Shown here: positions 1 to 64,000 of the stretch, in pieces
Layout: each line of letters begins with the position of its first letter
Position numbering within the stretch: position 1 is the stretch's first letter
Program-made: the position numbers and the translations under genes
Assembly: GCA_016183655.1 (NCBI GenBank)
Contig: JACPEH010000017.1
Location: 62,001 to 126,000, forward strand
Origin: Rhodocyclales bacterium
Lineage (GTDB): Bacteria > Pseudomonadota > Gammaproteobacteria > Burkholderiales > Rhodocyclaceae
DNA length: 64,000 nucleotides
Reading direction: 5' to 3'
Notes under the pieces: generated by a model
Told to the model about the DNA's origin: nothing
Databases searched by the model: none
The model's input: only the letters and a program-made list of their open reading frames with translations

Positions 1-1
1 C

Positions 2-28
2 GGCGGCATCATCGAAATCGCCCCCTGA
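2..28 (+). CDS. C-terminal tail of an upstream gene, probably flgA (partial)
   Basis: The window opens inside a reading frame that ends GGIIEIAP followed by TGA at 26-28. FlgA, the periplasmic chaperone for P-ring assembly, normally precedes flgM and flgN in flagellar clusters and often ends in a short hydrophobic strand like this one. Only eight residues are visible, so the call rests on position rather than on sequence. Confidence 0.35.
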   Translation, partial: GGIIEIAP

Positions 29-100
29 TCCTGCGCAAGCGCCGGGTCGGCATGTAAAATGCGAGAAAACGGGACGTGCGGGAAAGCATGCGCCTTCCGC

Positions 101-127
101 TAAAGTTTTTGCCGGCGATGCCGTTAG
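101..127 (+). promoter_or_regulatory. Sigma-28 (FliA) promoter of flgM-flgN
   Basis: TAAAGTTT at 101-108 is followed by 11 bases and then GCCGTTAG at 120-127. The enterobacterial FliA consensus is TAAAGTTT-N11-GCCGATAA, so the -35 element is exact and the -10 element matches six of eight bases. It lies 32 bases upstream of the flgM start. This makes flgM a late-class gene controlled by the sigma factor that its product inhibits; fliA itself is at 3363-4118. Confidence 0.8.
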
Positions 128-158
128 ACCCCTTGAAGGCCCGTAAAAGGATCACATC

Positions 159-449
159 GTGAAAATCGACAGCAATTTCAAGCCGGCAGGTTCCGGTAGC
201 GTCAGCGGCAACCGCCCGAAGGCAGATGCTGCCGGCGCACGCGCCGGCGCCCCCGCCGCCGAGGTGAAGATCAGCGCAGCGTCGGCGCAGCTCGCCGGCG
301 CCAGCAGCGGCGCGCCGATCGACGGTGCGCGCATCGCCGAGATCAAGCTCGCCATCTCGGAAGGGCGCTTCCAGATCAACGCCGAAGCCATCGCCGACAG
401 CCTGATCGACACCGCCCGCGACCTGCTCAACTCGCAGCGCAAGGCCTGA
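159..449 (+). CDS. flgM: FlgM, anti-sigma-28 factor
   Basis: FlgM binds FliA (sigma-28) in the cytoplasm and blocks late flagellar transcription until it is secreted through the finished hook-basal body. The protein has 96 residues, normal for FlgM. Its N-terminal half is disordered and Ala/Pro-rich. The conserved C-terminal part contains the pattern RIAEIKLAISEGRFQINAEA followed by an amphipathic helix IADSLIDTARDLL, the region that contacts sigma-28. It starts at GTG 159, with AAAGGA at 145-150 as ribosome binding site. It is followed 11 bases later by flgN and lies behind a sigma-28 promoter. Confidence 0.93.
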   Translation: MKIDSNFKPAGSGSVSGNRPKADAAGARAGAPAAEVKISAASAQLAGASSGAPIDGARIAEIKLAISEGRFQINAEAIADSLIDTARDLLNSQRKA

Positions 450-460
450 GTCGCCCGCGC

Positions 461-925
461 ATGCCCGCACTGGCCGACCTCATCGCGGCTGAGGCCGACG
501 TCGTGTCGGCCTTCGTTCTTCTGCTCAAGGAAGAACAGGAAATCCTCAAGGCTGGCAGCCCGGAAGCCCTGCCCGACGTCGTCGAACGCAAGACCGAGGT
601 CGCACGCAAGCTGGCCCCGCTCGCCACCGCCCGCAATACCGAACTCGCCCGCGCCGGCTTCGCCGCCGACCGCCCGGGCATCGACGCCTGGCTGAAGAAG
701 CAGCCGGGCGACAAGGGTGTCCGCCAGCACTGGGAAAGACTGCAGGCCCTGGCCGCCGAGGCCAAGGAACTCAATCGCGTCAATGGCGAACTGATCCGCC
801 TGCGCATGCAGAACAACGCCCAGGCGCTGGAAGCCCTCCTCGCCGCCGCCAACCGGCAGGACCTCTACGGCGCCGACGGCCAGGCCGCCCAGGCGACCAC
901 CCGCCGCATCATCGACTCGGCCTGA
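461..925 (+). CDS. flgN: FlgN, chaperone for hook-filament junction proteins
   Basis: FlgN is the cytoplasmic export chaperone that delivers FlgK and FlgL to the flagellar secretion apparatus. The product has 154 residues, is almost entirely helical, and carries the heptad-rich stretch typical of the family (for example LLKEEQEILKAG, then WERLQALAAEAKELNRVNGEL). Sequence conservation in FlgN is low, so the call relies on helical character, length and position directly after flgM. It starts at ATG 461, eleven bases after the flgM stop, and shares the flgM promoter. Confidence 0.85.
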   Translation: MPALADLIAAEADVVSAFVLLLKEEQEILKAGSPEALPDVVERKTEVARKLAPLATARNTELARAGFAADRPGIDAWLKKQPGDKGVRQHWERLQALAAEAKELNRVNGELIRLRMQNNAQALEALLAAANRQDLYGADGQAAQATTRRIIDSA

Positions 926-1215
926 GTCTTTCCGGCAACAATTCCTGCGCTCCCGGCCAGCCCGCTGCGGTGAGACAGACCGGCCGTGACCAATGGCCGT
1001 CCGTGAACTATGCTGGATAGTCTACCCGGAATGCCCGCCGGCCCACGGCGGCCGCCCCAGCCTTAATCCGCTGCCAATCCCCGACAGCAACGCAGCAACG
1101 CGGCATTGTGCGGTAGGTTCCGATCCGTCCGACGCTGCAGCCGTCGGTGTGCGCGCGTTCGGATCGGCGACGCTCCCATTCCCCGGAGCGAGTACTCATT
1201 GCCAGGAGATTCACC
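926..1215. other. Intergenic region, no gene seen
   Basis: These 290 bases separate flgN from a phasin-like gene. I see no hairpin followed by a T-run and no convincing promoter hexamers. AGGAGA at 1204-1209 is the ribosome binding site of the next gene. Reading frames crossing it are short and lack start signals. Confidence 0.5.
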
Positions 1216-1758
1216 ATGCCCAGTCGTCAGCCATCCCTATCGCATTCCCGCCAGAAATCCCGCGCTGCCGGTGCGGACGAAGCCCAGACCACCGAAAGCC
1301 TGGCGCTTGCCGTCATCGACGCCAACCAGCGCTGGTGGGCACTGCAGATCGAGGCGATGCACGCAGCGCTCGCCGAAAACACCCAGCAAGCGAAAACGAT
1401 GCTCGAAAACGCGTCGAAGACCGCCGACACCTTTGCCCAGTGGCCCTCGCTATATGGAGAAAAGACGCGGCGTTACACCGACTTGACACGCATCGGAACG
1501 GAAATCGCGGCACAGATGTTCACTCAACTCAACCAGTTGATGGGGCAGTTGTTTTCGGCCTCGCTCGCCGGCGTCGCCGGCCTTGAAGCAGGAGCGGAAG
1601 CGCCGGGCGAAACAGCGGAAGACTTCATTGAGCGGCGCGTCGCCGCCCGTATCATTTCGTTCCCGGATCGGCGCAAGTCGTCGCAACAGCAGATTGAATC
1701 AGCCGAAGGCGCGGAGAAGAGCCAGACGCAATTCACCAGGCGGCGGAAATCCGCCTAG
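1216..1758 (+). CDS. Phasin-like protein
   Basis: A 180-residue soluble, helical protein. The central part (IDANQRWWALQIEAMHAALAEN, then a Gln/Ala/Glu-rich helix, then AAQMFTQLNQLMGQLFSASLAGVAG) resembles phasins, which coat polyhydroxybutyrate granules and pair short hydrophobic helices with long amphipathic ones. The tail is basic and low in complexity. ATG 1216 was chosen over an upstream ATG at 1147 because AGGAGA sits seven bases before it. The gene converges on motD. A phasin role would fit a PHB-storing betaproteobacterium, and a thiolase lies at 25025-26206, but no granule gene adjoins it. The family call is tentative. Confidence 0.5.
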   Translation: MPSRQPSLSHSRQKSRAAGADEAQTTESLALAVIDANQRWWALQIEAMHAALAENTQQAKTMLENASKTADTFAQWPSLYGEKTRRYTDLTRIGTEIAAQMFTQLNQLMGQLFSASLAGVAGLEAGAEAPGETAEDFIERRVAARIISFPDRRKSSQQQIESAEGAEKSQTQFTRRRKSA

Positions 1759-1824
1759 GGCGGCTTCATTCACTCGCAGCTTGCGCCAGGGTTGGCGGGA
1801 GCGTCCGGCGCCCCCGCCGGAGGG

Positions 1825-2622
1825 TCAGGGACGGCCGATGGAAGCCGGCGAAATTTCCACCGGCACTTCCGTCGGTTTCTCCGGCAGGGCGGAGTCGATC
1901 TGGATCGACACGCGCCGGTTGCGGGCGCGGCCTTCGATGGTGTCGTTGGCCTCGACCGGACGCGTTTCGCCGTAACCGATGGCGGTCAAACGGTCGGCGG
2001 GGACACCGGCGTCGGCAAAGATACGCAGCACGGTGGTGGCACGCACCGCCGACAGTTCCCAATTGGATGGGAACTGCGCAGTCTTGATCGGTACGTTGTC
2101 GGTATGCCCCTCGATCGTCACCGGGAAATCGGCGGTGGCGATAACGTCGGCAACGGCGCGCAGCGCGCGACTCGATTCGGCGTTGAGCACCGCCTGGCCG
2201 ACGGCGAACAGCGCCGAGTCGGCGATCTCGATAGTCACGCCGCGGCTGGTTTCGAGCAGGCGCACCTTGCCCTCGCGCACCAGCGGCGCCAGCGCCTCCA
2301 TGATGTCCTTGGCCATGTTGCGCATGCGCTCGCGCTGCTTCTGCTTGGCCGCATCGGCTTGGCTCATCTTGGGCGGCGCAACGACGGTCGGTGGCGTCGG
2401 CACGCCTTCCTGCGGAATGATCACCTGCCCGCTGGCATTGACGGTGACGTTGCGGAAGGCCTGCGTCAGCGAGTTGGAGAGGACCTTGTACTTGCCCTCG
2501 TTGATCGACGAGAGTGCATACATGACGACGAAGAAGGCGAACAGCAGCGTGATGAAGTCGGCGTAGGAGACCAGCCAGCGCTCGTGATTGTCGTGCTCTT
2601 CCTCGCGTTTGCGGCGGGCCAC
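1825..2622 (-). CDS. motD: MotD, flagellar stator protein (MotB family, second stator set)
   Basis: MotD forms with MotC a stator complex that anchors to peptidoglycan and couples ion flow to flagellar rotation. The 265-residue protein has a short cytoplasmic N terminus, one membrane helix at about residues 17-38 with the ion-carrying aspartate D22 in the SYADF motif, and a C-terminal OmpA-like peptidoglycan-binding domain (VTIEGHTDNVPI, then LSAVRATTVLRIF, then GYGETRP). It starts at GTG 2622, seven bases after the motC stop. It is the last gene of the flhB operon. The name MotD rather than MotB follows Pseudomonas, where motCD lie next to fliA. Confidence 0.92.
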   Translation of the reverse strand: MARRKREEEHDNHERWLVSYADFITLLFAFFVVMYALSSINEGKYKVLSNSLTQAFRNVTVNASGQVIIPQEGVPTPPTVVAPPKMSQADAAKQKQRERMRNMAKDIMEALAPLVREGKVRLLETSRGVTIEIADSALFAVGQAVLNAESSRALRAVADVIATADFPVTIEGHTDNVPIKTAQFPSNWELSAVRATTVLRIFADAGVPADRLTAIGYGETRPVEANDTIEGRARNRRVSIQIDSALPEKPTEVPVEISPASIGRP

Positions 2623-2629
2623 GGCGACC

Positions 2630-3370
2630 TCAGCGGTAGTAGCCGCGCAGGCGGTTTTCGATGATGCGCGGGTTGTCGCCGTTGGCGATGCCGACCAACC
2701 CGTCGACCAGCATCTCGCGATAAACGACGTGGCGCGCCACCTGTGCCTTCAGCTTGTTGGCCATCGGCAGATAGACCAGGTTGGCTAGGCCGACGCCGTA
2801 GATGGTGGCGACGAAGGCGACGGCGATGCCGGCGCCGAGCTTGGACGGATCGGTCAGGTTCTCCATGACGTGGATCAGGCCCATCACGGCGCCGAGAATG
2901 CCGATCGTCGGCGAATAGCCGCCGGCCGCTTCCCAGATCTTGGCGCCCTGGCGCAGTTCGTCCTCGTAGGTGTTGATCTGCACCTCAAGCACCTCGCGCA
3001 AGCGCTCGGGTTCGACGCCATCGACCAGCAGTTGCAGGCCTTTTTTGGCGAATTCGTCCTTCATCGGGCCGATGAAGCCCTCCAGCGCGAGCAGCCCCTC
3101 GCGCCGGGAAACGTGGCTCCAGTTGGCGACCTGCTGGATCAGCTTGGCATAGTCGATCAGCGGCGGAAACCATACCCACTTGGCCATGCGGAAACCGAGA
3201 TGGAAGGTGGCAAACGGGCTCTGCAACATGACCGCACCGAGGGTGCCGCCGCCGACGATGAGCAGCGCGGTCGGCTGCACCAGCGAGCCGACATGGCCGC
3301 CCTCGAGCAGTTGGCCGCCGACGATGGCGATGAGGCCGAGGACCAGGCCGGCGATGCTGATCTTATCCAC
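2630..3370 (-). CDS. motC: MotC, flagellar stator protein (MotA family, second stator set)
   Basis: This is the MotA-type membrane subunit of the MotCD stator. The 246 residues show four hydrophobic segments: two near the N terminus (AGLVLGLIAIVGGQLLEGG and ALLIVGGGTLGAVML) and two near the C terminus (PTIGILGAVMGLIHVM and IAVAFVATIYGVGLANLVYL). A cytoplasmic loop carries the conserved ALEGF and LRQGAKIWEAAGGYSP motifs. It starts with GTG at 3370 and overlaps the end of fliA by eight bases, so translation is probably coupled. It is shorter than the MotA at 19518-20375, as MotC/PomA-type proteins usually are. Confidence 0.92.
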   Translation of the reverse strand: MDKISIAGLVLGLIAIVGGQLLEGGHVGSLVQPTALLIVGGGTLGAVMLQSPFATFHLGFRMAKWVWFPPLIDYAKLIQQVANWSHVSRREGLLALEGFIGPMKDEFAKKGLQLLVDGVEPERLREVLEVQINTYEDELRQGAKIWEAAGGYSPTIGILGAVMGLIHVMENLTDPSKLGAGIAVAFVATIYGVGLANLVYLPMANKLKAQVARHVVYREMLVDGLVGIANGDNPRIIENRLRGYYR

Positions 3371-4118
3371 GGCGCGGACGCCCTTTCTTCTTCGGGGCCG
3401 ACGCTTCGCCTTCGCCGAACAGGCGCGCGCGCAAACGGGCGATCGCCTGACTGTGCAGCTGGCAGACGCGGGATTCGGTCACGCCCATGACTTCTCCGAT
3501 TTCGCGCAGGTTGAGCTCCTGCTCGTAATACAGCCCCATCATCAGCTTCTCCCGCTCCGGCAGCACCTCGATGGCAGCCACCAGATGGCGGCGCAGATCC
3601 TGGTCTTCGAACAGGCGGGCCGGATCGGTGTCGTTGTCGGTGAAATGCCGTTCGAGGAAATCCTCGTCACCGTCACCGGCGAGATCCTCGAAATAGATCA
3701 GCTGATGCCCTCGGGCATCCTGCAGCATCTTCTGGTAGTCGGCAAGAGGCATACCGAGCGAATCGGCGAGCTCCTTCTCGGTCGGCTGGCGGCCGACCTC
3801 CTGTTCGAGCTGGTGGATCGCCGCCTCAATGCGCCGCATCTCACGGCGCAGGCTGCGCGGCAGCCAGTCGTTCTCACGCAGCCCATCGAGCATGGCGCCG
3901 CGGACGCGTTGCGTGGCGTAGGTTTCGAACTGGGCGCCGAAGCCGGCCTCGAAGCGGTCGATGGCGTCGAGCAGGCCGATCATGCCGTTCTGCACGAGAT
4001 CGTCCACCTGCACGCTGGAGGGCAGGCGGCTCATCAGGTGGAAGGCGATGCGCTTGACGAGGGGCGCGAAGCGCTGCACCAGTTGCTCTTTTTCGAGCTG
4101 CCCTGCAGCGGTATACAT
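3363..4118 (-). CDS. fliA: FliA, RNA polymerase sigma-28 factor
   Basis: FliA directs RNA polymerase to late flagellar and chemotaxis promoters. The 251-residue protein has sigma region 2 (LVQRFAPLVKRIAFHL, then DDLVQNGMIGLLDAIDRFE), region 3 (EKELADSLGMPLADYQKML) and region 4 with its helix-turn-helix (LNLREIGEVMGVTESRVCQLHSQA, split here as LNLREIGEVMGVTE and SRVCQLHSQA). The length matches the family. It lies between flhG and motC in the flhB operon. FlgM at 159-449 is its expected antagonist, and the promoter at 101-127 is an expected target. Confidence 0.96.
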   Translation of the reverse strand: MYTAAGQLEKEQLVQRFAPLVKRIAFHLMSRLPSSVQVDDLVQNGMIGLLDAIDRFEAGFGAQFETYATQRVRGAMLDGLRENDWLPRSLRREMRRIEAAIHQLEQEVGRQPTEKELADSLGMPLADYQKMLQDARGHQLIYFEDLAGDGDEDFLERHFTDNDTDPARLFEDQDLRRHLVAAIEVLPEREKLMMGLYYEQELNLREIGEVMGVTESRVCQLHSQAIARLRARLFGEGEASAPKKKGRPRRG

Positions 4119-4130
4119 GGAAGTAGGGTT

Positions 4131-5018
4131 CTATCCGGCGTGGATGGTGACCGGGTCTATGTGTTGGCTCAAGTGTAGCAGTTGCTGGACGAATTGTTCG
4201 AGCCCGCCGGCTTCGGTGCCGGCCGGCGGCCAGTGCAGCATGTCGTTGGCGATCGCACGCAAGGCGCCGGCGGCGGCGGATTCCGGGTAGGCCGCGACCA
4301 CTGGCTGGCAGAGCTTGGCGGCATGGCGCAGGGCATCGTCCAGCGGCACGTGGCCGGCATAGTCGAGCAGCGCAACGCCGCGCTGGCGGGCCAGCTGCGC
4401 GAGGTTGGCATGGATCGCCTCGGCGTCGCCGGCGCTCTTCACCTTGTTCACGAGAATGCGGAAGTGGCGACGCGAGTAGCCGAGGCTGACCTTCTTGATC
4501 AGCGCATAGGCTTCGGTGATCGCCGCTCCGCTCGCCGCGGCGACGACGACCGTTTCCTGGGTTGCCAGACCAAGCGGCGAAAAACCGAGCGGATGGTCGG
4601 TCGAGGCATCGACGAGAATCACGTCGGCCGGATGTTCCATCGCGCCGAGCGCCTCGATCAGCGTCTCCTGCTGGCCGCGCGCCAGCTTGCCGAGCTTCTT
4701 CACCGCCCGCGCGGCGGGCAGCACGCGGACGCCGGGCGCGACATGGACCAGCACTTCACCGAGGCGCTTGTCGCGGTTGATGACATGGAAAAGGTCGTGC
4801 TTGGCGGTCGCTCCGAAAACCGAGGCGACATTGCCGGCCGTGTTCTCGTCGAGCACCAGCACTTCCTTGCCCTGCCGCGCCATGGCGGCGGCGACGTTGG
4901 CGACGGTGATGGTCTTGCCGACGCCTTCGCTGCCGGCGGCAAAAGTGATGACGCGCAGGCCCTCCTGGCCGAACAGGCGGCGCAGACCGGCCGCCTGGTC
5001 ACCGCGATATTCAGCCAC
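4131..5018 (-). CDS. flhG: FlhG (FleN), MinD-like ATPase controlling flagellar number
   Basis: FlhG is a MinD-family ATPase that limits flagellar number and activates the GTPase FlhF. The 295-residue protein has the N-terminal motif DQAAGLR (residues 7-13), the part of FlhG known to stimulate FlhF, and a deviant Walker A loop GSEGVGKT (29-36). These are followed by VLVLDENTAGNV and DVILVDAS (Walker B region). No ATG is available; GTG 5018 overlaps the flhF stop by eight bases and places DQA at the usual position. A GTG at 5027 would add three residues. The C-terminal helix QFVQQLLHLSQHI suits membrane association. Confidence 0.93.
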   Translation of the reverse strand: MAEYRGDQAAGLRRLFGQEGLRVITFAAGSEGVGKTITVANVAAAMARQGKEVLVLDENTAGNVASVFGATAKHDLFHVINRDKRLGEVLVHVAPGVRVLPAARAVKKLGKLARGQQETLIEALGAMEHPADVILVDASTDHPLGFSPLGLATQETVVVAAASGAAITEAYALIKKVSLGYSRRHFRILVNKVKSAGDAEAIHANLAQLARQRGVALLDYAGHVPLDDALRHAAKLCQPVVAAYPESAAAGALRAIANDMLHWPPAGTEAGGLEQFVQQLLHLSQHIDPVTIHAG

Positions 5019-6405
5019 GACGCCCACCCATGGCGGCGACACCGGCGTTGGCCATGACCAGGCCCGGCTCGACACCGGAGAAGCGGTGCGGCGAAGCCTC
5101 CGGCGCGTCCTTGAAAGCGCGGTGCAGCAGGTAGGCACGGTTCGGCAGATGCAGATCTTCCGGCACGCGCTGGCCGTTCGAGACATAGTGCAGCTTGAGG
5201 TTGTGGCGCATCGCAACGTCGAGCGCCGGCGCCAGGCTGGCAGCTTCATCGACCTTGGTCAGGATGCAGCCGGCCAGTCCGGTGCCACGGTAGGCGCGGA
5301 CGACGTCGTCCATCGTGTCGCCGCGGTTGGTGGCGTTGAGCAGCAGCAGACGCTGCACGTTGCATTCAGCGAGCATGCCGATCTGCTCGGTGACCATGCG
5401 GTCGCGCTGGCTCATGCCCATCGTATCCACCAGCACCATGTGCTTGTGCGACAGCTCGGCCAGCGTCTGCCGCAGGTCGTCGCCGTCCTTCACCAAATGC
5501 ACGGAAACGCCGAGGATGCGGCCGTAGATGCGCAGCTGTTCGTGGGCGCCGATCCGGTAGCCGTCGGTGGTCACCAGCGCCAGCTTGCTGGCGCCGTGGC
5601 GCAGCACGCAGCGGGCGGCGAGCTTGGCGGTGGTGGTGGTCTTGCCGACGCCGGTCGGGCCGACCAGCGCGAAGACGCCGCCGCGTTCGATGATGTCATG
5701 GTCGCTGCCCAGCGTGCGCAGCGCACGGTCGGCAGATCCTTTGACCCAGGCCTGCGCTTGGCGCGCGTCAAGGTCGGTGGGCAGGTCGTCGAGCAGTTCG
5801 CGCGCCAGCTGCGGCGAAAAACCGCTGTCGAGCATCTGGCGCAGGACTTCGGTCTTCACCGGCTCGGTGCGCGCCGTCTCGCCCCAGGCGAAGCCGGCCA
5901 GGTGCTGCTCGACGATCTGGCGCAGCGCGCGGATCTCGGCCATCACCGAGGCCGGCACCACGTCGGCTTCGGCACGCACTTCAGGCGCCGGTGGCGGGGT
6001 TTCGATGCGCGGCATCGGCCGCGAGGCGATCGGTGTCGCCGCCGCGCGCGGCGTTGCCGCCGCCGGGGCCGGCATGCGCTCGGAGACGGGCGGCACAAAG
6101 GGTTTGGCGGCCGGCATCGGCGCCGCGGTGCGCGCCCCCGACAGGCTGACGGTGTAGTCCTCGTCCTGCGCAAGCGCCGTCGGCACAGGCGCCGGGCGGG
6201 GGGTATCGATGCGCGGCGCGATGTCGCGGACCGGCGTCGGCCCGGGCGCGATCGCGGCCATGTCGCGCGAGGCGACGGCCATGATCTCGACGCCGCCGCC
6301 GGGCAGGCCCCGATTCGAGAGGATGATGGCGTCCGGCCCGAGGACTTCCTTTACTTTGCGCAACGCGTCGCGTGCGGTGAGGGCTACGAATTTTTTGACG
6401 TTCAT
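5011..6405 (-). CDS. flhF: FlhF, SRP-type GTPase for polar flagellar placement
   Basis: FlhF marks the cell pole where the flagellum is built. The 464 residues comprise a basic N-terminal B domain (MNVKKFVALTARDALRKVKE), a long Pro/Ala-rich linker (about 50-150), an N domain, and a GTPase G domain with P-loop GPTGVGKTT at 249-257. After the P-loop come LVTTDGYRIGAHEQL and VDTMGMSQRD. The long disordered linker is normal for FlhF. Its ATG overlaps the flhA stop as ATGA, and its end overlaps flhG, so the three are likely translated as a coupled unit. Confidence 0.96.
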   Translation of the reverse strand: MNVKKFVALTARDALRKVKEVLGPDAIILSNRGLPGGGVEIMAVASRDMAAIAPGPTPVRDIAPRIDTPRPAPVPTALAQDEDYTVSLSGARTAAPMPAAKPFVPPVSERMPAPAAATPRAAATPIASRPMPRIETPPPAPEVRAEADVVPASVMAEIRALRQIVEQHLAGFAWGETARTEPVKTEVLRQMLDSGFSPQLARELLDDLPTDLDARQAQAWVKGSADRALRTLGSDHDIIERGGVFALVGPTGVGKTTTTAKLAARCVLRHGASKLALVTTDGYRIGAHEQLRIYGRILGVSVHLVKDGDDLRQTLAELSHKHMVLVDTMGMSQRDRMVTEQIGMLAECNVQRLLLLNATNRGDTMDDVVRAYRGTGLAGCILTKVDEAASLAPALDVAMRHNLKLHYVSNGQRVPEDLHLPNRAYLLHRAFKDAPEASPHRFSGVEPGLVMANAGVAAMGGRRG

Positions 6406-8486
6406 GCTCTACCTCCGATGATCGAGGTGACCTTGATGATCTTGGTATCAGGCACTTCGCTGTGGGCAAGCACCTTGAGTTGGGGGATGCTGCGGCGCAG
6501 GAAGCGCGACAGCAGGGTTCTTAGGTTGGCGGGGACCAACAGGACAGCCGGCAGGCCGAGTTCTTCCTGACGCTGCGCCGCGGCCGCCGATTCGCGCATC
6601 AGCGTGTCGGCCATCCCCGGCTCGATCGCCGCCGCATCGCCGCTGCCGGAAACGGCCTGGACGAGGATGCGTTCGAGCTGCGGATCGAGCGACATGACCT
6701 GCATCTCGGCGCTGCCGGCGTAGAGCTGCTGGACGATGGCACGACCGAGCGCGTTGCGCACCTGCGCGGTGAGGATTTCCGGATCCTGCGTACGCGTCGC
6801 ATGATCGGCAAGCGTCTCGACGATGGTGCGCATGTCGCGGATATGCACGCCCTCTTCAAGCATGTTCTGCAACACCCGCTGCACGGTGCCGAGCGGCAGG
6901 ATCTTCGGCACCAGATCCTCGATGAGCTTGGGCATTTCCTTCGCCAGGTGGTCGAGCAGCGCCTGCGTTTCCTGGCGGCCGAGCAGTTCGGCTGCATGCG
7001 ACAGGATCAGGTGGTTGAGGTGCGTGGCGACCACCGTGCTGGCATCGACCACGGTATAGCCGTAGGCCTGCGCCTGGTCGCGCAATGCGCTATCGACCCA
7101 GATCGCCGGCAGGCCGAACGCCGGGTCCTTGGTTTGCGCACCGGGCAGCGTGCTGACCACGCGGCCGGGGTTGATCGCCAGCAGTTGGCCGGGAAAGGCC
7201 TCGCCCTGGCCGATCTCGACGCCCTTCAGCAGAATGCGGTAGGCGTTCGGCTTGAGCTCGAGGTTGTCGCGGATATGTACCGGCGAGACCAGGTAGCCAA
7301 CTTCCTGCGCGAACTTCTTGCGGATGCCGCGGATACGGCGCAGCAGTTCGCCATCCTGGGTCTTGTCGACCAGCGGGATCAGGCGATAGCCGACTTCCAG
7401 GCCGAGCACGTCGAGCGGGGCGACGTCGGCCCAGCTCGCTTCCTGCGCCTCGACCGGCACCGCGGGTGCCACCGGCACCGGCGCCGGCTGCCTTATTTCC
7501 GCCTTCTTTTTCATGTTCCAGGCGAGCGCACCGAGGCCGCCGCCGAGCAGCAGGAAGACGAAGTTGGGCATGCCCGGGATCAGGCCCAGGGTGCCGAGGA
7601 TGCCGCCGGTGATAGCGAGTACGCGCGGCTTGCTGAACATCTGCGCGATGAACTGCTGCGAGAGGTCGCCTTCGTCGTTGACGCGGGTGACGACCATGCC
7701 CGCGGCGATCGAGATGATCAGCGCCGGGATCTGCGCGACCAGGCCGTCGCCGATGGTCAGCAGCGTGTAGGCCTTGGCCGCCGAGCCGACGTCCATGTTG
7801 TGCTGGAGGACGCCGACGAAGAGGCCGCCAATGACGTTGACCAGCATGATGATGATGCCGGCGACGGCGTCGCCGCGCACGAACTTCGAGGCACCGTCCA
7901 TCGAGCCGTAGAACTCGGCTTCCTGGGCGATCGTGGCGCGGCGCTTGCGGGCCTCGTCCTCGCCGATCAGGCCGGCGTTGAGGTCGGCGTCGATCGCCAT
8001 CTGCTTGCCGGGCATCGCGTCCAGCGTGAAGCGTGCCGACACTTCGGCGACGCGACCGGCGCCCTTGGTGATGACGACGAAGTTGATGATCACCAAAATG
8101 GCGAAGACGACGATACCGACCGCGTAGTTGCCGCCGACCAGGAAGTGGCCGAAGGCCTCGATCACCTTGCCCGCGGCGTCCGGGCCGCTGTGGCCGTAGA
8201 GCAGCACGACGCGGGTCGAAGCGACGTTGAGCGACAGGCGCAGCAGCGTGGTGATCAGCAGGATGGTCGGGAAGATCGAGAAGTCGAGCGGCCTCAGCGT
8301 GTAGATCGCGACCAGCATGACGATCACCGAGATCGCGATGTTGAACGTGAACAGCAGGTCGAGCATGAACGGCGGCAGCGGCAGCACCATCATCGCCAGG
8401 ATCATGACGATCAGCAGCGGCGCCGCCATCTGCTGGTAGCCGATGCGGCCGAGCAGACCCTGCATGGTCAGCGCCGGGCTAGCCAT
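6402..8486 (-). CDS. flhA: FlhA, flagellar type III export gate protein
   Basis: FlhA forms the nonameric export gate of the flagellar secretion system. The 694-residue protein has an N-terminal membrane half of about eight helices (from VMILAMMVLPLPPFMLDLLF) containing the conserved FHIPEP-type loop region around RVAEVSARFTLDAMPGKQMAIDA. A large cytoplasmic half follows (from about residue 350), including the DASTVVATHLNHLILSHAAELLGRQE segment, split here as DASTVVATHLNH and LILSHAAELLGRQE. The length is standard. It overlaps flhB by eight bases and flhF by four. Confidence 0.97.
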   Translation of the reverse strand: MASPALTMQGLLGRIGYQQMAAPLLIVMILAMMVLPLPPFMLDLLFTFNIAISVIVMLVAIYTLRPLDFSIFPTILLITTLLRLSLNVASTRVVLLYGHSGPDAAGKVIEAFGHFLVGGNYAVGIVVFAILVIINFVVITKGAGRVAEVSARFTLDAMPGKQMAIDADLNAGLIGEDEARKRRATIAQEAEFYGSMDGASKFVRGDAVAGIIIMLVNVIGGLFVGVLQHNMDVGSAAKAYTLLTIGDGLVAQIPALIISIAAGMVVTRVNDEGDLSQQFIAQMFSKPRVLAITGGILGTLGLIPGMPNFVFLLLGGGLGALAWNMKKKAEIRQPAPVPVAPAVPVEAQEASWADVAPLDVLGLEVGYRLIPLVDKTQDGELLRRIRGIRKKFAQEVGYLVSPVHIRDNLELKPNAYRILLKGVEIGQGEAFPGQLLAINPGRVVSTLPGAQTKDPAFGLPAIWVDSALRDQAQAYGYTVVDASTVVATHLNHLILSHAAELLGRQETQALLDHLAKEMPKLIEDLVPKILPLGTVQRVLQNMLEEGVHIRDMRTIVETLADHATRTQDPEILTAQVRNALGRAIVQQLYAGSAEMQVMSLDPQLERILVQAVSGSGDAAAIEPGMADTLMRESAAAAQRQEELGLPAVLLVPANLRTLLSRFLRRSIPQLKVLAHSEVPDTKIIKVTSIIGGRA

Positions 8487-9618
8487 TCATCGCCTCCGGC
8501 ACCAGTTCGGGCGGCACCTGCAGGTCGCGCGGCGGCACCGGGTACTGGCCGCCGGCCTGGCGCCAGTTGGTGAGCTGGTAGACCCAGGCCATCGCCTCGG
8601 CGACGGCGGCGTACAGCGTGCCGGGGATTTCCTGGTCGAGCTCGACGTGGCGGTGCAGCGCGCGCGCCAGCGGCGGCGCTTCGAGCAACGGCACGCCGTG
8701 CTCGGCGCCGAGTTCGCGGATGCGCCGGGCGACCTCGCCGGTACCCTTGGCGACAACCTTCGGCGCCCCCATGCCGCTCTTGTAGGCGAGGGCGACGGCA
8801 AAATGCGTCGGGTTGGTGACAATCACGTCGGCCTTCGGCACGGCGGCCATCATCCGGCGACGGGCTGCCTCGCGCTGCAGGGAGCGGATGCGGCCCTTGA
8901 CGTGCGGATCGCCCTCCATCTCCTTGGCTTCCTGGCGCAGTTCTTCGCGCGTCATCTTCAGCTTGTCGTGGTAATGCCAGAGCTGGAAGGGCACGTCGAT
9001 GGCGACGATCAGCAGCATGGCCAAAACGATGGCGAGGAAACTGAAGGCGACGAGGTGACCAACCGAGGCCAGCCCGCTCTCGACCGGCTGCGCCAGCAGG
9101 CCGACCAGTTCGTTGCGTTGGTTCCAGATCACCCAGGCGGCGATGCCGCCGATCAGGCCGGCCTTGGCCACCGCCTTCAGCATGTCGACAACGCCCGACC
9201 AGGAGAGGATGCGCTGCAGCCCCTGGATCGGATCCATCCGCGACAGCTTCGGCACCAGCGCCTTCGGCGAGAAGATAAAGGAATTCAGGAAGAAGGGACC
9301 GGCGGCGGCGGCCACCATGAGCACCGCCAGGAAGGGGGCGTAGGTGATCAGCACGTCGATGGAGAGATCAGCAAACCGGACAAGCATCTGATCGGGTTCC
9401 CGGATCAATTTCTCGTCCAGCGTCAGGCCACGGCGGAACATCGCAGCGGTCCGCTGCGCCAGCCAGCCGCCCATCAGCCAAAGGCCGCCGGCGGCGGCGA
9501 TGAGAATGAGGAAAGCGCCCAACTCTCGCGAGTGGGGGACCTGCCCCTCCTCGCGCGCCTGTTCCAGCCGTCTAGCTGATGCAGGTTCTGTTCGTTCGAG
9601 ATCGCTTTCTTGGGCCAT
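8479..9618 (-). CDS. flhB: FlhB, flagellar type III export switch protein
   Basis: FlhB switches export specificity from hook to filament subunits. The 379-residue protein starts with the family signature ERTEPASARRLEQAREEGQV, has four membrane helices between about 35 and 215, and a cytoplasmic domain with the autocleavage motif NPTH (in VIVTNPTHFAVALAYK). The C-terminal tail is Pro-rich and longer than the minimal form, which is common. It is the first gene of the minus-strand flhB-flhA-flhF-flhG-fliA-motC-motD operon. Confidence 0.97.
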   Translation of the reverse strand: MAQESDLERTEPASARRLEQAREEGQVPHSRELGAFLILIAAAGGLWLMGGWLAQRTAAMFRRGLTLDEKLIREPDQMLVRFADLSIDVLITYAPFLAVLMVAAAAGPFFLNSFIFSPKALVPKLSRMDPIQGLQRILSWSGVVDMLKAVAKAGLIGGIAAWVIWNQRNELVGLLAQPVESGLASVGHLVAFSFLAIVLAMLLIVAIDVPFQLWHYHDKLKMTREELRQEAKEMEGDPHVKGRIRSLQREAARRRMMAAVPKADVIVTNPTHFAVALAYKSGMGAPKVVAKGTGEVARRIRELGAEHGVPLLEAPPLARALHRHVELDQEIPGTLYAAVAEAMAWVYQLTNWRQAGGQYPVPPRDLQVPPELVPEAMNG

Positions 9619-9644
9619 ACCCGGTGCCTGATTAGGTTCCGGGT

Positions 9645-9673
9645 ATTATAGGAAAAAACAATAAAAATTAAAG
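9645..9673 (-). promoter_or_regulatory. Sigma-70-like promoter upstream of flhB
   Basis: On the minus strand a perfect TATAAT occupies 9650-9645. A weak -35 match CTTTAA lies 17 bases upstream at 9673-9668. The surrounding 9640-9700 stretch is strikingly AT-rich against its GC-rich neighbours. It ends 26 bases from the flhB start. I found no sigma-54 GG-N10-GC signature in the gap. Confidence 0.5.
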
Positions 9674-9750
9674 AGGTATGAGGGGTTTTTGTTAACGATT
9701 CTAGGGTCGTTGCGAAAATACAACCGGGTGTTGCAGACCGTAGACGCAAA

Positions 9751-9773
9751 AAAAGGGGGCAAAACCCCCTTTT
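9751..9773 (-). terminator. Intrinsic terminator of the che operon
   Basis: A 9-bp perfect stem (AAAAGGGGG / CCCCCTTTT) with a five-base loop. Read on the minus strand it is followed by a run of seven T (complement of A 9748-9754). It lies 23 bases after the cheA stop and separates the chemotaxis operon from the flhB promoter. Confidence 0.9.
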
Positions 9774-9796
9774 CAAGCTCTTGAATTCGTTAACAA

Positions 9797-11662
9797 TTAA
9801 CCGAACTCAAGCGCCCGCATGCTGCTGCCGCGCGGCTCGACGTCCAGATGCTGGCCGAGATCGGACAACAGCTCCTTCATGTCGAGAATCAGCACGATCT
9901 GGCCATTGGACAGCGTCGTCACCCCGGCCACGCCGCGCGGACGGAAGTCTTCGAGGGACTTGATCACCGCGTCGTCGCGGCCGGCGAAGTTGTCCACCGC
10001 CAGGATGAAGCTGCGCTCGGCGGTCTGCATCAGCACGCCATACTCCGGCGGATGGTCCTGCGGCCAGCCGAGCAGCTTGGCCAGCGAAACCACCGGCAGG
10101 ATCTCGCCGCGCACAACCAGCGTCGCCTTGCCGCCCACTTCCTGCAGCTTGCCGTGTTCGATCGGCAGGATTTCGCGCACCAGCGACAGCGGCAGCGCAA
10201 ACGGCTGGTCGCCGAGCAGCACCAGCAGCACCGGCAGGATCGCCAGCGTCAGCGGCAGCGAGATGATGAAGACACTGCCCTTGCCCGGCTCGGAACGGAT
10301 GTCGACGGTGCCGTTGAGCTTCTGGATGTTGGTCTTGACCACGTCCATGCCGACGCCGCGGCCGGACACGTCGGAAATCTGCGTCTTGGTCGAGAAGCCC
10401 GGCAGGAAGATCAGGTGCAGGCTCTGCCGCTCGTCGAGGGTATTGGCCTCCTCCTCGGAGATCAGCCCCTTCTCGATCGCCTTTGCCCGGATGCGCTCGG
10501 CACTCATGCCGCGGCCGTCGTCGGCGATGATAAGGACGATATGGTCGCCCTCCTGGCGCGCCTCCAGACGCACCACCGACTTGGTCGGCTTGCCGGCGGC
10601 CAGACGCTCATCCGACCCCTCCACCCCGTGGTCGACGGCGTTGCGGATGAGGTGGATCAGCGGATCGGCCAGATCCTCGATCATCGTCTTGTCGACCTCG
10701 GTTTCCTCGCCGGCGAGCACCAGATCGACATCCTTGCCAAGCTGGCGGGCAAGGTCGCGGGCGATCCGCGGGTATTTCTGGAAGAGGCGGCCGATCGGCT
10801 GCATCCGCGTCTTCATCACCGAGTTCTGCAGGTCGGAAACCAGCAAGTCGAGCTGCGACACGGCCTGGTCCAGGGCGTGCAGCGTATCGGAATCGGTCTT
10901 GCCGGCAAGGATGTCGGCGCGCAGGCTGGTCAGGCGGTTCTTCATCAGGCCGATTTCGCCCGAGAGGTTGAGCACCTGGTCGAGTCGCGCCGTATCGACG
11001 CGAATGGTGTTCTCGCGCGCCGCCCCGCGTTCTTCGGCGCGCCGCCCGGCTCCCGCCGGCGTCGGCGACCCCGGCTTGTCGGTAACCCGGCGTCCGTAGG
11101 GCGGCGGCGTAGCGGCCGCCGACGCTCCCGTCTCGGCCTTGGGGATCACTTCCGTCGAGACCGCGACCGACTGCCCGGTGACGGCGCCATGCAGCGCCTT
11201 CCAGTCGGGTCCGCCGGCAACACCTTCGCTCGCTGCCGGCGTCGCTGCGGCAGGCGCTTCCGCCTCGGCATCCGCGTCGAGCGCGCCCCGCAGGCCGGCG
11301 AGCACGTCATCAGGGGCCGGACGCGGCTGCACCCCCTGGCCCAGCTCGCCGAACATGTCGCGAACGCCCTTGGTCGCGGCCATGATGATGTCCATCAGCT
11401 CGGGCGTCAGTTCCATCTCGCCGTTGCGCAGGCGGTCGAAGAGGTTTTCCGTCAGGTGACAGAGGGTCACCAGCTCGTTCGCATTGAGGAAGCCGGCGCC
11501 GCCCTTGACCGTGTGGAAGCCGCGGAAGATGTCGTTCAACAGGCTGCGGTCATCCGGCATCTTTTCCAGATCGACCAGCTTGTTGTCGACGTCCGACAAA
11601 AGATCGTGGGCTTCCTGCAGGAAATCCTGCAGCAGATCCTCCATCCCGGCAAAATCGCTCAT
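9797..11662 (-). CDS. cheA: CheA, chemotaxis sensor histidine kinase
   Basis: CheA phosphorylates CheY in response to receptor state. The 621 residues read as an N-terminal HPt domain with phospho-accepting His50 (GFHTVKGGAGFLNANEL), then an Ala/Pro-rich linker of about 90 residues, the P3 dimerisation helices (LDQVLNLSGEIGLMKNRLTS), the P4 kinase domain (LIRNAVDHG, then DDGRGM, then GRGVGMDVVKTNI) and a CheW-like P5 domain at the C terminus. I see no folded P2 (CheY-docking) domain between P1 and P3; only the low-complexity linker is there. Its ATG follows cheZ by nine bases with AGGAGAA as ribosome binding site. Confidence 0.97.
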   Translation of the reverse strand: MSDFAGMEDLLQDFLQEAHDLLSDVDNKLVDLEKMPDDRSLLNDIFRGFHTVKGGAGFLNANELVTLCHLTENLFDRLRNGEMELTPELMDIIMAATKGVRDMFGELGQGVQPRPAPDDVLAGLRGALDADAEAEAPAAATPAASEGVAGGPDWKALHGAVTGQSVAVSTEVIPKAETGASAAATPPPYGRRVTDKPGSPTPAGAGRRAEERGAARENTIRVDTARLDQVLNLSGEIGLMKNRLTSLRADILAGKTDSDTLHALDQAVSQLDLLVSDLQNSVMKTRMQPIGRLFQKYPRIARDLARQLGKDVDLVLAGEETEVDKTMIEDLADPLIHLIRNAVDHGVEGSDERLAAGKPTKSVVRLEARQEGDHIVLIIADDGRGMSAERIRAKAIEKGLISEEEANTLDERQSLHLIFLPGFSTKTQISDVSGRGVGMDVVKTNIQKLNGTVDIRSEPGKGSVFIISLPLTLAILPVLLVLLGDQPFALPLSLVREILPIEHGKLQEVGGKATLVVRGEILPVVSLAKLLGWPQDHPPEYGVLMQTAERSFILAVDNFAGRDDAVIKSLEDFRPRGVAGVTTLSNGQIVLILDMKELLSDLGQHLDVEPRGSSMRALEFG

Positions 11663-11671
11663 GTTGTTCTC

Positions 11672-12547
11672 CTAGAAGCCGAGGCTGTCGAGCAGGTCGT
11701 CGACCTGCTGCTGATCGACGACGACGTCCGTCCGCCCTTCGGCATTGATCACCGGCCCGTTGAGCAGGCTGGCGACCGAATCCGTCTTGTGTTCCTCGGG
11801 CATGACCTCGATCAGCGCGTTCATCAGCTGCGATTCGAGATCCTGGGCCAACGTCACCACTTTCTTGATGACCTGGCCGGTGAGGTCCTGGAAGTCCTGC
11901 GCCATCATGATTTCCATCAGCTGCGCCTTGGTCCCGCCGGTCTTCTGCGGCAGCTGTTCCTTGAGGAAGGCGCGCGTATCGGCAGCCAGCTGCTTGAAAT
12001 CCTCGACGCCCATCTGGTTCGCGTACACGCGGTCCCAGCGCGACGCCAAGCCTTGCGCGCCGCTTTCCAGCGACTCAAGCAGCGGATTGGCGACGTCTGT
12101 GGCGTTCAGCACCTTGCACGCCGCCTGCTCGGTCAGGTTGGCGATGTAGGCAAGGCGGTCCTTGGCATCGGGCAGGGCCTCGACCGTCTGCGTAATCAGC
12201 TTGTCGTAGCCGAGCTCGTGCAAGGTGTCGTGCAGCTGGCGCGCCATCTGGCCGACGCGCCGGAAGACCTTCTCCTGCCCCTCCCAATCCTCATCGGGCG
12301 TAGCTGCGCCCGCCGCGACGGCCGGGGTGGCGGGTGCCGGAACGGCGGCAGGGGCGCCGGCGATCGAGTCGAACAGCGCCTGCAATTCGTCGGAGTCGCC
12401 CACCTCGCGGGAAGCCGTCGGTGCCGGCGGCCGGGCGGCCGCGGCAGGCACTGCCGGAGCAGCGGCGGGAGCAGCCGGTGCTGCGGGAGCCGCGCCGGCG
12501 GCGATGCTGTCAAACAGTGCTTCGAGTTCTGCGGAGTCGCTGCTCAT
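11672..12547 (-). CDS. cheZ: CheZ, CheY-P phosphatase with extra N-terminal motifs
   Basis: CheZ dephosphorylates CheY-P. The catalytic helix is intact (AQDFQDLTGQVIKKV, with the Asp and Gln corresponding to E. coli D143 and Q147). The C terminus ends QVDDLLDSLGF, the known CheY-binding helix. The protein has 291 residues, well above the roughly 214 of E. coli. The extra length is N-terminal and consists of two copies of a short motif, SAELEALFDSIAAGA and SDELQALFDSIAGAP, separated by Ala/Pro-rich linker. These resemble the CheY-binding peptide at the start of FliM. The gene sits between cheY and cheA. Confidence 0.95.
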   Translation of the reverse strand: MSSDSAELEALFDSIAAGAAPAAPAAPAAAPAVPAAAARPPAPTASREVGDSDELQALFDSIAGAPAAVPAPATPAVAAGAATPDEDWEGQEKVFRRVGQMARQLHDTLHELGYDKLITQTVEALPDAKDRLAYIANLTEQAACKVLNATDVANPLLESLESGAQGLASRWDRVYANQMGVEDFKQLAADTRAFLKEQLPQKTGGTKAQLMEIMMAQDFQDLTGQVIKKVVTLAQDLESQLMNALIEVMPEEHKTDSVASLLNGPVINAEGRTDVVVDQQQVDDLLDSLGF

Positions 12548-12573
12548 CGTATTCCCTCTGTCCTGTGCGCCCT

Positions 12574-12969
12574 TTATGCGCCTTTTTCCAACTTCTCGAA
12601 GATCTTCTGCAGCTTCTCCGCGAGCGTCGCCGAGGTGAAGGGCTTGACGATGTAACCGCTGGCCCCGGCCTGCGCTGCCGCGATGATGTTTTCCTTCTTC
12701 GCTTCCGCAGTGATCATCAGCACCGGCAAATGCCTCAGCGTCGGCGTCGCGCGGATCGTCTGCAACAGCGTCAATCCGTCCATGTTCGGCATGTTCCAGT
12801 CGGTCACGACGAACTCGAATCCGCCGGCCTGCAGCTTCTGCAGCGCGATGGCGCCGTCCTCGGCCTCGTCGACGTTGGTGAACCCCAGTTCCTTGAGCAG
12901 ATTCCTGACGATGCGCCGCATCGTCGAGAAATCGTCAACCACCAGGAACTTCATCTTCGGATCCGGCAT
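12574..12969 (-). CDS. cheY: CheY, chemotaxis response regulator
   Basis: CheY is a single-domain receiver of 131 residues that carries the phosphate from CheA to the flagellar switch protein FliM. The acidic pocket ([10 protein letters not shown]), phospho-acceptor D57 ([12 protein letters not shown]), switch Thr (MITAEA), conserved Lys (KENII) and the YIVKPF end motif are all present. It is close in sequence to the gamma- and betaproteobacterial CheY that pairs with CheZ. It lies directly upstream of cheZ in the same operon. Confidence 0.97.
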
Positions 12970-12988
12970 GCTTCAGACTCCCTCGTTC

Positions 12989-13936
12989 TTATCGTTCCAG
13001 CAGCGGACGCAGCGTATCCGCCAGTATTTCCGCGTCGAACTTGGCGACGTAGCCGTCGACGCCGACGGCCTTGCCCATCGCCCGATTGGCTTCCGACGAC
13101 AGCGAGGAGTGCATGATCACCGGCACGCCGTTGAAGCGGGTATCGCCCTTGATGTTCTTGGTCAGCACGTAACCGTCCATCTCCGGCATCTCGGCATCGA
13201 CCATGATCACGCGGATCTCGTCGCGCACCGGCTTGCCCATCTGCGTCGCGTGCGCGGCGATTGCCTGCAGGCGCGTCCACGCCTCGGAACCGTTGGTCGC
13301 GTGCTTGTGCTTGACGCCCAGCTTATCGAGCACTTCGGTGATCTTGCGGCGGGCGACGATCGAATCGTCGACGAAGAAGATGCTGACGTCCTCGGCCACA
13401 CGCACCGGCGGCACATCGACGATCACCGCCTCGCCGAAGGCGTTGGCCAGGATCTGCTCGACGTCGAGGATCGACACTAGGCGGCCGCCCTCCAGTTCGA
13501 TGACCGCCGTGATCAGCCCCTGGTTCGACGCCAGCACTGTCTCCGGCGCCTTCACGCGCTCCCAGTCGACGCGGATGATGCGGTCAACCTCGTGCACCAG
13601 GAAGCCGAGCGTGCGCTTCGAGTACTCGGCGACCATCATCGACTTGCCCAGGCCCGGCGGCGCGCTGCCTTCCAGATCGAGGAAGGACGACAGCGAGAGC
13701 ACCGGAATGACATTGCCGCGCAGCGAGATCAAGCCCTCGACACCGCGCGGCATGTTCGGGGTACGGGTGATATGCGGCGTGCGCCCCACCTCGCGGACCT
13801 TGAAGACATTGATGCCGAAGGTCTCGCGCGTACCCAGCGAGAACAACAGGATTTCCATCATGTTCGAGCCGGCCAGCCGCGTGCGGGCGTCTACGCTCTC
13901 GAGCAGATTTTTCTTTTCCGACATATCCATGCTCAC
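12989..13936 (-). CDS. cheV: CheV, CheW-receiver coupling protein (copy 2)
   Basis: CheV proteins link chemoreceptors to CheA through a CheW-like domain and adapt signalling through a receiver domain. The 315 residues divide into a CheW domain (about 20-165, with VFKVREVGRTPHITRTPNMP and GLISLRGNVIPVLSL) and a C-terminal receiver (from about 180) with IFFVDDS, phospho-acceptor in IMVDAEMPEMDGY and MHSSLSSEAN. It is a paralogue of the next gene upstream, with the same domain order and many identical motifs. It lies 19 bases upstream of cheY. Confidence 0.93.
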   Translation of the reverse strand: MSMDMSEKKNLLESVDARTRLAGSNMMEILLFSLGTRETFGINVFKVREVGRTPHITRTPNMPRGVEGLISLRGNVIPVLSLSSFLDLEGSAPPGLGKSMMVAEYSKRTLGFLVHEVDRIIRVDWERVKAPETVLASNQGLITAVIELEGGRLVSILDVEQILANAFGEAVIVDVPPVRVAEDVSIFFVDDSIVARRKITEVLDKLGVKHKHATNGSEAWTRLQAIAAHATQMGKPVRDEIRVIMVDAEMPEMDGYVLTKNIKGDTRFNGVPVIMHSSLSSEANRAMGKAVGVDGYVAKFDAEILADTLRPLLER

Positions 13937-13956
13937 ACTCCTGCGAACAGTTCCGG

Positions 13957-14928
13957 TCAGGCCGGCACGGGAAGGTTGGTCACCTCGCCGAGGATTCTCC
14001 GCGACAGGGCTTCCGAGAGTTTCTGCGGCTCGAACTTAGCGACATATTCGTCGACGCCGACCGACTTGCCGAGCTGCTGGTTCGACATGCCCGACAGCGA
14101 GGAGTGCATGATCACCGGAATACCGGCAAAGCGCGGATCGCTCTTGATCTTCTTGGTCAGGATGTAGCCATCCATCTCCGGCATCTCGATGTCGGTCAGC
14201 ACCAGGCTGACCAGGTCGGCGACCGATTTATTGGTGCTATCGGCGTAACTGGCGATCTTCTCCAGCTCTTCCCATGCCAGGCGGCCGTTCATCGCCGCCA
14301 CGTATTTGATCCCCATCAGCTGCAGGGTCTTCTCGATCTGCTTGCGGGCGACGATCGAGTCGTCGGCAAAGACCACCAGCGCCTCCGGCTTGTTCAGCGG
14401 CACCACGCTGCGATAGGCCGCCTCGTCGTCGTAGCGGGCCGTTTCCGCCAACACCTTCTCGACGTCCATCATCATCACCAAGCGGTTGTCCGGCAGTTCG
14501 GTCACCGCCGTCACCAGCCCGCCCATCTCCGCCATCAGCATCTCGGGCGGCACGCGCATCTGGCTCCAGTCCAGGCGCAGGATGGTATCCACGCCTTCGA
14601 CCAGGAAACCCTGGGTATGGCCGTTGTACTCGGTGACGATCATGATGTCGCGCGGCGTCTCGGTGTGCACGCCGGCGTACTTGGCCAGATCGATCACCGG
14701 CACCAGCACGCCGCGCAGGCTGACCATGCCTTCCACCGCCGACGGCATTTCCGGCGCCGAGGTGATCGGCGGGGTGCGCATCACTTCGCGCACCTTGAAG
14801 ACATTTATGCCGAAAGTTTCCTTTCTCCCGGTGCGCGTATCCCGCCCCAGGAAAAAGAGAAGAATCTCCAGCTTGTTCGTGCCCGCAAGCTTGGTGCGCG
14901 CATCGATGCTTTTCAGCAGTTCGGACAT
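13957..14928 (-). CDS. cheV: CheV, CheW-receiver coupling protein (copy 1)
   Basis: First gene of the cheV-cheV-cheY-cheZ-cheA operon, 323 residues. It has a CheW-like domain (NVFKVREVMRTPPITSAPEMP, here over about residues 44-65, then GMVSLRGVLVPVIDLAKY) and a receiver with VFADDSIVARKQI, LTDIEMPEMDGYILTKKI and MHSSLSGMSN. The two CheV genes are 20 bases apart and look like a tandem duplication that has diverged. Its CheW domain differs by a small insertion (RDTRTGRKETFG) absent from copy 2. GGGGGATTGATTT precedes the ATG. Confidence 0.93.
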   Translation of the reverse strand: MSELLKSIDARTKLAGTNKLEILLFFLGRDTRTGRKETFGINVFKVREVMRTPPITSAPEMPSAVEGMVSLRGVLVPVIDLAKYAGVHTETPRDIMIVTEYNGHTQGFLVEGVDTILRLDWSQMRVPPEMLMAEMGGLVTAVTELPDNRLVMMMDVEKVLAETARYDDEAAYRSVVPLNKPEALVVFADDSIVARKQIEKTLQLMGIKYVAAMNGRLAWEELEKIASYADSTNKSVADLVSLVLTDIEMPEMDGYILTKKIKSDPRFAGIPVIMHSSLSGMSNQQLGKSVGVDEYVAKFEPQKLSEALSRRILGEVTNLPVPA

Positions 14929-15028
14929 AAATCAATCCCCCTCTTCACGCGAGGTGCCTTGTAATTTGTATGTTAACCCATCGCCCCGGCCGGCACCACG
15001 CCAACCGGAGCCCAATCCACGGCCAGGC

Positions 15029-16726
15029 TCAGACTTCGGTCTTGTAACCGATGCGGAAACCGCCCCAGTGACGCCCCTTGACCATCACCGGCGCCGAAAT
15101 GTCATGCATGATCTCGCCCGTATCCCGGCGGTAGGTCTGCAGCAGGAAAGGCTGGGTGTGGTCGCCGCAACGCCTGCCAACCGGGTCGTCGAAAATCCGC
15201 TTGGTCCGGTTATTCACGAAATCGACCTTCTCGTCGCCGGTCAGTGGCTGCGAAAAACGCCGGTTGTGCGTCGGGATATAACCCTTCCGGTCGCACACGA
15301 TCGCATACACCAGCCAACGGTTCTGCTCCAGCAGCGATTCCTGCAAGGTCGGCAGCAGCTGGTCGCACAAATCGTCGAAGCGGGTCTTGAACTTCTGCGG
15401 CTTGGTGTTGGGGATCGGCTGGTAGCTCTCGGCAAACAGGTCGTCCAGGCGGATGCGGCCGCTGTCGATGGCCTTTTCCAGGATCTGGCCGGCCTCGGCG
15501 GCGGCGCGCTGGACGATCGCCGGCATCTTGCCGTGCGTCTGCACCGCCTGCTCGCCCGACACGCCGAGCTTGAAGACGTTGCCGATTTCCTTGAGATTGG
15601 TTGCCAGATACTCCAGCTGTCCGGCCTCGCGCAGCGCCTTGCCGGAAGCGGTGTTGTTGGCCTCCGCCATCGACATGATGCTGTGAACATGTGCGGCGAT
15701 GTCGTTGCCCGAACGGGTCTGCTCGTCGATGGCAGCGGCGATCGCGTCCACCTTTTCCATGGTCTCGCGCGCCCCGCGGTTGATCCGGTCGAGCGAATCG
15801 GCCGCCTGCTGGGCGAGCGCAGCACCGTTCTTGGCCTGGCCGGTGCCGGCCTCGATGCTGACGATGGCGCTCTGGGTTTCCCCCTGGATCGCGGAAATCA
15901 TGCTGCTGATCTCGCCGGTTGCCTGCGAGGTCCGCTCGGCCAGCTTGCGCACTTCGTCGGCGACGACCGCAAAACCACGCCCCTGTTCGCCGGCGCGCGC
16001 CGCCTCGATCGCCGCGTTGAGGGCAAGCAGGTTGGTCTGGTCGGCAATCTCGCGAATGGTCTGGGCAATGCCGCTGATCGCCTTCGAGCGCTCGCCAAGC
16101 ACGCAAACGACTTCCGAGGACTGGGCAACCGAGGCGGCGATGCGCTCCATCTCGGTCGAGGCATCGCGGACGATGGTCATCCCTTCCGCCGAAAGCCCGC
16201 TCGCCGATTCTGCGATCTGCGCGGTCTCGGTCGCGTTCTGCGCCACCTGGTGCATGTTGCTGGTCAGCTCGTTCATCGCTGAAGCGGCCGACAGCGCGGC
16301 ATCGTGCTGGCGGTTGGAGCCCGAGGCCACGGTATTGGCCTCGTCGATCAGCATCGCCGACGCCCGGGCCACCTCGATCGAGTTGAAGAAGACCTTGCCG
16401 ATGATGGTCTGGAAACTGGCCATCAGCTTGTTGTAGGCCAGTGCCGTTGCGGCGACCTCGTCATTACCGGTTTCGCTCGCCCGCCGCGTCAGATCGCCGT
16501 CCATGTAGGTGCACTCGATCACCGCGCGCAATTCGCCGAGACGGCGGGTCAATCCGCCCTCGATAAATATCGCCAGCGCGAGACCGAGTCCGGCCAGCAC
16601 CGCGACACCGATCGCAGCGCCCGGCAGGCCGCTGCCGAAGATACTCGGACCATACGCTACCACCAGCCCCGCCGCCGCCACCATGATCAGGAACGCCCCC
16701 CGAACCTTCCATGCAAAACTGCTCAT
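15029..16726 (-). CDS. Methyl-accepting chemotaxis protein with C-terminal cytoplasmic sensor-like domain
   Basis: A 565-residue chemoreceptor. Two membrane helices lie at about 11-30 and 35-55 with almost no periplasmic loop, so it cannot sense through a normal periplasmic domain. The signalling hairpin contains the hallmark tip [20 protein letters not shown], then [16 protein letters not shown]. After the hairpin, residues of about 425-565 form an extra domain ([17 protein letters not shown], then [20 protein letters not shown], then [16 protein letters not shown], then [11 protein letters not shown]). The same domain ends the receptor at 62404-64000, so this C-terminal part is the likely input. 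No CheR-binding pentapeptide is at the end. Confidence 0.93.
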
Positions 16727-16814
16727 CCGGCAACTCTCTCCCTGATTGTTATTGCGACCACAGCGACATCCATCATTGCTTCGCCCGCCGACAAGCGACG
16801 GCGGAAGCTCGACA

Positions 16815-17120
16815 TCAGACGATCTTGAACAGCTTCCCGAAATTCGCGATTTCCAACACCTGCTTCACCGGGCCACGCACGTTGGCCAGCGCCAGCGTCT
16901 TGTTCGCCGCGCTCGCCTTGTCGCGCAGCATGAGCAGCATGCCGAGGGCCGAACTGTCCAGATACTCGACGGCCGCCAAGTCGATGTTGAGCGACTTCAC
17001 ATCCGTATCCGCCATCACCGGCTCATAGGCGCTGCGAAACTCGCGGTGCGCATTGAAGTCGAAGCGACCGGAAAGCTTCAGATCGGCCCGCCCAGACTCC
17101 TTGACAACGTTTACCTGCAT
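16815..17120 (-). CDS. STAS-domain protein (anti-sigma factor antagonist-like)
   Basis: A 101-residue single STAS domain. It shows the family strand pattern [20 protein letters not shown], then [20 protein letters not shown] with the Ser pair (DSS) that is phosphorylated in SpoIIAA-type antagonists, then [18 protein letters not shown]. Such proteins bind partner kinases or phosphatases in switch cascades. No partner kinase is next to it; its neighbours are the chemoreceptor downstream and cheR upstream. It is probably part of a chemotaxis or motility transcription unit, but the partner is unknown. Confidence 0.88.
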
Positions 17121-17327
17121 GACGATCTCCGGCTATCACTTTCGTTGTACCGGCCCCACTATGCCACAGTACGTGCAGCCGTGGCGAGCACGCGGCGCGC
17201 CTGTTCGCCGGGCTGCTCGCATCCTCCACAGCACTGATCAGCACCGACTCGCGCGGCATCCCGTGACGACGCAGCTCGTCTCGTCCTGAGCGAAGGTGGG
17301 CGCGCTCGCTGGGCGCCGGCCCCGCGC

Positions 17328-18293
17328 TCAACGCGAGCGGCGGACGAGTTCGTAGACGGTCTTGCCCAGCGAGCGGAAGAGGTCGGCAGCGTGCAGGAAG
17401 CTTTCCGAATGCCCGGCAAACAGCACGCCATCGTCCTGCAGCATCGGCGCGAAGCGGGAGAGTATCTTGTACTGCGTCGGCTTGTCGAAATAAATCATCA
17501 CGTTGCGGCAGAAGATGACGTCGAGCGGCCCTTTTACCGGCCAGCTGGCATCGAGCAGGTTGACCCGCTGGAACTGCACCATGCGCCGCAGCTCCGGACG
17601 CACCGCGACGCACCCCTCCTGCGAGCCGGCCCCCTTGAGGAAGAAACGCTTCAGCCGGTCGGGCGCCAGCCGCTCGACGCGTTCGGCCGGGTAGATGCCC
17701 TTGTCCGCCGTTGCCAGCACGTTGGTGTCGAGGTCGGAAGCGATGATCGAGACCGGCGCGTTGAAGCCGCCGAAGGTCTCGGCGACCGTCATTGCGATCG
17801 AATAGGGTTCCTCGCCGGTCGATGAGGCGCAACACCAGACCCGAATCGGATTCCGGCTGCCCAGCTTCTTCAGGTGTTCGGCAAAGATAGGAAAGTGATG
17901 CGGCTCGCGGAAGAACGACGTCAGGTTGGTCGTCAGCGAATTGACGAAGCGCTCCCACTCCGCGGCATCGCCGCGCTCGAGCAGCGCCAGGTAGTCGGCA
18001 AAGCTGGCCTTGTTCGTCGCCCGCAGGCGGCGGGCGAGGCGGGAATAGACCATGTCCTGCTTGGCCGGCGACAAGGAGATTCCCGCGTGCTGGTAGATCA
18101 GCTTGCGCACCCGTTCGAAATCGGCCGAGGTGAATTCGAATTCGCGCATACCGGCGCCGTCGCGAACACCCACCAGCAAGCCGGCGGCCGTTGCCGGGCG
18201 CGTCGGCGGCGTTGCGGTGGCCGGCCGCGCCGGCGCTCCGGTTGCGGACGTCTTCACCCCGGGGGGCACCGGGCGTTTTGGATCAATGCTCAT
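17328..18293 (-). CDS. cheR: CheR, chemoreceptor glutamate methyltransferase
   Basis: CheR methylates receptor glutamates using S-adenosylmethionine. The 321 residues comprise a Pro/Ala-rich N-terminal extension (about 1-48), the helical N-terminal domain (FERVRKLIYQHAGISLSPAKQDM as two blocks, FERVRKLIYQHAGI and SLSPAKQDM) and the Rossmann methyltransferase domain with VWCCASSTGEEPYSIAM, IIASDLDTNVL and VIFCRNVMIYF. ATG 18293 was chosen because the frame upstream is Arg-rich and atypical. A start at MREFEF would remove the extension and cannot be excluded. The matching methylesterase CheB is not in the window. Confidence 0.94.
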   Translation of the reverse strand: MSIDPKRPVPPGVKTSATGAPARPATATPPTRPATAAGLLVGVRDGAGMREFEFTSADFERVRKLIYQHAGISLSPAKQDMVYSRLARRLRATNKASFADYLALLERGDAAEWERFVNSLTTNLTSFFREPHHFPIFAEHLKKLGSRNPIRVWCCASSTGEEPYSIAMTVAETFGGFNAPVSIIASDLDTNVLATADKGIYPAERVERLAPDRLKRFFLKGAGSQEGCVAVRPELRRMVQFQRVNLLDASWPVKGPLDVIFCRNVMIYFDKPTQYKILSRFAPMLQDDGVLFAGHSESFLHAADLFRSLGKTVYELVRRSR

Positions 18294-18321
18294 CGGCCGC
18301 GCATTCCTGCAGTGCTGTTTT

Positions 18322-18555
18322 TCAGAACTCGCCCCACTCGTCTTCGAGCAATGCCGGCAGCGCCAGCGGCGAGACCGGCGACCTCCACCAGCCGACCGGC
18401 AACAGCCCCGCCGCACCAAGGAAGATGCCGTTGCGCGACGCCAGCGCGATGAACGGAGCAGTACCGGTGGCGATACGCCCCTCCGAATTTCCTCATCCTG
18501 TTTCCCGCGCCCATTGTGTCCCCGCATTCTTGTGCCGCGCAGGGGGAACCCGCAT
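18322..18555 (-). pseudogene. Interrupted small reading frame ending in a DEWGEF tail
   Basis: Between motB and cheR lies a frame of 78 codons. It starts at ATG 18555, three bases after the motB stop, but is broken by an in-frame TGA at codon 21 (18495-18493). The 56 codons after that TGA have strong codon bias (mostly G or C in third positions) and encode a hydrophobic, Pro-rich stretch with PFIALASRNGIFLGAAGL that ends LLEDEWGEF. No ATG, GTG or TTG follows the TGA until codon 31 of this part. I do not recognise the product. The WxxF ending resembles the CheR-tethering pentapeptide of chemoreceptors. It may be a decayed gene. Confidence 0.35.
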
Positions 18556-18558
18556 GGA

Positions 18559-19491
18559 TCACGGTCTTGTCGCTTCCTTCGTTTCGGCTGCCAGGTCGCT
18601 GCTCTGCGCAGCCCCTGCATCCTCCTCGCCGAGGAAGGCCTCCTCGGTCTTCTTGTTGAGAACGACGATGCTGATCCGGCGGTTCACCGGGTTCAAGGGG
18701 TCGTTCTTGTCGAAAAGCACCGTCGACGACATGCCGAGCACCCGCAGGATCTTGTTCTCGTCCATGCCGCCGAGGATCAGCTCGCGCCGCGACGCATTGG
18801 CCCGGTTCGCCGAGAGCTCCCAGTTGGAGAAGCCCTTCTGGCCGCCGGCAAACTGCGCGGCATCGGTATGGCCGGAGACGGTGATCCGGTTGCTGACGCT
18901 GTTCAGCGCCCGGCCGATCTCGTGCAGGATTTCCTTGGTATGCGGCTTCAGTTCGGCGCTGGAGAGATCGAACATCGGCCGGTTTTGCTCGTCGACGATC
19001 TGGATGCGCAAGCCCTCGCTGGTGATGTCGAGCAGCAGCTGGTTCTTGAACTGCTTGAGCACCGGGTTGCTCTCGATCATCTTCTCGATGCGCTGCTTGA
19101 GCTCGCCGAGCATCGCCTTCTCTTTCGCCTCGAACTGCTTGCGCGCTTCCTCGTCGAGTGCGCTGGTCGACTTGCGCCGCTTCTCCTGGTCGCCGCGCTG
19201 CTGCTGGCCGGTCGTCCGCGTCAGGTCCTTGCCGCCGCCGGGAATGATCGACGAGGCGTCGCCCGAACCCGAACCGCCGGTCGAGCTGACCTTCAACGGG
19301 TTCTGGAAATATTCGGCGATGCCGTTCAGGTCGCCCTTGGCGGTCGAGCCGAGCAGCCACATCAGCAGGAAGAAGGCCATCATCGCCGTGACGAAATCGG
19401 CGTAGGCGATCTTCCAGGCGCCGCCGTGATGGCCGCCGGCCACCACCTTCTTGCGCTTGATGACTATCGGGCGTGTCGAATCGTCGCTCAT
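18559..19491 (-). CDS. motB: MotB, flagellar stator protein
   Basis: MotB anchors the MotAB stator to peptidoglycan. The 310 residues carry the single membrane helix at about 27-48 with the proton-binding D32 (WKIAYADFVTAMMAFFLLMW). A plug/linker region follows, then an OmpA-like domain (ITVSGHTDAAQF, then NWELSANRANASRREL, then NRRISIVVL). Basic residues before the helix are typical of proton-type MotB. It follows motA by 26 bases. Together with motCD the window encodes two complete stator pairs. Confidence 0.95.
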   Translation of the reverse strand: MSDDSTRPIVIKRKKVVAGGHHGGAWKIAYADFVTAMMAFFLLMWLLGSTAKGDLNGIAEYFQNPLKVSSTGGSGSGDASSIIPGGGKDLTRTTGQQQRGDQEKRRKSTSALDEEARKQFEAKEKAMLGELKQRIEKMIESNPVLKQFKNQLLLDITSEGLRIQIVDEQNRPMFDLSSAELKPHTKEILHEIGRALNSVSNRITVSGHTDAAQFAGGQKGFSNWELSANRANASRRELILGGMDENKILRVLGMSSTVLFDKNDPLNPVNRRISIVVLNKKTEEAFLGEEDAGAAQSSDLAAETKEATRP

Positions 19492-19517
19492 TGTCGGCTT
19501 TCCGTATCAGCAGCGAA

Positions 19518-20375
19518 TTACTTGCCCTTGCGTGCCTTCAGCTCGTTTTCGAGCTCGATGAAGGTCGGCCGTACGCCGGATTCGAGCACCTTGCGCCCGA
19601 ACTCGACGGCCACCTGCGGCGCGTAGCCGGACATCGACGCCAGCAGGACGACCTTGATGCATTGGTAGATCTTCGAGCTTTCGTGCGATTTCTGCTCGAG
19701 CAGGCTGGCGATCGGCGCGACGAAGCCGTAGGAAATGAGGATACCGAGGAAGGTGCCGACCAGCGCGCCGCCGATCATCTTGCCCAGCACCGCCGGCGGC
19801 TGGCCGACCGAACCCATGACGTTCACCACCCCCATCACGGCGACGACGATACCGAAGGCCGGAACGCCGTCGGCGACCTTGGACATGACGTGCCCCGGCA
19901 CCTCGACCTCATGGTGATGAGTCTCGATTTCCATGTCCATCAGGCTCTCGATCTCGACCGTATTGAGGTTGCCGCCGACCATCATGCGCAGGTAGTCGGT
20001 GATGAATTCCATCACGTGGTGGTCGCTCTGCAGCGCGGGGTACTTGCCGAAGATCGGGCTGGCGTGCGGATCCTCGACGTCGGCCTCGATCGACATCAGG
20101 CCTTCCTTGCGCACCTTGGCAAGAATTTCGTAGAGCATCGCCAGCAGGTCGACGTACAGCGTTTTCGTGAATTTCGAGCCCTTCAGCACGGAAGGGAGCG
20201 CACCGACGGTCTTCTTGATGACCTTGATGTCGTTGCCGGCGAGGAAACCGCCGACGGTCAGGCCGACGATGGCGACATATTCGGCGGGAACCCAGAGCGC
20301 CAGCAGATTGCCGTGCAGCGCATAAGTGCCCAGTGACGCCAGTAGGATGACGACATAGCCGATGATGAGAAACAT
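19518..20375 (-). CDS. motA: MotA, flagellar stator proton-channel protein
   Basis: MotA is the four-helix membrane subunit that converts proton flow into torque. The 285-residue protein matches the long proton-type MotA family. It has the N-terminal pair of helices (MFLIIGYVVILLASLGTYAL and YVAIVGLTVGGFLAG), the cytoplasmic loop with HHVMEFITDYLRMMVGGNL (the region of the charged residues contacting FliG), and the C-terminal pair (PAFGIVVAVMGVVNVMG and IGGALVGTFLGILISYGF). It is transcribed with motB. Confidence 0.95.
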   Translation of the reverse strand: MFLIIGYVVILLASLGTYALHGNLLALWVPAEYVAIVGLTVGGFLAGNDIKVIKKTVGALPSVLKGSKFTKTLYVDLLAMLYEILAKVRKEGLMSIEADVEDPHASPIFGKYPALQSDHHVMEFITDYLRMMVGGNLNTVEIESLMDMEIETHHHEVEVPGHVMSKVADGVPAFGIVVAVMGVVNVMGSVGQPPAVLGKMIGGALVGTFLGILISYGFVAPIASLLEQKSHESSKIYQCIKVVLLASMSGYAPQVAVEFGRKVLESGVRPTFIELENELKARKGK

Positions 20376-20679
20376 GCTTACCCCTTGCCCCTGTCTGTGC
20401 TTCCGTCACCGGCCGACACAGCTCCTGCCGTTTGGATTTCGCGCTATTTTAGCCAGATGCGCACGGCACGAGCAAAAAAGCGGAAAGAAAACTGAAAGCC
20501 CAGCCCTTCCGGCACCGCCACATTCGCGTCACATTTCATGACTTCGGCAACTTCCGCCAACATGAGCGGCGCGCCTGCCTCGAACTGCAAGCGACCACTT
20601 CCCGCTGACGATGCGTACCCGCGTCCGGAACAAAGCAGGCGACTCCCGGGAACTGCCCGGCTTCGGGTAAACTCGCCCC
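20376..20679. promoter_or_regulatory. Divergent intergenic region between motA and a Nudix gene
   Basis: This gap of 304 bases must hold the promoters of motA (minus) and the Nudix gene (plus). A weak sigma-70-like pair for motA is TTGCTC at 20475-20470 and TAAAAT at 20451-20446 with 18 bases between. I did not find the sigma-28 pattern seen upstream of flgM. On the plus side I see no clear hexamers. There is no sign of a further gene. Confidence 0.4.
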
Positions 20680-21252
20680 ATGAGCGGCCAGCACAACCCG
20701 ATGAATTTCTGCAGCCACTGTGGCGCCCCGGTGGAACTGATGGTTCCGCCCGGCGACAGCCTGGCGCGCCACGTCTGCCGAAGCTGCGGCACGATCCACT
20801 ATCAGAACCCGCGCATGGTGATCGGCTGCATCGCCGAATGGGAAGGGCGCATCCTCCTCTGCCGGCGCGCCATCGAACCCCGCCTCGGGCTCTGGACGCT
20901 GCCCGCCGGTTTCATGGAAAACAACGAAACGACCGCCGAAGCCGCTGCCCGCGAAACGCTGGAGGAAGCCTGCGCCACGGTCGAAATCGACCGCCTTTTC
21001 GCGCTGGTCAACGTACCGCATATCCATCAGGTTCACATGTTCTACACGGCGCGGCTGGTCGGCGGCCGCTTCGGTGCCGGCGCCGAATCGCTGGAAAGCC
21101 GGCTGTTCGCCGAAGAAGAAATCCCCTGGCCGGAGATGGCCTTCCGCAGCGTCAGCTTTGCCCTGCGCTCGTGGCTTGACGATCGCCGCCGCGGCAGCTT
21201 CGGCCTGCACACGACCGACCTCAAGCCGCTGCCAACTACTCCTCCAGGCTGA
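20680..21252 (+). CDS. Nudix hydrolase with N-terminal zinc ribbon
   Basis: A 190-residue protein. An N-terminal zinc ribbon (FCSHCGAP, then HVCRSCGTIHYQNP) is followed by a Nudix fold with the box GFMENNETTAEAAARETLEE at about 81-101. The box matches G-x5-E-x7-REUxEE, but Ala replaces the usual Gly after the EE. The zinc ribbon plus Nudix arrangement is shared with NADH pyrophosphatase NudC and with the NUDIX family often next to murein or cofactor genes. This protein is shorter than NudC and lacks its N-terminal domain, so the substrate (a nucleoside diphosphate derivative) is open. Its end overlaps tonB convergently by 17 bases. Confidence 0.88.
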   Translation: MSGQHNPMNFCSHCGAPVELMVPPGDSLARHVCRSCGTIHYQNPRMVIGCIAEWEGRILLCRRAIEPRLGLWTLPAGFMENNETTAEAAARETLEEACATVEIDRLFALVNVPHIHQVHMFYTARLVGGRFGAGAESLESRLFAEEEIPWPEMAFRSVSFALRSWLDDRRRGSFGLHTTDLKPLPTTPPG

Positions 21253-21940
21253 AGCGAACCGGCATCGGCAGGACGAAGCTCCTGCCGCGCAGGCTTTCCG
21301 GCAGCGGCGTACTCTCCAGCGCACGCCCCAGCATCTGCAGTGCCTGCTCGTCGAGAATGGCGTGCCCCGACGACCGCGCGAGATGCAGGCTCGGTGCCGC
21401 CGGGCCCGCGGACACGGAAATGCTCACCTCGGCCACCCCTTCCCAGCCGCGGGCACGGGCTACCACCGGATACATGCGAAAGCGCCGCGCAGCAACGGCG
21501 AGATCGATGCGATACTGGCGCAGCCCGTCGGCGCTGACGCTCTCTGCCGGTACCGCGGTTGCGGCCGACGGACCGGCGGCAACCGTGGACACCGCTGTCG
21601 CCTGGGCCAAGGCGACAGCAACCGGAGCCGGGAAGCCCGGCGGCGGCTCGGTCGCTGCGACGCGCGGCGGCGGGTCCTGTAGGATGGGGGATACGGGTCG
21701 TTTGGCCGATGGCTTGGCAGCGATGGGAGCAGGCAGAGGTGTCCGCACCCCCTTTTCGGGCGGGCGCGCCGGCGCCGCCGGATGCGCCGCAAACGCCACC
21801 CGCATCGCTGGCGGCGGCTGCGGCGATATTGCCGGAGGCAACGCGCGCGGCCAACCCCAGCCAAAGATAGCCACCAGGTGCAGCAGCAACGAAAAGGTAA
21901 CAGCACCGAACAGAAGGCGCCGGGAATGGTCAAAGTTCAT
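21236..21940 (-). CDS. TonB-type energy-transducing protein
   Basis: A 234-residue protein with one N-terminal membrane anchor (about 9-27, LLFGAVTFSLLLHLVAIFGW), a long Pro/Ala-rich periplasmic spacer, and a C-terminal TonB-like domain (YPVVARARGWEGVAEVSISV, then ILDEQALQMLGRALESTPLP). TonB transmits the proton-motive force from ExbB-ExbD to outer-membrane receptors; exbBD are at 44701-45725, not adjacent. ATG 21940 places the anchor at the usual position, and an upstream ATG gives an unrelated leader. A specialised TonB paralogue is as likely as the main one. Confidence 0.82.
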   Translation of the reverse strand: MNFDHSRRLLFGAVTFSLLLHLVAIFGWGWPRALPPAISPQPPPAMRVAFAAHPAAPARPPEKGVRTPLPAPIAAKPSAKRPVSPILQDPPPRVAATEPPPGFPAPVAVALAQATAVSTVAAGPSAATAVPAESVSADGLRQYRIDLAVAARRFRMYPVVARARGWEGVAEVSISVSAGPAAPSLHLARSSGHAILDEQALQMLGRALESTPLPESLRGRSFVLPMPVRFSLEE

Positions 21941-22061
21941 GATCGGAAGGCCGACAGGATAGCGCACAAAGAGGCTGTCTTGCCGTGATTGGAAAGGCCC
22001 GGATCCTTTGCTAACCTTTCGCCGGCAACCCCCACCATCCCATTGAGGAGGGAGCGGATCG

Positions 22062-22664
22062 ATGCACCCGGAAACCCCGTTCGCCGGCACCGGCTGGAAT
22101 GGTAGACCGCTGATTCTGGCGGTCGACGTCACCGGTGCGCCACGCGGCTGGATCACTTGGCAGGATGCCGTCTCCTGCAAGGCGACCGGGCGCGTCGACC
22201 GCGAGCTCGGGGATTTCAGCTTCACCTTCCACGGGGGGTATTCCCGCCTCACCGGCGAGCGCTCCAGCCTGAGCGTCAGCAGCATCCTCGCCTTGCGCGG
22301 GCGCAACCCGCGCGCCTGGAAGCCGCAATCGCCGGCGCTGACCAATCCGCTGTTGTTCCAGCGCGACCGTCATCTCTGCTGCTACTGCGGCAGACAGAAA
22401 CGCCCGGAACTGTTGACCCGCGACCACATCGTACCGCTCTCGCGCGGCGGCAGCGATCACTGGAAGAACGTCGTCACCGCCTGCAAGCCGTGCAACCAGC
22501 GGAAGGGAGCCCAGACGCCCGAACGTGCCGGCATGATGATGCTCTACGTACCTTACGCCCCGTCGCTTTACGAGGCCCTCATCCTGCGCAACCGGCGCAT
22601 TCTCGCCGATCAGATGGATTTCCTGGTCAGCCTGCTGCCGGCCGACTCCCGGCTGGCGGTCTGA
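22062..22664 (+). CDS. HNH endonuclease-family protein
   Basis: A 200-residue protein with a C-terminal HNH domain. It has C106xxC109 (LCCYCG), the D121-H122 pair in TRDHIVPLSRGGSDHWKN, and C141xxC144 followed by NQRKG. These residues form the zinc and metal site of HNH nucleases of the McrA-like group. The first 90 residues are a separate, unrecognised domain. Such stand-alone HNH proteins are common in Betaproteobacteria, and their biological role is unknown. GAGGAGGGAG precedes the ATG. It is divergent from tonB and belongs to no evident operon. Confidence 0.85.
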   Translation: MHPETPFAGTGWNGRPLILAVDVTGAPRGWITWQDAVSCKATGRVDRELGDFSFTFHGGYSRLTGERSSLSVSSILALRGRNPRAWKPQSPALTNPLLFQRDRHLCCYCGRQKRPELLTRDHIVPLSRGGSDHWKNVVTACKPCNQRKGAQTPERAGMMMLYVPYAPSLYEALILRNRRILADQMDFLVSLLPADSRLAV

Positions 22665-22790
22665 AACCACCGACGAATTGCTGTAGACTTCACGCACTGT
22701 CTGCCGGAGACTTCCGGCAACCGGGGCCGCGCGGCGATGCCGGAGCATCCGGCGCGGACGTAGGCGGCCCGCCCCACAGAACAGCGGAAG

Positions 22791-23414
22791 ATGAAACGAA
22801 CGACTCTACGCAATGCCGTGCATGCGATCCTGCTCGCGTTGCTCGCCGGTACCGCCACCGTCGCCACGGCAGCAGACGTTGCGACCGGAAAAACCGTGCA
22901 CAAGCGTGCAGGCAAGACCGCCGGCGAACTGATAAGGGCGGCCGCGGAGGTCATTGCCATCGATCCCGCGTCGCGGACCCTGACACTCAAGCGGGAGGAC
23001 GGCAACACGCTGACCGTGGTCGCCGACAGCCGTATCCGTAATCTGGCCCAGGTCAGCGTCGGCGACATCGTCGTCGCCCAATACGGCCACGCACGAGCCC
23101 TCTCGCTGAAAAAAGTCGCCGTGCAGCACCCCGACGGCGAAAACGGCGGGACACCACCGCCCCCCGCCCGCGCAGCGGACGGCCAGAGAAAACGAACGAT
23201 CGTTGCCGACATCATCGCCATCGACGACCGAACCGGGCAAGCCACGCTGAAGGGACAAAAAGGGGAAGTGGTCGACGTCGTCGTCAATAACCGGAAGCTG
23301 CTGTCCGCAGTGCGGATCGGCGACCGCGTCGAACTGGGATACACCGACGCCGTCGCCGTTGCCATCAAGCCGGCCGGCAAGGCCATCCCGCCGAAGCGGC
23401 ATTCCTCGCCGTAA
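22791..23414 (+). CDS. Exported protein with internally duplicated domain
   Basis: A 207-residue protein with a cleavable-looking signal peptide (AILLALLAGTATVATAADV, cleavage near residue 28). The mature part contains two related units of about 60 residues joined by a Pro-rich linker. The first is EVIAIDPASRTLTLKREDGN ... VSVGDIVVAQYG ... ALSLKK, and the second is DIIAIDDRTGQATLKGQKGE ... VRIGDRVELGYT ... AVAIKP. The pattern (a strand, an ID/dR turn, TLK, then a GD.V motif) resembles small beta-barrel domains of periplasmic DUF5666-type proteins. No enzymatic residues are evident. The gene seems monocistronic and converges on the next. Confidence 0.6.
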   Translation: MKRTTLRNAVHAILLALLAGTATVATAADVATGKTVHKRAGKTAGELIRAAAEVIAIDPASRTLTLKREDGNTLTVVADSRIRNLAQVSVGDIVVAQYGHARALSLKKVAVQHPDGENGGTPPPPARAADGQRKRTIVADIIAIDDRTGQATLKGQKGEVVDVVVNNRKLLSAVRIGDRVELGYTDAVAVAIKPAGKAIPPKRHSSP

Positions 23415-23426
23415 CGCGCGCCACCG

Positions 23427-24131
23427 TTAGCGATCGATCCGTCGTCCGTCCAGGCGCCCCTCCGCCGGCGGCTCGCTTGCCGGCGCCGGAGTTGCCTTCA
23501 GAGGCGTCTTCTGCAGCGTCGGCGGCGTTGGCACGGGCACAGGTGACGGCCGGAACGGGAACCCGTGCGGACGCTGCAGGAAGGTGACATAGCGCGTCTG
23601 GAAATCGACCGGTGGCGCGGTGAGCAGCGACTGACCGCCGGCATCGACGATGCTGACCTCCAGCACATGGCGTTGCCCCCCGGCCGGCGCCACCTCGCCG
23701 AAGAACTCCGGAGGAATCATCATTTCGGTTGCCGTAAAACGGCCGGGAACGGGACGGCCGTCCAGGCGCAAGGCAAAGGCGTGCCCCTTTTCGACCAACA
23801 GCGGCGGATCGACTGCCACGCGCACCTCGAACGTCGCGTTGTTGGCGGCGACACTCCCCCCCGCCTCGGGGAAGACAACCCGCAGGCTGCGATACGCCGG
23901 AACTGCCTCCTGACGCTGCTTGCCGCCGTCATCGCGCGGTGCCGCAGCCGCCGGCGCCACCGGCAGCGGTTCGATTACCGTCAGCGGCCGCAACTCAACC
24001 GCTTTCGCCCCGGGCACCGGCCGGTCGGAATAAACCTTGCCCTGGCCGCTTTTCGATTCGTAGACCGTTTGTGCCGGGGAAAGCCCCGAGCACGCCAGGA
24101 GCAGCAGCAGCATCGACAGCCGTGACGTCAT
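23427..24131 (-). CDS. Exported DUF4124-like protein
   Basis: A 234-residue secreted protein. The signal peptide MTSRLSMLLLLLACSGLSPA is followed by the DUF4124 pattern (TVYESKSGQGKVYSDRPVPGAKAVE, given here in parts as TVYESKSGQG and KVYSDRPVPGAK). The middle looks like an immunoglobulin-type beta domain (LRVVFPEAGGSVAANNATFE, then HVLEVSIVDAGGQ), and the C terminus is Pro-rich. ATG 24131 was preferred over 24152 because AGGAGG stands just before it. DUF4124 proteins are widespread in Proteobacteria and of unknown function. Here the domain architecture suggests an envelope role. Confidence 0.75.
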   Translation of the reverse strand: MTSRLSMLLLLLACSGLSPAQTVYESKSGQGKVYSDRPVPGAKAVELRPLTVIEPLPVAPAAAAPRDDGGKQRQEAVPAYRSLRVVFPEAGGSVAANNATFEVRVAVDPPLLVEKGHAFALRLDGRPVPGRFTATEMMIPPEFFGEVAPAGGQRHVLEVSIVDAGGQSLLTAPPVDFQTRYVTFLQRPHGFPFRPSPVPVPTPPTLQKTPLKATPAPASEPPAEGRLDGRRIDR

Positions 24132-24227
24132 GACGATCCTCCTCGGCATCATTCATCCTGTCCTAACGCCGGACGCGACGGGGCGGATGACTTGCGGTAG
24201 CGCGGCGACGGGGAAGACGGAAACGGA

Positions 24228-24944
24228 CTACCAGTCGCAACCGGCCGGGCAGACGTATTTCGACAGGGCCGGCACATCGGGAATGAAGATGCCGCCGCGG
24301 CGCTTGACGATCAGCCCCTGCTTCTCCAGTTCGTTGAAGGCCCGCGACAGGTGCGAATCGCTGACCCCGAGCCGGGACGCCAGCTTGTTGCGCGGCAAGG
24401 TGATGTTCAGCGACAGCGAGCCGTCCGCCGTACAAGGAGCCTTGTCGAACTGGCAGACCAGATAGCAGACGAGGCGCGCCGCGGCGCCCTTGGTGCAGAA
24501 GGTCACCAGATCCTTCTGCAGGTAATCGGTACGCTCGGCGAGCACGCCCATCAGGCGCAGCGCAAACTGGGGCGAAGCAGTCAACCACTCGCCGACCACT
24601 GCCTCCGGGACGTGCAGGATGGCTGCCGGCGTGATCGTACGCGCCGAATACAGGCAGGGACGGCCGTTGAACAGGGTTTCCTCGGCAAGCATGCCGCCGG
24701 CACGCACGAACTCGACGATCTTTTCCCCGCCGTCCGGGGTCGACACGACCAGTTCCGCCGTGCCGTGCGCGACCAGATAGAGCCCCGGAGCGCAAACCCC
24801 CGCCTCCAGGAAAACCTCGTCGTCGGACAGCGACAGCTGCTGCTCGCGCGTGCGCAATGCTGCCTCGAACGTGCCCCCCATCGGCAGCCCCTGCAGCAGG
24901 GTGCTGGCATAGAGAAGGCTGATATCGGTGTCGCTGAACGCCAT
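24228..24944 (-). CDS. Crp/Fnr-family transcriptional regulator
   Basis: A 238-residue regulator. An N-terminal cyclic-nucleotide-binding-like beta roll (EAGVCAPGLYLVAHGTAELV, then GMLAEETLFNGRPCLYSA) is followed by the dimer helix and a winged HTH (LPRNKLASRLGVSDSHLSRA). No N-terminal Cys cluster like that of FNR is present. In the recognition helix the Ser-Arg of FNR's E-x-x-S-R is kept (SHLSR) but the Glu is a Ser, so its DNA site may differ from TTGAT-N4-ATCAA. The tail carries a CPAGC pair. It lies downstream of the thiolase gene behind a terminator. Its signal is unknown. Confidence 0.9.
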   Translation of the reverse strand: MAFSDTDISLLYASTLLQGLPMGGTFEAALRTREQQLSLSDDEVFLEAGVCAPGLYLVAHGTAELVVSTPDGGEKIVEFVRAGGMLAEETLFNGRPCLYSARTITPAAILHVPEAVVGEWLTASPQFALRLMGVLAERTDYLQKDLVTFCTKGAAARLVCYLVCQFDKAPCTADGSLSLNITLPRNKLASRLGVSDSHLSRAFNELEKQGLIVKRRGGIFIPDVPALSKYVCPAGCDW

Positions 24945-24974
24945 GGGAAGCCTGACTTCGAATCCGTTTCGAAG

Positions 24975-25007
24975 AAAAGGCCCGGCGGACGAATCCGGCC
25001 GGGCCTT
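24975..25007 (-). terminator. Intrinsic terminator of the thiolase gene
   Basis: A 10-bp perfect stem (AAGGCCCGGC 24977-24986 with GCCGGGCCTT 24998-25007) and an 11-base loop. Read on the minus strand it ends in TTTTCTT. It lies 17 bases after the thiolase stop and just upstream of the Crp/Fnr gene. Confidence 0.8.
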
Positions 25008-25024
25008 GCCGGGTCGAGACCCGA

Positions 25025-26206
<1,182 letters not shown>

Positions 26207-26231
26207 TTTGAAACCTCTCTATTCAACTTCA

Positions 26232-27161
26232 TCAACCGCCCACCAGACTGGCAAGCCCCAACAAGAGCAACAACAGCAACCACAGCACGATAGCACGCCA
26301 GACCAGGCCGACGGCACTCTGCATGAAATCGACATCGGCTTCGTCGCCCGTGCCAAGCTCGGCGCGATCGGCGACTTCGCCGCTCTCGACGACCGGCATG
26401 CCCAGGCGCACGCCGAGGGCGCCGGCGCCGCTGGCCAGCACGATGCCGAGGCCGTCATCCGGCCACTTCTCCGCCTGCGTCCGCCAGCAGTAGATCGCGT
26501 CCTCGAAATCGCCGACCACTGCAAAAGCAGCGGCAGTCGCCCGCAGCGGCAGCCAGTCGATCACGGCAAACGCCTGCCTGGCGAAGCGGCCAAAGTCGCC
26601 GAACACCGGATCATCGCTCCGCCGCGACCAATGTTCGGCAAACACCGCCGCCACACGGTAGAGCACGGCGCCGCACGGTCCAGGGAGCAACACGAACCAG
26701 ACCAGCACGCCAAAGACATGACGATGGGAGCCGACCAGCGCCTCCTCGATCGACAGCCGCGCCACATCGCTCGACGACAAATCGTCGGCAGGACGCCCGC
26801 GCCATTCGGCCAGCAGCTGCCGGGCGCGCGGTAGGTCGTCCATGCGCAGCGCCAGCTGGATATCGGTGTAGTAATGGCTGAACTGGCGGAAGCCCATCGT
26901 CAGATAGAGGACGAGCACGTTCCAGGCCACTGCCAGCAGCGGGTTCAACGCGTAAAGCGCGGCGAACACGCCCCCGGAAACGAGAACCAGGCCGCCCACG
27001 CCGAGCGCCCAGGCCAACACGCCCTGCCGGCTTTCGCCGGCGTTGAACATGCCGTCCAGCGTATCCGCCAGCCGCGACAGCGGCCCGAACACAGCCAGGC
27101 GATAGGGTAGCGGACGCGCCTGCTCGATGAGCAAGGCGATAATGAGAGAAACAAGACTCAA
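26232..27161 (-). CDS. CobD/CbiB-like (AmpE-like) membrane protein
   Basis: A roughly 309-residue membrane protein. It begins LSLVSLIIALLIEQARPL, has hydrophobic segments near 60-90 (LAWALGVGGLVLVSGGVFAA and LAVAWNVLVLYLTMGFRQF), 155-185 and at the very C terminus, and a RQLLAEWRGR segment. The pattern matches the CobD/CbiB family used in cobalamin side-chain attachment, although many Betaproteobacteria carry a divergent AmpE/CobD-like member of unknown role. No cobalamin genes are nearby. The TTG at 27161 starts at the family's normal N terminus. A TTG at 27251 would add 30 atypical residues. Confidence 0.72.
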   Translation of the reverse strand: MSLVSLIIALLIEQARPLPYRLAVFGPLSRLADTLDGMFNAGESRQGVLAWALGVGGLVLVSGGVFAALYALNPLLAVAWNVLVLYLTMGFRQFSHYYTDIQLALRMDDLPRARQLLAEWRGRPADDLSSSDVARLSIEEALVGSHRHVFGVLVWFVLLPGPCGAVLYRVAAVFAEHWSRRSDDPVFGDFGRFARQAFAVIDWLPLRATAAAFAVVGDFEDAIYCWRTQAEKWPDDGLGIVLASGAGALGVRLGMPVVESGEVADRAELGTGDEADVDFMQSAVGLVWRAIVLWLLLLLLLGLASLVGG

Positions 27162-27254
27162 GGAATTATGGCGCGACGGCGCCTCGTTGTTGTCTTCAGC
27201 ATTGAAGATAACACAATTCGGGTAGCCCCCCGGCCTTTTCGGATGACGCAACGA

Positions 27255-27854
27255 TCACGCAGACGGCGGCGGTGCCAGGTGTTCGCAGAGCGACTTGATC
27301 ATGCCGGCTGTCGCCCCCCAGATGAAGTAGTCGCCGTAGGGCATCGCATAGTATTTGCGCAGCCGCCCGCGCCAGTGCACCTCGTGCTGCTGGTGATTGG
27401 CCGGATCGACGAGAAAGGCGAGCGGCACCTCGAACACCTCGGCAACTTCGAAAGGGTCCGGTTGCAGCGAGAACGGCGGCGTCACGAAAGCGACCACCGG
27501 CGTGACGCTGAACCCCGTGCTGGTACGGTACTCGGGCAGGTAGCCGATGATTTCGACATGCTGCGGCGCCAGCCCGACCTCTTCCTGGGTTTCGCGCAGC
27601 GCGGCATGGACGACGCTGGGATCGTCCGGCTCGATGCGCCCGCCCGGGAAGCTGATCTGTCCGGCGTGGTCGCGCAGGTGAGCGGTGCGCTGCGTCAGCA
27701 GAACGGTCGGCCCGCCGGCATGGAGCACGATCGGCACCAGCACCGCAGCCGCAGTGAGCGGCTCGGCACCGAGACCATCCTCATGAACCGCAGCGGCCGT
27801 CCCCGGCTGCTGCGACAGGCTGGCGCGCAAGCGCTGCAGGTCAAGCCCGGTCAT
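27255..27854 (-). CDS. Nudix hydrolase, probable CoA pyrophosphatase (NudL-like)
   Basis: A 199-residue Nudix protein. The Nudix box is GGRIEPDDPSVVHAALRETQEEVGL (about residues 80-104, as GGRIEPDDPSVV then HAALRETQEEVGL). It is preceded by LLTQRTAHLRDHAGQISFPG, the extra signature (LLTxR...LxxHxGQxxFPGG) of coenzyme A pyrophosphatases such as NudL/Nudt7. It would hydrolyse CoA or acyl-CoA to phosphopantetheine and ADP derivatives. The gene overlaps the preceding small gene by four bases. Confidence 0.88.
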   Translation of the reverse strand: MTGLDLQRLRASLSQQPGTAAAVHEDGLGAEPLTAAAVLVPIVLHAGGPTVLLTQRTAHLRDHAGQISFPGGRIEPDDPSVVHAALRETQEEVGLAPQHVEIIGYLPEYRTSTGFSVTPVVAFVTPPFSLQPDPFEVAEVFEVPLAFLVDPANHQQHEVHWRGRLRKYYAMPYGDYFIWGATAGMIKSLCEHLAPPPSA

Positions 27855-28114
27855 TGCGCCGGTGCGGCGCCCTCTTCCTCGATCTCGGCATGCACCGAGC
27901 GAAGGGCGTCCTGCAAGGTCTCCTCGGACAGCTGGTTGATGGTCGTCGCCACCAGATCGGCCGCTTCCACGGCACCGACCGGCAAGCGCTTGCTGTCCAG
28001 GCTGGCGATCAACGCGGCAGTGGAACCGACAACACGCAGGAGGTGCTCGCGCTCACCCATGAGCATCTCGACTTCCCGGCGCAGCATGGTGATTTCCTGA
28101 TCACGGTGCGGCAT
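27851..28114 (-). CDS. Small helical protein of unknown function
   Basis: An 87-residue protein with no recognised domain. The N-terminal half is a charged amphipathic helix, probably a coiled coil (QEITMLRREVEMLMGEREHL), followed by a Ser/Ala-rich helix and an acidic Ala-rich tail. Its stop overlaps the Nudix start by four bases (ATGA type), and the aspartic protease ends 10 bases upstream of it. It is therefore probably the middle cistron of a three-gene unit. Homologues would need a search. Confidence 0.65.
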   Translation of the reverse strand: MPHRDQEITMLRREVEMLMGEREHLLRVVGSTAALIASLDSKRLPVGAVEAADLVATTINQLSEETLQDALRSVHAEIEEEGAAPAQ

Positions 28115-28124
28115 TCTGGCCTCC

Positions 28125-28778
28125 TCAGTACTTCTTCCTCAGGGTCATCGTCGAGCCTTCGTTCCGGATATCCATCCGCGAGAGAAAGCTCATCCCCAAC
28201 AACGCAACCGGCAGATCGGTTTCGTGCACGATGCCATCGACACCATGAACGACGATCTCGCCGATGCGCACCGTATCCAGCCGGACCTTCCACGCCCGGG
28301 CCTGGCCATTGGCCGTCTGCGCCACGCCCGGCTGCCCCTTGCGCCAGTCGATGCCGATTCGCGTCGCGTCCGCGGCACCGAGCGACACCATGGTCGCCCC
28401 GGTATCGACGAGAAAGCGGACCACCTGCCCGTTCACCGCCCCCTGGGTCACGAAGTGACCGCGCGAATCAGCCGCCAGGGTCATTTCCTGAACGTCGCCG
28501 GACGATTTTTGCGAAACGACACTCTGTCCCATGCGCAGCGTCCGCTTCTTCCCTTCAACGTCGAGCGTCACGGACTCGCCGTCGATCGCAACGACGCGCA
28601 CACCCTCGGCGGTTTTCTGCCCGACGGCAACCAGCCGCGGGGTGCCGCCGTCGATCACCAGCAGCGCCTTGCCGGGAAAAATGCCGGCGACGCCGACATC
28701 GGCGGCAGAGACCGCCGGCGATAGGCAGAGCATGGTCAAGGCCATACAATATGGCATCTTGATCCATTGACGACACAT
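28125..28778 (-). CDS. Exported retropepsin-like aspartic protease (TIGR02281 type)
   Basis: A 217-residue protein. A signal peptide (YCMALTMLCLSPAVSAADV, cleavage near residue 30) is followed by a beta-rich segment and a retropepsin domain with the catalytic motif FLVDTGATMVSLGAADA. ALLGMSFLSRMDI lies near the C terminus, as in clan AA single-domain aspartic proteases that dimerise. ATG 28778 is used here. ATG 28757, with GGA upstream, would shorten the signal n-region by seven residues. With 28778 its start codon is complementary to the start of the divergent amidotransferase. Confidence 0.82.
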   Translation of the reverse strand: MCRQWIKMPYCMALTMLCLSPAVSAADVGVAGIFPGKALLVIDGGTPRLVAVGQKTAEGVRVVAIDGESVTLDVEGKKRTLRMGQSVVSQKSSGDVQEMTLAADSRGHFVTQGAVNGQVVRFLVDTGATMVSLGAADATRIGIDWRKGQPGVAQTANGQARAWKVRLDTVRIGEIVVHGVDGIVHETDLPVALLGMSFLSRMDIRNEGSTMTLRKKY

Positions 28779-29493
28779 GAAACCGGTAGCCATTTTCCGC
28801 CACGCTCCGACCGAAGGTCCGGGTTATTTTGCCACATTCCTGGAGGCCAACGGCGTCCCCTGGCGATTGTTCGCGATCGACGCCAGCGAACCCGTGCCTG
28901 CCGACCACGACGCGTTCAGCGGACTCGCCTTCATGGGCGGGCCGATGAGCGTCAACGACCCGCTGCCGTGGGTCGAAGCCGAGTGTGCGCTGATTCGTGC
29001 CGCAGTGCGCGACGACGTTCCGGTGATCGGCCACTGCCTCGGCGGACAGCTGATGGCGAAGGCGCTCGGCGGGCACGTCAGCCGCAACGCAGTGAAGGAA
29101 ATCGGCTGGGGCGATGCGACGGTCGACGACACCGACGCGGCAACGGCCTGGCTCGGCGATTTTCGCGGCAAGGCCAGCGTCTTCCAGTGGCACGGCGAAA
29201 CCTTCTCGATCCCGCCCGACGCCACCCGCCTGCTGCACAACGCGTGGTGCGCCAGCCAGGCCTTCGTGCTTGGCCCGCACCTGGCGATGCAATGCCACGT
29301 CGAGATGACGCCGGAGATGATTGCGACGTGGTGCGACAGCTGGGAAGCCGAAGTTGCCGGGTTACCGGCGCTGCCGCCAGCGGTGCAAACCCCGGCGCAG
29401 ATGCGGGAGGAAACCGCCTATCGCCTACCGGCGATGCGGGAGCTGGCAAACCGGCTCTACGGCAACTGGATTCGCGGCCTGCGCCGAGACTGA
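28777..29493 (+). CDS. Class I glutamine amidotransferase-like protein
   Basis: A 238-residue stand-alone GATase1 domain. The nucleophile elbow is VIGHCLGGQL with C87, and the catalytic His-Glu pair is H174 and E176 (MQCHVEMTPE). It has the MGGPMSVND motif of the YfeJ/GuaA-like branch. These single-domain proteins are usually annotated as GMP synthase-like or gamma-glutamyl hydrolase-like enzymes. No synthetase partner adjoins, so it may act as a glutaminase or peptidase on small gamma-glutamyl compounds. That is inference. Confidence 0.85.
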   Translation: MKPVAIFRHAPTEGPGYFATFLEANGVPWRLFAIDASEPVPADHDAFSGLAFMGGPMSVNDPLPWVEAECALIRAAVRDDVPVIGHCLGGQLMAKALGGHVSRNAVKEIGWGDATVDDTDAATAWLGDFRGKASVFQWHGETFSIPPDATRLLHNAWCASQAFVLGPHLAMQCHVEMTPEMIATWCDSWEAEVAGLPALPPAVQTPAQMREETAYRLPAMRELANRLYGNWIRGLRRD

Positions 29494-29497
29494 CGCG

Positions 29498-29529
29498 AAA
29501 AAGCCGCAAGGCCTGACGGCCCCGCGGCT
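29498..29529 (-). terminator. Intrinsic terminator downstream of yajQ
   Basis: The stem AGCCGC (29502-29507) with GCGGCT (29524-29529) is extended by an inner GGCC pairing. On the minus strand it ends in CTTTTTC. It closes the arg-ppnP-yajQ unit and also lies just after the amidotransferase stop, so it may serve both directions. Confidence 0.65.
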
Positions 29530-29561
29530 CGGGGGGCGTTACGCGACGGCCGCCAGCGCGA

Positions 29562-30056
29562 TCAGTCGCGGAAGTTGCCGTACTTGATCGGGAAGTCGGT
29601 AATCGTCTTCGTCACCAGCGCGATCGCCGACTGCAGGTCGTCGCGCTTGGCGCCGGTGACGCGCACCGCATCGCCCTGGATCGCCGCCTGCACCTTCATC
29701 TTCGAATCCTTGAGCAGCTTGACGATCTTCTTCGCCAACTCGGATTCGATGCCGATCTTGATCTTCAGCTCCTGCTTCACCTTGTTGCCGGAGATCTTCT
29801 GCACCGCCTGATGGTCGAGGCGCTTGACGCTTTCCTTCTCCTTCTTCTCCATTGCCGGGAAGAGGATGTCCTTGATCTGGTCGAGCTGGAAGTCGGAATC
29901 ACCGTAAATGGTGATGACCTTTTCCTTCTCGTTCAGCTCGACCTTGGCCGAGGTGCCCTTGAAATCGTAACGTGCGACGATCTGACGGCCGACGACATCG
30001 ATCGCGTTCTTCAACGCTTCCATGTCGGCTTCGGAAGAAAAATCGAACGACGGCAT
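29562..30056 (-). CDS. YajQ-family nucleotide-binding protein
   Basis: A 164-residue YajQ/UPF0234 protein. It begins MPSFDFSSEADMEALKNAID and contains ARYDFKGTSAKVEL, ITIYGDSDFQLDQIKDIL and KKIVKLLKDSKMKVQAAIQG. The two-domain ferredoxin-like fold binds nucleotides, and some members (for example in Xanthomonas) bind cyclic di-GMP and affect transcription. That is a family observation, not shown here. It is the last gene of a minus-strand run from argD. Confidence 0.93.
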   Translation of the reverse strand: MPSFDFSSEADMEALKNAIDVVGRQIVARYDFKGTSAKVELNEKEKVITIYGDSDFQLDQIKDILFPAMEKKEKESVKRLDHQAVQKISGNKVKQELKIKIGIESELAKKIVKLLKDSKMKVQAAIQGDAVRVTGAKRDDLQSAIALVTKTITDFPIKYGNFRD

Positions 30057-30077
30057 GGTGCCCCCTCAATCAGATGA

Positions 30078-30389
30078 TCAGCAGAAATAGCAGACGTAGT
30101 GGTACGGCTCGTCGCAGGCGATCTCGAACGACGAATTCCCCGGCACGTTGAAGGACTGGCCTTCGCCGTAGGTCTTCCACTCGCTCTCGCCCTTCAGCTT
30201 GACGCGGCAGGAACCGCCGACGCCTTCCATGATTTCCGGCGCGCCGGTGTTGAAGACGAGCGACGAGGGCAGGATGACGCCGACGGTCTTCTTCGTGCCG
30301 TCGGCGGTGAGGACGGTATGGCTGACGCACTTGCCGTCGAAATAGACATTGGCCTTCTTGACTACGGATACGTTGTCGAACTGAGACAT
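30078..30389 (-). CDS. ppnP: Pyrimidine/purine nucleoside phosphorylase PpnP
   Basis: A 103-residue single-domain cupin of the former DUF1255/UPF0345 family, now known as PpnP, which phosphorolyses nucleosides to bases and ribose-1-phosphate. Typical features are the start [20 protein letters not shown], then [34 protein letters not shown] and the YHYVCYF end. The ATG is two bases after the DUF2788 stop. Both short size and motifs match the family exactly. Confidence 0.93.
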
Positions 30390-30391
30390 TT

Positions 30392-30613
30392 TCAGATTCC
30401 CCACATTTTCTGGATGACAGCCTTGGCGATGAAGCCGAGCATGCCGAAGGCGAGGACAAAGAACAGCACGATCGTGCCGGTCTTCCCCGCCTTCGACTTC
30501 CAGGCGATCTCGCCGATGATGAACAACATGAACAGCATGAAGGCGCCGACCCCGAAGGTGACGCCGAATTCGGCAACCTGTTCCTCGGTGAAGCCGAACA
30601 GCGTACCACCCAT
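30392..30613 (-). CDS. DUF2788 small membrane protein
   Basis: A 73-residue protein with two membrane helices (about 17-36, [20 protein letters not shown], and 45-65, [20 protein letters not shown]) separated by a short KSKAGKTG loop. It fits the DUF2788 family, conserved among Beta- and Gammaproteobacteria and of unknown function. It is packed between argG (three bases before) and ppnP (two bases after), so it is co-transcribed with both. Confidence 0.85.
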
Positions 30614-30616
30614 GCC

Positions 30617-31849
<1,233 letters not shown>

Positions 31850-31868
31850 ATCGATTTCCTACTGAGAA

Positions 31869-32792
31869 TTAACTGTTGATGCGGCCGAGGAGCAGGTACT
31901 CCATCAGCGCCTTTTGTACATGCAGGCGGTTTTCCGCCTCGTCCCAGACCACGCTTTGCGGACCGTCGATCACCTCGGCCGAGACTTCCTCGCCGCGGTG
32001 CGCCGGCAGGCAGTGCATGAACACGGCGTCCTTGTTCGCGGCGCGCATCATGTCGGCGTCCACCTGCCAGTCGGCGAAGTCGCGCAGGCGCTCCTCGTTC
32101 TCGGCTTCGAAGCCCATCGAGGTCCACACGTCGGTGGTCACCAGATCGGCCCCCTTCGCCGCCTCCATCGGGTCGGCGAACTGCTCGAAGTGATCGGTGC
32201 CGTAGAGGCCGGCGCGCTCGGGCTCGACTTCGTAACCCGGCGGCGTCGACACGTGCACGTTGAAGTCGAGCACTTCGGCGGCCTGCAGCCAGGTGTTGCA
32301 GACGTTGTTCGAGTCGCCGATCCAGGCCACCGTCTTGCCCTGGATCGGGCCGCGCTGCTCGATGAAGGTGAAGATGTCGGCCATGATCTGGCACGGGTGG
32401 TATTCGTTGGTCAGGCCGTTGATCACCGGCACCCGCGAGTTGGCGGCGAAGCGCTCGATGATCTCCTGCTCGAAGGTGCGGATCATGACGATGTCGCTCA
32501 TCCGCGAGATCACCTGCGCCGCGTCCTCGACCGGCTCGCCGCGACCGAGCTGCGAGTCGCGCGTGTTGAGGTAGATCGCCGAGCCGCCGAGCTGCTGCAT
32601 GCCGGCCTCGAAGGAGAGGCGCGTACGCGTGCTGGCTTTCTCGAAGATCATCACCAGCGTGCGGTCGGTGAGCGGCCAGTACTGCTGGTAGGCCTTGAAC
32701 TGCTCCTTGATCCAGCGCGTGCGGGCGAACAGGTAGTCGTACTCGTCGCGCGTCAGGTCCTTGAACTGCAGGTAGTGCTTGACCGATGCCAT
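31869..32792 (-). CDS. argF: Ornithine carbamoyltransferase
   Basis: ArgF makes citrulline from ornithine and carbamoyl phosphate. The 307 residues include the carbamoyl phosphate loop EKASTRTRLSFEAGMQQLGG, the HPCQIMAD motif, the DSNNVCNTW segment and the ornithine loop MHCLPAHRGEEVS. ATG 32792 with AGGAG upstream was chosen; the frame extends seven residues further to a less plausible start. It lies between argD and argG. Confidence 0.97.
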   Translation of the reverse strand: MASVKHYLQFKDLTRDEYDYLFARTRWIKEQFKAYQQYWPLTDRTLVMIFEKASTRTRLSFEAGMQQLGGSAIYLNTRDSQLGRGEPVEDAAQVISRMSDIVMIRTFEQEIIERFAANSRVPVINGLTNEYHPCQIMADIFTFIEQRGPIQGKTVAWIGDSNNVCNTWLQAAEVLDFNVHVSTPPGYEVEPERAGLYGTDHFEQFADPMEAAKGADLVTTDVWTSMGFEAENEERLRDFADWQVDADMMRAANKDAVFMHCLPAHRGEEVSAEVIDGPQSVVWDEAENRLHVQKALMEYLLLGRINS

Positions 32793-32802
32793 GGCAGGCT
32801 CC

Positions 32803-33975
32803 TTACGCCGCAAGAAAGGTGCGGATCAGCGCCGACAGGCGCGTGACGAGTTCCTTCGCCTCGGCGTCGGAGAACACCAGCGCCGGCAGCAGACGCACCA
32901 CCTTCTCGGCAGTGACGTTGATCAGCAGGCCGGCGTCGAGGCCGCGGGTCACCAGCTCGCCACAGGGACGATCGAGCTCGACGCCGATCATCAGGCCCTG
33001 GCCGCGGATGTCGACAACGCCGGCGACGCCGGCCAGCGCTTCCGCCAGCCCCTCGCGGATCGCCGCACCGACGGCTTCGGCACGCGCCATCAGGCCATCC
33101 TGCTCGATCGTCGCCAGCGTCGTCAGCGCCGCCGTACACGCCAGCGGGTTGCCACCGAAGGTGGAACCGTGGTTGCCCGGACCGAACAGGCCGGCGGCCT
33201 TGCCGGCCGTCAGGCAGGCGCCGATCGGCACGCCCGAGCCGAGGCCCTTGGCCAGCGTCATCACGTCGGGCAGGATGCCCGCCTGCTGGAAGCCGAACCA
33301 CTTGCCGGTACGTGCCATGCCGCACTGCACTTCGTCGCAGATCATCAGCCAGCCCTTGTCGTCGCAGAGCTGGCGCAGGCCGCGCTGGAACTCGAGCGAG
33401 GCGATGTTGATGCCGCCCTCGCCCTGGACCATTTCCAGCATCACGGCGACGACGTTCTTGTTGTGTTCGGCGACGGCGCGGATCGCATCGAGATCGTTGT
33501 ACGGCACGCGCACGAAGCCGGAGACGAGCGGCTCGAAGCCGGCCTGCGCCTTGCGGTTGCCGGTCGCCGACAGCGTCGCCAGGGTGCGCCCGTGGAAGGC
33601 CTTTTCCATGACGATGATCGCCGGGCTATCGACCCCTTGCTGGTGGCCGTAGAAACGCGCCAGCTTGATCGCCGCCTCGTTCGCCTCGCAACCGGAATTG
33701 CAGAGGAAAACTTCGGCCATGCCGGACAGGGCGCACAGGCGATCCGCCAGTTGCTCCTGCTCGCGGATGCCGTACAGGTTGGACACGTGCAGCATGCGGC
33801 CGGCCTGTTCGGAAATTGCCTTGACCAGCCCCGGATGGTTGTGGCCGAGAGTATTCACGGCGATGCCGGAGAGCGCATCGAGGTAAGTCTTGCCGTGGAT
33901 GTCGGCGATGCGGCAGCCCTCGCCGTGACTGAAAGTTACGGGAAGACGCGCGTAGGTGTTCATTAAATGCGACAT
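32803..33975 (-). CDS. argD: Acetylornithine aminotransferase
   Basis: ArgD is a PLP enzyme of class III. It converts N-acetylglutamate semialdehyde to N-acetylornithine and can also serve lysine synthesis. The 390-residue protein starts MSHLMNTYARLPVTF and carries NSGCEANEAAIKLAR, the HGRTLATLSATGN segment, DEVQCGMARTGKWFGFQ and the PLP lysine in MTLAKGLGSGVPIGA. It is the first gene of the argD-argF-argG run and is divergent from parA. Confidence 0.96.
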   Translation of the reverse strand: MSHLMNTYARLPVTFSHGEGCRIADIHGKTYLDALSGIAVNTLGHNHPGLVKAISEQAGRMLHVSNLYGIREQEQLADRLCALSGMAEVFLCNSGCEANEAAIKLARFYGHQQGVDSPAIIVMEKAFHGRTLATLSATGNRKAQAGFEPLVSGFVRVPYNDLDAIRAVAEHNKNVVAVMLEMVQGEGGINIASLEFQRGLRQLCDDKGWLMICDEVQCGMARTGKWFGFQQAGILPDVMTLAKGLGSGVPIGACLTAGKAAGLFGPGNHGSTFGGNPLACTAALTTLATIEQDGLMARAEAVGAAIREGLAEALAGVAGVVDIRGQGLMIGVELDRPCGELVTRGLDAGLLINVTAEKVVRLLPALVFSDAEAKELVTRLSALIRTFLAA

Positions 33976-34174
33976 AATGAGTCTGCCTTAAAACAGGCGC
34001 CCCCGGACCGCAGCTTGTCGCCGGTCACCCCCGCGGGGGCAAAAAAACCCGGGACGCCCCGGCGTTTTCTTGGGAGCCTTGAAACTGAAACGGCGGCTCG
34101 CGCCGCCGGGATACCCGGCGCCCGGAAGTACCGTGCGCCAAGGTTGCAAGGGGTGGAATGTTAAGGGAAAAATC

Positions 34175-34199
34175 GCGCCTTGTATATATAACGAGGCGC
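34175..34199 (+). promoter_or_regulatory. Palindromic AT-core element upstream of parA
   Basis: GCGCCT (34175-34180) and AGGCGC (34194-34199) form a perfect inverted repeat around the core TGTATATATAACG. The element lies 11 bases before the parA start in otherwise GC-rich DNA. TATATA could be a -10 hexamer overlapped by an operator, for example for autorepression. This is inference from symmetry and position. Confidence 0.5.
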
Positions 34200-34210
34200 C
34201 GGGAGCGTTG

Positions 34211-34972
34211 ATGCGAATAGCGGTATTCAACCAGAAAGGGGGCGTGGGCAAGACCACCACGGCGCTCAATCTGGCGGCAGCGGTCAGCAGGGATGGCGGC
34301 ACCCCCCTGCTGCTCGACCTGGACCCCCAATGCCACCTCTCAGGCGTGTTCGGCACTTCGCCGCAGGATTCGCAAAAGAGTCTGTTCGCCTTTTACCAGG
34401 ACCTGAAAACGCTGGAGCAGCTGGAGCTCTCCTGGGACGGACTGGGCACGCTGATCCCCTCGCACCAGCAATTGATCAAGGTCGACTCGATCTTCGGCAA
34501 GGGGCCGGCAATCCTCAACAAGCTGCGCGTCGGCCTCGACGCACTGGAGGCGATGCGGCCGGGACGGACGCTGTTCATGGATTGCTGCCCGTACGTCGGC
34601 GTGCTGTCACTGAACGCGCTCTTTGCCTGCGACTATCTGCTGATCCCGGTGTCGACCGACTACCTGTCGCTGAAGGCGGCGGAGCACATGACGCGGACGC
34701 TGGAAATCCTGGAACCGGTGATGAAGCGCCGCATCCATCGGCGCTACGTGCTGACCCGCTTCGACCGGCGACGCAAGATGAGCCAGGATGTCCGCGACCG
34801 GCTGACGACGCTCTACGGGATGGAGGTATGCGAAACGGTGATCGGCGAAAACGTGTCGGTGGCCGAAAGCCCCTCGCTGCAACGCGACGTCTTCTCGCAC
34901 AGCGCCACGAGCCACGGCGCCAGGGATTACCGCGCGCTCTACGAAGAACTGAAGGAACAGGGTTTCTTCTGA
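34211..34972 (+). CDS. ParA/MinD-family ATPase without a ParB partner
   Basis: A 253-residue deviant Walker ATPase. It has the Walker A signature QKGGVGKTT (residues 8-16), the LLLDLDPQCHLSGVFG switch region and TLFMDCCPYVG (Walker B region). LFACDYLLIPVSTDYLSLKA follows. ParA proteins position DNA, chemoreceptor clusters or other cargo. The usual partner parB or a McpB/ParC-type gene is absent; it stands alone between argD and a small convergent gene. ATG 34211 gives the family's normal N terminus. Confidence 0.88.
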   Translation: MRIAVFNQKGGVGKTTTALNLAAAVSRDGGTPLLLDLDPQCHLSGVFGTSPQDSQKSLFAFYQDLKTLEQLELSWDGLGTLIPSHQQLIKVDSIFGKGPAILNKLRVGLDALEAMRPGRTLFMDCCPYVGVLSLNALFACDYLLIPVSTDYLSLKAAEHMTRTLEILEPVMKRRIHRRYVLTRFDRRRKMSQDVRDRLTTLYGMEVCETVIGENVSVAESPSLQRDVFSHSATSHGARDYRALYEELKEQGFF

Positions 34973-34977
34973 CTCGT

Positions 34978-35205
34978 TCAATGCCCCGAGATCAGGTCGA
35001 CCACGTCCTCGTAGCTCAGCGGGCTGGCGCGCGGCGACCCTGACGCCACGTTCCGCGTTTCGAGAATTTCGCAGCCGAGATACATCTGCCGCAGCTTGCG
35101 CTCCGCCTCGGACCCATCACGACCGAAGATCATCAGGTTGTCGACGATCGCACCCGATCGCGTGCGAATGCGAAAGCCGAATTTCATGCTTACCGGGGCA
35201 TGCAT
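34978..35205 (-). CDS. Small conserved-looking protein of unknown function
   Basis: A 75-residue protein (MHAPVSMKFGFRIRTRSGAI, then VDNLMIFGRDGSEAERKLRQ, then an acidic C terminus DVVDLIS). ATG 35205 is four bases after GGAGG. The upstream frame to 35274 lacks a good start. The IRTRSG...VDNLMI..GRD..EAERKLRQMY pattern looks like a compact alpha/beta domain. I recognise no named family. It converges on parA with five bases between stops. Confidence 0.7.
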   Translation of the reverse strand: MHAPVSMKFGFRIRTRSGAIVDNLMIFGRDGSEAERKLRQMYLGCEILETRNVASGSPRASPLSYEDVVDLISGH

Positions 35206-35410
35206 AAAACCTCCAGCTGTCAATGAGATAAGGCCAGTATATGCAGTGGATTCTATGAAGGCAACGCAGGGCATTGATTTTTATCGACAGACCCATCCAC
35301 TGGTAAGACCAGCGGCGTGCCGAGCGGCTTTCTGGTAGAATCGCCGGGTTCGTAGGACACACCAAGCGCGCGAGCGCCAGGACAATAATTCAAGGCACCG
35401 CCGCCGAGAC

Positions 35411-35704
35411 ATGACCGATCCGCTCAGCACCACCTTCATCATTGTCGGGCTCACCCAGGACGGAAAGAAATTTCGACCCAGCGACTGGGCCGAACGCCTG
35501 TGCGGCGTGATGTCCGCGTTCGGTGCAGAAAAGAAGATGAAGTATTCGCCCTTCGTCGGCCCCGGCGACTACAACGGCGACAAGGCGGTCTTCGTCGATG
35601 GCCGGCTGCAGGAAATCGAGCCGATGGCCTATCGCTTCCTGCTCAACTTCGCCGGCGACAACAATCTGCAAGTCATTTCCGGCGTCTGCCCGATCGAGCG
35701 CTGA
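35411..35704 (+). CDS. DUF3579 protein
   Basis: A 97-residue protein matching the betaproteobacterial DUF3579 family. It has FIIVGLTQDGKKFRPSDWAE, RLCGVMSAFG, MKYSPFVGPGDYNGDKAVFV and EPMAYRFLLNFAGDN. Function is unknown. The family typically sits next to rpsT, argF or murJ in Betaproteobacteria, as here. It ends at a perfect bidirectional terminator shared with rpsT. Confidence 0.88.
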   Translation: MTDPLSTTFIIVGLTQDGKKFRPSDWAERLCGVMSAFGAEKKMKYSPFVGPGDYNGDKAVFVDGRLQEIEPMAYRFLLNFAGDNNLQVISGVCPIER

Positions 35705-35745
35705 ACCCCAGGATTTCCGGCCGGACAAGCAGCCCGACAGAAAAG

Positions 35746-35773
35746 AAAAACGGCGCCCGCGGGCGCCGTTTTT
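35746..35773. terminator. Bidirectional terminator between DUF3579 gene and rpsT
   Basis: A perfect 28-base palindrome: AAAAACGGCGCCCG at 35746-35759 and its exact reverse complement at 35760-35773. Each strand reads a GC-rich hairpin ending in five T. It serves both convergent genes. Confidence 0.92.
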
Positions 35774-35791
35774 ACGGGATCGATCCGTCGA

Positions 35792-36058
35792 TCAGGCAGC
35801 GATGGCCTTGATCTGGGCAGACAGGCGGCTCTTGTGACGCGAGGCCTTGTTCTTGTGGATGATCTTCTTGTCGGCGATGCGGTCGAGAACGGCAACCGAT
35901 TCCTGGAAAACCGTCTGGGCAGCCGCCTTGTCGCCGGCGCCGATCGCCTTTTGCACGCGCTTGATCGCAGTGCGCAGGGTCGAGCGCAGGCTGGCATTGT
36001 GGGCGCGTTGCTTGTCGGCTTGACGGGCACGCTTGCGTGCTTGAGCGCTGTTGGCCAT
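35792..36058 (-). CDS. rpsT: 30S ribosomal protein S20
   Basis: S20 binds 16S rRNA and helps 30S assembly. The 88 residues are basic and helical with the family start [20 protein letters not shown] and [17 protein letters not shown] near the end. The first ATG in the frame lies 23 codons upstream, but 36058 gives the canonical protein. The gene is divergent from murJ, a common betaproteobacterial arrangement. Confidence 0.97.
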
Positions 36059-36178
36059 TGATTCAGTTCCTAATAAGTCGTTGGTGACGATCGAAAACGC
36101 GCGATTATACGGACCGACGGCCGGCAATGCAAGTCCACCGGCCGAAGCGCTCTTCCCTGCGTGCTACCATTCGCCCCC

Positions 36179-37720
36179 ATGAACCTGCTCAAGGCCCTCG
36201 TCACCGTCAGCGGCATGACGCTGCTGTCGCGCATCCTCGGATTCGTGCGGGATTTCGTCATCGCCCGCACTTTCGGCGCCGGCATGATGACCGACGCCTT
36301 CTTCGTCGCCTTCAAGCTACCCAACCTGTTGCGCCGGCTGTTCGCCGAAGGGGCCTTCGCGCAAGCCTTCGTGCCGATCCTCGGCGAATACCGCAACCAG
36401 CGCGGCGAAGCCGAGACGAAACGGCTGGTGAACCACGTCGCGACGCTGCTCTTCCTGATTCTGCTCGTGGTCACCGCCCTCGGCGTGATCGCCGCCCCGA
36501 TCCTGGTCTATATTTCCGCCCCCGGCTTCGCCGCCGACGGCGACAAGTTCGAACTGACGGTGACGCTGACCCGGATCACCTTCCCCTACATATTGTTCAT
36601 GTCGCTGGTCGCGCTCGCCGGCGGCATCCTCAACACCTGGAGCCGCTTCGCGCTGCCGGCGTTCACGCCGGTGCTGCTCAACCTCGCCTTCATCGGCATG
36701 GCATTGTTCGCCGCGCCGTATTTCGAGCCGCCGGTACTGGCGCTGGGCTGGGCGGTATTTCTCGGCGGCGTGCTGCAACTGGCGCTGCAGCTGCCCAGCC
36801 TGTCCCGGATCGGCATGCTGCCGCGCTTTTCGCTGAACTGGAAGGACGAAGGAGTGCGCCGCATCCTGCTGCTGATGGCGCCGGCGCTACTCGGCGTTTC
36901 GGTGTCCCAGGTCAGCCTCTTGATCAACACCATCTTCGCCTCCCTCCTCGGCCCCGGCAGCGTCTCCTGGCTCTACTACGCCGACCGGCTGATGGAGTTT
37001 CCCTCGGGCATGCTCGGCGTCGCGCTCGGCACCATCCTGCTGCCCTCGCTGTCGAAGTACCACGCCAGCAACCAGCACGACGAATATTCGAAGCTGCTCG
37101 ACTGGGGCCTGCGCCTGACGCTGCTGCTCGCCGCTCCGGCCGCCGTCGGCCTGGCGCTGCTGGCGGTACCGCTGATCGCCACCCTCTTCTTCCACGGCGC
37201 GTTCACGCCGAACGACGTGCTGCAGACGCGCGCGGCGCTGGTCGCCTACAGCCTCGGGCTGCTCGGCCTGATCCTGGTCAAGGTGCTTGCTCCCGGCTTC
37301 TACGCCCGCCAGAACATCCGCACGCCTGTGCGCATCGCCGTCATTTCGCTGCTGGCGACGCAGGCGATGAACGTCGTCTTCGCCTGGGGCCTCGATCTCC
37401 GCCACGCCGGGCTGGCGCTGGCGATCGGACTGGCCGCCTGCCTCAACGCGCTGCTGCTCTATCGCGGGCTGCGCCGGCACGACATCTATACGCCGCAGGC
37501 CGGCTGGCCCGCCTTCTACCTGAAACTGCTGGCCGCCTTGTGCGTCATGGCCAGCGTGCTCTGGTTCGCCGCCGGCGCCGAGGCCGGCTGGCTGCAATAC
37601 GGCACTGTCGAGCGCGTGCTGCGGCTGACGGCGCTCGTCCTCTTCGGCGCGGCCGCCTATTTCGCTACACTGTGGAGTCTGGGATTCCGCCTGCGCGACT
37701 TCCGCCGTCGCGCGGCATAG
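36179..37720 (+). CDS. murJ: MurJ (MviN), lipid II flippase
   Basis: MurJ flips lipid II across the inner membrane for peptidoglycan synthesis. The 513-residue protein has about 14 hydrophobic segments and begins [20 protein letters not shown], followed by [40 protein letters not shown] and the [20 protein letters not shown] motif. ATG 36179 was chosen over an in-frame ATG 18 bases upstream because it gives the family's N terminus. It is divergent from rpsT. Confidence 0.97.
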
Positions 37721-37740
37721 ACAAAACAAAGGAGGCGACA

Positions 37741-38370
37741 ATGAAACTCACCAGCAGCAGTTTCGCCAGCGACGAGAAGATCCCGGGCGAGTTCGCGTTC
37801 TGCACCCCGGACCCCGCCCACCATGTCTGCCTCGGCAGCAACCGCAACCCGCAGCTGTCGTGGACCGACGTTCCCGCCGGCGCCCGCTCGTTTGCGGTAA
37901 TCTGCCACGATCCCGACGTTCCCAGCCGCGGCGACGACGTCAACCAGGAGGGGCGCAGCGTCCCGGCCGCACTGCCGCGCGTCGACTTCTTCCACTGGGT
38001 GCTGGTCGACCTGCCGGCCTCGATCACGACCATCGACGCCGGCGAGTTCTCGTCCGACGTGACGCCGCGCGGCAAGCCCGGCCCCGCCGCACCGTACGGC
38101 ACGCGCCAGGGGATCAACGACTACACCGGCTGGTTTGCCGGCGACGGCGACATGTCTGGCGACTACTACGGCTACGACGGCCCGTGCCCGCCGTGGAACG
38201 ACGAGCTGCGCCACCGCTACGTGTTCACCGTCTTCGCGCTCGACGTCGAGCGCCTGCCGGTCGAGGGAAAATTCAGCGGCGCGCAGGTGCGCCATGCGAT
38301 GCAGGGGCACATCCTCGGCCAAGCCAGCCTGACCGGCGTCTATACGCTGAATCCGGCCGTGACGCTCTGA
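37741..38370 (+). CDS. PEBP (YbhB/YbcL) family protein
   Basis: A 209-residue cytoplasmic protein of the phosphatidylethanolamine-binding/Raf-kinase-inhibitor-like family. The ligand-pocket motifs are present: ICHDPDVPSRGDD, then VDFFHWVLVDLPA, and a YDGPCPPWNDELRHRYVFTV segment (given as YDGPCPPWNDE and LRHRYVFTV). Bacterial YbhB proteins have no firmly established function. AGGAGG precedes the ATG, and it starts 20 bases after murJ, so co-transcription is likely. Confidence 0.9.
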   Translation: MKLTSSSFASDEKIPGEFAFCTPDPAHHVCLGSNRNPQLSWTDVPAGARSFAVICHDPDVPSRGDDVNQEGRSVPAALPRVDFFHWVLVDLPASITTIDAGEFSSDVTPRGKPGPAAPYGTRQGINDYTGWFAGDGDMSGDYYGYDGPCPPWNDELRHRYVFTVFALDVERLPVEGKFSGAQVRHAMQGHILGQASLTGVYTLNPAVTL

Positions 38371-38386
38371 TTTTCCGAATTTGCCA

Positions 38387-38422
38387 AAGAAAACGGGGCA
38401 GCCTTGGCTGCCCCGTTTTCTT
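38387..38422. terminator. Bidirectional terminator between PEBP gene and hppA
   Basis: A 17-bp perfect stem (AAGAAAACGGGGCAGCC at 38387-38403, complement at 38406-38422) with a two-base TT loop. Each strand ends in a T-rich tract (GTTTTCTT). It separates the convergent genes. Confidence 0.92.
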
Positions 38423-38436
38423 GATACCTACTGCGT

Positions 38437-40491
38437 TTAGACCATCAGCGGCACGATCAGCAGCGCCACCAGGTTGATGATCTTGATCAGCGGGTTCACC
38501 GCCGGGCCGGCCGTATCCTTGTACGGGTCGCCGACGGTGTCGCCGGTGACGGCCGCCTTGTGGGCTTCCGAGCCCTTGCCGCCGAAATGGCCGTCCTCGA
38601 TGTACTTCTTCGCGTTATCCCAGGCGCCACCACCGGTGGTCATCGAGATGGCGACGAAGAGGCCGGTGACGATGGTGCCGACCAGCAGGCCGCCCAGCGC
38701 CTGCGGGCCGAGCGCCAGGCCGACGACGATCGGCACGGCGACCGGCAGGATCGACGGGATCATCATTTCCTTGATCGCCGCCACGGTCAGCATGTCCACC
38801 GCCCGCGAGTAATCCGGCTTGGCCGTGCCTTCCATGATGCCGGGGATTTCCTTGAACTGGCGACGCACTTCGACGACCACCGCGCCGGCCGAACGACCGA
38901 CAGCCTCCATCGCCATCGCGGCGAAGAGGTAGGGGATCAGGCCGCCGAGGAAGAGGCCGATGATCACCATGTGGTTCGACAGGTCGAAGGTGATGCCCTT
39001 CAGGCCGGCCGCTTCCAGGCCATGCGTGTAGTCGGCGAAGAGCACCAGCGCGGCGAGGCCGGCGGAACCGATGGCGTAGCCCTTGGTCACCGCCTTGGTG
39101 GTGTTGCCGACGGCATCGAGCGGATCGGTGACGTCGCGCACTTCCTTCGGCAGCCCCGACATTTCGGCGATGCCGCCGGCGTTGTCGGTGATCGGGCCGT
39201 AGGCGTCAAGGGCGACGACGATACCGGCCATCGACAGCATCGAGGTGGCGGCGATGGCGATGCCGAACAGGCCGCCCAACGCGTAGGCGACGTAGATCGC
39301 GGCACACACCGAGATCACCGGCAGCGCGCAGGCCTTCATCGAGACGCCGATGCCGGCGATGATGTTGGTCGCGTGACCGGTCTGGCAGGATGCGGCGACG
39401 TGCTTCACCGGCGCGTACTCGGTGCCGGTGTAGTACTCGGTGATCCAGACCAGCGCGGCGGTCAGCACCAGGCCGACGATCGAGCAGCCGAACATGCTCA
39501 TCGTCGTGATCTTGGCGGCCGGGTCGCCGGCACCGATCAGCCACGAGGTGATCGGGTAGTAGGCGACCAGCGCCAGCACGCCGGCGACGGCGAGACCGCG
39601 GTAGAGCGCGGACATGATCTTGCCGCCCTCGGTGGCCTTGACGAACATGCAGCCGATGATCGAGGCGATGATCGACACGCCGCCCAGCGCCAGCGGGTAG
39701 AGCAGCAGGTTCTCGCCGAGGCCCGGCGAGGTCTTGATCACCAGCGCCGCCAGCACCATCGTCGCGACCACGGTCACGGCGTAGGTTTCGAACAGGTCGG
39801 CGGCCATGCCGGCGCAGTCGCCGACGTTGTCGCCGACGTTGTCGGCGATCACCGCCGGGTTGCGCGGGTCATCTTCCGGAATGCCGGCTTCGACCTTGCC
39901 CACCAAGTCGGCACCGACGTCGGCGCCCTTGGTGAAGATGCCGCCGCCGAGACGGGCGAAGATCGAGATCAGCGAGGAACCGAAGGCGAGGCCGACCAGC
40001 GGCTCGATCATGTGGTGCAGGTCGGCGTTGGGACCAGCCACCATCTTCAGCACCAGGTAGTAGCCGGCAACGCCGAGCAGGCCGAGGCCGACCACCAGCA
40101 TGCCGGTGATGGCGCCGCCCTTGAAGGCGACGTCGAGCGCCGGGGCAATGCCGCCACGCGCCGCTTCGGCGGTGCGCACGTTGGCGCGGACGGAGACGTT
40201 CATGCCGATGAAACCGGCGGCGCCGGAGAGCACGGCGCCGATCAGGAAACCGATCGCGGTATCCCAACCGAGCTTCGGCACGAAACCGATGACCAGGAAC
40301 AGCAGGCCGCCGACGATGGCGATGGTCTTGTACTGCCGGGCGAGATAGGCGGACGCACCTTCCTGGATCGCCTTGGCGATCTCCTGCATCCGGGCATTGC
40401 CCGCTGACATGCTGAGGATTTGAGTACTGGATACCCAGCCGTAGATCACGGCCAGTACGGCACAACCTAGTGCAAGCATCAAAACTGACAT
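38437..40491 (-). CDS. hppA: Membrane proton-pumping pyrophosphatase, K+-independent type
   Basis: HppA hydrolyses pyrophosphate and pumps protons out across the inner membrane. The 684-residue protein has about 16 hydrophobic segments and the catalytic motifs [38 protein letters not shown] and [20 protein letters not shown]. The residue after GNTT is Lys ([10 protein letters not shown]), which marks the K+-independent class; K+-dependent enzymes have Ala there. ATG 40491 follows GGAGGGAG. It is downstream of pfp on the same strand. Confidence 0.96.
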
Positions 40492-40628
40492 GAACAACTC
40501 CCTCCGGTTAGATTGCTCAGATCCTCGAAGAGCTTGGCGCCTCCTTCGGATCGGTTTGCCCTACATAGTGAAACAAACCTGCCTTGCCGACGCCAGGTCT
40601 CCCCCGGCGCCTCCCGTACTGATCGCGT

Positions 40629-41900
40629 CTATACCCTGAAAACCCCCAGACACCTCGGCACGGCAATATTCTTCAGGCGCACGTAATCGGGCAGGCCGTT
40701 GCGGGAGGGCGGAACGTCCTCGCCGGCGATCAACGGCCCGAGATAGGTGCGGCACCTGTCTGTTATGTGGAAACCATCCGCGCTGATGAACTCGCGCGGC
40801 ATCTTGCGTTCAACGTTGGCGACGTCCTTCAGCTCGGCGACGCCGATCTCCCACGCATACGGCGCGTCGGACGTGCGCACGATGCCCGGCATCACGCCGT
40901 GGCGGCCGGCCAGCGCCAGCTCGACCGCCGCCTTGCCCAGCGCGTAGGCCTGGTCGACGTCGGTCTTCGACGCCAGGTGGCGGGCCGAGCGCTGCAGGTA
41001 GTCCGGCAGCGCCCAGTGGTATTTGTAGCCGAGGCGGTCCTTGATCAGTTGCGCGACGACCTGGCCGACGCCGCCGAGCTGCGCGTGGCCGAAGGCGTCC
41101 TGCGTACCCATGTCGGAGAGGAAACGCCCCTGCGCATCGTGCAGCCCTTCCGACACGGCGATCGCGCAGTAGCCGAAGCGCTGCACGCAGTCCTCGACGC
41201 GGGCGAGGAAGGCCGCCTCGTCGAAGGCAATCTCGGGAAACAGCAGGAGATGCGGCGGCTCGTCCTCGGCCTCGCTGGCCAGCCCGCAGGCGGCAGTGAT
41301 CCAGCCGGCGTGGCGGCCCATCACCTCCATCACGAAAATCCTGGTCGAGGTCGCCGCCATCGAGGCGACGTCGAGACCGGCCTCGCGCATCGAGGTGGCG
41401 ACGTACTTGGCGACCGAGCCGAAGCCCGGGCAGCTGTCGGTGTGCGGCAGGTCGTTGTCGACCGTCTTCGGGATGCCGATGCAGGTCAGCGGATAGCCGA
41501 GCTTTTCGGACAACTGCGACACCTTCCAGGCAGTATCCATCGAATCGTTGCCGCCGTTGTAGAAGAAGTAGCCGATGTCGTGCGCGCGGAACACCTCGAT
41601 CAGGCGTTCGTACTGCGCGCGGTGCTCGTCGAGCCCCTTCAGCTTGTAGCGGCAGGAGCCGAAGGCGCCGCCCGGCGTATGGCGCAGGCGGGCGATGTCG
41701 GCGTCGGAGTCGTGGCTGGTGTCGATCAGGTCCTCGGTCAGTGCACCGAGGATGCCGTTGCGGCCGGCGAAGACCTTGCCGATCCGGTCGGGGTGCCGGC
41801 GCGCGGTCTCGATGAGGCCGCAGGCGCTGGCGTTGATCACTGCCGTGACGCCGCCCGACTGAGCGTAGAAGGCATTCGTCGGGCGGTTGGCAGCGTTCAT
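40629..41900 (-). CDS. pfp: Pyrophosphate-dependent 6-phosphofructokinase
   Basis: This enzyme phosphorylates fructose-6-phosphate with PPi, reversibly. The 423 residues show GGNDSMDTAWK (ATP enzymes have GGDGS) and GIPKTVDNDLPHTDSCPGFG, whose Lys of PKTVDND marks PPi use. Next come EVMGRHAGWITAACGLA and a long C-terminal extension typical of the beta clade. It lies six bases downstream of adk and upstream of hppA, grouping PPi-linked functions. Confidence 0.94.
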   Translation of the reverse strand: MNAANRPTNAFYAQSGGVTAVINASACGLIETARRHPDRIGKVFAGRNGILGALTEDLIDTSHDSDADIARLRHTPGGAFGSCRYKLKGLDEHRAQYERLIEVFRAHDIGYFFYNGGNDSMDTAWKVSQLSEKLGYPLTCIGIPKTVDNDLPHTDSCPGFGSVAKYVATSMREAGLDVASMAATSTRIFVMEVMGRHAGWITAACGLASEAEDEPPHLLLFPEIAFDEAAFLARVEDCVQRFGYCAIAVSEGLHDAQGRFLSDMGTQDAFGHAQLGGVGQVVAQLIKDRLGYKYHWALPDYLQRSARHLASKTDVDQAYALGKAAVELALAGRHGVMPGIVRTSDAPYAWEIGVAELKDVANVERKMPREFISADGFHITDRCRTYLGPLIAGEDVPPSRNGLPDYVRLKNIAVPRCLGVFRV

Positions 41901-41906
41901 GATGAT

Positions 41907-42681
<775 letters not shown>

Positions 42682-42734
42682 ACCATTTGCAGCAATTCCC
42701 GGCGAAACTCGTGCAGCGATTTTCACGCGAGTTG

Positions 42735-43493
42735 TCAGGCAAACAGACGCCTTACGCGTTCCGCATCTTCCGGGGTATCCACCCCTGCCGCCGGCATGTG
42801 GTCGACCGTCGCCACGGTGATGCGATAGCCGTGCCACAGCGCGCGCAACTGCTCCAGCGCCTCGAAGCCTTCGAGCGGCGACGGCGCCAGTCGCGCATAG
42901 GCCTTCAGGAAGCTCGCCTTGTAGGCGTAGAGGCCGACGTGGCGCAGCGCCGGGAAGGCTGCCGGCAGGGTTTCGCCACCACCCTCGCGGGCGAAGTGGT
43001 CGCGCGCATAGGGCATCGGCGCGCGCGAGAAATAGAGCGCATCGCCGTCGGCGCGGCAGACGACCTTGACCACGTTCGGATTGAAGAAGTCGGCAGCGTC
43101 GGCTATCGGATGCGCGACGGTGGCGATGTCGGCGCCGCGTGCGGCGAGCTGCTGCGCGGTCAGCGTGATCAGCGAGGGCTCGATCAGCGGCTCGTCGCCC
43201 TGCACGTTGACCACCAGCGTCTCGTCGCCCCAGCCCTTCAGCGCGACCACTTCGGCCAGACGGTCGGTGCCGCTCGGGTGGTCGGCGCGGGTCATCAGCA
43301 CGTCGAGCCCGTGCCGGCGCGCGGCGGCTTCGACCTCGGGATGGTCGGTGGCGACGCAGATCTCGCTCGCGCCGGAAAGTGCCGCGCGCTCGGCGACGCG
43401 GACGACCATCGGCTTGCCGCCGAGGTCGAGCAGCGGCTTTGCCGGCAGCCGCGACGACGCGTAGCGCGCCGGAATGACGACCTTGAAGTCCAC
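42735..43493 (-). CDS. kdsB: CMP-3-deoxy-D-manno-octulosonate cytidylyltransferase
   Basis: KdsB activates KDO with CTP for lipopolysaccharide inner core synthesis. The 252-residue protein starts [20 protein letters not shown] and carries [29 protein letters not shown] and [15 protein letters not shown], all family signatures. It lies 11 bases after trm112 and belongs to the exbB-exbD-lpxK-trm112-kdsB unit. Confidence 0.97.
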
Positions 43494-43504
43494 TGCAGTG
43501 CCGC

Positions 43505-43681
43505 TCAGGCCTGCTCGGCGGGCAGCTGGCGCGCTTCGTCGGCGAGCATCACCGGGATGTCGTCGCGGATCGGGTAGGCCAGCTTGCAGGGCTTGCAGAC
43601 CAGCTCGGACTCGCTCCTGCGGTATTCGAGGTTGCCCTTGCAGACCGGGCAGACGAGGATGTCAAGGAGCCGTGCGTCCAT
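43505..43681 (-). CDS. Trm112-family zinc-ribbon protein (YcaR-like)
   Basis: A 58-residue protein: [20 protein letters not shown], then [20 protein letters not shown]. Two CxxC pairs form a small zinc ribbon. The family (UPF0434/YcaR in E. coli) lies between lpxK and kdsB in most Gamma- and Betaproteobacteria, as here. By analogy with eukaryotic Trm112 it may stabilise methyltransferases, but this is not established in bacteria. Its start overlaps the lpxK end by 20 bases. It is too short for standard ORF length cut-offs. Confidence 0.93.
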
Positions 43682-44681
43682 CGAGTTTCTCCAGAATTGT
43701 TTCGATCAGGCCGTCGTCGACGACGGCGCTTACCGGCAGCACCCAGGCTTCGCCGGCAATGAGGCCGGCGCATTTTACCGCATCCTTCTCGGTCATCAGC
43801 AGCACCGCATCGGCGCCGAAGTCGAGATCGGCGGCGGCATAGGCGTGATGGTCGGGGAACGGATGCGCGACGAAGGACAGGCCGAGCGCCTCCAGTTGGC
43901 GGAAGAAGCGCGACGGGTCGCCGATGCCGGCCAGCGCATGCAGCTTCCTGTCGGCAAGATCGGCGGCGGCACAGCGGCGCGCCGGGTCGGCCAGCGCATG
44001 GAACGCGACGCCTTCGAGGCGCATCGCGAATGCCGGCGGCGCGCCGGCCGGCAGCGCCAGCGACGGGCTGCCGTTCCACACCACGGCATCGGCATGGCGC
44101 AGCCGGGCAAGCGGCTCGCGCAGCGGCCCCGCCGGCAGCAGGCGGCCGTTGCCGGCGCCGCGGCCATCGAAGAGCACGAGCTCGACGTCGCGCACCAGCC
44201 GGTAATGCTGCAGGCCGTCGTCGGCGACGATCAGGTCGCATTCCGGATGCGCGGCGAGCAGCGCGCGCGCCGCGGCGACACGGTTGCGGCAGACGGCGAC
44301 CGGCGCGCCGCTGCGGCGGGCGAGCAGCAGCGGTTCGTCGCCGACCAGCGCCGGGCTGTCGTCCGGCGCGACCAGGCGCGGCGTATCGGCAGCCGCGCCG
44401 TAGCCGCGGCTGACGATGCCCGGCCGTCGGCCGCGCGCGCGCAGCGCCTCGAGCAGCCACAGCGTCAGCGGCGTCTTGCCGGCACCGCCGGCGACCAGGT
44501 TGCCGACGACGAGCACCGGCACCGGCAGGCGCTCGGCGGCGAGCCAGCCGTGGCGATAGGCGAAGCGGCGCAGTCCGGAGAGGACGCCGAACAGCCAGGA
44601 CAGCGGCAGCAGGGGCAGCAGCTGAAAAGCAAAGCCCCGGCGGTACCACAGCCGGGGCAGGGATTCGGCGAGCTTCGCCAT
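43662..44681 (-). CDS. lpxK: Tetraacyldisaccharide 4'-kinase (lipid A)
   Basis: LpxK phosphorylates the 4' position of the lipid A precursor at the inner membrane. The 339 residues show an N-terminal membrane anchor ([19 protein letters not shown]), the P-loop [47 protein letters not shown] and [11 protein letters not shown]. It sits between exbD and trm112, overlapping the latter by 20 bases. It is unusually Ala/Arg-rich but of normal length. Confidence 0.96.
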
Positions 44682-44700
44682 CAGGCAGGGAGGCGCGCCA

Positions 44701-45117
44701 TCAGCGCGGCGTCTGCGTGGCGAACGAGATGTGCGGGTAGCCGGCGGACTGCGCCGCCTGCATGACGTCGACCACGCTCTGGTGCGCCGCCTTGGCGTCG
44801 GCGTTGATGACGATGATCGGTTCCTTCTGGCTGCCGGCGGCGCGGCGCAGCGCGTCGGCGATGGCGGCGACGTCGGGCGTCGTCAGCGGCACCTTGTTCA
44901 CCAGCACCTGGCCGGTGGCGGTGACGGCGACGCTGACCTCGTTCGGCTGCTCCGGCTGCTTCGCCGCGTCCGCCGTCGGCAGGTTGATCTCCAGCCCGGA
45001 GAACTTGGCGTAGGTGGTCGTCAGCATGAGGAAGATGATGATCACGAGCAGCACGTCGATCATCGGAATCAGGTTGATTTCCGGCTCCTCGCGGGACCGG
45101 CCGCGGCGAAAGTCCAT
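44701..45117 (-). CDS. exbD: ExbD, TonB-complex proton channel subunit
   Basis: ExbD pairs with ExbB to power TonB. The 138-residue protein has a short cytoplasmic N terminus, one membrane helix (about 15-35, INLIPMIDVLLVIIIFLMLT) with the proton-carrying Asp in PMIDV, and a periplasmic domain (VSVAVTATGQVLVNK, then EPIIVINADAKAAHQSVVDV). It begins two bases after exbB. The nearest TonB-type gene is at 21236-21940. Confidence 0.93.
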   Translation of the reverse strand: MDFRRGRSREEPEINLIPMIDVLLVIIIFLMLTTTYAKFSGLEINLPTADAAKQPEQPNEVSVAVTATGQVLVNKVPLTTPDVAAIADALRRAAGSQKEPIIVINADAKAAHQSVVDVMQAAQSAGYPHISFATQTPR

Positions 45118-45119
45118 GC

Positions 45120-45725
45120 TTACTTCCTGGCGCCCTGGATCACTTCGACGAGGCGGATCGCCTGCTGCTCCATGTCGATCACCAGGCTATCGACCAGTGC
45201 CCGGAAGTGGCGCCAGAAGATCATCGCCGGGATCGCGATGACCAGGCCGAACCCTGTGTTGTAGAGCGCGATCGAGATGCCGTGCGCCAGCTGCTGCGGA
45301 TTGGCGCCGGTCGGCGACTGCGAGCCGAAGATCTCGATCATCCCTACCACCGTACCGAAGAGGCCCATCAGCGGGCTGATCGAGGCGATCGTGCCGAGCG
45401 TCGTCAGGTAGCGCTCCAGCTCGTGCGTCACCGCGCGGCCGGCTTCCTCGATCGACTCCTTCATCACCTCGCGCGAACTCTTTGCGTTGCGCAGGCCGGC
45501 GGCGAGCACGCGACCGAGCGACGATTGCTTCTCGAGGTCGGCGACCAGCGCGTCACTGACGCCCTTCTGCTGGTATTCGGCAAGCACGCGCTGCAGCAGC
45601 CCGGCCGGGGCGATGCGGCCGCGACGCAGCGCCACCAGGCGTTCGATGATGAGGGCAACGGCAATGATCGATGCCAGAAGCAAGGGCCAGATGGGCCAGC
45701 CGGCGGCCTGAATGATGGCGAACAC
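45120..45725 (-). CDS. exbB: ExbB/TolQ-family proton channel protein
   Basis: A 201-residue membrane protein with three helices: an N-terminal one (WPIWPLLLASIIAVALIIER) and two after a cytoplasmic loop (GTIASISPLMGLFGTVVGMI and ISIALYNTGFGLVIAIPAMI). LMGLFGTVVGMIEIF is the MotA/TolQ/ExbB signature. The start is GTG 45725, preceded by GGGAG; no ATG is near. It is the first gene of the envelope operon ending at kdsB. Confidence 0.93.
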   Translation of the reverse strand: MFAIIQAAGWPIWPLLLASIIAVALIIERLVALRRGRIAPAGLLQRVLAEYQQKGVSDALVADLEKQSSLGRVLAAGLRNAKSSREVMKESIEEAGRAVTHELERYLTTLGTIASISPLMGLFGTVVGMIEIFGSQSPTGANPQQLAHGISIALYNTGFGLVIAIPAMIFWRHFRALVDSLVIDMEQQAIRLVEVIQGARK

Positions 45726-45823
45726 GCGAACTCCCGTTGAAAATTCAGCCGGGAACTTTAGCCTGTGGCGACAGTTCGGGCAAGTCCGGCCGGCCGCGGC
45801 CGTGGCGAAAACCGCTGCCGGGC

Positions 45824-46303
45824 TCAGACCGTTACGCTGGCCGGCCAGTGCAACGGCTGGTCGAGCACCTCGCCGTCGTCGATGGTCGAGGCGGCCAGAC
45901 TGCCGGCCTTCACCTGCAGGACGATGAAATGCAGCGGCGTGCTGCCGGTGTTGCGGTAGGCGCGTGCGCCGGCCGGCGCCACGCGCACCACCGAGCCCTC
46001 GGCCACCGGGAAGGCGCGGTCGTCGACCATGAACTCGCCGGACCCGGAGATGAACAGGTAGACCTCCTCGTGTTCGCGGTGCGCGTGCAGGAAGGGGATG
46101 GCCACTCCCGGCGGGAAGCAGTTCCACGACATCTCGACGCCAGTCAGCGCCAGCGGCTCCTTCAGGAAGACCTTGCCCGGCACCTTGCGGTTGCCGAGCG
46201 CCGGCACGACGAATTGGTACTGCATCAGCTCGGCGAAGGGGCCGAGGTGGCCGACGGAAAAGTTCGGACCGTGGTCGACGGCCAACGGGGATTGCTCGCT
46301 CAT
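45824..46303 (-). CDS. Cupin-domain protein
   Basis: A 159-residue single cupin. Metal-binding motif 1 reads PFLHAHREHEEVYLFISGSG (His-x-His-x4-Glu pattern) and motif 2 reads YRNTGSTPLHFIVL. Cupins cover dioxygenases, isomerases and sensors, so the function is open. AAGGAG precedes the ATG. It is divergent from the GlxA-type regulator, with a candidate operator between them, so it may be that regulator's target. Confidence 0.85.
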   Translation of the reverse strand: MSEQSPLAVDHGPNFSVGHLGPFAELMQYQFVVPALGNRKVPGKVFLKEPLALTGVEMSWNCFPPGVAIPFLHAHREHEEVYLFISGSGEFMVDDRAFPVAEGSVVRVAPAGARAYRNTGSTPLHFIVLQVKAGSLAASTIDDGEVLDQPLHWPASVTV

Positions 46304-46390
46304 GGGATAGGCTCCTTGTCGGTGGTAAAGCCGCTGCCGGCGGCGACGGCGTGGAGCGCAGTCTAGGATTGACCGCTCGCGACCAGCAGT

Positions 46391-46423
46391 GGCAATATCG
46401 ACATTGTTATTGCCGATATCGCC
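46391..46423 (+). promoter_or_regulatory. Candidate operator between cupin gene and glxA-type regulator
   Basis: Overlapping inverted repeats: GGCAAT (46391-46396) with ATTGCC (46409-46414), and ATATCG (46395-46400) with CGATAT (46414-46419). The site lies 15 bases before the regulator start, in a divergent gap of 134 bases. AraC/GlxA-type regulators often bind such sites. The assignment is inference. Confidence 0.45.
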
Positions 46424-46437
46424 ATAGATTATCTGCC

Positions 46438-47421
46438 ATGCGCCGCATCGCCCTCCTCCTGCCCGACCGCTTCGTCGCCGGCGGCGTCGCCGGCACGCTC
46501 GACCTGCTCTTCGCCGCCAACCGCCTGGCCGGCGGCGACGCTCCGCTGTTCACCTGGCGCCTGCTCAGCGCGGACGGGGCGCCGGCGCTGGCCTCGACCG
46601 GCCTGACGCTGGCTGCCGACGGCCGCTACGAGGAGGCCGGCGACGCCGACGCGATCATCGTTCCGGGCATCATCTACCCGGACCTGGCGCACTTCGAGGC
46701 GCGCATTGCCGGCGAGACCGAACTCCTCCGGCTCCTCCGGCAATGGCACGCGGACGGCCGGCTGATCGCCGGCAACTGCACCGGCGTCGCACTGCTGGCG
46801 GAGAGCGGCATCCTCGACGGGAAAACGGCGACGATCAGCTGGTGGTTGAGCAGCTGGTTCCGCCGGCACTTTCCGGCAGTGACGCTGGAGACCCACGCCA
46901 TCCTGAGCGAATGCGGGCCGCTGCTGTGCAGCGGGGCGACCACCTGCTACCTCAACCTCGGGCTGCGCCTGATCGAACGCCTGGCCGGCCCCGACCTCGC
47001 GCTGCACTGCGCGCGCCTGATGCTGGTCGATACGCACCGCGCCTCGCAGGCGCCCTACGCAACGCTGCAGCAATATGCCGGCCACAACGACCCGCTGGTC
47101 GCCCGTTGCCAGGAGTGGCTGCAGGACAACCTGGCCCGGCCGTTCAGCCTCGCCACTCTGGCGGCGGCAGCCGGCAGCAGCGAGCGCACACTGATACGCC
47201 ACTTCCGGCAGGCGCTGGGCGACACGCCGCTCCATTACCTGCAGCAGATGCGCCTGTTCGCCGCCCGCCGGCTGCTCGAAAGCTCGGCGCTCGGTCTCGA
47301 ACAGATCGTCGGCCGCGTCGGCTATGAGGACGTCAGCACCTTCCGCCGACTGTTCAAACGCGAACTGGGCTGCTCGCCCGGCGAGTACCGCCGTCGTTTC
47401 GCCGGCGGGGCGGCCGCCTGA
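46438..47421 (+). CDS. GlxA-type AraC-family regulator with DJ-1/PfpI domain
   Basis: A 327-residue regulator. The N-terminal domain (about 1-190) is a DJ-1/PfpI-like fold (RRIALLLPDRFVAGGVAGTL, then AIIVPGIIYPDL, then AGNCTGVALLAESGILDGKT with the Cys at the nucleophile elbow). The C-terminal domain is an AraC HTH (PFSLATLAAAAGSSERTLIR, then LEQIVGRVGYEDVSTFRRLF). This architecture is seen in GlxA, CdhR and GbdR, which sense small amines or amino acids. There is no Shine-Dalgarno sequence before ATG 46438, so a leaderless message is possible. Confidence 0.9.
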   Translation: MRRIALLLPDRFVAGGVAGTLDLLFAANRLAGGDAPLFTWRLLSADGAPALASTGLTLAADGRYEEAGDADAIIVPGIIYPDLAHFEARIAGETELLRLLRQWHADGRLIAGNCTGVALLAESGILDGKTATISWWLSSWFRRHFPAVTLETHAILSECGPLLCSGATTCYLNLGLRLIERLAGPDLALHCARLMLVDTHRASQAPYATLQQYAGHNDPLVARCQEWLQDNLARPFSLATLAAAAGSSERTLIRHFRQALGDTPLHYLQQMRLFAARRLLESSALGLEQIVGRVGYEDVSTFRRLFKRELGCSPGEYRRRFAGGAAA

Positions 47422-47809
47422 GCGATGCCGCCGACATTCCGGCGGCGGCGGCCTTATCCACAAATTCTGTGGATAACTCTGTGGGTCGATTGCTCCGGAA
47501 ATGTCTAAACGGCCTTGGCAAAAGACTTTTTCCTGCCCTGCACAGAAAACAGGCAGAATGAATTAACCCTTTAGAATCATTGGCATGCACAAAAACCCTG
47601 ATTCCGCAAGGGCCGGCGCTCCGGAGTGCGTCGGCAAGGCCGGCAGGGTGTGCATATCAGCGGCAGATTGGAGGCCGTTGCGGCCGGCGCCAGCCATTTT
47701 TACCCGCCAGGCATTGCGGCGCTTGCGCAATCCCCGGCCAATGCCGCAGTTGCGGCAGCGGCCGGCCGATATCGCCGCGCACAGGCCGGCGGCAGCGTGA
47801 CCGAAACAC
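47422..47809. other. Intergenic region carrying DnaA-box element copy 1
   Basis: The 388-base gap between glxA (plus) and the DUF2892 gene (minus). Most of it is the repeat element at 47454-47661. The rest (47662-47809) is GC-rich with no recognised gene or strong hairpin. Confidence 0.5.
47454..47661 (+). repeat. 208-bp intergenic element with inverted DnaA boxes, copy 1
   Basis: It begins TTATCCACA, followed after five bases by TGTGGATAA, that is two DnaA-box consensus sites facing each other, with a further TCTGTGG nearby. A conserved AAATGTCTAAA follows. Next comes a GGCCTT...AAAGACTTTTT hairpin-like stretch, then CTGCACAGAAAA, and at the end TGTGCATATCAGC. The same blocks in the same order and nearly the same spacing recur at 52410-52616. 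By eye about three quarters of the first 100 bases agree, less after that. No coding frame is shared. Confidence 0.75.
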
Positions 47810-48045
47810 TCAGTGGCGTACGCAGCCGGCATCGCTGCGCGGCAGCCCCAGCTTCTCCATCGCCTTCTCGGCCGGGCAGAAGCGGGTGAAGCCGCTCTGC
47901 AACAGGTTGGCGCCGACAAAGGCGGTGAACCACAGGAAATGCTTGGACACGAACAGCGGGCTGGCCTCGACACCCAGCGCCAGCGAAGCGAGGATGAAAC
48001 TGCCGGCCATGATGCGGATGGCGCGCTCGGTCGTAAAAGTCGTGG

Positions 48046-48049
<4 letters not shown>
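47810..48049 (-). CDS. DUF2892 small membrane protein
   Basis: A 79-residue protein with two hydrophobic stretches (IMAGSFILASLALGVEASPL and FLWFTAFVGANLLQSGFTRF) and the FCPAEKAMEKLGL motif of the DUF2892/YgaP membrane domain. The RND pump stop overlaps its start as ATGA, so it is translationally coupled to the pump and probably modulates it or shares its regulation. The 'CP' motif is often linked with sulfur or cyanide/thiosulfate biology in other members; none is shown here. Confidence 0.85.
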
Positions 48050-51294
<3,245 letters not shown>

Positions 51295-51296
51295 GG

Positions 51297-52292
51297 TCAG
51301 CGCCCGGCGCGCAGCGCAATGGCCGCCTGCACCGGGTCGAGCAACACCCGCTCGCCGGCGGCCAGCCCGGCCAGGACCTCGATCTCGGTCGCCGAGACCG
51401 CTTCGCCGAGGCGCAGCTGGCGCAGCACCGGCCCCTGCGCGGCGGCGACATAGACCGCCGTCACTTCGCCGCGGCGGACGACGGCCGCGGCCGGCACGGT
51501 CATCTTTTCCGCCGTGCCGGTGACGAAGGTGACGCGGGCGGCCATGCCCGGCACCACCCCGTCGATCGCCGGCGGCAGCTGGACGCGCACCGACGACACG
51601 TGGGTCGCGGCGTCCGCGGTCGGCAGCAGTTGCACCGACGCCGCCTCGACCACCTTGCCCAGTTCCGGAAACTCGATGCGCGCGCTCCTGGCGCCGCGCA
51701 CCTCGCGCAGGCGGTGCTGCGGAATGCTGGCGGTCACGCGCAGCCCGGCCGGATCGTGGATGGTCAGCAGGGGACGGCCGAGCGTCGCCATCTCGCCGGA
51801 TTCGGCATGGCGGCGGGAAACGACGCCGGTGATCGGCGAGGTCACCGCGGCGTGGCCGAGCCCGACGCCGGCCTGCGCCGCGGCGGCCTTGGCCGCGTCG
51901 AATTCGGCGCGGGCCTTGTCCAGCCCGGCCTGGCTGATGAAATTCTGCTGCCGTAGCTGCCGGCTGCGCTCGAACTGCGCCTGCGCCACGACCAGCTGCG
52001 AACGCGCGGCGGTCGCCGCCTCGGCCGCCTCGCGGGCGTCGATCCGCAGCAGCAGCTCACCCTTCCTGACCGCTTGGCCGGCATCGACCCGCAGCTCGAC
52101 GATGCGCCCGGCCACCTGCGCCGCCACCGTCGCCTGGGTCAGCGCCTCGACCACGCCGTCGGCGGCGACGCCCAGCGACACCGCGTGCAGCTGCACGACG
52201 ACGCTGGCCGGCGGCGCGGCGGCGACCGGCACCGCCGGCAAGACCAGCAGCAAGGCCAACAGCGCGAGCGAACGGGGAAAATGTCTGTCCAT
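51297..52292 (-). CDS. RND efflux periplasmic adaptor (membrane fusion protein)
   Basis: A roughly 331-residue adaptor with a signal peptide (SLALLALLLVLPAVPVAAAP), a lipoyl-like domain (VEALTQATVAAQVAGRIVEL), an alpha hairpin (AQFERSRQLRQQNFISQAGL), and beta-barrel parts (TSPITGVVSRRHAESGEM). It bridges the pump to an outer-membrane factor. ATG 52292 with GGAGA upstream was preferred over ATG 52304. It is the first gene of the adaptor-pump-DUF2892 operon, starting two bases before the pump. Confidence 0.9.
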   Translation of the reverse strand: MDRHFPRSLALLALLLVLPAVPVAAAPPASVVVQLHAVSLGVAADGVVEALTQATVAAQVAGRIVELRVDAGQAVRKGELLLRIDAREAAEAATAARSQLVVAQAQFERSRQLRQQNFISQAGLDKARAEFDAAKAAAAQAGVGLGHAAVTSPITGVVSRRHAESGEMATLGRPLLTIHDPAGLRVTASIPQHRLREVRGARSARIEFPELGKVVEAASVQLLPTADAATHVSSVRVQLPPAIDGVVPGMAARVTFVTGTAEKMTVPAAAVVRRGEVTAVYVAAAQGPVLRQLRLGEAVSATEIEVLAGLAAGERVLLDPVQAAIALRAGR

Positions 52293-52304
52293 GTATCTCT
52301 CCAT

Positions 52305-52321
52305 GAATATAAGAATATTCT
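52305..52321 (-). promoter_or_regulatory. AT-rich palindrome at the RND operon promoter
   Basis: The perfect palindrome AGAATATTCT lies at 52312-52321 next to a further GAATAT at 52305-52310. It is immediately upstream of the adaptor start and within likely promoter DNA (TTAGAAT on the minus strand). It could be the binding site of a small repressor. No repressor gene is adjacent. Confidence 0.4.
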
Positions 52322-52409
52322 AATACACAAACAGAATCAAGGGCTGTTGCCGAAGTGCTCGCTCGCTTGCGCAGCAGCTCGTTCTATGCCCAAAGCCATA
52401 GACCAAACC

Positions 52410-52616
52410 TTATCCACAAAATCTGTGGATAAGTGTGTGGATTGATTGTCACAAAAATGTCTAAATGGCCTTCCCACAAGGCTTTTTCTTACTCTGCACA
52501 GAAAAAAGGCTAAGCATAAATTCGCTATTTATCAATGACTTATAAAGACTGCGCGGTGTCAAGCGGGATCGCCGGCCACTTTGCCCCGGCAAGCCGCCCG
52601 GGATGTGCATATCAGC
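52410..52616 (+). repeat. 207-bp intergenic element with inverted DnaA boxes, copy 2
   Basis: It begins TTATCCACA, then after five bases TGTGGATAA (two facing DnaA boxes), then GTGTGTGGAT, a partial third box. AAATGTCTAAA follows, then a GCCTT-CCCAC-AAGGC hairpin with TTTTT, CTGCACAGAAAA, and a terminal TGTGCATATCAGC. The blocks, order and length match copy 1 at 47454-47661. It lies upstream of xseA, and the two copies flank the RND cassette in direct orientation. Confidence 0.75.
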
Positions 52617-52634
52617 ATCGGATAGAATGCAGCC

Positions 52635-53996
52635 ATGGCCGATGCAGCCCCTTTTTCCCCGCTAAGCGTTGCGGCGCTTAACCGTCTCGTCCGCGAACGC
52701 CTGGAGAGCGGCTTTCCGCTGTGCTGGGTGGCCGGCGAGATCTCCAATCTGACGCTGGCCGCCTCCGGACACGCCTATTTCACGCTCAAGGACGAAGCCG
52801 CCCAGGTGCGCTGCGTGATGTTCCGCGGCCGCAACCAGCTGCTCGGCTGGAAGCTGGCCAACGGCCAGCACGTCGAGGCGCGCGTGCTGGTCACGCTGTA
52901 CGAGGCGCGCGGCGATTTCCAGCTGAACGTCGAGACGATGCGCCGCGCCGGCGTCGGCAACCTCTTCGAGCAATTCCAGAAGCTGAAGGCGAAGCTCGAA
53001 GCCGAGGGCCTGTTCGCCGCCGAAAGCAAGCGCCCGCTTCCGCTCTTTCCGCGGCGGATCGGTATCGTCACCTCGCTGCAAGCCGCCGCATTGCGCGACG
53101 TGCTGACGACACTCCGGCGCCGCGCGCCGCAGGTCGCAGTGACCATCTTCCCGACGCCGGTGCAGGGCGATGGCGCCGGCGCGCAGATTGCCGCGGCTGT
53201 CGCCGCCGCCGGCGACAGCGGCCTCGCCGACGTGCTGATCGTCTGCCGCGGCGGCGGCAGCATCGAGGACCTGTGGGCCTTCAACGACGAGGCGGTCGCC
53301 CGCGCCATCCGCGCCTGCCCGGTGCCGGTGGTGTCCGGCGTCGGCCACGAGACCGACTTCACCATCGCCGACTTCGCCGCCGACCTGCGCGCGCCGACGC
53401 CGACCGCCGCCGCCGAGATCGTTGCCCCGGAACGCGACCGACTGCTCGCCCGCCTCGAAGAACTGCGGCGGACGCTCGGCCGCCAGGCGATGCGCGACAT
53501 CGAGCAGCGCGCGCAACGCGTGGACAGCCTCGCCCGCCGGCTGACGCACCCGGCCGAACGGCTGGCGCAGCAGCGCCAGGCGCTGGCCCACCTGGCGCAC
53601 CGCCTGAACGCCGCCGCCGTGCGCCAACAGGCCGCCGCCGGCAGCCAACTGGCCGCGCTCGGCCACCGCCTGGCGCTGGCCCGGCCGAACCCGCAGAACC
53701 TCGGCCGCCGCTTCGACGCGCTCGCGGCGCGGCTCGCCAACGCCTGGCAACGCCAGCACGCAGCGCGCGACAGCACGCTCGCCCGTCTCGGCGACAGCCT
53801 CGCCCACCTCAACCCGCAGGCCGTGCTCGGTCGCGGCTACGCACTGGTGCGCGACGACGCCGGCGGCATCGTGCGCGACGCGGCGACGATGGAACCAAGC
53901 CGGACGATCCATGTCTATCTGGCGCGTGGCCGGCTCGACGCCGAAGTGACGGCAGCCGACGCGACAGCGGAACTGCTGCCGCCGCCGGTTGCCTGA
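52635..53996 (+). CDS. xseA: Exodeoxyribonuclease VII large subunit
   Basis: XseA is the catalytic and DNA-binding subunit of exonuclease VII, which degrades single-stranded DNA. The 453 residues comprise an N-terminal OB-fold ([20 protein letters not shown], then VRCVMFRG), the catalytic region with [39 protein letters not shown] and [20 protein letters not shown], and a long coiled-coil C terminus. The start is ATG 52635 with a TAGAAT hexamer just upstream, so the leader is very short. XseB is elsewhere. Confidence 0.96.
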
Positions 53997-54112
53997 GCGG
54001 CACCGAGGCGCTACGACGGGGGCATGGCTTCCGCCGTACCTGTCGTACAATCCGGCCACAAAGCGGTAACGCCCGCAAAAACCTTAACCGAGAAACCCTG
54101 AGAGAGAAAAAC

Positions 54113-54697
54113 ATGGAACACCAACTGCCCCCGCTGCCGTTCGCCATGGACGCCCTGGCGCCGCACATGAGCAAGGAAACCTTCGAGTACCACTACGCCA
54201 AGCATCACCAGGCCTACGTGACCAACCTGAACAATCTGATCAAGGGCAGCGAGTACGAGAACCTCGACCTCGAAGTCATCGTCAAGAAGGCCCCGGCTGG
54301 CGGCGTGTACAACAACGCGGCGCAGGTCTGGAACCACACCTTCTTCTGGAACTGCCTGAAGCCGGCCGGCGGCGGCGCCCCGAGCGGCGCGCTGGCGGCG
54401 GCGATCGACAAGAAGTGGGGCTCGCTCGACGAGTTCAAGAAGGCCTTCCAGGTCTCCGCCGTCGGCAACTTCGGTTCCGGCTGGACCTGGCTGGTGAAGA
54501 AGGCCGACGGTTCGGTCGACATCGTCAACATGGGCGCCGCCGGCACCCCGCTGACCACCGGCGACAAGGCCCTGCTGTGCATCGACGTCTGGGAACACGC
54601 CTACTACATCGACTACCGCAACCTGCGCCCGAAGTTCGTCGAGACCTTCCTCAACCATCTGGTCAACTGGCAGTTCGCCGAAAAGAACTTCGCCTGA
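54113..54697 (+). CDS. sodB: Superoxide dismutase, Fe type
   Basis: SodB dismutates superoxide in the cytoplasm. The 194 residues carry metal ligands H27 ([13 protein letters not shown]), H75 (QVWNHTFFW) and the later Asp-His pair in [14 protein letters not shown]. Gln71 before the WNHTFFW motif and the overall sequence match the iron family. It starts 116 bases after xseA with its own leader (GAGAGAG upstream of ATG) and ends at a strong terminator. Confidence 0.97.
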
Positions 54698-54743
54698 AAC
54701 CGGCCTGACCGCTGCGCCGGGCCGCCATGGCCCGGCCGCCCGC

Positions 54744-54769
54744 AGGGCGCCCCGGATACGGGGCGCCCT
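54744..54769 (+). terminator. Terminator of sodB
   Basis: A 10-bp perfect stem (AGGGCGCCCC / GGGGCGCCCT) with a six-base loop GGATAC, followed by TTGTTTTT. It lies 46 bases after the sodB stop. Confidence 0.88.
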
Positions 54770-54936
54770 TTGTTTTTCCGGGCATGCGGCGGGCGGTTCC
54801 TTTCATCCTGCCCCCGACCAACCGGCGAACCGATACCGAACAAAGGGAGGCGGCCGCAGTTACAAACCGGTACGCAGGCGCCCAGCCCGTCGGGTGAGAA
54901 TCGCCGGCTACCTGCCGACGAACAAGGAGCCGATTC

Positions 54937-55893
54937 GTGACCCCGGAAAACGCCATCCTCAGCATCAGCCTGCTTGCCGCCTTCGCCGACGGCGCCAACG
55001 ACGACCGCGAGCGCGAACACATCCGCCGCTTTGCCGAGACACTCGGCGCCGACGCGCCGGACCTGCCCCGTCTCTATCAGGACGTGCTGTTCAAGCGCAT
55101 CGGGATAGCCGACGCGGCGGCAGCGCTCGACAATCTCGCTCAGCGCCAGTTTGCCTACGAGATGGCCGTCTGCGTCTGCGACGCCGACGGCTCCCAGGGC
55201 GAGGCCGAGAAGCATTTCCTCGGCGAGCTGAAGGCCCTGCTCCGGCTTGAAGGCGACGCGCAGGCCGCGGAAAGCGAACTACAGGCGGACCGACTCGCCG
55301 CCGAGCTGCTGCCACCGACGGTCGAGCGGCCGGCAGCGCCGCTGCCGACAGCGACCGCCGCCCCCCGTGTCGACGAGGCCGAGCTCGATCGCTCGATCCT
55401 CAACCATGCCATCCTCAACGGCGCCCTCGAACTGCTGCCACAGTCCTGGGCCTCGGTGGCGATCATTCCCTTGCAGGTGAAGCTGGTGTACCGGATCGGC
55501 AAGGCCTACGGCCACGAACTCGACCAGGGGCATATCAAGGAATTCCTCGCCACCGTCGGCGTTGGCCTGACCTCGCAATACCTCGAACAGTTCGGCCGCA
55601 AGCTGCTCGGCGGCCTGCTCGGCAAGGTCGCCGGCAAGACCGTCGGCAGTGTCGGCCGTGCAGCGACCGGCATCGCCTTCTCCTTCGCCACCACCTACGC
55701 CCTGGGCCAGGTCGCCAAGCGCTACTACGCCGGCAACCGGCAGATGAGCACGCAATTGTTGCAGGACAGCTTCCAGAACCTGCTCGGGCCGGCCAAGCAA
55801 CTGCAAAGCCAGTACCTGCCGCAGATCCAGCAGAAGGCGAACAGCCTCGACGCCGGCCAGATCATGGCGATGGTGCGCGGCAACACCCTCTGA
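54937..55893 (+). CDS. TerB/DUF697-like membrane-associated protein
   Basis: A 318-residue protein. The N-terminal part (about 1-105) resembles a TerB-type helical domain (AILSISLLAAFADGANDDRE, then FAYEMAVCVCDADGSQGEAE). The C-terminal part (from about 185) has Gly-rich hydrophobic helices (LLGGLLGKVAGKTVGSVGRA, then GIAFSFATTYALGQVAKRYY) typical of DUF697/YcjF proteins. Residues 115-145 form an Ala/Pro-rich linker. It starts at GTG 54937 after AAGGAG. Function is unknown; the combination suggests a stress-linked envelope protein. Confidence 0.75.
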   Translation: MTPENAILSISLLAAFADGANDDREREHIRRFAETLGADAPDLPRLYQDVLFKRIGIADAAAALDNLAQRQFAYEMAVCVCDADGSQGEAEKHFLGELKALLRLEGDAQAAESELQADRLAAELLPPTVERPAAPLPTATAAPRVDEAELDRSILNHAILNGALELLPQSWASVAIIPLQVKLVYRIGKAYGHELDQGHIKEFLATVGVGLTSQYLEQFGRKLLGGLLGKVAGKTVGSVGRAATGIAFSFATTYALGQVAKRYYAGNRQMSTQLLQDSFQNLLGPAKQLQSQYLPQIQQKANSLDAGQIMAMVRGNTL

Positions 55894-55914
55894 CGCGCTC
55901 CGGCGCATGCCTGC

Positions 55915-55940
55915 GACAAGCCTCCTGCGGGAGGCTTGTC
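55915..55940 (+). terminator. Hairpin after the TerB/DUF697 gene
   Basis: GACAAGCCTCC (55915-55925) pairs perfectly with GGAGGCTTGTC (55930-55940) around a four-base loop. It starts 21 bases after the stop codon. The tract after it is only mildly T-rich (CGCTTTCT), so termination may be partial. Confidence 0.6.
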
Positions 55941-56052
55941 CGCTTTCTGCCTCCCGAAAAGCACAGCAAGCACAGACGATTTTCATCGTGTTAACATGTG
56001 GTGAAAACAAAAAGAACACCGTGTGTCGGCGTCACCAAGGGAGGAGAGATCC

Positions 56053-57219
56053 ATGCGGAATTTGGGCAATGCAGGGGGAAGCGGCGGCGGCAGCACCGCC
56101 CGGATCGCCGAGCTGCGCGGCATTCGCATCCGGCGGCAGGCCGGCGAACGCAACGAGAGCGGCGAGGCGCGCCTGCGCGAGCGGCTGCAGCACCTCGACC
56201 TCGACCGTTTCGCCGAACTGCGCAACGACGGCGACACGCTCGTCTGCCGCCTCGGCGCCGATATCGCCGGCGAACTGATCCCCGGCCACGACACGCTGCA
56301 ATTGGCCGAGCGCCTGCGCCGCAGCGATGGCGACGGCGGCGATGCGCTCGAACGCGAAACCGTCCTCGCCCTGCTCGCCGCGCCGCACGGCTTCGACTAC
56401 CCGAGCCACGACGAATTCGCCGCCGCCGTGCGCATCCGCTGCAACATCGCCGCCGCCGCGGCAAAGACCGCGCTCTGCTTCGACACGCGCGGCATCGAGC
56501 GCCCCGAAGACTGCTGGACCTACCATGAGGCGACCGGCTTCACGCTGCGCCCCGGCCAGCCGCTGATCCCTTCGCTGAAGAAGGCGACGCAGCCGGACCT
56601 CACCGGCAAGTGCTACGCCTTCTCCTGCTACCGCGCCACCGAATACCTGATCCTGCTCGGCATCGCCGAGGCACTGCAGGAATTCAACCCGGAACTGCTG
56701 CAGCGCTTGCAGCAACAGTGGGAAACGCGGGCGATCATGTCAGGGCGCTTCCACGACACCTTCCTGCACGAATACGGCTCGATGGACTCGCCGCTGCCGC
56801 CCCGCTACTACGTGCCCGGCGACCGCGTCTGGTTCCGCAATCCCGACGAACACTCCTCGGATGCGCCCGGCTACGAGGGTTCCTGGGTGATCTACATGGG
56901 CGGCGGGCTGTTCAGCAATTTCTGGCAGCGCGACCGGCCGTACACGCTGGCCGGCAAATGCCTGGAGGTCTACCACTGGCGCCACGCCGCCTGGCGCGAC
57001 GACAGCGGCGAATTGCAGATCGACGAGGCGGTGGTCGAGGAGCGCGTCCGGCGCAGCCTCGAAGACCCCGAGCGACACGCCGAAATCCTCGACACGATGC
57101 TGCGCTACCGCGACGCGCAGGGCGTCTACGCCGACGGCGGCTGCATCGACTCGACGCGCGAATGCCCGCGCCGGGTGTGCCCGGGAACGGCCGAGATCGT
57201 CCTGCCCGCGGTCTTCTGA
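56053..57219 (+). CDS. Remote homologue of Bacillus transglutaminase Tgl
   Basis: A 388-residue protein with no signal peptide. Its middle (about 112-310) follows, motif by motif, the spore protein-glutamine gamma-glutamyltransferase Tgl of Bacillus as I remember it. It has FDYPS (114-118), RIRCNIAAAAAK (127-138), GKCYAFSC (185-192) with Cys192 at the nucleophile, PGDRVWFRNPDE (255-266) and EGSWVIYMGGGLF (275-287). The residues matching Tgl Glu115, Glu187 and His200 appear as Ser191, Ser277 and Asn289. The N-terminal 110 and C-terminal 80 residues are extra. It stands alone, with GGAGGAGAG before ATG 56053. Activity is uncertain. Confidence 0.6.
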   Translation: MRNLGNAGGSGGGSTARIAELRGIRIRRQAGERNESGEARLRERLQHLDLDRFAELRNDGDTLVCRLGADIAGELIPGHDTLQLAERLRRSDGDGGDALERETVLALLAAPHGFDYPSHDEFAAAVRIRCNIAAAAAKTALCFDTRGIERPEDCWTYHEATGFTLRPGQPLIPSLKKATQPDLTGKCYAFSCYRATEYLILLGIAEALQEFNPELLQRLQQQWETRAIMSGRFHDTFLHEYGSMDSPLPPRYYVPGDRVWFRNPDEHSSDAPGYEGSWVIYMGGGLFSNFWQRDRPYTLAGKCLEVYHWRHAAWRDDSGELQIDEAVVEERVRRSLEDPERHAEILDTMLRYRDAQGVYADGGCIDSTRECPRRVCPGTAEIVLPAVF

Positions 57220-57270
57220 ATCTTCCGAACCGTCCCGATCGGCGCCCGGGCAGCCGCCCGGGAGAAGCGG

Positions 57271-57807
57271 CTACGCCTCGGCCAGCAGCGGCGAGAACAC
57301 TTCGGTGACGAGCACCGCCTGCCGCCGGAAGCGGTGCGTGCAGCGGCGCGCGTAGAAGCCGTCCGGCGGCATCCGGCCGAGGGCGGCGGCCGCCGGCGCG
57401 TGCAACGGATGGCGGATGCCGAGCCGGGCGAAGGCGAGGCGGCCGCGCACGAAACCCGGATGGGCAAAGAGCAGCGAGCCGAGCGAGCGCGTGCCGAGCC
57501 GCGCGAACCAGCGCCCGAGCACGCCGCGCGGCGCCGCCGGCAGCACGGTGTGGGCAAAGATCACCGGCTGCCCGTCGCAGTACAGCACCACCTCGCGCAC
57601 CCAGCACGGCGTGCGTGCGGCGATGCCGAGCGCGGCGCATTCGTCGCGGTTGGCGTGGCGCACACCCTGGTTCAGGAGTTCGATGCGGAAGGCGCCGCGG
57701 CGTTTCAGGCGGGCGGTCAGCGAACCCGCTTCGCACAGCCAGTCGCGCCAGGCCACATCACGACCAGCGAAGAAGGGGCGGCGGCGCCAGCCGGACGGCA
57801 CGGACAT
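57271..57807 (-). CDS. ubiC: Chorismate-pyruvate lyase
   Basis: UbiC makes 4-hydroxybenzoate and pyruvate from chorismate, the first step of ubiquinone synthesis. The 178-residue protein shows LCEAGSLTARLKRRGAFRIE, the WVREVVLYCDGQPVIFAHTV block and LGSLLFAHPGFVRGRLAF, all matching UbiC. ATG 57807 with GGGAG upstream was chosen; GTG 57813 is an alternative. No ubiA adjoins. The CCCGGG hairpin at 57245-57262 lies after the stop. Confidence 0.88.
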   Translation of the reverse strand: MSVPSGWRRRPFFAGRDVAWRDWLCEAGSLTARLKRRGAFRIELLNQGVRHANRDECAALGIAARTPCWVREVVLYCDGQPVIFAHTVLPAAPRGVLGRWFARLGTRSLGSLLFAHPGFVRGRLAFARLGIRHPLHAPAAAALGRMPPDGFYARRCTHRFRRQAVLVTEVFSPLLAEA

Positions 57808-57818
57808 CGTCACTCCCG

Positions 57819-58265
57819 TCAGCGTCCCGGCGGCAGCCGGTCGATGCCGCCGATGACGACGCCGGGTTTCAGCCCCTTCGCCGCGAACCAGCCGGCGTTC
57901 ATTTCCAGCGCAAAGCGCGCCGGGCGTTGCGGGCAATGGTTGTTCTCGGTCTGCGGCGCCATCTCGTCGATGTTGATGATCGTTCCGGCCTCGTCGAGGA
58001 AGGCTATCGACAGCGGCAGCGGCGTGTTCCGCATCCAGAAGCAGTGCGTCGCCGTCGCCGGGAAGACGAAGACCATGCCCTGGTTCGGCGCCAGCGCGCG
58101 GCGGTGCATTAGCCCCTGCGAACGATCGGCCTGATTGGCGGCGACTTCCGCCTCGATGCGGTGGAAACCGGCGGTCAAGGCCACGCGCGGCAATTCGGCA
58201 GCGGCCTGGCCGGCCAGCAGCAGCGTCGCGGCAGCGAGGAAAATTCGGGACATCGTTCGGAACAT
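57819..58265 (-). CDS. Exported DUF192 protein
   Basis: A 148-residue secreted protein. The signal peptide RIFLAAATLLLAGQAAAELP is followed by a DUF192 beta domain (DRSQGLMHRRALAPNQGMVF, then CFWMRNTPLPLSIAFLDEAG, then NAGWFAAKGLKPGVVI). DUF192 domains are small barrels of unknown function found widely in bacteria and archaea. ATG 58265 was used; the frame extends 79 residues upstream without a start signal and with no signal peptide in the extended form. It precedes ubiC by 11 bases. Confidence 0.85.
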   Translation of the reverse strand: MFRTMSRIFLAAATLLLAGQAAAELPRVALTAGFHRIEAEVAANQADRSQGLMHRRALAPNQGMVFVFPATATHCFWMRNTPLPLSIAFLDEAGTIINIDEMAPQTENNHCPQRPARFALEMNAGWFAAKGLKPGVVIGGIDRLPPGR

Positions 58266-58585
58266 CGGCAACACCTTTTCAACCTGGAAACCGCAGTTGA
58301 ACGCGCCCGCCGGTGCACCCGGGGCGGTGTCTGGCGCGAAGCGACGACGCGGCAGGCTCATGCCTGCAAGGAGGAGCGACAAAGCCAGGCGCCGGCCTGG
58401 GCGTGCCGGCGGGCGCGTAGCGGACTCAGCCAGCTGGTGATCCTGGTCGAAGGCGGCAAACTCAGTATCCATGCGGTGTTCCCAATGGCAATAGGCGGTC
58501 AACTGCGGTTTCCAGGTTCAAGCATCGATCAACAACGAAAAAGGCAGGGGCTGCCCCCTGCCTTTCCGCATTCCCGGAAGGGACC
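58266..58585. other. Gap upstream of the DUF192 gene
   Basis: 320 bases that hold the N-terminal extension frame of the DUF192 protein (rejected as coding), the terminator at 58540-58565 and otherwise GC-rich sequence. The DUF192 promoter probably lies here, but I cannot point to hexamers with confidence. Confidence 0.4.
58540..58565 (-). terminator. Terminator of the small basic exported protein gene
   Basis: An 11-bp perfect stem (AAAGGCAGGGG 58540-58550, CCCCTGCCTTT 58555-58565) with a four-base loop. Read on the minus strand it is followed by TTCG after a run of T (TTTTT). It lies 20 bases after the gene's stop. Confidence 0.85.
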
Positions 58586-58783
58586 TTACATCTTCTTCTT
58601 GCCGGCTTTCTTGGTCGCCGGCTTCTTCGCCGGCTTCTTGGCGGCCGCCGCCTTCGGCGCGGGAGCGCTGGCCTCCGCGGAAACCACGGTGCCGCCGGCA
58701 TTCTCGGCAGCTTTCGGCACCGCCAGGGCGCCAAAGGAAACGAAAGCGAAGGCAGCCGCAACGAACAGCGAAACTTTCTTCAT
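58586..58783 (-). CDS. Small exported Lys/Ala-rich protein
   Basis: A 65-residue precursor. A signal peptide (MKKVSLFVAAAFAFVSFGAL) is followed by an Ala-rich stretch and a C-terminal histone-H1-like tail (AAKKPAKKPATKKAGKKKM). The mature part is small, basic and low in complexity, so no family can be named. It could bind acidic cell-surface polymers or DNA. ATG 58783 with GGAAAGGGATCAC upstream. It lies 31 bases downstream of the rluE-like gene and ends at a strong terminator. Confidence 0.75.
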   Translation of the reverse strand: MKKVSLFVAAAFAFVSFGALAVPKAAENAGGTVVSAEASAPAPKAAAAKKPAKKPATKKAGKKKM

Positions 58784-58814
58784 GAGTGATCCCTTTCCGT
58801 AGATATCGTAATAG

Positions 58815-59393
58815 TTATCGCCGGACTTCGCGGCCCGCCAGATCGGCGTAGCCACCCCCGAACTCGCGCCATTGCCCCGGCGCCAACCCGTCCAAAGTCA
58901 CGGCTCCTACAGCATAGCGGATCAGCCGCAGCGTGGGAAAGCCGACATGCGCGGTCATCCGCCGCAGCTGCCGGTTCTTGCCCTCGCGCAGCACGATTTC
59001 CAGCCACGAGGTCGGGATCGCCTGGCGGAAGCGCACCGGCGGATCGCGCGGCCAGAGATTTTCCGGCGCCGGGATGCGGCGCACCTCGCAGGGCAGCGTC
59101 GTGAAGTCGGCGTAGCGCACGCCGCGCCGCAGCTGCGCCAGCGCCGCCTCGCTCGGCTCGCCCTCGACCTGCACCCAGTAGGTCTTCGGCAGCTTGTGCT
59201 TCGGATCGGCGATGCGCGCCTGCAGCGCGCCGTCGTCGGTGAGCAGCAGCAGCCCTTCGCTGTCGGCGTCGAGGCGACCGGCGACGTACACGCCGGGCAC
59301 CGACAGCAGTCCCTTCAGCCCCTGCCAGCGGCCTTCCGGCGTGAACTGGCTGAGGTAGCCATAGGGTTTGTTGAGGAGGACGATGCGGGCCAT
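58815..59393 (-). CDS. RluE-like 23S rRNA pseudouridine synthase
   Basis: A 192-residue RsuA/RluB/E/F-family enzyme. The catalytic motif GRLDADSEGLLLLTDDGALQ contains the active Asp. The family start MARIVLLNKPYGYLSQFTPE and the C-terminal EGKNRQLRRMTAHVGFPTLR are present. There is no S4 domain, so it is RluE-like; RluE modifies U2457 of 23S rRNA in E. coli. ATG 59393 was chosen as the family start; a longer frame exists without support. It follows nirN by 74 bases on the same strand. Confidence 0.9.
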   Translation of the reverse strand: MARIVLLNKPYGYLSQFTPEGRWQGLKGLLSVPGVYVAGRLDADSEGLLLLTDDGALQARIADPKHKLPKTYWVQVEGEPSEAALAQLRRGVRYADFTTLPCEVRRIPAPENLWPRDPPVRFRQAIPTSWLEIVLREGKNRQLRRMTAHVGFPTLRLIRYAVGAVTLDGLAPGQWREFGGGYADLAGREVRR

Positions 59394-59467
59394 CGGGCGA
59401 TCCGGGCATTCAAAAAAACAGGGCGGATCGTAACACCCGATCCGCCCCGCGTGGACTGCGGCTGCGC

Positions 59468-61078
59468 TCAGTGGCTGGTGCCTTCCGAACGCGTGATCTT
59501 GTTCCACACGTTGTACTTGCCGACCGGTTTCTTCGCCGGAACGCGCTTCACCTCGGCCAGCGTCTGCATGTCGATCACCAGCAGCGCGCCGTCCATCTCC
59601 CACAGGCTGGCCAGCGCGTAGCGGCCGTCCTTGGTGAACTCGACGTGGGCCAGCGTCTGCCCGGCCGGCGCTTCGATCTCCTTGACCACCGCCAGCGTCT
59701 GCTTGTCGATGATCTGCAGCTTGTTCTTGTGCTCCTTGCTCATCATCGAGTCGGTGAAGGCGTAGCGCGTGTTCTCGTGGCTGCGCATGAAGAAGCCGGG
59801 GCCGCGGGTCGGGATCTGCTTCACGTTCTCGAAGGTAGCGAGGTCGATCACCGTGATCAGCCCCTCGTTCAGGTTGGGCGAGGCCATCACCAGCCGCTCC
59901 TTACCGGCCGGGTCGGTCCACTTCCAGGTGATGCCCGAGCCGAGGTGCGGCATGCCCGGCAGGTCAAGGTCGGCGACCTTCTTGCGGCCGTCGAGGTAGA
60001 TCACCTGGCCCTTGGTCGCCGAGCGCGAGGCGCCGAGGATCTCGTCGTAGCTCTGGGTGAAGAAGAAGTCGTCGAGGTAGTCCTTCAAGAGCGTGCGGCG
60101 CGGGTAGAGGAAGCCCGGCTTGAAGTCGCCCTCCTTGTACTGGAAGTCGTGCACCAGCCCTTCGGCGACCGGCTCGGCCTGCGGGTCGTAGCTGATCTCC
60201 CAGACTTCCGGCACGTCCTTCAGCGCGGCGACGAAGCTCTTCCTGGGCGAGGCGTCGTAGACGGCGGAGACGCGCGAGGTCTTGTCGCCCTTGGCATTGG
60301 CCACCGGGATGATCCTGGTCAGCGACAGATCCTTCGCGTCGAGCACGACCAGCGTGTGCGGCAGGTAGTTGGCCACCATCACCCACTTGCCGTCACCGGA
60401 CACCGCGGCGTTGCGCGTGTTCAGGCCGGCGCGGGTCTCGGCCACCACCGTCAGGTTCCACAGGTCGTACTTGGTGATCCAGCCGTCGCGCGAGGCGAAA
60501 TAGACGAAGCGGCCGTCCGGCGAATACTTCGGCCCGCCGTGCAGCGCGTAGCGGCTGGGGAAGCGGTGGATGCGTTCGAGCTTGTCGCCGTCGAGCACCG
60601 AGACGTGGTGGTCGCCGGTCTCGACGACGATGAACAGGTTCATCGGGTCGGCGCCCTGCAAGGCCGCCGACGGCCGGTTCGGCAGGTCGAGCGCGGCCCG
60701 GTCGACGACCTGCGAGGCCTTGATCTCGGCCTCGCCCCAGACCGGCGCCGGCGTTACCTTGGTATAGATCCAGTCGGCCAGCGCCTGGATCTCGTCGGCC
60801 TTCAGCTTGTCGGCGAACGGCGGCATCTGCGTCGCCGGCCGGCTGTCGCGGATGACCTTGGCCGCTTCCGGCTTCTTCAGCCGCTCCAGGTTCTCCGGCA
60901 GCAGCGCCGGACCGACGCCGCCGAGGCGGTTCTCGCCGTGGCAGGCGAGGCAATGCTCCTTGTACAGCGCCTGCACGTTGACGCCGTCCGCCGCTTCGGC
61001 GAACGAGGCCATGCCGGACAGGAAGACCGCCAGGTAGGCGGCAGGCAGCCAGTGCCGCAGCGTGCGCTCCCAGTTCAT
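59468..61078 (-). CDS. nirN: NirN, c-type cytochrome with d1-type beta-propeller
   Basis: NirN is a periplasmic homologue of nitrite reductase NirS that acts in heme d1 biosynthesis (dihydro-d1 oxidation and transfer). The 536-residue protein has a signal peptide, a heme c site CLACHGE with Cys43-Cys46-His47, and an eight-bladed-propeller domain with repeats such as GGPKYSPDGRFVYFASRDG, NAAVSGDGKWVMVANYLPHT and HVEFTKDGRYALASLWEMDG. The heme site lies directly after the signal peptide, as in NirN rather than NirS, which has a longer leader. Its ATG overlaps the nirJ stop (ATGA). Confidence 0.9.
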   Translation of the reverse strand: MNWERTLRHWLPAAYLAVFLSGMASFAEAADGVNVQALYKEHCLACHGENRLGGVGPALLPENLERLKKPEAAKVIRDSRPATQMPPFADKLKADEIQALADWIYTKVTPAPVWGEAEIKASQVVDRAALDLPNRPSAALQGADPMNLFIVVETGDHHVSVLDGDKLERIHRFPSRYALHGGPKYSPDGRFVYFASRDGWITKYDLWNLTVVAETRAGLNTRNAAVSGDGKWVMVANYLPHTLVVLDAKDLSLTRIIPVANAKGDKTSRVSAVYDASPRKSFVAALKDVPEVWEISYDPQAEPVAEGLVHDFQYKEGDFKPGFLYPRRTLLKDYLDDFFFTQSYDEILGASRSATKGQVIYLDGRKKVADLDLPGMPHLGSGITWKWTDPAGKERLVMASPNLNEGLITVIDLATFENVKQIPTRGPGFFMRSHENTRYAFTDSMMSKEHKNKLQIIDKQTLAVVKEIEAPAGQTLAHVEFTKDGRYALASLWEMDGALLVIDMQTLAEVKRVPAKKPVGKYNVWNKITRSEGTSH

Positions 61079-62274
61079 GCTTCGCTCCGCTGGATACGCG
61101 TGTAGGGGGTGACGGTCAGGCGCTCGCCCGACGAGACGACGCCGATCTCCTCGTCGTCGAGGTAGCAGCCGGGGTCTTCCGCCCACGGGTCGCGGGTCAG
61201 CTGCTGCGCGCGCACGCGCGTGTTGCCGTTGCAGATTTCCAGATAGCGGCACTCGCCGCAGCGCCCGGTGACCGGGCGCGGGTGCTGCTTCAGCCCGGCC
61301 ATCAGCGGGTCGGAAAGATCCGGCCAGATCGCCGAGAACGGCCGCTGGCGGACGTTGCCGAGGGTGTGGTGCCACCACATGGTATCGGGGTGAACATTTC
61401 CGAGGTTGTCGATGTTGGCGACGTTCACGCCCGACGAGTTGCCGCCCCACTGGCGCAGCTTGGCTTCCACATGCGCGGCGCGCTCGGGGAAACGTTTCTG
61501 CACCCAGTGCAGGAAGTAGACGCCGTCGGCGTCGTTGTTGCCGGTGGTGAATTCCTTGTGCAAGCCGCGCTGCCGGTATTCCCAGCAGGTCTCGAAGAGC
61601 AGGTCCATCGCCCAGCGCGTCAGCTTATGCTGGGCGTCGTCCTTGCGGTTCTTGTTGCCGCGGCCGGCGTAGTTGAGGTGCGAGAAGTAGAAGCGGTCGA
61701 TGCCTTCGTCTTCCACCAGCTTCAGCAGCCCCGGCAGGTCGTGCGCGTTGTCCTGCGTCATCGTGAAGCGGACGCCGATCTTCAGGCCGAGGTCGCGGCA
61801 GCGACGGATGCCGGCGAGCGAGGCCGCGAAGGCGCCGTCCATGCGCCGGAACCTGTCGTGGGTTTCCTTGATGCCGTCGAGCGAAACGCCGACGTAGTTG
61901 AAGTCGCACTCGGCGATGCGGTCGATGTTCGAATCGTCGATCAGCGTGCCGTTCGACGACAGGCCGACGTAGAAGCCCTTGGCCTTCGCCGCCTTGGCGA
62001 TGTCGAAGATGTCCGCGCGCAGCAGCGGCTCGCCGCCGGAGAGGATCAGCACCGGCACGCGGAAGGCCTTGAGGTCGTCCATCACGCCGTAGATCTCCTC
62101 GGTCGTCAGCTCGCCGGGGAAATCCTTGTCGGCGGAGATCGAGTAGCAGTGCTTGCAGGTCAGGTTGCAGCGGCGGATCAGGTTCCAGATCACCACCGGG
62201 CCGGGGGGATTGCGCTTCGGGCCGAGCGGCGTCGGCGACGCGATCTCGTCCATGTATTGGGATATGCGGAACAT
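61075..62274 (-). CDS. nirJ: NirJ, heme d1 biosynthesis radical SAM protein
   Basis: NirJ removes the propionate side chains during heme d1 synthesis. The 399-residue radical SAM protein has the 4Fe-4S motif C36xxxC40xxC43 (RRCNLTCKHCYSIS). It also has a C-terminal SPASM-like Cys cluster (TGRCGECRYLEICNGNTRVR) and the family start YMDEIASPTPLGPKR. It is the first gene of the nirJ-nirN pair. An FNR/DNR-type site lies about 60 bases upstream. Confidence 0.95.
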   Translation of the reverse strand: MFRISQYMDEIASPTPLGPKRNPPGPVVIWNLIRRCNLTCKHCYSISADKDFPGELTTEEIYGVMDDLKAFRVPVLILSGGEPLLRADIFDIAKAAKAKGFYVGLSSNGTLIDDSNIDRIAECDFNYVGVSLDGIKETHDRFRRMDGAFAASLAGIRRCRDLGLKIGVRFTMTQDNAHDLPGLLKLVEDEGIDRFYFSHLNYAGRGNKNRKDDAQHKLTRWAMDLLFETCWEYRQRGLHKEFTTGNNDADGVYFLHWVQKRFPERAAHVEAKLRQWGGNSSGVNVANIDNLGNVHPDTMWWHHTLGNVRQRPFSAIWPDLSDPLMAGLKQHPRPVTGRCGECRYLEICNGNTRVRAQQLTRDPWAEDPGCYLDDEEIGVVSSGERLTVTPYTRIQRSEA

Positions 62275-62332
62275 CGGAGAAAACCTTGGCTTGGGGTACG
62301 GGTATTAGAAGGCAGCCGGCGCCCCCCGGCCT

Positions 62333-62346
62333 TGACGTGGATCAAC
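62333..62346 (-). promoter_or_regulatory. FNR/DNR-type binding site at the nirJ promoter
   Basis: TTGAC-GTGG-ATCAA is a near-perfect match to the TTGAT-N4-ATCAA consensus. Its centre (62339.5) is 41.5 bases from a plausible start of transcription near 62298. A minus-strand TAATAC hexamer in the TCTAATACC stretch stands in the -10 position. This is the classical class II arrangement for anaerobic or NO-responsive activation of nir genes. Confidence 0.8.
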
Positions 62347-62370
62347 CCCGGCCGCAGCCAACCCCTTGTC

Positions 62371-62398
62371 GGCGGCGCGGCCGTTCGCGCGCCGCCGC
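62371..62398 (-). terminator. GC-rich hairpin after the chemoreceptor gene
   Basis: CGGCGGCGCG (62371-62380) pairs perfectly with CGCGCCGCCG (62389-62398) around an eight-base loop, six bases after the chemoreceptor stop. No T-run follows, so it may only slow polymerase or protect the 3' end. Confidence 0.5.
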
Positions 62399-62403
62399 CG
62401 GGA

Positions 62404-64000
62404 CTAGGCTTCCAGCAGCGCCTCCGACACGCAGCCGACGCGGACGTTGCCCCACAGGCGGCCGCCGATGTGGATCGGCAGCGCGATGTCGCAGAGCAGC
62501 TCGCCGGTGTCGCGGACATAGGTGCGCACCAGCACCGGCAGCGTGTTCTTCGCCGCGCGCAGCTCGCCCGGGTTCTCGAACTTGCGGCAGGTGCGGTTGC
62601 CGACCAGGTCGGCGGCCGGGTCGCCGGTCAACGGCTTGGAGAACTTGAGGTTGTGCGCCGACAGGTAGCCGTCGGTATTCACCGCCACCGCGTAGGCGCA
62701 GCCGGGCACCGCGGTCAGGCAGGTTTCGAGGAACTGCTGGCAGCGACGGGCGTACTCGTCGCCCCAGGCCACCTTGTACTTGGGCGGCTTGCAGTTGCCG
62801 AAGGACTGGTAGTTGCGGTCGAAGACGTCGATGCCGGTGCGCTGCATGTCTTCCAGCTGCGCCTGGATCGCGTCGCGCAGCAGGCGCGACTGGTCGACGG
62901 CGAGGTCGAAGGCGCCGCGGCCGATCTTGAAGCGCGACACCAGCTCCTGCACGCCCTCGGTGGCCGTCGCCAGGCCGTTGGTGCGCTCCTCGGAGTCGGC
63001 CATGTAGCGGGCGACCTCGCCGGAGAGCTGGTGGATGTGCGAGACGTTCTCGTGCACCTGGCCGTTGGTCGAGGAGAGTTCCTCCATCGCGCTGGCAATG
63101 TGCAGCAGCTGCTCGCCGGTGCGCTCGAAATCGACCACCATCGTCTCGAAGTGCTCGGCCGAGCGGCCGACCACCTCGCGCGTCTGCTGCACGTCGGCGT
63201 TGATCTCGACGTTCTCGGAACGGGTGTTGCCGACCAGCGACAGCATCTTCTCGATGTTGCCGGTGATCTCGGCCGAGGCCACGGTCACCCGTTCGGCCAG
63301 CTTCCTGACTTCGTCGGCGACCACCGCGAAGCCGCGCCCGGCCTCGCCGGCGCGCGCCGCCTCGATCGCCGCGTTCAGGGCAAGCAGGTTGGTCTGGTCA
63401 GCCACTTCGCGGATCAGCGCGGCGATCTGGTTGATGCTCGCAGAGCGCTGCGACAGGTCGTCCACGGTCTGGTTGAAGCGCAGCACCTTCTCGCCGACGG
63501 TGTTGATCTTGCTGGAGATCTCCTGCATTTCGCGCAGCGAGACGCGGGCGCTTTCAAGGTTGGTGTGGGTCGAATCGGAAATCACCTGCGTGCTGCGCGA
63601 GACCTCGTCGATCGCCTGCGTCGCCTCGGTGCTGGCGGTGAACACCAGCTCGGTCATCTCGCCCTGCTGGCGCGCGCGCTTGCCGGTCTCGTCGACGCGG
63701 GTCTTGACCTGCACCGCCTCGCGCGCGATGTCGATGCTCGCCTTGCGGATCTCGCCGATGATCTGCCGCATCTTCTCGGCAAAACGGTTGTAGCTTTCGG
63801 CCAGCTCGCGGAACTCGTCGTGCGACACCGGTTTCATGTCGTACGAGAAGTCGCCGGCGCCTTCGGCGATCCTGCTGAAGGTGTCAATCACCGAACGCAC
63901 CGGGCGCAGGATCAGGTGGCGCAGATAGAGCACCTGACCGACGTTCCACGCCAGCGCGAACACCGTCAGCGAGATCATCAGCGTCAGGCCGCCGTCGAGC
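62404..64000 (-). CDS. Methyl-accepting chemotaxis protein (5' end outside window)
   Basis: At least 532 residues of a chemoreceptor whose start lies beyond 64000. The visible part begins in the second membrane helix ([20 protein letters not shown]), then a HAMP domain ([20 protein letters not shown]), the signalling hairpin with [20 protein letters not shown], and a C-terminal domain ([20 protein letters not shown], then [10 protein letters not shown], then [20 protein letters not shown]). That last domain matches the end of the receptor at 15029-16726. It ends VSEALLEA without a CheR pentapeptide. Position next to nirJ may link it to nitrogen-oxide or oxygen taxis; this is inference. Confidence 0.92.

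Follow-up and report, generated by a model that had tools for sequence, protein, structure and literature searches.

The question raised by this locus is what a relative of Tgl, the Bacillus transglutaminase that cross-links spore-coat proteins, might be doing in an Azospira-like bacterium taken to form no spores. The gene lies in a stretch of 64,000 nucleotides, here called the window, which corresponds to contig positions 62001-126000, and was singled out in a preliminary description made from the letters alone. That description took the host to be non-sporulating, in agreement with which a search for SpoIVA (TIGR02836) gave no match in the window's genome (88% complete) while the B. subtilis control was positive. 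The coordinates of the gene and of the residues discussed below are collected in Table 1. Because a purine-rich stretch resembling a ribosome-binding site precedes it, the ATG at 56053 is favoured, on a reading of the sequence, as the start over the GTG at 56023. A scan for promoters and terminators yielded nothing useful.

Table 1. Features of the gene for the TGL-family protein, in window positions; 'best A' and 'best B' are the best-scoring 120 relatives of subfamilies A and B.
Feature	Position	Strand	Basis or observation
Purine-rich ribosome-binding-like stretch 5' of ATG	56038..56048	+	Read from sequence
Gene for TGL-fold (predicted) protein (P0001)	56053..57219	+	388 aa
Pfam TGL profile match, residues 97-293	56341..56931	+	Profile search
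Ser191 codon (Tgl Glu115 position)	56623..56625	+	Ser 120/120 best A; Gly 120/120 best B
Cys192 codon (Tgl Cys116 position)	56626..56628	+	Cys 240/240 (best 120 A + 120 B)
Glu275 codon, two residues ahead of Tgl Glu187 position	56875..56877	+	Glu 240/240 (best 120 A + 120 B)
Ser277 codon (Tgl Glu187 position)	56881..56883	+	Ser 239/240 (best 120 A + 120 B)
Asn289 and Phe290 codons, around Tgl His200 position	56917..56922	+	Gap-free count onward from the Tgl alignment; residue 289 Asn 120/120 best A, Asp 120/120 best B
His308 codon	56974..56976	+	His 120/120 best A; Gln 120/120 best B

The five motif blocks from which the likeness to Tgl was originally read are all present in the translation, as are Ser191, Cys192, Ser277 and Asn289 at the residue positions given for them, and the likeness lies far beyond chance. 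The Pfam TGL profile (PF20085) matches the protein with an E-value of 7.1e-32 and 111.1 bits against a cut-off of 23.7, whereas the NCBIfam equivalog for Tgl itself (NF002869) scores 30.1 bits against a cut-off of 307. Since the first of these is passed and the second failed, the protein is, as judged by profile scores, a member of the TGL family that fails as an orthologue of Bacillus Tgl. The protein does not fall within the cyanophycinase family TIGR02069; NF002869 was the only entry listed when it was scanned against NCBIfam with E-values up to 10. A profile of the family run against solved structures retrieved Tgl twice (7c9j, E 1.2e-17; 4p8i, E 9.5e-10), and only one other match, to a fragment of FliG (E 0.7), was obtained up to E 1. 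In a comparison of predicted structure, residues 23-380 of the model matched Tgl 1-245 with 233 residues aligned. The protein is thus predicted to adopt the fold of solved Tgl, as had been proposed, with support from both the Pfam profile and the structural match. About 190 residues had been described as added at the ends; this holds for the part outside the Pfam match, but the true excess over the 245 residues of Tgl is about 140, and some of it is internal rather than terminal.

The active-site region was compared using the best 120 of 2694 significant relatives (7998 scored) for subfamily A, to which the window protein belongs, and the best 120 of 1012 significant relatives (3685 candidates) for subfamily B, so that the 240 relatives represent the top-scoring part of each search rather than the family in full. 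Subfamily B comprises L008 1369-2655 and its relatives P0121-P0240, in which Gly precedes the Cys and Asp stands at the Asn289 position. An export-like hydrophobic N-terminus (peak hydropathy of at least 2.0) is found in 93/120 of the best B sequences against 0/120 of the best A sequences. One subfamily A sequence, the L005 match at G005:C24:45334-46359, has a single in-frame TGA within its span.

In the alignment with 4p8i, the printed letters of which confirm the numbering of Glu115, Cys116, Arg185 and Glu187, Cys192 pairs with Cys116, Ser191 with Glu115, Ser277 with Glu187 and Glu275 with Arg185. The placing of Cys192 at the Tgl nucleophile position and the loss of both glutamates are therefore as the preliminary description had them, and the alignment of homologues that it called for finds the cysteine invariant among the best 120 of each subfamily. 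Cys192, also the first residue of a predicted helix (192-211), is the putative nucleophile. The printed Tgl alignments end at Tgl 197, and gap-free counting onward from there places His200 on Phe290, one residue past the Asn289 that had been matched to it, although the claim that a residue other than His occupies the region stands. Asn289 is Asn in 120/120 of the best A and Asp in 120/120 of the best B sequences; residue 290 in the best A sequences is Phe (118/120) or Leu (2/120), and in B a Tyr mostly follows the Asp. For Tgl it has been reported that no activity was detected for C116A, E115A or H200A and that about 60% was left in E187A (PMC6490927). The family has lost the published partner residues of Tgl, but its nucleophile remains, and an acid two positions ahead of the Glu187 site is invariant. 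This acid, Glu275, is a candidate replacement for the lost Glu115 and Glu187, and the role suggested for it in the preliminary description is compatible with its conservation.

What the preliminary description missed was the cyanophycin context; its reading of the Tgl fold, of the Cys192 position and of the loss of Glu115 and Glu187 stood. Profile searches of 399 genomes of the order found PF20085 in 40 and the cyanophycin synthetase domain PF18921 in 146, the latter being present in 38/40 of the genomes with PF20085 against 108/359 of the others (Fisher p 3e-16). Counted per genus, by hand and in a manner that leaves some effect of kinship, synthetase occurs in 24/26 with PF20085 and 40/133 without (p 2e-9); the genome sizes, places and genus counts used in these and the following statistics were likewise entered by hand. 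The two PF20085 genomes without synthetase are G449, in which a subfamily A gene is cut by a contig end and no synthetase match was found, and G605, which has a divergent PF20085 hit with no tblastn kinship to A or B. The link is weak when only the 41 nearest genomes are counted, with the synthetase domain in 7/8 that have the protein and 17/33 that do not, and two genomes of the same genus (G001 and G002) have synthetase and no TGL match. The window's own genome contains two genes named cyanophycin synthetase by NCBIfam. Taken together with the gene order described below, these data make it very probable that the TGL-fold protein is linked to cyanophycin. Because the family accompanies cyanophycin synthesis, a storage polymer, rather than coat-like proteins, is suggested as the substrate. 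No published link between the TGL family and cyanophycin was found in the open-access literature searched, and this link is the new content of the present analysis.

Gene order in relatives is in agreement with the association. Within the flanks at hand, the TGL gene lies inside a cyanophycin cluster at 5/17 of the loci that were retrieved with the protein as the sole query (L016, L018, L021, L024 and L026). A further five loci (L082-L086), carrying four family labels, were fetched because a synthetase was nearby, and each has a full cyanophycin cluster or, where the contig ends, part of one. At L018, from an Alcaligenaceae relative, the TGL gene stands beside a DUF1854 gene, with which it is convergent, an ABC exporter and two cyanophycin synthetase-like genes; the L018 and L021 neighbours bear the NCBIfam names cyanophycin metabolism-associated ABC transporter (NF052233) and DUF1854 protein (NF052234). 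No paper naming DUF1854 together with cyanophycin was found in the open-access literature searched. The TGL gene follows the ABC and DUF1854 genes on the same strand at L021 (gap of 51 bases) and L084 (22 bases), is convergent with the second synthetase gene at L082, and at L083 lies on the same strand as the second synthetase gene, the stop codon of which overlaps its start codon in the four bases ATGA.

Across 31 genomes with both subfamily A and synthetase, sorted into A by score and not each by tree, the two genes are at most 20 kb apart in 6 (G000, G417, G562, G626, G642 and G647), where random placement would give 0.40 (p 4e-6). None of the other 25 showed a synthetase within that distance; for one of these, G582, no position was given for the synthetase, and the 16 kb around the TGL gene contain none. 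Draft contigs can conceal further close pairs. G605 and G650, both with PF20085 that shows no tblastn kinship to A or B, are counted in the 40 genomes and not in the 31, as is G449. Six genomes taken to have only subfamily B were likewise excluded from the 31; the sequence was checked for G038 (the L008 query) and G415 (L090), and the remaining four were assigned by score and profile range alone. In the window's own genome the TGL gene was not found inside a cyanophycin cluster, a placement seen only in relatives. The genes ABC-DUF1854-cphA-cphA' lie at contig positions 132247-139957, on the same contig 13 kb downstream of the TGL gene and outside the window. In G006 the TGL gene and the cluster are 22 kb apart.

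The immediate neighbours in the window are of other kinds. On the 5' side, 54937-55893 (+) encodes a DUF533/TerB-like product with a weak DUF697 match; as a conserved neighbour this gene was rejected, as among the loci compared, many of them with short flanks and all by crude frame picking, its only matches came from copies of the window's own stretch. A chorismate lyase-like gene (PF04345) at 57271-57936 (-) is convergent with the TGL gene, and adjoining genes for a cytochrome d1-domain protein and a radical SAM protein follow at 59468-62274 (-), presumably a pair resembling heme d1 or nitrite reductase genes. An origin from a phage or plasmid was also discarded, the protein being without a match in collections of plasmids (E <= 1e-3) or phages (E <= 0.1); no phage or defence family matched up to E 1.

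Other branches of PF20085 were met in the course of this work. Three gammaproteobacterial proteins with an Asp-Cys motif (L028, L029 and L030) were set aside, having other motifs and no hit with the window protein, and none of the three genomes has a synthetase over the cut-off. The L029 gene is flanked by genes for FliMN_C and an SPI-1-type secretin N0 domain, and the branch may for that reason be part of a secretion system. A further gammaproteobacterial protein, L027, keeps the Glu-Cys motif; its genome (G222) also encodes, on another contig, a cyanophycin synthetase scoring 1073 bits. A comparison of the A1 and A2 profiles was set aside as not independent, the two alignments having members in common.

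The literature leaves open how betaproteobacteria use the cyanophycin that they produce. Cyanophycin is described as a polyaspartate with an arginine on each side chain, the backbone of which is cut by classical cyanophycinase to release beta-Asp-Arg dipeptides (PMC10206079). The same report gives a recognizable cyanophycinase in 2.8% of 903 betaproteobacterial genomes with synthetase (CphA1), terms this low rate unanticipated and proposes unknown isozymes. An alternative pathway was argued in 2016 for Sideroxydans, which has two adjacent synthetase genes (PMC5178258). Searches of the window's genome (88% complete) with TIGR02069 (cyanophycinase) and PF01112 (the family to which IaaA belongs) gave no match. 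Cyanophycinase was over the cut-off in 2/45 TGL-bearing genomes (the 40 of the order and five from the window's family) and in 12/80 synthetase genomes without TGL (17/80 at E 0.001), these being 80 of the 108 such genomes. A complementarity between TGL and cyanophycinase was considered on this basis and rejected, the difference (2/38 with TGL against 12/80 without, p 0.22) not being significant. PF01112 is present in 4/40 TGL genomes and 29/80 synthetase genomes without TGL, and is rarer with TGL (4/38 against 29/80, p 0.004), also when only genomes with at least two synthetase matches are compared (4/38 against 21/72, p 0.03), kinship being uncorrected in both tests. Two kinds of cyanophycin system can be seen among the 80: those with a single synthetase match have cyanophycinase and PF01112 in 8/8 cases, and those with at least two have cyanophycinase over the cut-off in 4/72. 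In G352, one of the two TGL genomes with cyanophycinase, a PF01112 gene lies some 0.2 kb from the cyanophycinase gene and a further synthetase gene some 6 kb from it, a group that looks like a second, classical system. The enzyme searches covered TIGR02069 and PF01112; since IadA and/or IaaA are reported in 70.9% of betaproteobacterial CphA1 genomes (PMC10206079), a dipeptide route may exist.

It is likely, given the conservation of the cysteine, that the TGL-fold protein is catalytic through Cys192, and somewhat probable that it acts on cyanophycin or its pieces. In Tgl a thioester forms with a side-chain acyl group, which is then transferred to an amine (PMC6490927). As the Tgl acyl-enzyme forms on a side-chain amide, a beta-aspartyl amide would suit as substrate, and the bond attacked would be the isopeptide of the side chain. 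We tentatively prefer, at somewhat less than even odds, a cysteine enzyme of cyanophycin metabolism with a Tgl-like predicted fold, in which Cys192 would attack the side-chain beta-aspartyl-arginine amide, Glu275 would stand in for the lost glutamates, and the acyl group would pass to water, freeing arginine. Hydrolysis as the main outcome is itself put forward with reserve; it is preferred because TGL genomes are mostly without cyanophycinase and the PF01112 enzyme. Such a protein could belong to an unknown way in which these bacteria use cyanophycin. It cannot be the general route of degradation, as 108/146 synthetase genomes of the order are without a TGL gene.

For the same reason a modifying role stays strong. 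The thioester might end differently, with an amine and not water resolving it, leaving the polymer tied to protein, cross-linked, or bearing lysine or polyamine. Transamidation of this kind, although rather unlikely, is the reaction of Tgl itself (PMC6490927), and placement in cyanophycin clusters counts equally for it, as does the accessory nature of the gene (in 38/146 synthetase genomes), which is as expected of a modifier; the loss of Glu115 and Glu187 and the export-like N-terminus of 93/120 best B sequences, which would place them away from a cytoplasmic polymer, argue against it. That the protein is catalytically dead and binds cyanophycin or its enzymes seems decidedly unlikely. The loss of Glu115, Glu187 and the His of the His200 region would accord with this, as would the lack of detected activity in Tgl E115A and H200A (PMC6490927), but Cys192 and Glu275 are equally invariant in the best 120 of A and of B, subfamilies about 22-29% identical to the window protein, and the helix dipole may itself activate the cysteine in this superfamily (PMC10318531). 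Still harder to credit is a protein cross-linker or deamidase whose substrates have nothing to do with cyanophycin, the connection being one of shared lineage only: PF20085 is named for protein cross-linking and 25/31 genomes have no synthetase seen within 20 kb, but contacts with the cluster recur across several family labels and gene orders, and the association holds at genus level. The TGL family has been placed beside the NlpC/P60 peptidases, with which it has a papain-like core in common (PMC10318531), and a cell-wall amidase of that type is extremely improbable here.

A bolder form of the hydrolytic reading, and an unlikely one, would make the protein one of the cyanophycin-degrading enzymes so far missed in betaproteobacteria: an isopeptidase with the Tgl fold, a catalytic cysteine and a relocated acid, removing arginine directly from the polymer, and with subfamily B as an exported sister form for polymer outside the cytoplasm. 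If this direct stripping were true, the two-step route through cyanophycinase and isoaspartyl dipeptidase would be unnecessary. The occurrence of one gene family with an invariant cysteine in cyanophycin clusters makes part of the question testable, with one protein and one deletion.

Compared with known systems, the protein would have its substrate, cyanophycin, in common with classical cyanophycinase (CphB/CphE, TIGR02069), but it belongs to a different family, and its own genome is without a match to that enzyme. With the ABC transporter (NF052233) and the DUF1854 protein (NF052234) it shares gene clusters in relatives, although it is unrelated to either, and in its own genome these precede cphA with the TGL gene 13 kb off. 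With Bacillus Tgl (PF20085; 4p8i, 7c9j) it shares the sequence family, a fold predicted over 233 residues and the cysteine at the nucleophile position; it differs in having Ser in place of Glu115 and Glu187 and no His in the His200 region, in its length of 388 against 245 residues, in a host without a SpoIVA match and in the cyanophycin neighbourhood of its relatives. If the proposed function is true, the Tgl fold would be found acting on a storage polymer as well as in spore coats.
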